From: Pontiella sp. | GTDB lineage: Bacteria > Verrucomicrobiota > Kiritimatiellia > Kiritimatiellales > Pontiellaceae | Assembly (NCBI GenBank): GCA_029939385.1 | Contig: JAOZSZ010000010.1 | Span: forward strand, 1-14,737 | DNA: 14,737 nucleotides | Direction of reading: 5' to 3' | Part shown: positions 1-14,737 of the stretch, one piece after another | How positions within the stretch are numbered: the stretch's first letter is position 1 | Layout: each line of letters opens with the position of its first letter | Notes under the pieces: generated by a model | The model's input: only the letters and a program-made list of their open reading frames with translations | Told to the model about the DNA's origin: nothing | The model's database searches: none | Made by a program: the position numbers and the translations under genes

Positions 1-158
1 GTTGGGGCCAATCGAAGAAAGTACCATTATGAAAAAGGCAGGATTGAGATTCCCACCAGGATCAGGGTGTTGATCAATACCACTTCCGCGCAGCGTCGGT
101 TGCCGATTACGACCGGTAACATCGGTACGCCTGTTTTGGCGTAGTCCTTGTTTTTGGT
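1..158 (-). pseudogene. Heme O synthase (protoheme IX farnesyltransferase) fragment
   Basis: Read on the minus strand from about 158 downward, the frame gives KNKDYAKTGVPMLPVVIG followed by a hydrophobic stretch ending LPFS and a stop (TAA at 29-27). The 'DY..xGxPMLPVVxG' block is a signature of the UbiA-family heme O synthases (CyoE/CtaB), which farnesylate protoheme IX in the inner membrane; it sits in the C-terminal third of the family. The stop falls inside the expected transmembrane helix. One extra T in the run near 31-35 would restore the frame into FIMVLSSIGP, so the fragment looks frameshifted. Its upstream part is missing because an RNase HI gene occupies the sequence beyond about 135-165. 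It is either a real degraded remnant or a chimeric contig end. The family call rests on one short motif. Confidence 0.5.
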
Positions 159-572
159 GCCCGCAAAAGTGAGCTCGCGGGGGGCTTCATTAAAACCACA
201 AATAATCGAATGGAGTTGCTGGCCTGCATCGAGGGGCTTCGTTCTTTAACGCGTCCGTGCTCTGTGGTGCTGACGAGCGACTCAAAATATGTGGTGAATG
301 CCATGGTGAAAGGCTGGGCCAAGCGCTGGCGTTCTAATGGATGGAAACTTTCCCCATCGAAGTCGGCAAAAAATCCCGATCTTTGGGCGCTTCTTCTTGA
401 GTTGTGCGAAAAACATGAGGTTCGTTTTGAGTGGGTAAAGGGGCATAGTGACCATCCCGAAAACGAGCGTTGTGATGAGCTGGCGGTTGAGGCATCAAAA
501 GGTAAGAACCTGCCCGCTGACTCTGGTTTTGAAAGCCCTCTGATCCCTGAAGGCGATTTATTTAGTTTGTAG
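120..572 (+). CDS. rnhA: Ribonuclease HI, 5'-truncated or broken
   Basis: RNase HI cleaves the RNA strand of RNA-DNA hybrids. The frame aligns without gaps to E. coli RNase HI from about its residue 22 onward: FGVVLVFG, then TTNNRMEL containing the E48 equivalent, SDSKYV (D70), WVKGHSDHPENERCDEL (H124 and D134). The first catalytic Asp (D10, motif TDGxCxGNPG) is absent in all three forward frames. The frame is closed upstream by TAA at 117-119. The only ATG (210) lies inside the conserved TTNNRMEL block, so it cannot be the native start; a product from it would be 120 residues and lack D10. A one-base loss near 130-135 plus replacement of the N-terminal coding sequence would explain this. The gene is followed 14 bp later by the DUF6172-like gene, probably co-transcribed. 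The fold assignment is certain; function as it stands is unlikely. Confidence 0.85.
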   Translation, partial: HRYACFGVVLVFGARKSELAGGFIKTTNNRMELLACIEGLRSLTRPCSVVLTSDSKYVVNAMVKGWAKRWRSNGWKLSPSKSAKNPDLWALLLELCEKHEVRFEWVKGHSDHPENERCDELAVEASKGKNLPADSGFESPLIPEGDLFSL

Positions 573-586
573 AAAAAAGGAACCCT

Positions 587-952
587 ATGAAAAAGACCTT
601 TAAATTGACTCATTCCAAAATTAAGTACCCTCGGCTGATCGAGGGCGTGAGGCACGATATCCGAAAGTATATTAAACGAGAGCGCCGCAAGGAACTTCCC
701 GAGGCGGTTGATTTCTGGGATTTCGACTGCAAATTCGGGGATACCGAGGCCGAGGCCAAAGGGGTTCATCTCTCCGAAATTGATCAGTATATTTCGACGG
801 CGGAGACCCGCGAGTTGCTTTCATTTTATATTGAAATTATCGCCAAACCGGGCATTCGAACCAAAAAATTAAAACCAGAAGATGCCCCCAAGACCACTCA
901 TCTTGAAATCAAGAAGTTTGGCGCGGGTTCCATCAGCGAAGATGGTGACTAA
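587..952 (+). CDS. DUF6172-like small cytoplasmic protein
   Basis: A 121-residue soluble basic protein beginning MKKTFKLTHSKIKYPRLIEG, then KYIKRERRKELPEAVDFWDF and CKFG, with an acidic SEDGD tail. The 'KxxRLxExxxHxxxKYxKRERRKxLPxxxDFWDFDCKFG' pattern matches what I recall of DUF6172, a family of unknown function found in many proteobacteria and other Gram-negatives. There is no signal peptide or membrane segment. A Shine-Dalgarno AAAGGAA lies just upstream of the ATG, and the gene follows the RNase HI stop by 14 bp. Its stop is only 7 bp from the stop of the convergent radical SAM gene, with no terminator hairpin between them. The family name is from memory; no biochemical role is claimed. 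Confidence 0.65.
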   Translation: MKKTFKLTHSKIKYPRLIEGVRHDIRKYIKRERRKELPEAVDFWDFDCKFGDTEAEAKGVHLSEIDQYISTAETRELLSFYIEIIAKPGIRTKKLKPEDAPKTTHLEIKKFGAGSISEDGD

Positions 953-959
953 TTTTCGG

Positions 960-2660
960 TTAGCCGAACGATTGGCGTAATTGTTCTTCCGCGGCATTTT
1001 TCCACTCCTCAGAAATAGAAGCGTTGGTTCGAACGTAGAGCCGCCGCGAGACGATTAGATTAAAAGCCTCGGCCGAGGCAAATCGATCGAGAAGATGCGA
1101 TGGGTGGCGTTGGATACATTTTGCGAGTTGCTCTATTAGATCCAGTGGTTCTTCGTGCTCGGGAACTAATATAAATTGCCAAAGTCCATCCGGCTCGGTG
1201 GTGATGGCTTGGTCGATAAACGTTTCGATAGCACCGCAATGGTTAAAAAGATTTGATCCGTGAATGAGTATGGCACGTCGATTGCCCCGGCCGGGAAGAG
1301 TTTGGTTTAGTTGATCCACATGAATGCGGTGTTGTTCATGAAAGAGGCCGCGCAGTCGTTGTCCGCAAAAGCGTGGGGTGATGGGGTCGGCGGGTAAATG
1401 GGGATGTTCATCGAGCAGGATTTCAATCTTTTGAATATCATCAGGCGAAAGATGTGCCGTTTGTTTAATGCCATATGGCGGCCGTTTTTCGTGAATAAAA
1501 TCCCACTTCGCGCAGTCGTTACGCAATACCGTTCCTGGAAGAATGAGCGTCTGCATACATTGAACCTGCACGTCAGATCCAAAGGCCAGTCCCCAGTCTA
1601 GACTTTGCTGAACTTCGGTAAGGGTCTGCCCGGGCAGTCCATACATAATATCGAGTACAACATGTACGCCAGCTTTGCAAAGAGCGCTTATACCTTCGGC
1701 CGTTTTGTTGAGCCGAATAGGGCGGGAGACGTTTTTGAGTACCTTCGGGTCGATGCTCTGTACGCCGACTTCGACCGCAGTGAAGTGGGCCTCGCGCATA
1801 AGGCGGGCTTGCGTTTCGGTTAAGGTGTCGGGGCGGATTTCTGCAAAGAAAGCAATGCGATGGTTGCGGTTGAGTTGGGCAAGTTCAGTGAGTAGTTCGG
1901 TGAAATCGGAGCGGGCGTTAAAGGTGGGATCGACGAATCGTATTTCGGTGGCGCCGAGGTCGCGAAAGCGTCGGATACGTGCAAGTACCTGTTTTTGGGT
2001 CAGAGCGCGTAGGCCGGAGTGGAGCTGGTAGTAGCGGCAATAAGAACAAGTGAGCGGGCAACCGCGTACGGTTTCGAGATAAACCACGGGACGGTTTTGT
2101 ACGCAGCGCATGATGGTCTCTTCGCTCGGTTGCGCGGCGGCCAATTCGACGGGAGGTGGTGGCAGGGTTCCCCATTCCCAACCGTTGGATTTAAAGAGGG
2201 CCAGGTTGTCGAAATAAATCGGTGTGCCGGTGCGCCATGCCGAGAGTAGGGCCGGAAAGGTGGATTCACCTTCTCCGGTTATGATGGCATCGAATACCGG
2301 TGGCTCTTCGAAAAGGAGGGGATGTTCTTTCGCCACCTCGGGGCCCCCAACCATAATCTTGAGGGAACTCTTTTTTTCTTTTAATAGAGCAGCGAGGCGG
2401 AGGGTGCGCTCGATATTCCATAAATAAAGGGTGCAGGCAAGAATGTCGGTGCCGGAAGAAAGGATTTTTTCGGCTAAGTGCTGGGTGTCGAGTTCATCCC
2501 ATTCGACGGGAGAAAAGGAGGAGGCATGGAAGGCGGCCTCGGGACTGTGTTGCAAGGCATGATCCAAATAAGCTCCTGCAAAAGGAAAGTTTTCTCGTGT
2601 ATTATGGGTGTCATTGTCGAGGAGAGGAAGCTGAAGATAGAGGATCTGTATTGGAGTCAT
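960..2660 (-). CDS. B12-binding-domain radical SAM protein
   Basis: This 566-residue protein has an N-terminal cobalamin-binding-like Rossmann domain (about 1-140; TDILACTLYLWN at 71-82, IMVGGPEVAKEHP at 102-114, DAIITGEGE at 124-132). A radical SAM barrel follows (about 190-400), with the [4Fe-4S] cysteines in GCPLTCSYC (C201, C205, C208), then RFVDPTFN, the GVQSIDP turn at 299-305 and YGLPGQ at 340-345. About 165 further residues form an uncharacterised C-terminal domain. The architecture matches the large B12/radical SAM class (methylases, cyclases, BchE-like), and the substrate cannot be read from sequence. No classical DxHxxG B12 motif is obvious, so cobalamin may bind base-off or not at all. 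The ATG at 2660 is the only start codon near the conserved N-terminus. Its Shine-Dalgarno (AGGAG, 2682-2686) is about 20 nt away because a minicistron intervenes. It is divergent from proS. Confidence 0.88.
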   Translation of the reverse strand: MTPIQILYLQLPLLDNDTHNTRENFPFAGAYLDHALQHSPEAAFHASSFSPVEWDELDTQHLAEKILSSGTDILACTLYLWNIERTLRLAALLKEKKSSLKIMVGGPEVAKEHPLLFEEPPVFDAIITGEGESTFPALLSAWRTGTPIYFDNLALFKSNGWEWGTLPPPPVELAAAQPSEETIMRCVQNRPVVYLETVRGCPLTCSYCRYYQLHSGLRALTQKQVLARIRRFRDLGATEIRFVDPTFNARSDFTELLTELAQLNRNHRIAFFAEIRPDTLTETQARLMREAHFTAVEVGVQSIDPKVLKNVSRPIRLNKTAEGISALCKAGVHVVLDIMYGLPGQTLTEVQQSLDWGLAFGSDVQVQCMQTLILPGTVLRNDCAKWDFIHEKRPPYGIKQTAHLSPDDIQKIEILLDEHPHLPADPITPRFCGQRLRGLFHEQHRIHVDQLNQTLPGRGNRRAILIHGSNLFNHCGAIETFIDQAITTEPDGLWQFILVPEHEEPLDLIEQLAKCIQRHPSHLLDRFASAEAFNLIVSRRLYVRTNASISEEWKNAAEEQLRQSFG

Positions 2661-2671
2661 GTGGGGAACAT
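2657..2671 (-). promoter_or_regulatory. Four-codon leader minicistron coupled to the radical SAM gene
   Basis: On the minus strand a good Shine-Dalgarno, AGGAG (2686-2682), is followed after 10 nt by ATG TTC CCC ACA TGA (peptide MFPT). The TGA overlaps the ATG of the radical SAM gene in an ATGA arrangement. The radical SAM start has no Shine-Dalgarno of its own at normal spacing. The plain reading is that ribosomes start on the minicistron and reinitiate at the overlapping ATG. It could also be a fortuitous ATG between a distant ribosome binding site and the real start. Confidence 0.35.
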
Positions 2672-2773
2672 AGTGGGTGGACTCCTGTAAATGAATCGGA
2701 AAGCCATTTTTTTTCGTGTATTTGGAGGGTGTGGGTTGTAGATTGCGCGTTTCATTTTTAGGAGAATCAGTTT

Positions 2774-4294
2774 ATGGCAAAGCAGAAGAAAACAGCGATT
2801 AGCCCTACTCGCGGCGAAAATTATCCGGAGTGGTATCAGCAGGTGGTGCGCGCGGCGGAGTTGGCAGAAAATAGCGATGTGCGCGGGTGTATGGTGATCA
2901 GGCCTTGGGGCTATGCGCTGTGGGAAAATATTCAGCGTAGCCTGGATAAAATGTTTAAGGATACGGGCCATGAGAATGCCTATTTCCCTCTTTTTATTCC
3001 GAAGAGCTATCTGGAGAAGGAGGCCGAACACGTTGATGGTTTTGCCAAGGAGTGTGCGGTCGTGACGCATCATCGTCTGGAAATGGGCGAGGATGGCAAG
3101 CTTCATCCGGCGGGCGAGCTGGAGGAGCCGTTGATTGTGCGGCCAACGTCGGAAACCATTATTGGAGCCACCTATGCAAAGTGGGTGGAGAGCTATCGTG
3201 ATCTGCCGATCCTGATCAATCAGTGGGCCAATGTGGTGCGTTGGGAAATGCGTACGCGCCTCTTTCTCCGTACCACCGAATTCCTTTGGCAAGAAGGGCA
3301 TACGTGCCATGAAACAGAGGCGGAGGCTTTAGAGGAAACCCGTACGATGTTGGAGGTTTATAAAACCTTTGCGGAGGAATATATGGCGATGCCGGTGCTG
3401 ACCGGCGAAAAGACGCCGGGCGAGCGTTTTCCTGGCGCAGTGAGTACGCTCTGTATTGAAGCGATGATGCAAGATCGTAAAGCGCTTCAGGCGGGAACAA
3501 GCCATTTCTTGGGTCAAAATTTTGCGAAGGCGTCAAATATTCAATTTAGTAATCGGAGTGGGGCGAAGGAGTTTGTTTGGACTACTTCATGGGGCGTTTC
3601 AACCCGATTGATTGGTGCCATGATTATGACGCATGCTGATGATGATGGCATGATGATGCCCCCGCGCCTTGCACCGAGTCATGTTGTGATTCTGCCGATC
3701 ATTCGCAAGGAGGAAGATCGCGAGGCGATCATGGAATATTGTAATGAATTAGCTTCCTCTCTTCGGGAAAAACGATTCCACGAGCGCGATGTTGAAGTGG
3801 TGGTGGATGGTCGTGATATTAATGCGGGCGAAAAAGGTTGGAGCTGGGTGAAGAAGGGCATTCCCATTCGTGCGGAGGTTGGCCCTCGTGATATGGCGAA
3901 TAAAGCGGTCTTTATGGCGCGGCGGGATACGGGAAAAAAGGAAGGCGTTGATAAGGATGTCTTTGTTGAGAATATCGTTCAGACATTGGAGGATATTCAA
4001 CAAGGAATGCTTCAGAAGGCGCTCGATCACCGTACGGAAAACACGAAGGAAATTGATTCTTACGATGAGTTTGTGGCTTTCTTTACGCCAGAAAACAAGG
4101 ATCGCCCAGAGGTGCACGGTGGCTTTGCTATGAGCCATTGGTGTGATGATGAAGTCTGTGAGAAAAAGATTAATGATGAGCTATCTGTAACGATTCGTAC
4201 GGTTCCATTGGATCGCTCTGAAAGCAGTACGGGCGAATGCATCTGTTGCGGAAAGCCTAGCGAAGGTCGAGTTGTATTTGCGAAAAGCTATTAA
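2774..4294 (+). CDS. proS: Proline--tRNA ligase, archaeal/eukaryotic type (ProS type 3)
   Basis: ProS charges tRNA(Pro) with proline in the cytoplasm. At 506 residues without the roughly 180-residue editing insertion, and with a C-terminal zinc domain, this is the type 3 (archaeal/eukaryotic-like) form. Visible landmarks: GCMVIRPWGYALW (38-50, motif 1 region), the proline-binding PTSE loop at 124-127, motif 2 RWEMRTRLFLRTTEFLWQEG at 156-175, AGTSHFLGQNFAK at 240-252, and the motif 3 region GAMIMTHADDDGMMMPPRLAP at 281-301. The anticodon-binding domain spans about 303-410. Zinc ligand candidates are C457, C462, C489 and C491/C492, and the chain ends in the family-typical Tyr. The Shine-Dalgarno AGGAG (2760-2764) sits 9 nt before the ATG. 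It is divergent from the radical SAM gene and appears monocistronic. Confidence 0.97.
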   Translation: MAKQKKTAISPTRGENYPEWYQQVVRAAELAENSDVRGCMVIRPWGYALWENIQRSLDKMFKDTGHENAYFPLFIPKSYLEKEAEHVDGFAKECAVVTHHRLEMGEDGKLHPAGELEEPLIVRPTSETIIGATYAKWVESYRDLPILINQWANVVRWEMRTRLFLRTTEFLWQEGHTCHETEAEALEETRTMLEVYKTFAEEYMAMPVLTGEKTPGERFPGAVSTLCIEAMMQDRKALQAGTSHFLGQNFAKASNIQFSNRSGAKEFVWTTSWGVSTRLIGAMIMTHADDDGMMMPPRLAPSHVVILPIIRKEEDREAIMEYCNELASSLREKRFHERDVEVVVDGRDINAGEKGWSWVKKGIPIRAEVGPRDMANKAVFMARRDTGKKEGVDKDVFVENIVQTLEDIQQGMLQKALDHRTENTKEIDSYDEFVAFFTPENKDRPEVHGGFAMSHWCDDEVCEKKINDELSVTIRTVPLDRSESSTGECICCGKPSEGRVVFAKSY

Positions 4295-4302
4295 AAGGAA
4301 TC

Positions 4303-4323
4303 AGTAATGTTATACGCATTACT
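4303..4323 (+). terminator. Weak hairpin after proS
   Basis: AGTAATG (4303-4309) and CATTACT (4317-4323) form a perfect 7-bp stem with a 7-nt loop, starting 8 nt after the proS stop. It is A+T-rich and no uninterrupted T-run follows (only CCCATTTT at 4333-4340). It is therefore a poor intrinsic terminator and may act as a 3'-end stabiliser or be incidental. Confidence 0.25.
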
Positions 4324-4367
4324 CGTTACTTGCCCATTTTAACCGGTTGAACTAGATTGTTTTGATT

Positions 4368-5420
4368 ATGCGATTTTATAAATATTTCTTATTGTTTTTT
4401 GGGGGTCTTTTCCTTTTTGGTGAGGTTGTTCATGCCGCTACGGAGGAGGCCTTTATTGTTGAAGAAAAGGGGCGAAATACGTGGCATATGATGCTGGATA
4501 AGAAGATGGATACCTCTTCCAAGCAATGGGTCTATGCTCGTAAAACTCAGAATAAGGGTTGGCTGAAAAAGGCGGATCGGCGGATGCTCTATTTGGTGCG
4601 ACGTTGGCCCAATAGCAAAGAGGCTCCTTGGGCACAACGCGCTCGAGGGGATATGCTTTATGCGCGTGGGAAGTTCAAAGAAGCATTTCGGGAGTATCAA
4701 CATTTAATCAATAACTATTCGAGTCGAATGCTTGATTATTCCTCGGTGCTGGAAAGTCAGTTTGCTATTGCCGTTAATGTTATGGAGCAACGGCGGATGC
4801 GATGGTTTTTTGGAGGGTATCGTGCGCCAGAATATTCGGTGGAATATTTCGAGGATGTGATTCGTAACGGACCGCAGGGCGTACGGGCTGCAGAGGCACA
4901 GTTCTTTATTGGGCAAGCTTATCGGGAGGCCAATGAGTTAGAGATGGCAATTTCTGCTTATGGGGTATTGGGATATCGCTATTCCGAGAGTTCTTTTGCC
5001 GAAAAGGCTGCATGGTTGCAGATTATTTGCTTAGACAAGTTGCGGGAAGAATTTCCAAATAGTTTGGATATTCTTGATCGTCAATTGACTTCTACTACAG
5101 TTTTTTTGACCACCTATCCCCAGTCGACCCACAAGGGGAAGATTATTCAATTGCGGAATCGTCTTTATGAAATGAAGGCAAAAAAGGTGTTCGACGAAGC
5201 CATGTTTTACGCCAAAATCCCCAAAAAGCCAAAAGCAGCTATTATTTACTATGAACGGATGCTTAAAGAATATCCCAAAAGCAAGCTCGTTCCTGAGGCT
5301 GAAAAGCAGATTGTTGAGCTAAAGGATTTGATGGCAATCTCTCGCGCTACACGAATATCTGTTCAGCAAAAAACAGAAGTAATGACCAATAAAAAGGGTT
5401 CTGAAAATGTTGAAAAGTAG
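4368..5420 (+). CDS. BamD-like periplasmic TPR protein upstream of lptD
   Basis: This 350-residue protein starts with a signal peptide (MRFYKYFLLFFGGLFLFG core, likely cleavage after VHA at 21-23). Tetratricopeptide-like helical pairs follow: LYLVRRWPNSKEAPWAQRAR and DMLYARGKFKEAFREYQHLI (about 75-114), AEAQFFIGQAYREANELEMA (175-194), then FDEAMFYAKIPKKPKAAIIYYERMLKEYPKSK (275-306). The 'A..YYxxxLxxYPxSxxxxxA' repeat and overall layout resemble BamD/YfiO, which feeds beta-barrel proteins to BamA. Unlike E. coli BamD there is no lipobox cysteine (the only Cys is C221), so it would be soluble or peripherally attached in the periplasm. The ATG at 4368 was chosen; a TTG two codons earlier (4362) is also open, and neither has a strong Shine-Dalgarno. 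It overlaps lptD by 14 nt, so an outer-membrane barrel or LPS-assembly role is inferred from context. Confidence 0.75.
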   Translation: MRFYKYFLLFFGGLFLFGEVVHAATEEAFIVEEKGRNTWHMMLDKKMDTSSKQWVYARKTQNKGWLKKADRRMLYLVRRWPNSKEAPWAQRARGDMLYARGKFKEAFREYQHLINNYSSRMLDYSSVLESQFAIAVNVMEQRRMRWFFGGYRAPEYSVEYFEDVIRNGPQGVRAAEAQFFIGQAYREANELEMAISAYGVLGYRYSESSFAEKAAWLQIICLDKLREEFPNSLDILDRQLTSTTVFLTTYPQSTHKGKIIQLRNRLYEMKAKKVFDEAMFYAKIPKKPKAAIIYYERMLKEYPKSKLVPEAEKQIVELKDLMAISRATRISVQQKTEVMTNKKGSENVEK

Positions 5421-7455
5421 GCGCCTTGTTGGATTATTGTTTTGGGGCAGCCTGCTTTCCTTTGCTGGGGCAAGTGATTTTGATCTTCCTGATGAGCCCT
5501 TTGATATTCGCGCGGGACGGATGGAGTATGTCGATGGAACCCTTGTGGCTAGCGGTGGGGTGACGGGGCGTTTTGAGAATGTGATGATCCGTGCCGATCG
5601 GATTCGTGGTAATCCTGAAACAGGCGACCTGCATGCCGAAGGTGATATTTTGTTCGAGCGGGGAAACATGCTTTGGCAGGGAAGTGAACTCGACTATAAC
5701 TTTATTAAACAAGATGGATTATTTGGTCCATCGTCGCTTTATTTTGAACCTGCTTTTATGAGTGTTGATCATGTTGAGCGGGTCTCTACAAATGAATATT
5801 TATTACGCGGTGCGACCTTCACCACCTGCCCGAAAGATCATCCCCATATTAGTGCGCATGCCAAGGAAGCGCGATTGATTGGAGAAAAATATATTCAGGC
5901 AAAAGGGGTGACGTTTTATGTGGGGAAGGTTCCGGTGATGTATGTGCCATTCTGGCGTCACACCTTGAGCGAAAACATGTTTACCTTTAATTTTGGTATC
6001 GGAAGCGAGTGGGGGACCTATCTTCAAACTAAAACCACGGTCCCTATTACCGAAAATGTGAACTCCATCACAGATGTTAATTTATACAGTCATCGGGGCG
6101 TCGGATTGGGGCAGGGGTTTGCCTGGGAATATCCTAAAGCCGTGGGGGCGTTTGCCGCCTTCTATCTGAAGGATGAGGACCCCCATTCCCGCTATGATTT
6201 GTTAGATCCCATTGGGCAACAGATCGGTGATGATCGCTATCGTTTTAAGCTGGAGCATATCCAAAACTTTACCGACACCCATTATCTAAATACGAAATGG
6301 AACTATCTCAGCGATCCGGCCATTCTTGAAGAATTCTTTAAGTCAGAATATCGCAATAATGCACAGCCCGAAAATTATGCATCGTGGGTCTATGGAAATA
6401 GCTATGTTGGCTCCGAAGTTTTTGTGAATAAACGCTTAAATGATTTTTATGAAAATACCGATCGGGTTGAATATTCAGCCGACCTCTATCGCACTCGCCT
6501 TGGAAACTCTCCATTCTTCCTTCAGAGCGAAAACGCCATCGCGCACCTCGAACGGGTTCATTCCTCAACAAATACTCTTGCTGGCAACGCATATGATTCG
6601 GTACGCATCGATTCCGCTAATGCGCTCTACCTTCCGCAACGATACGGTTTCCTAAATCTGGTTCCGCGCGCTACTTATCGCGCTACCTACTATTCTAAAA
6701 CCGGCGGCGGCAGTGAGGAGTTCCGCCAGATTCCTGGGGCAGGAATGGAGGTTTCGTTTCAGGCTACCAAAATTCTTTCAGAGCAAGAGCATTGGTACGG
6801 AAAAGGGCTACGTCATAAGATTGAACCGTATGCCGATTATATCTATGAAAACACTTCGATTTCCGCGAATCGGCTATTTCCAGTTGATGGTTTTGATGAT
6901 GTTGATACGTTGAAAGACGAAAATAAAGTGCAAATCGGTTTGCGTAACGTGCTGCAAACCCAGCGAGATGGGCGGTTGGCTCGTTTCATCGATCTTGATC
7001 TCTACACCTATTACCTTGTTGAAAAGAATGGGGCGTCAAATGACTTAGACTTGCTCTATATCGATGCACGTATGCCCCTCACTAAACGGACAATGGTAGA
7101 TCTAGAGGGTAAGTATGACTGGTATGCTGGTAAAATTTCTTATTTCAATACACGTATTTCCTACGATCACGATGACCTCATTTTTTCACTTGAGCATTTG
7201 TATGAGGAGAGTGCTCGTTCGCTGTGGACCCCTCGCATTGATCTGTTTCCAACAGGGAATACTTCGGTTGAGGTATATGGGCGCTACGATGACAACGATA
7301 ATGATTTGCAGGAGGTTGCGTTGGTTGGGTATAAGAATTTTTGCTGTATGCGCTATGGTCTTGGCTATCATTACTATGATGATGGAGAGCAACGCATTAT
7401 GTTTTCTATCGGTCTCTCTGCCTTTCCAGAAGCCCGGATCTCTAGCGGATTCTAG
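5407..7455 (+). CDS. lptD: LPS-assembly outer-membrane protein LptD (OstA/Imp)
   Basis: LptD is the beta-barrel that, plugged by LptE, inserts LPS into the outer leaflet of the outer membrane. This 682-residue version has a signal peptide (about 1-22, LLFWGSLLSFAGA). An LptA/OstA-like jellyroll follows (about 30-180: FDIRAGRMEY, IRADRIRGNPETGDLHAEGD, YLLRGATFTTCPKD, KVPVMYVPFWRH), then a barrel domain with LRHKIEPYADY at 468-478, RLFPVDGFDD at 489-498 and a final Phe typical of outer-membrane barrels. It keeps the consecutive Cys pair near the C-terminus (C646-C647 in KNFCCMRYGLGY) and one N-domain Cys (C141, equivalent to E. coli C173). There is no Cys at the start of the mature chain (E. 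coli C31), so only one of the two interdomain disulfides can form. Its ATG lies inside the end of the upstream TPR gene, implying coupled translation. Confidence 0.93.
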   Translation: MLKSRRLVGLLFWGSLLSFAGASDFDLPDEPFDIRAGRMEYVDGTLVASGGVTGRFENVMIRADRIRGNPETGDLHAEGDILFERGNMLWQGSELDYNFIKQDGLFGPSSLYFEPAFMSVDHVERVSTNEYLLRGATFTTCPKDHPHISAHAKEARLIGEKYIQAKGVTFYVGKVPVMYVPFWRHTLSENMFTFNFGIGSEWGTYLQTKTTVPITENVNSITDVNLYSHRGVGLGQGFAWEYPKAVGAFAAFYLKDEDPHSRYDLLDPIGQQIGDDRYRFKLEHIQNFTDTHYLNTKWNYLSDPAILEEFFKSEYRNNAQPENYASWVYGNSYVGSEVFVNKRLNDFYENTDRVEYSADLYRTRLGNSPFFLQSENAIAHLERVHSSTNTLAGNAYDSVRIDSANALYLPQRYGFLNLVPRATYRATYYSKTGGGSEEFRQIPGAGMEVSFQATKILSEQEHWYGKGLRHKIEPYADYIYENTSISANRLFPVDGFDDVDTLKDENKVQIGLRNVLQTQRDGRLARFIDLDLYTYYLVEKNGASNDLDLLYIDARMPLTKRTMVDLEGKYDWYAGKISYFNTRISYDHDDLIFSLEHLYEESARSLWTPRIDLFPTGNTSVEVYGRYDDNDNDLQEVALVGYKNFCCMRYGLGYHYYDDGEQRIMFSIGLSAFPEARISSGF

Positions 7456-7465
7456 CGCATGATCA

Positions 7466-7500
7466 TAAACCCAAAACAAAAGTTTTGGGTTTAGTTTTCT
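7466..7500 (+). terminator. Intrinsic terminator after lptD
   Basis: TAAACCCAAAAC (7466-7477) pairs perfectly over 12 bp with GTTTTGGGTTTA (7482-7493) around an AAAA loop, followed by GTTTTCTTA. It begins 10 nt after the lptD stop. The opposite strand has only a short T-poor tail, so it probably works mainly for lptD, although folE converges on it. Confidence 0.82.
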
Positions 7501-7546
7501 TATACTCAATCATCTTAGCCTTAGCCCAAATTGGTAAGGAATGAAG

Positions 7547-8089
7547 TTATTGCTTGATGAGTTGAAGGAATTCGTTGCGCGTGGAGGGTTCTTTTCTGAA
7601 GCTACCTAGCATGGCGGAGGTGACCATGCAGGAGTTTTGTTTTTCGACGCCCCTCATCATCATGCAAAGGTGTTGCGCTTCAATCACTACGCCAACGCCT
7701 TCGGGAGCAAGAGTATCCATAATGGATGTCGCCACTTGGTTGGTAAGTCGTTCTTGAATCTGGAGTCGACGTGCAAAGAGATCCACAATGCGTGCAAGCT
7801 TACTGACGCCAAGTACTTTCCCTTCAGGAATATAGCCGATATGACATTTCCCAAAAAAAGGAAGGATATGATGCTCGCAGAGACTGTAGAGTTCGATGTC
7901 TTTAACAATAACCATATGATTATCTTCAACGGTGAAAATGGCATTATTAATTACATCCTCTAGCTTTTGGCGGTAGCCTTTCGTTAGGAACTCTAATGCT
8001 TTGGCGGCACGATCGGGAGTGCCAACTAATCCTTCGCGCTCGGGGTCTTCACCAATTTTAGAAAGTAGTTGTTGATATAATTCATTCAT
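7547..8089 (-). CDS. folE: GTP cyclohydrolase I (FolE type IA)
   Basis: FolE converts GTP to 7,8-dihydroneopterin triphosphate, the first step of tetrahydrofolate and of pterin/queuosine precursor synthesis. The 180-residue protein has [10 protein letters not shown] near the N-terminus, [22 protein letters not shown] (CEHH at 71-74), [19 protein letters not shown], and [11 protein letters not shown] with C142. Zinc ligands C71, H74 and C142 and the catalytic H73 are all present, so it is the zinc-dependent type IA enzyme. The start at 8089 is preferred over the ATG at 8101 because GGAG (8099-8096) lies 6 nt upstream of the former, while the latter has no Shine-Dalgarno and would contain that GGAG inside its own codons. 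It converges on lptD and lies 143-155 bp downstream of the kinase pair, with its own leader. Confidence 0.96.
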
Positions 8090-8095
8090 AAAATT

Positions 8096-8130
8096 CTCCA
8101 TTTAATGGAGGGAAATCTAAGCTTTCCCTC
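8096..8130 (-). promoter_or_regulatory. Leader of folE with two mutually exclusive hairpins
   Basis: In the folE message, GAGGGAAA (8130-8123) can pair with TTTCCCTC (8115-8108): a perfect 8-bp stem with a 7-nt loop. The last three bases of that stem overlap the start of a second hairpin, CTCCAT (8110-8105) with ATGGAG (8101-8096): 6 bp with a 3-nt loop, which buries the folE Shine-Dalgarno GGAG. Both cannot form fully at once, so the leader could switch between exposed and hidden ribosome binding site. No known riboswitch consensus was recognised. The rest of the gap (8131-8244) holds no gene and no convincing promoter; it contains G-runs and an imperfect bulged inverted repeat (8199-8233). 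Confidence 0.4.
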
Positions 8131-8244
8131 GCAAGCGCGCAAGGATGATCGATCTCATGGTAAGGATTTAAAATACGTTGAATTAAGATACGGTTTTGGT
8201 GATTAACTTAAGGGGATAAGGGGGAATTATCACTTAATAGCATT

Positions 8245-9294
8245 CTAGATTGAAATACATTTAAAAAGAGTTCGGCCGGATGAATCTTGACTGTATTGAA
8301 CCTTGGCGTTGATGTCACTTGCTCGTTGGTGAATTAGATGCAATCCAGTGCCTTGTGCAATTAAATCCGGCATAGGAAGCCCATCATTAATAATGGTTAG
8401 GGAGAAGGTTTCATTATTGATCTCTAATTGAATATTAATATGTTCGGATTTAGCATGTCGCATGGCATTGGTAACCGCTTCGTGTGTAATGCGGTAGAGT
8501 GGTAGGGCAATCTTTTCTGGGATTTTCTGATCCGGGTTGTTAATGACAATCGAGAATTCTGTTCCAACTGTTTTAGTTAAGTTTGAACACATTTTTTCGA
8601 GAGTTTTTTTAAACCCTGTTTCGGTCATAGTTTGTGGGGATAGTTTTTCGGTTAGGTCGCTAACTTCTTCAATATTTTTCTCTGCAATCTTTACTAGTTT
8701 TGCGGCATCAACTGCTTGTGGAGAATTGGTGTAGGATAAAAAATTCACCAAAGTTTCACTATGATGCAATAAGTCAGTTAATTGATTATTCACGATACTG
8801 CAGAGTTTTTTTGATATTTCGGCACGCTTGGCTTCCGAATAATTTATCATATATTCGGAAACTTCTTGAAGTTCTTCATTTCTTTGTTGAATACGTTTTT
8901 CAAGAGTCAGTGTAAGCTCAATCGTTTTTTTATAATTATTTTTCACGATGGTGATAAATGACACGATAAGTAGCTGGGCGATGTATCCTCCCGGTTCTAA
9001 CGCAACGTTCCATCCTTGTAAGCTATCGAGGTGGTACATCATTATTAACATGTTATATGGCAAGGAGAGCCCCGCAGTGAGTAAACCGATTTTGTACTGA
9101 TAAAGCCATGTGGCGAAACCACAGAGGAGGAGACTCGGTAGTAATATTGATATTTCACAATACGGATAGGCAATGATTGTAAATATTATGTAGATTAGCC
9201 ACGCACTTTCAAGGAGCAGCCGTCTCGGCTTTTTTCGTATTGATAGCAGGCTATTCCATACCCCTTTAAGCCTTTGGATCCCCGTCTGAATCAT
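8245..9294 (-). CDS. Four-TM histidine kinase paralogue: ATP-binding intact, phospho-His replaced by Cys
   Basis: This 349-residue membrane protein has four predicted TM helices (about 27-43, 47-64, 68-88, 102-118), a charged coiled coil (about 119-150), a HisKA_3-type dimerisation helix and a C-terminal HATPase_c domain. The ATPase part is canonical: RITHEAVTNAMRHA with N276 of the N box, INDGLP with D304/G305, and GTGLHLIHQRA with G315/G317. The phospho-acceptor helix reads ISKKLCSIVNNQLTDLL. Aligned without gaps to its neighbour's IGQDIHDGVGQYLTGML, the His-Asp pair is Cys165-Ser166 (codons TGC AGT, TGC at 8802-8800). It cannot autophosphorylate in the usual way but could phosphorylate a partner. 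Its ATG overlaps the upstream kinase stop in ATGA, with AAGGG upstream, so both are made from one message. The DNA is visibly more A+T-rich than the flanking genes. No response regulator is adjacent. Confidence 0.87.
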   Translation of the reverse strand: MIQTGIQRLKGVWNSLLSIRKKPRRLLLESAWLIYIIFTIIAYPYCEISILLPSLLLCGFATWLYQYKIGLLTAGLSLPYNMLIMMYHLDSLQGWNVALEPGGYIAQLLIVSFITIVKNNYKKTIELTLTLEKRIQQRNEELQEVSEYMINYSEAKRAEISKKLCSIVNNQLTDLLHHSETLVNFLSYTNSPQAVDAAKLVKIAEKNIEEVSDLTEKLSPQTMTETGFKKTLEKMCSNLTKTVGTEFSIVINNPDQKIPEKIALPLYRITHEAVTNAMRHAKSEHINIQLEINNETFSLTIINDGLPMPDLIAQGTGLHLIHQRASDINAKVQYSQDSSGRTLFKCISI

Positions 9295-10301
9295 TTCTTT
9301 CCCTTTTTGAGATCTATAGAATATTCCTTTCGAAAGCCACCGTTAGGAAGAGTATGAAAGGTGGAATTTCCATTAATAGTCCGGAGCCGATACTGCATTA
9401 TTTTGGAAGTGATTTCGTTCAATGAAGGCGTATTTGACGGGAAGTTTGTGGCTTTAATACTGATTAAACAATGATCTTCCTTAGTTGTGAGTTTAATTTT
9501 TATATTTTTAGCTTTGTACTTACTAATGGAAGAATAGATCGTTTCATGAATGATTCTAAATAGATTTTGAGTGGTTGAAGTGGGCATATTAAGATCATCT
9601 CCTTCGTATTCCATATGAAAGGTCGTCAATGAAACTTCGCTGAAATATTCTATCATTTCCTCTAAGGTTGCCTTGAATGTCATTTCTGTGAATTGAAGGG
9701 GTAATTGGGATCGGGAAAGTTTCCTGATATTCTGCATACATTTTTGAATCCGTTGCGTCATCCGCTCTGCCAAGCCCGTTTCCGAGTGTTGTGCCTCTTT
9801 TAACTTAAGGGAGAGTGCCTCACTATAGAGTAACATGCCGGTGAGGTATTGCCCCACGCCATCATGAATGTCCTGCCCGATCCTGATGCGTTCTTTTTCA
9901 TCGTCTTCAATAAGTTGTTGAGTGAGTTTATCCAACTCAGTGGTGGCCTTATCAACCCGCAAAGCAAGGGTGCTTTTGAATTCATCTAACTTATCCTGCG
10001 ATTCACGTATTAAACCGATTATTAGAGCCGAAATTATAGATAAAATGATGCCAGAAGGGTTGAACGATTGAAGAATAAAGTAGAGATCTCCAGAGGCAAA
10101 GTAAAGAATGAGCGTGTTTAGTAGGAGAAAGGCAATGATCGATAATAGTCCAATACGAACTCTATAAAGCCAGCTACAAAGACCAATCAGGGCAATAGAG
10201 GCAATGAGTGCGGAATCGTATCGCTCACTTGTAATTACGATAAAGGCCATAATATAAATTATGACCATTGTCCCAAAAAGAATATGTTTATTCAGAATCA
10301 C
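9291..10301 (-). CDS. Four-TM histidine kinase paralogue: phospho-His intact, ATP-binding domain degenerate
   Basis: This 336-residue NarL/DegS-class sensor kinase homologue has four TM helices (about 7-25, 30-46, 50-69, 80-99), a coiled coil (about 100-135) and the canonical HisKA_3 acceptor helix EKERIRIGQDIHDGVGQYL with H146 and D147. The C-terminal domain still aligns with HATPase_c, but its ATP-contacting residues are gone. The N box is HETIYSSISK (Asn to S257), the D box is SIKATNFP (Asp-Gly to T285-N286), and the GxGL box is TSKI at 298-301. It should accept phosphate but not bind ATP normally. It shares topology and motifs with the next gene (SWLYRVRIGLLS versus TWLYQYKIGLLT), so the two arose by tandem duplication. 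The start is GTG at 10301, closed upstream by a nearby in-frame TGA; ATG at 10268 is an alternative. There is no Shine-Dalgarno, and a strong promoter ends 7 nt upstream. Confidence 0.86.
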   Translation of the reverse strand: MILNKHILFGTMVIIYIMAFIVITSERYDSALIASIALIGLCSWLYRVRIGLLSIIAFLLLNTLILYFASGDLYFILQSFNPSGIILSIISALIIGLIRESQDKLDEFKSTLALRVDKATTELDKLTQQLIEDDEKERIRIGQDIHDGVGQYLTGMLLYSEALSLKLKEAQHSETGLAERMTQRIQKCMQNIRKLSRSQLPLQFTEMTFKATLEEMIEYFSEVSLTTFHMEYEGDDLNMPTSTTQNLFRIIHETIYSSISKYKAKNIKIKLTTKEDHCLISIKATNFPSNTPSLNEITSKIMQYRLRTINGNSTFHTLPNGGFRKEYSIDLKKGKK

Positions 10302-10307
10302 TTTGAA

Positions 10308-10335
10308 ATTATATCAGAGGGAAAATGGTTCACAA
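10308..10335 (-). promoter_or_regulatory. Sigma70-type promoter of the kinase pair (extended -10)
   Basis: On the minus strand: -35 TTGTGA (10335-10330), 16-bp spacer, then an extended -10, TGATATAAT, with the consensus TATAAT at 10313-10308. Initiation 6-7 nt downstream would fall on or next to the GTG start at 10301, giving a leaderless message, or a 33-nt leader if the ATG at 10268 is used. Confidence 0.6.
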
Positions 10336-10388
10336 TCATTTTAGATATCGAGCTAGCAAATTAGGGGATGATTAGGAGTAAAATCCAA

Positions 10389-10417
10389 TTGCGAGAAGTG
10401 GGATGCATATCTATAGT
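10389..10417 (+). promoter_or_regulatory. Candidate promoter of the gcv genes
   Basis: -35 TTGCGA (10389-10394), 17-bp spacer, -10 TATAGT (10412-10417). Initiation would fall near 10424, just before the ATG at 10427, again an almost leaderless start. This supports 10427 rather than 10403 as the gcvT start. No glycine riboswitch-like sequence was seen in the 10302-10426 gap. Confidence 0.4.
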
Positions 10418-10426
10418 GCATGGCCT

Positions 10427-11515
10427 ATGAAAAATACACCTCTGCATCAACAACATATCGAACTCGGCGCCCGTATGGGCGAATTTGGCGGATGGGATAT
10501 GCCTATTCAGTACGCTGGAATTCTTCAGGAGCATCAACACACCCGATCAAAGGCAACCATTTTTGATATTTGCCATATGGGCGAATTTGAACTTTCTGGT
10601 CCAAATGTACTTCAGGATCTAGAAAAATTACTGACCTGTAATTTGGCCTCATTAGACGTCGGACAGGTTCGTTATGGTTTTATGCTTAATAACAAGGGGG
10701 GCACGATTGATGACCTTACTTGTTATCGTCTCGGCACCCAGCGTTATATGCTTGTCGTTAATGCAGGAACGATCGATAGCGATGCGGAATGGGTTAAGAG
10801 TCAAATTTCTGAAGACACTCTTTTTGCCGATCTTTCCGACCAAACGGCTAAGCTTGATGTGCAAGGTCCTCAGTCGCGCAAGGCTCTTGAATCTATCTTT
10901 GAATGTACTCTTCCGGAAATTGGATATTTCCGCACTACAGAAGTCGAGCTTGATGGTATTTCTTGCATGATTAGTCGCACGGGTTATACCGGCGAATGGG
11001 GCTATGAAATTTATGCCGATAGCGCGGCAGCGTTGCCGCTTTGGAATAAAATTCTTAAAAGTGAACTGGTTGAGCCTGGTGGTCTTGGTGCCCGCGATAC
11101 ACTTCGTCTTGAAATGGGATACCCGCTTTACGGACACGAGCTTTGTGATACTCGTACGCCAGCCCTTACTACGCGCGGTATGTTTATTAGCAAGAAAAAG
11201 GAATTTACAGGCATTGCTGATGTGCGGAACGATCTTGAAAATCCAAAAGAGCTTTTGGTGGCTTTGCAATTTGATTCCAAGCGCGCAGCTCGCGAGCATG
11301 ATAAAGTTTTCTTCAAAGAGGTTGAAGTGGGTACGGTCACCAGCGGTTCGCTGGCTCCAAGTCTTGGGGTTGCTATTGCAATGGCTTTTGTTCGTTCCGA
11401 TTGTGCCGAAGAAGGCCAAACTCTTCAGGTTGAGATTCGAGGAAAGCACTTCCCAGCAACGATCGTTAATCTTCCATTTTATAAGAGCGGAACAGCCCGC
11501 GGCTTAAATTTATAA
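10427..11515 (+). CDS. gcvT: Glycine cleavage system T-protein (aminomethyltransferase)
   Basis: GcvT transfers the methylene group from the aminomethyl-lipoyl arm of H-protein to tetrahydrofolate, releasing ammonia. From ATG 10427 the protein is 362 residues, matching the usual length (about 364). Landmarks: TPLHQQHIELGARM and GWDMPIQY near the start, CHMGEFELSG (49-58), GGTIDDLTCY with the catalytic Asp region at D95-D96, GYTGEWGYEIY (186-196), GLGARDTLRLEMGYPLYGHEL (219-239) and a late TSGSLAPSLGVAIAMAFV. An upstream in-frame ATG at 10403 would add MHIYSAWP; the homologous N-terminus and the promoter position favour 10427. It is followed after 78 bp by gcvPA. The canonical gcvH between T and P is missing. 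It is divergent from the histidine kinase pair. Confidence 0.94.
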   Translation: MKNTPLHQQHIELGARMGEFGGWDMPIQYAGILQEHQHTRSKATIFDICHMGEFELSGPNVLQDLEKLLTCNLASLDVGQVRYGFMLNNKGGTIDDLTCYRLGTQRYMLVVNAGTIDSDAEWVKSQISEDTLFADLSDQTAKLDVQGPQSRKALESIFECTLPEIGYFRTTEVELDGISCMISRTGYTGEWGYEIYADSAAALPLWNKILKSELVEPGGLGARDTLRLEMGYPLYGHELCDTRTPALTTRGMFISKKKEFTGIADVRNDLENPKELLVALQFDSKRAAREHDKVFFKEVEVGTVTSGSLAPSLGVAIAMAFVRSDCAEEGQTLQVEIRGKHFPATIVNLPFYKSGTARGLNL

Positions 11516-11593
11516 AAAGAATAGGAATAAAGCGGTTCCTTCCCTGCTGTTTATCAATCGTTTTACTTATACATTTTAAAATAAGGTGAAAGT

Positions 11594-12943
11594 ATGAAAA
11601 AAACACCATTTTGTGCAACGAGTGAACAGGATCAAGAGATCATGTTTAAGGTGTTGGGAATTAATAATTTTGATGATTTATTCGAAGCTATTCCCGATGA
11701 ACTAAAATCTGAAACCTTTAATGTTCCCGAGGGTCTTTCCGAAATGGAAATGATGCAACATATTCGCCAGATTGCATCGAAAAATTCGACTGATTTAGTG
11801 AATTTCTGTGGTGCAGGTTTCTATGATCACTACATTCCTTCTGCGGTTGATGCGCTATCAAGTCGTGGTGAGTTTTATACCGCTTACACGCCTTATCAGC
11901 CCGAGGCTTCGCAGGGCACCTTACAGGCGGCATTTGAATACCAAACCGCAATCTGTCGTTTGACCGATATGGAGGTGGCTAATGCTTCACTTTTCGATGG
12001 CGGTACTGCAATTTTTGAAGCCATTATGATGGCGTTGCGTCAGACCCGTCGCAAAAAGGTGCTGGTTGATGAAGGGGTTAACCCAATCTATCGGAAGATG
12101 CTTCGTTGCTACATGCAGAATCTTTCATTTGAGTATGAGGAAGTGGCTCTCTCTAAAGATGGTATTGCTGACCGTGCGGCTTATATTGACATACTAGATG
12201 ATTCCGTTGGTGCTGTTGTTTTGCAGAACCCGAATTTTTTCGGTTGTCTGGATAATTTTACTGAGCTAGTGGACAGCATCCATGCGGTGAAGGCATTAGC
12301 GATTATGTCAGTCTATCCTATAGCACTTTCACAGATTGAAACCCCCGGATCTATGGGGGCAGATATTGTGACGGGCGAAGGGCAGAGCCTTGGGCTACCC
12401 CTTAATTTTGGCGGCCCATATCTTGGTTTTATGGCCGTGCAAAAAAAATTAGTCAGGAAGATGCCGGGGCGTATTGTGGGAGAAACTGTGGATGCCCAAG
12501 GGCGCCGAGGTTATGTGCTAACTCTTCAAGCACGGGAACAACATATCCGTCGCGAAAAAGCTACATCGAATATTTGTAGCAATGTTCAGCTTTGTGCTTT
12601 ACGCGCGATTATTTATCTTTCACTCATTGGAAAAGAAGGCTTTAGAGATCTGGGTCAACAGTGTATGGATCGCGCAAATTATGCGTGGGACAAGCTTACG
12701 GCTATTGATGGAATTGAACCCGTATTCGACCGTCCCTTCTTTAACGAATTTGCCATACGATTACCCAAAAGCGCCTCTGATGTTATTAGCGATCTTATCC
12801 CTCAAGGCATTGTGGCTGGGTTTCCCGTTGGGCATTACTATGAAAACATGGAAGATGTTTTGCTGCTTTCTTTTACCGAAATGCGGACCAAAGAAGAAAT
12901 TGATATTTTGGCTGTCAAGATTGAGTCCGTATTGAAAATCTAA
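11594..12943 (+). CDS. gcvPA: Glycine dehydrogenase (decarboxylating) subunit 1
   Basis: This is the N-terminal half of the two-subunit P-protein, which with gcvPB decarboxylates glycine and loads the aminomethyl group on lipoyl H-protein. At 449 residues it has the standard size for subunit 1. Visible motifs: FCGAGFYDHYIP (71-82), YTPYQPEASQGTLQ (98-111), SLFDGGTAIFEA (132-143; most homologues have YDGATA), LNFGGPYLGF, MPGRIVGETVDAQGRRGYVL and QAREQHIRREKATSNICSN. It carries no PLP lysine, as expected; that is on subunit 2. The start has a good Shine-Dalgarno (AAGGTGA). The 11516-11593 gap from gcvT contains no gene and only a weak GGAA/TTCC inverted repeat. It is co-directional with gcvPB at 11 nt. 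Confidence 0.96.
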   Translation: MKKTPFCATSEQDQEIMFKVLGINNFDDLFEAIPDELKSETFNVPEGLSEMEMMQHIRQIASKNSTDLVNFCGAGFYDHYIPSAVDALSSRGEFYTAYTPYQPEASQGTLQAAFEYQTAICRLTDMEVANASLFDGGTAIFEAIMMALRQTRRKKVLVDEGVNPIYRKMLRCYMQNLSFEYEEVALSKDGIADRAAYIDILDDSVGAVVLQNPNFFGCLDNFTELVDSIHAVKALAIMSVYPIALSQIETPGSMGADIVTGEGQSLGLPLNFGGPYLGFMAVQKKLVRKMPGRIVGETVDAQGRRGYVLTLQAREQHIRREKATSNICSNVQLCALRAIIYLSLIGKEGFRDLGQQCMDRANYAWDKLTAIDGIEPVFDRPFFNEFAIRLPKSASDVISDLIPQGIVAGFPVGHYYENMEDVLLLSFTEMRTKEEIDILAVKIESVLKI

Positions 12944-12954
12944 GAGGTGTTATA

Positions 12955-14403
12955 ATGAAGTTAATATATGAAAAATCCTCACCGGGGCGTTTCGGGGTTC
13001 CTGTATCTTCGATCAAACTTTCTTCACCGAAAGAGATTTCTAAAAAATATTTACGTAGCACACCGGCAGAGTTGCCGGAAGTTTCTGAAACAGAAGTGGT
13101 GCGGCATTTTACGGACCTCTCTCGGCTAAACTTTTCCATTGATACTCATTTTTATCCATTGGGTTCTTGTACGATGAAATACAACCCAAAGGCATGCGAA
13201 ACTGCGGCAAATCTTCCGGAACTAACGGGTATTCATCCTTTATGGCCACAATTGTATGGTCGTGGTTTGCTGGCTCAGGGGTCCCTCGGAATCCTTTATA
13301 ATATGGATCGGTTGCTTTCCGAAATTACGGGACTTGATGAGTTTACACTTCAGCCCATGTCTGGTGCACACGGAGAACTAACTGGTGTAATGATGATGGC
13401 GGCGTATCACAAGGATCGTGGTAACAAGAAAGATCATATTATTATTCCAGATTCGGCACACGGAACTAACCCGGCTAGCGCACGATTGGTTGATTATAAT
13501 GTGGTAACCATTCCGTCGGATGAGAATGGAATGATGGATTTTGATCTGTTTAAAGCGGCACTTAACGACAAGACCGCAGGGGTAATGTTAACCAGCCCGA
13601 ATACGCTCGGCGTATTTAATGTGCGAATTAAGGAAATCTGTGATGCGGTCCATGAGGTGGATGGATTGATGTATTATGATGGGGCAAACTTTAATGCAAT
13701 TATGGGGCGCTATAAGCCTGGAGATATGGGTTTTGATGTCTGTCATCTAAATTTACACAAATCATTTGCAACACCACACGGTGGTGGTGGTCCTGGAGCT
13801 GGGCCAGTAGGTGTCGGGGAAAAGTTGCGTCCCTACCTTCCTATTTCTCGGGTCATCAAGACGGAGGATGGAAGCTTTGCTCTTAACTATGATGAACCTA
13901 AAAGTATTGGCTATATCGCTCCGTTTTATGGGAACTTTGGCATCATTACGCGGGCTTATGTCTACTTGTTGATGCTAGGGCGTGAGGGAATCCTCGGAAC
14001 GAGCGATCGAGCCGTGCTTAATGCAAACTATTTACTAGAAAAACTGCGGCCGCTTTTTGGAGATAAAAAGAAAGGACGTTGCATGCATGAGTTTGTTTTC
14101 TCTGGTAGCTTTCTTAAAGAGAATGGGGTGAACACTCTTGATTTGGCCAAAGGCATGATCGATCGAGGCATTCACCCGCCAACGGTCTATTTCCCGCTTA
14201 ATGTGCCCGAGGCAATTATGATTGAGCCCACCGAGACGGAGGATCTTGATACCCTGAATAATTTTGTAAAGGTTATAGAGGAGCTGGTGGAGCTTTCAAA
14301 AATAAATCCTGAAAAGTTGCATCAAGCACCGAACACCACACCGGTGGGTCGGCTTGATGAAGTTAAGGCAGCTCGTGATATGCGATTGAGCTTTATGCTA
14401 TAA
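12955..14403 (+). CDS. gcvPB: Glycine dehydrogenase (decarboxylating) subunit 2
   Basis: This is the PLP-carrying half of the split P-protein, 482 residues. PLGSCTMKYNPK (68-79), QPMSGAHGELTG (133-144), IPDSAHGTNPASA (164-176), TSPNTLGVF (213-221), DGANFNAI (242-249) and HLNLHKSFATPHGGGGPGAG (264-283) are all intact. K269 in HKSF is the expected PLP Schiff-base lysine and the Gly-rich stretch follows it. The start has the Shine-Dalgarno AGAGGTG about 6 nt upstream of the ATG, 11 nt after gcvPA, so the two subunits are made together. An A+T-rich hairpin follows the stop. Confidence 0.97.
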   Translation: MKLIYEKSSPGRFGVPVSSIKLSSPKEISKKYLRSTPAELPEVSETEVVRHFTDLSRLNFSIDTHFYPLGSCTMKYNPKACETAANLPELTGIHPLWPQLYGRGLLAQGSLGILYNMDRLLSEITGLDEFTLQPMSGAHGELTGVMMMAAYHKDRGNKKDHIIIPDSAHGTNPASARLVDYNVVTIPSDENGMMDFDLFKAALNDKTAGVMLTSPNTLGVFNVRIKEICDAVHEVDGLMYYDGANFNAIMGRYKPGDMGFDVCHLNLHKSFATPHGGGGPGAGPVGVGEKLRPYLPISRVIKTEDGSFALNYDEPKSIGYIAPFYGNFGIITRAYVYLLMLGREGILGTSDRAVLNANYLLEKLRPLFGDKKKGRCMHEFVFSGSFLKENGVNTLDLAKGMIDRGIHPPTVYFPLNVPEAIMIEPTETEDLDTLNNFVKVIEELVELSKINPEKLHQAPNTTPVGRLDEVKAARDMRLSFML

Positions 14404-14407
14404 ACAT

Positions 14408-14426
14408 GATCATAATACTTATGATT
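14408..14426 (+). terminator. A+T-rich hairpin after gcvPB
   Basis: ATCATAA (14409-14415) and TTATGAT (14419-14425) form a perfect 7-bp stem with a TAC loop, extendable by one G-T pair, starting 4 nt after the gcvPB stop. There is no T-run and the stem is weak. It could be a poor terminator, a 3'-end structure or an operator for the next gene. Confidence 0.25.
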
Positions 14427-14486
14427 GAACGTGATGTGATTATTTAGGTCTATTTCGACGTATATGACCAAAAAAGGAGTTAGATC

Positions 14487-14699
14487 ATGATGAAAACAAT
14501 AAGTATTGCGGCGATTATCTTAATGATGGCAGGATTTTCTTCTTTTGCCGACGAGCCTCGAGCTTGTTCTATCAAACCTTCTGAATGTAAAAAGATTACA
14601 TGTTCAACTTGTGTAGCAGATAAGGTCTGTGAGAAATGCATGGCGAAGAAGGAAGTAAAGAAGTGTGGTGCAGATTGTACAAAGCGGTGCTGCGCATAA
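14487..14699 (+). CDS. Small exported cysteine-rich protein
   Basis: I do not recognise a named family. The 70-residue product starts with a clear signal peptide (MMKTISIAAIILMMAGFSSF, cleavage likely after A21). The mature part of about 49 residues holds ten cysteines: C27, C34, C39, C42, C48, C51, C60, C64, C68 and C69, including two CxxC pairs (CSTC, CEKC), a CxxxC and a final CC. About a quarter of the mature chain is Lys or Arg. Such density suggests either a metal-binding (metallothionein-like) periplasmic peptide or a disulfide-knotted one; the odd spacing matches no motif I know. The Shine-Dalgarno AAGGAG lies 7 nt before the ATG at 14487; an immediately following ATG (14490) is equivalent. 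It follows gcvPB by 83 bp and probably has its own promoter, which I could not place. Nothing is discernible after it to the window end. Confidence 0.72.
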   Translation: MMKTISIAAIILMMAGFSSFADEPRACSIKPSECKKITCSTCVADKVCEKCMAKKEVKKCGADCTKRCCA

Positions 14700-14737
14700 A
14701 TCGAAGGATTAAGAAATAATTTTAATATTGGCTTTGT

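Follow-up and report, generated by a model that had tools for sequence, protein, structure and literature searches.

Complementary Residue Losses in Two Adjacent Membrane Histidine Kinase Paralogues of a Pontiella-Type Genus

Introduction

Histidine kinases have mostly been described as homodimers in which each subunit carries both an ATP site and an acceptor His; DesK and VraS, with His and ATP boxes, are complete homodimeric kinases of this kind. Split and heterodimeric kinases are already known as well, CheA3/CheA4 and FasB/FasC being examples, and in Mycobacterium tuberculosis two incomplete kinases stand beside one regulator, TcrA.

The pair closest to the one described here is FasB/FasC of group A Streptococcus. 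These adjacent membrane kinase-like proteins are described as pairing mutually, and not with themselves, in two-hybrid experiments. FasC is the source of the His (H246); its own kinase domain is dispensable and it is a proposed pseudokinase, the kinase domain coming from FasB, with FasA as the one response regulator (PMC12675982). As FasB retains a candidate His, H284, which the authors did not exclude (PMC12675982), mirror-image loss is not established for FasB/FasC in that account. In Rhodobacter sphaeroides, neither CheA3 nor CheA4 is reported to autophosphorylate alone, and CheA4 with ATP phosphorylates CheA3, from which CheY6 receives the phosphate; split kinases were argued in the same source to be capable of switch-like responses (PMC3591291). 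DivL, termed a pseudo-histidine kinase (PMC9430884), is a kinase homologue without the acceptor His, like subunit B below, but regulates a complete kinase.

Here we describe two overlapping genes, A and B, of Pontiella sp. (GCA_029939385.1), in a window of 14,737 nucleotides, which is the whole stretch of DNA analysed (contig JAOZSZ010000010.1). Like FasB/FasC, as described, they encode an adjacent membrane pair in which His and kinase domain come from different proteins. FasB and FasC are, however, six-helix proteins with one of each subunit, no arrays and the regulator in the operon, whereas A and B are of the HisKA_3 (DesK/NarX) type, and in the loci fetched no regulator gene was recognised in the same operon, the candidate regulator being encoded elsewhere. 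CheA3 and CheA4 differ from A and B in that, in the published description, whole domains are absent and the genes belong to a cytoplasmic chemotaxis cluster; A and B keep all domains and lose residues. No description of this A/B pair was found in searches of the open-licence literature, where one paper, PMC10880615, combines Pontiella and histidine kinase.

A fixed mirror-image pair separates both functions in full-length membrane proteins, so that cis and trans phosphorylation, dimer specificity and the kinase/phosphatase balance become askable per subunit. The A/B pair would also be a new system for testing the switch-like responses of split kinases.

The A/B Locus

The open reading frames and the four-nucleotide overlap reported in an earlier note on this DNA were confirmed (Table 1). 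The ATGA overlap suggests translational coupling. An in-frame B start codon lies from −7 to +8 nt from the A stop in all 19 complete loci, with a junction of the ATGA type in 11 of them. The putative promoter, ending 6 nt upstream of the GTG start, is likely that of A and B, and the message is then likely leaderless; a GATAT-type −10 element was seen by eye at the same position in loci L031–L035. In relatives, too, A adjoins gcvT. A cstA-like gene or a piece of one follows B in 12 of the 19 loci and is absent in the window. Searched against Rfam, the window yielded no known RNA or riboswitch at gathering scores. The loci that were fetched, part of whose neighbours were identified by Pfam, showed no recognisable regulator cluster next to A and B.

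Table 1. Features of the A/B locus (positions in the window).
Feature	Position	Strand	Details
Gene A	9291–10301	-	GTG start, 336 aa; membrane HisKA_3 kinase subunit, proposed sensor and acceptor subunit
Codon for the acceptor His of A, His146 (in IGQDIHDGVGQ)	9864–9866	-	Sequence reading and alignment
Dimerisation and phospho-acceptor (DHp) domain of A, residues 132–205	9687–9908	-	
Degenerate catalytic (CA) domain of A, residues 225–333	9303–9629	-	Alignment and model
Gene B	8245–9294	-	ATG start, 349 aa; membrane paralogue, proposed catalytic subunit without acceptor His
A stop/B start overlap (ATGA)	9291–9294	-	4 nt
Codon of Cys165 of B	8800–8802	-	Aligned with the acceptor His
Acceptor domain of B without His, residues 151–224	8623–8844	-	Predicted helical hairpin
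CA domain of B, residues 244–349	8248–8565	-	N276, H280, N303-x-G305, G315-x-G317
Putative A–B promoter, TTGTGA-16 nt-TATAAT	10308–10335	-	Read by eye
gcvT	10403–11515	+	PF01571; divergent neighbour, fixes the locus
folE (GTP cyclohydrolase I)	7547–8101	-	Neighbour downstream

Mirror-Image Losses

The suggestion that A and B are paralogues is borne out by 26% identity over 267 residues aligned ungapped, membrane part included. Four membrane helices are predicted from the AlphaFold secondary structure together with sequence reading. Relatives were sought in 28 genomes of one Pontiella-type genus, 21 of which hold A/B genes, and the members found all belong to a single GTDB genus. The residue counts refer to 19 complete loci with 26 As and 19 Bs, two loci cut by contig ends (L049 and L050, genome G002) being left out.

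All 26 As keep the His, while the G1 Asp and the second Gly of GxG are missing in every one; the N-box Asn is lost in 24, being kept in L037 and in L040:8818-9825, where the other boxes are lost. In the 19 Bs the reverse was found, as the His is absent and N276, N303xG305 and GxG are kept throughout. Pfam assigns HisKA_3 (PF07730) to 26/26 A rows and HATPase_c (PF02518) to one, while HATPase_c is assigned to 19/19 B rows and HisKA_3, weakly, to one. Neither A nor B is a complete HisKA_3 kinase alone, and the His and the ATP-binding residues lie on separate polypeptides, as in split kinases. In the database sets (28 B and 23 A rows, partly shared with the genome sets and with the window among them), the His is kept in every A row and missing in 27 of the B rows. 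The exception, P0008, carries His in the acceptor column, as HH and not HD, plus the ATP boxes. As a control, 43/43 ordinary HisKA_3 relatives (18 in the genus, 25 others) keep both His and N-box Asn, with L177 (contig-end cut) and L078 (the cut A of genome G023) left out.

As a check on its heterodimer model, the earlier note had asked whether the two genes stay adjacent, each with its own reciprocal loss, across genera; this holds in all 19 complete loci, but within one GTDB genus rather than across genera. The two patterns it had set against its reading were not encountered. His and ATP boxes do not occur together at random (in no A, and in one of the 28 database Bs), and B is not regularly missing beside A, since neither gene was found on its own wherever the contig is readable; in genome G023, A is cut by the contig end and B was not seen. 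Comparison of these sequences supports its interpretation of reciprocal loss, which fits a heterodimer or transfer between two homodimers. In each protein the loss appears to have happened once, in an ancestor, and to have been retained, instead of recurring independently; as there were probably two such events in all, the counts above are non-independent. The transmitter tree came from a quick search on all columns, trait columns included. Three points described below go beyond the earlier note: the several-A arrays, the putative regulator and the replacement of the G1 Asp by Asn in B.

Complete relatives were also identified. P0032, P0033, P0079 and P0083, from other or unstated lineages, are complete HisKA_3 proteins with a hydrophobic N-terminal part, His and ATP boxes, at 23–28% identity. 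P0032 and P0033 align over 93% of B, and P0079 and P0083 over 97% and 83% of A, respectively; as they align along most of A or B, they resemble a complete ancestor. An apparent A–B fusion, P0055 (619 aa, one metagenome record), is without the third and fourth helices of B and has its frames joined just before the stop of A. An indel error would give the same, and it was set aside as evidence.

Domains of A and B

In A, for which Pfam gives HisKA_3 and no HATPase in the window, the acceptor domain is the best conserved part, with a mean pairwise identity of 0.44 for DHp vs 0.25 for CA (26 rows; P0077, which has 190 aa and lacks a CA domain, was excluded when the domains of A and B were compared). 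The intact acceptor helix (HDG) and the degenerate ATPase domain noticed earlier were both recovered: the CA domain of the window's A has lost the G1 Asp, the GxG lid and the N-box Asn (S257). This domain still models as a GHKL fold in the AlphaFold single-chain prediction, with a TM-score of 0.80 by target length against the CA domain of VraS (4gt8). DesK (PDB 3ehj, 5iuj, 7ssj) and VraS (4gt8) are among the best structure matches of the A and B models, sharing their transmitter fold. In tandem copies the CA domain of A is less constrained (dN 0.37, dS 0.70 in locus L039).

In B, for which Pfam gives HATPase_c and no HisKA_3 in the window, conservation runs the other way (CA 0.36 > DHp 0.25). 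The earlier reading of Cys165 at the acceptor-His position was correct, and this column holds C, Y, L or I in 19/19 genome rows. The acceptor domain is predicted to keep its helices (H101–188 and H194–217 in the AlphaFold single-chain model), and it shows dN 0.11 and dS 1.15 between L042 and L046, the sole close pair measured, indicating purifying selection. In the CA domain, N276, H280, N303, G305, G315 and G317 are invariant (19/19 genome and 28/28 database rows).

Of the ATPase boxes claimed for B, N276 and G315-x-G317 stand, while D304 is not the canonical G1 Asp. Ungapped alignment places Asn303 there, and this position is N in every B row of both sets and D in 40/43 intact kinases. Asn at G1 was also found in two short kinases beside regulators in a sister family (L192, L194). 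The replacement of the G1 Asp by Asn impairs ATP binding in some GHKL proteins. With Asn at this position throughout the family, the activity of B is uncertain; the invariant Asn303 may mean altered nucleotide recognition.

Arrays of Several As with One B

B is present as one copy in each of the 19 loci, and the As number one to three. Five loci have two or three intact As with the single B always last. In two of these arrays, As with differing membrane sensors have near-identical acceptor domains. Two neighbouring As of L046, a three-A locus, share 27% identity over the membrane part and 96% over the acceptor domain, the change being abrupt near residue 105, and two As of L039, likewise with three, show 39% vs 92%. 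Uniform acceptor domains were rejected as a general rule of arrays, as the mean identity is 0.60 within and 0.52 between arrays and the uniformity within arrays is carried by 2/9 pairs only.

We tentatively suggest, as a nearly even call, that such a locus is a plug-in array, in which one B is common to exchangeable As, the membrane sensors being swapped like cassettes, with the switch where the membrane part ends. The acceptor region, which has to match both B and the one orphan regulator, would be kept uniform. The loci with two or three sensors would show bacteria adding inputs to one pathway, which is of relevance to synthetic signalling.

Proposed Mechanism

On the basis of the residue pattern and its conservation, the tight gene order, the folds retained in the models, the selection on the degenerate domains in close pairs, the single B per array and the co-occurrence of the regulator, we consider it quite probable that A and B are complementary halves of one heterotypic sensor kinase, B phosphorylating A and phosphorylated A serving a NarL/FixJ regulator. 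A would supply the membrane sensor and His146, being unable to use ATP, while B would supply the working ATP-binding domain, being without the acceptor His. The two would associate via the coiled coil and the DHp helices, most simply as an A–B heterodimer, and His146 of A would be phosphorylated by B in trans. The phosphate would then pass to a NarL/FixJ regulator whose gene lies outside the locus, the most likely candidate being the orphan one on G000:C130. In an array, each A would bring its own membrane sensor to the common B, giving several inputs per catalytic subunit. A and B probably function only together, with one catalytic subunit sometimes for two or three sensors. We infer the association, the phosphate direction, the identity of the regulator and also the signal, which, to judge from the cstA and gcv genes next to the locus, may be the supply of carbon or of amino acids.

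The Candidate Regulator

The orphan NarL-type regulator occurs in 23/28 genomes, as the window's own and 22 others at 58–72% identity. It is found in 21/21 genomes with A/B genes and in 2/7 of the remainder, namely G014 (no pair at the gcvT site) and G010 (59% complete, no pair seen). The Fisher test of this co-occurrence gives p 2e-4 for the 28 genomes with kinship ignored; its significance was dropped, as there are about three independent events on the species tree, too few for a tree-aware sign test. Profiles of A and B, to which kinases of another kind would be invisible, picked up no similar kinase in the flanks fetched around the regulator in the 23 genomes. The kinase match at L118 (= G003:C160), which is not the orphan regulator, was left uncounted.

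Outside the genus, relatives of the regulator reach at most 41% identity among the matches listed. Twelve of the best 16 such listed matches were fetched, and each has an adjoining kinase. With eight further loci picked from the kinase and regulator lists, the 20 in total are not an unbiased sample, and one of them, L191, has a kinase without such a regulator. The Kiritimatiellota HisKA_3 + NarL pairs (L176–L190, L192–L194, L021) have kinases homologous to A and B, and among the matches listed for the class genomes outside the genus, those nearest to the orphan regulator belong to such pairs. Their kinases, by contrast, are complete, adjoin the regulator and mostly carry a soluble PAS-type sensor, as judged by eye.

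It is possible, though rather less likely, that the target of the pair is the regulator paired with the ordinary kinase (G000:C47), or else an undetected one, the orphan regulator serving something else. The two genomes that have the orphan regulator without a detected pair would agree with this. The ordinary kinase, however, was seen in 14 of the 21 A/B genomes and the orphan regulator in all 21, and the window genome (81% complete) shows two GerE-bearing genes only, one beside its own kinase.

Alternative Explanations

The residue pattern demands only that B reaches the His of A, which could also take place between separate A and B homodimers with no mixed dimer, as for CheA4 with CheA3. A freely exchanging catalyst would suit up to three As per B. 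We regard this arrangement as unlikely, since the membrane part, coiled coil and DHp hairpin of B exceed the needs of a soluble catalyst, and the overlapping or abutting genes favour co-assembly.

More improbable still is that B acts as a regulatory pseudokinase of the DivL/CckA kind, tuning another kinase, while A receives its phosphate from a complete, unrelated kinase of the cell. The Asn at G1 in all members is what such a protein might show, and other complete HisKA_3 kinases are present in many of the genomes; yet N276, H280, G305, G315 and G317 would hardly be invariant in a nucleotide-free domain. DivL has a complete partner kinase, and the adjacent partner of B is incomplete in 26/26 As, though B might act on a distant kinase. 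The ordinary kinase of the genus, of ~445 aa, is not among the matches in 7/21 A/B genomes, and it changes seven times on the tree vs three for the pair; other kinases of these genomes might take the role.

That A and B are decaying duplicates heading for loss is scarcely credible: there are A remnants in L041 (87 aa) and L042 (152 aa), and the pair is missing at the gcvT site in G014 and G015, but it is full-length, in frame and complementary in 19/19 loci, down to 22% identity, and dN/dS is well below 1 in both degenerate domains (about 0.1–0.3 for the CA domain of A and the DHp domain of B in the L042/L046 comparisons).

A conserved gcvT–A block was considered as the binding site of the regulator and rejected. 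It is present in genome G014, which has the regulator and no pair; it is weaker in genomes without the regulator, with its core still there; and at seven mismatches it is unrecognisable in the window and several other loci. This block may be part of the gcvT leader.

Complementary loss of motifs in the A-B pair

Genes A and B overlap in the window by ATGA and, as had been claimed, are paralogues, with 26% identity over 267 ungapped residues from the membrane part to the N box. Pfam finds HisKA_3 solely in A and HATPase_c solely in B of this pair. The closest named kinases in NCBIfam are MctS and UhpB for A and B alike, with scores far under the cut-offs. The features are collected in the table.

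Coordinates of the pair, of array features in relatives and of the candidate regulator
Feature	Location	Strand	Remarks
Gene A	window 9291-10301	-	GTG start, 336 aa
Gene B	window 8245-9294	-	349 aa
Tandem As with near-identical acceptor domains and divergent membrane sensors	L046:8814-10841, L039:9493-11528		
Remnants of extra A genes	L041:9086-9349, L042:9657-10115		
Orphan NarL/FixJ regulator	G000:C130:3-671 (L088)		receiver and GerE domains match Pfam

The window and the fetched loci L031-L048 make up 19 loci with both genes complete, which hold 26 As and 19 Bs. The acceptor His is present in 26/26 As and in none of the 19 Bs, which have C, Y, L or I instead; the loss proposed for B in the earlier note thus holds across all loci. 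The accompanying proposal that A has lost its ATPase boxes stands for the G1 Asp (0/26) and for the second Gly of the lid (absent from all 26) and only in part for the N-box Asn, which is absent from 24 and retained in two, in L037 and at L040:8818-9825. Pfam matches HisKA_3 in 26/26 As and HATPase_c in one (E 0.0068), while HATPase_c is matched in 19/19 Bs and HisKA_3 in one (E 0.009). Database proteins follow the same pattern, the His being found in 23/23 A rows and absent from 27 of the 28 B rows, the exception (P0008) having HH in place of HD at the acceptor. N276, N303xG305 and GxG are present in all 28. Invariant in the 19 genomic Bs are N276, A277, H280, N303, G305, G315, G317 and T342. 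The 43 control kinases (18 others of the same genus, 19 from extra-genus loci with related regulators or kinases and six other relatives) all carry both the His and the N-box Asn.

D304 had been taken for the catalytic Asp of B. This assignment has to be abandoned, as gapless alignment to intact kinases (DDG or DNG) puts the Asp position at Asn303, which is Asn in all Bs (19/19 genomic, 28/28 database) and Asp in 40/43 intact kinases. The Asn303 codon lies at window 8386-8388, and xGxP follows the Asn in 16/19 and 26/28 B rows. Since the remaining boxes of B are untouched, a working domain whose base contact has changed is a likelier reading of B than an inactive one, and the invariant Asn303 possibly reflects altered nucleotide recognition.

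Constraint and structure of the degenerate domains

Mean pairwise identity among As is highest in the acceptor domain, 0.44 versus 0.25 in CA; among Bs CA (0.36) exceeds DHp (0.25), and the membrane part is highest (0.42). In L042/L046, from the closest genomes compared, dN and dS are 0.11 and 1.15 for the DHp of B, and 0.18-0.32 and 0.74-1.21 for the degenerate CA of A. These ratios show that both degenerate domains remain under constraint in L042/L046 and, with the mirrored conservation, speak against decay of the pair. In the tandem copies of L039 the CA of A is less tightly constrained (dN 0.37, dS 0.70); between the window and L031 dS is saturated in every domain except one. AlphaFold models of A and B (mean pLDDT 86.6 and 84.4) both match DesK, and the degenerate CA of A matches the VraS CA domain with ADP (4gt8) at a TM-score of 0.80 by target and 2.4 Å.

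Distribution and history

The window genome is placed in a genus-level group with Pontiella sulfatireligans and P. agarivorans (Kiritimatiellota), and A/B genes occur in 21/28 genomes of this group. Besides the 19 complete loci, the A and B of G002 lie at the ends of two contigs, and in G023 A is cut by a contig end and B was not seen. In a search of 240 class genomes, genus members included, the listed matches outside the genus extend over the common transmitter region, leaving the membrane part uncovered, so that the A-B pair as such was observed in this genus alone. Elsewhere, relatives that align over most of the length (P0032 and P0033, 93% of B; P0079, 97% of A) are complete, with both His and ATP boxes. 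P0055, a database protein of 619 aa, has A and B in one frame with the third and fourth helices of B missing, and is either a natural fusion or a sequencing indel.

The transmitter tree sets A and B jointly apart from the remaining kinases included in it (SH-aLRT 98), with B as one group (93) and A not resolved as a single group. On this grouping, duplication and both losses would most simply have come before the group diversified. In three early branches of the midpoint-rooted ProRS tree, G011, G020 and G022, gcvT directly adjoins cstA with nothing in between. G014 also has gcvT beside cstA and no pair there; G015, nested in the same tree, lacks the pair and has gcvT beside a glycoside-hydrolase-like gene. 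From these positions and neighbours, the likeliest course is an insertion of the pair between gcvT and cstA followed by at least one or two losses, though the early branches may instead record an early loss of the pair.

Arrays of several As per B

In the 19 complete loci the order is always A(1-3)-B with a single B, and two or three intact As are found in L038, L039, L040, L042 and L046. Two of the nine within-array A-A pairs stand out. One in L046 has only 27% identity over the membrane part against 96% in DHp and 75% in CA, switching near residue 105, where the membrane part ends (DHp dS 0.12); the corresponding values for one in L039 are 39%, 92% and 51%. DHp identity is 0.46-0.54 in the other seven. 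The L046 and L039 pairs look like sensor cassette exchange, or transmitter gene conversion, beside a common B. With A remnants in L041 and L042, the number of As per array seems to rise and fall, B remaining single.

Candidate regulator and proposed mechanism

No regulator was recognised at the A-B locus. The window genome (81% complete) has two GerE-bearing genes, a regulator beside the ordinary kinase of ~445 aa and an orphan of 222 aa. The orphan, close orthologues (58-72%) included, is found in 23/28 genomes, namely all 21 with A/B genes, G010 (59% complete) and G014; neither it nor A/B genes were seen in G011, G015, G016, G020 and G022. In a search of 230 class genomes, those of the genus among them, the listed matches outside the genus reach at most 41%; of the best 16, 12 were fetched, and each of the 12 has a HisKA_3 kinase as a neighbour. 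The sequence retrieved on either side of the orphan in the 23 genomes (~1.5 kb each way, shorter at contig ends and longer in some) contains no A- or B-like kinase. On this evidence the orphan is the best candidate partner of the pair. Its neighbour in the window genome is a zinc-ribbon coiled-coil gene; in relatives it is flanked by an ArsP_1-type permease gene, recognised by Pfam in L098 and by eye in L099 and L092.

In the simplest scheme, a signal would reach the membrane part of A, B would use ATP to phosphorylate His146 of A, and the phosphate would pass to the orphan NarL regulator. A cstA (carbon-starvation transporter family) cluster follows B in 12/19 loci, two being short pieces, and is absent in the window. 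As cstA and gcv genes flank the locus, our guess is a signal related to carbon or amino-acid supply.

Relation to known split kinases

The nearest functional precedent is FasB/FasC, two paired kinases of which one combines the required His with a putative pseudokinase domain and the other contributes the kinase domain (PMC12675982). The split takes other forms in CheA3/CheA4 (PMC3591291) and Hik36/Hik43 (PMC7656254). Among the 42417 HisKA proteins in SMART, 1556 are reported to be without a HATPase domain (PMC3591291), so incomplete kinases are in themselves no rarity. In the literature searched we found neither a pair of full-length kinases whose complementary residue losses are fixed throughout a genus nor a system with several acceptor subunits per catalytic subunit. 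These two features appear new, and as split kinases are already known, A-B counts as a variant and not a new kind.

Neighbouring genes

In the window, gcvT, gcvPA and gcvPB are divergent from A, and folE also adjoins. Within window 10299-10335 a -35/-10 pair (TTGTGA, 16 nt, TATAAT), seen by eye, ends 6 nt before the GTG start of A, and given this short distance the A message is probably leaderless. The start of gcvT may be 10427 (MKNTPL) instead of the first ATG of the ORF (window 10403-10427); by eye, upstream regions of relatives have an aligned ATG at 10427. cstA is missing from window 8102-8244. A small gene matching zeta toxin/AAA_33 (L038:3888-4472) has homologues by clustering in L041, L045, L048 and L202, and such a gene sits between two gcvP genes in several relatives. 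Window 5407-7455 encodes a 682-aa protein without a Pfam match, by eye resembling an outer-membrane LptD/OstA-type protein, and 960-2660 a B12-binding radical SAM protein (PF02310, PF04055).
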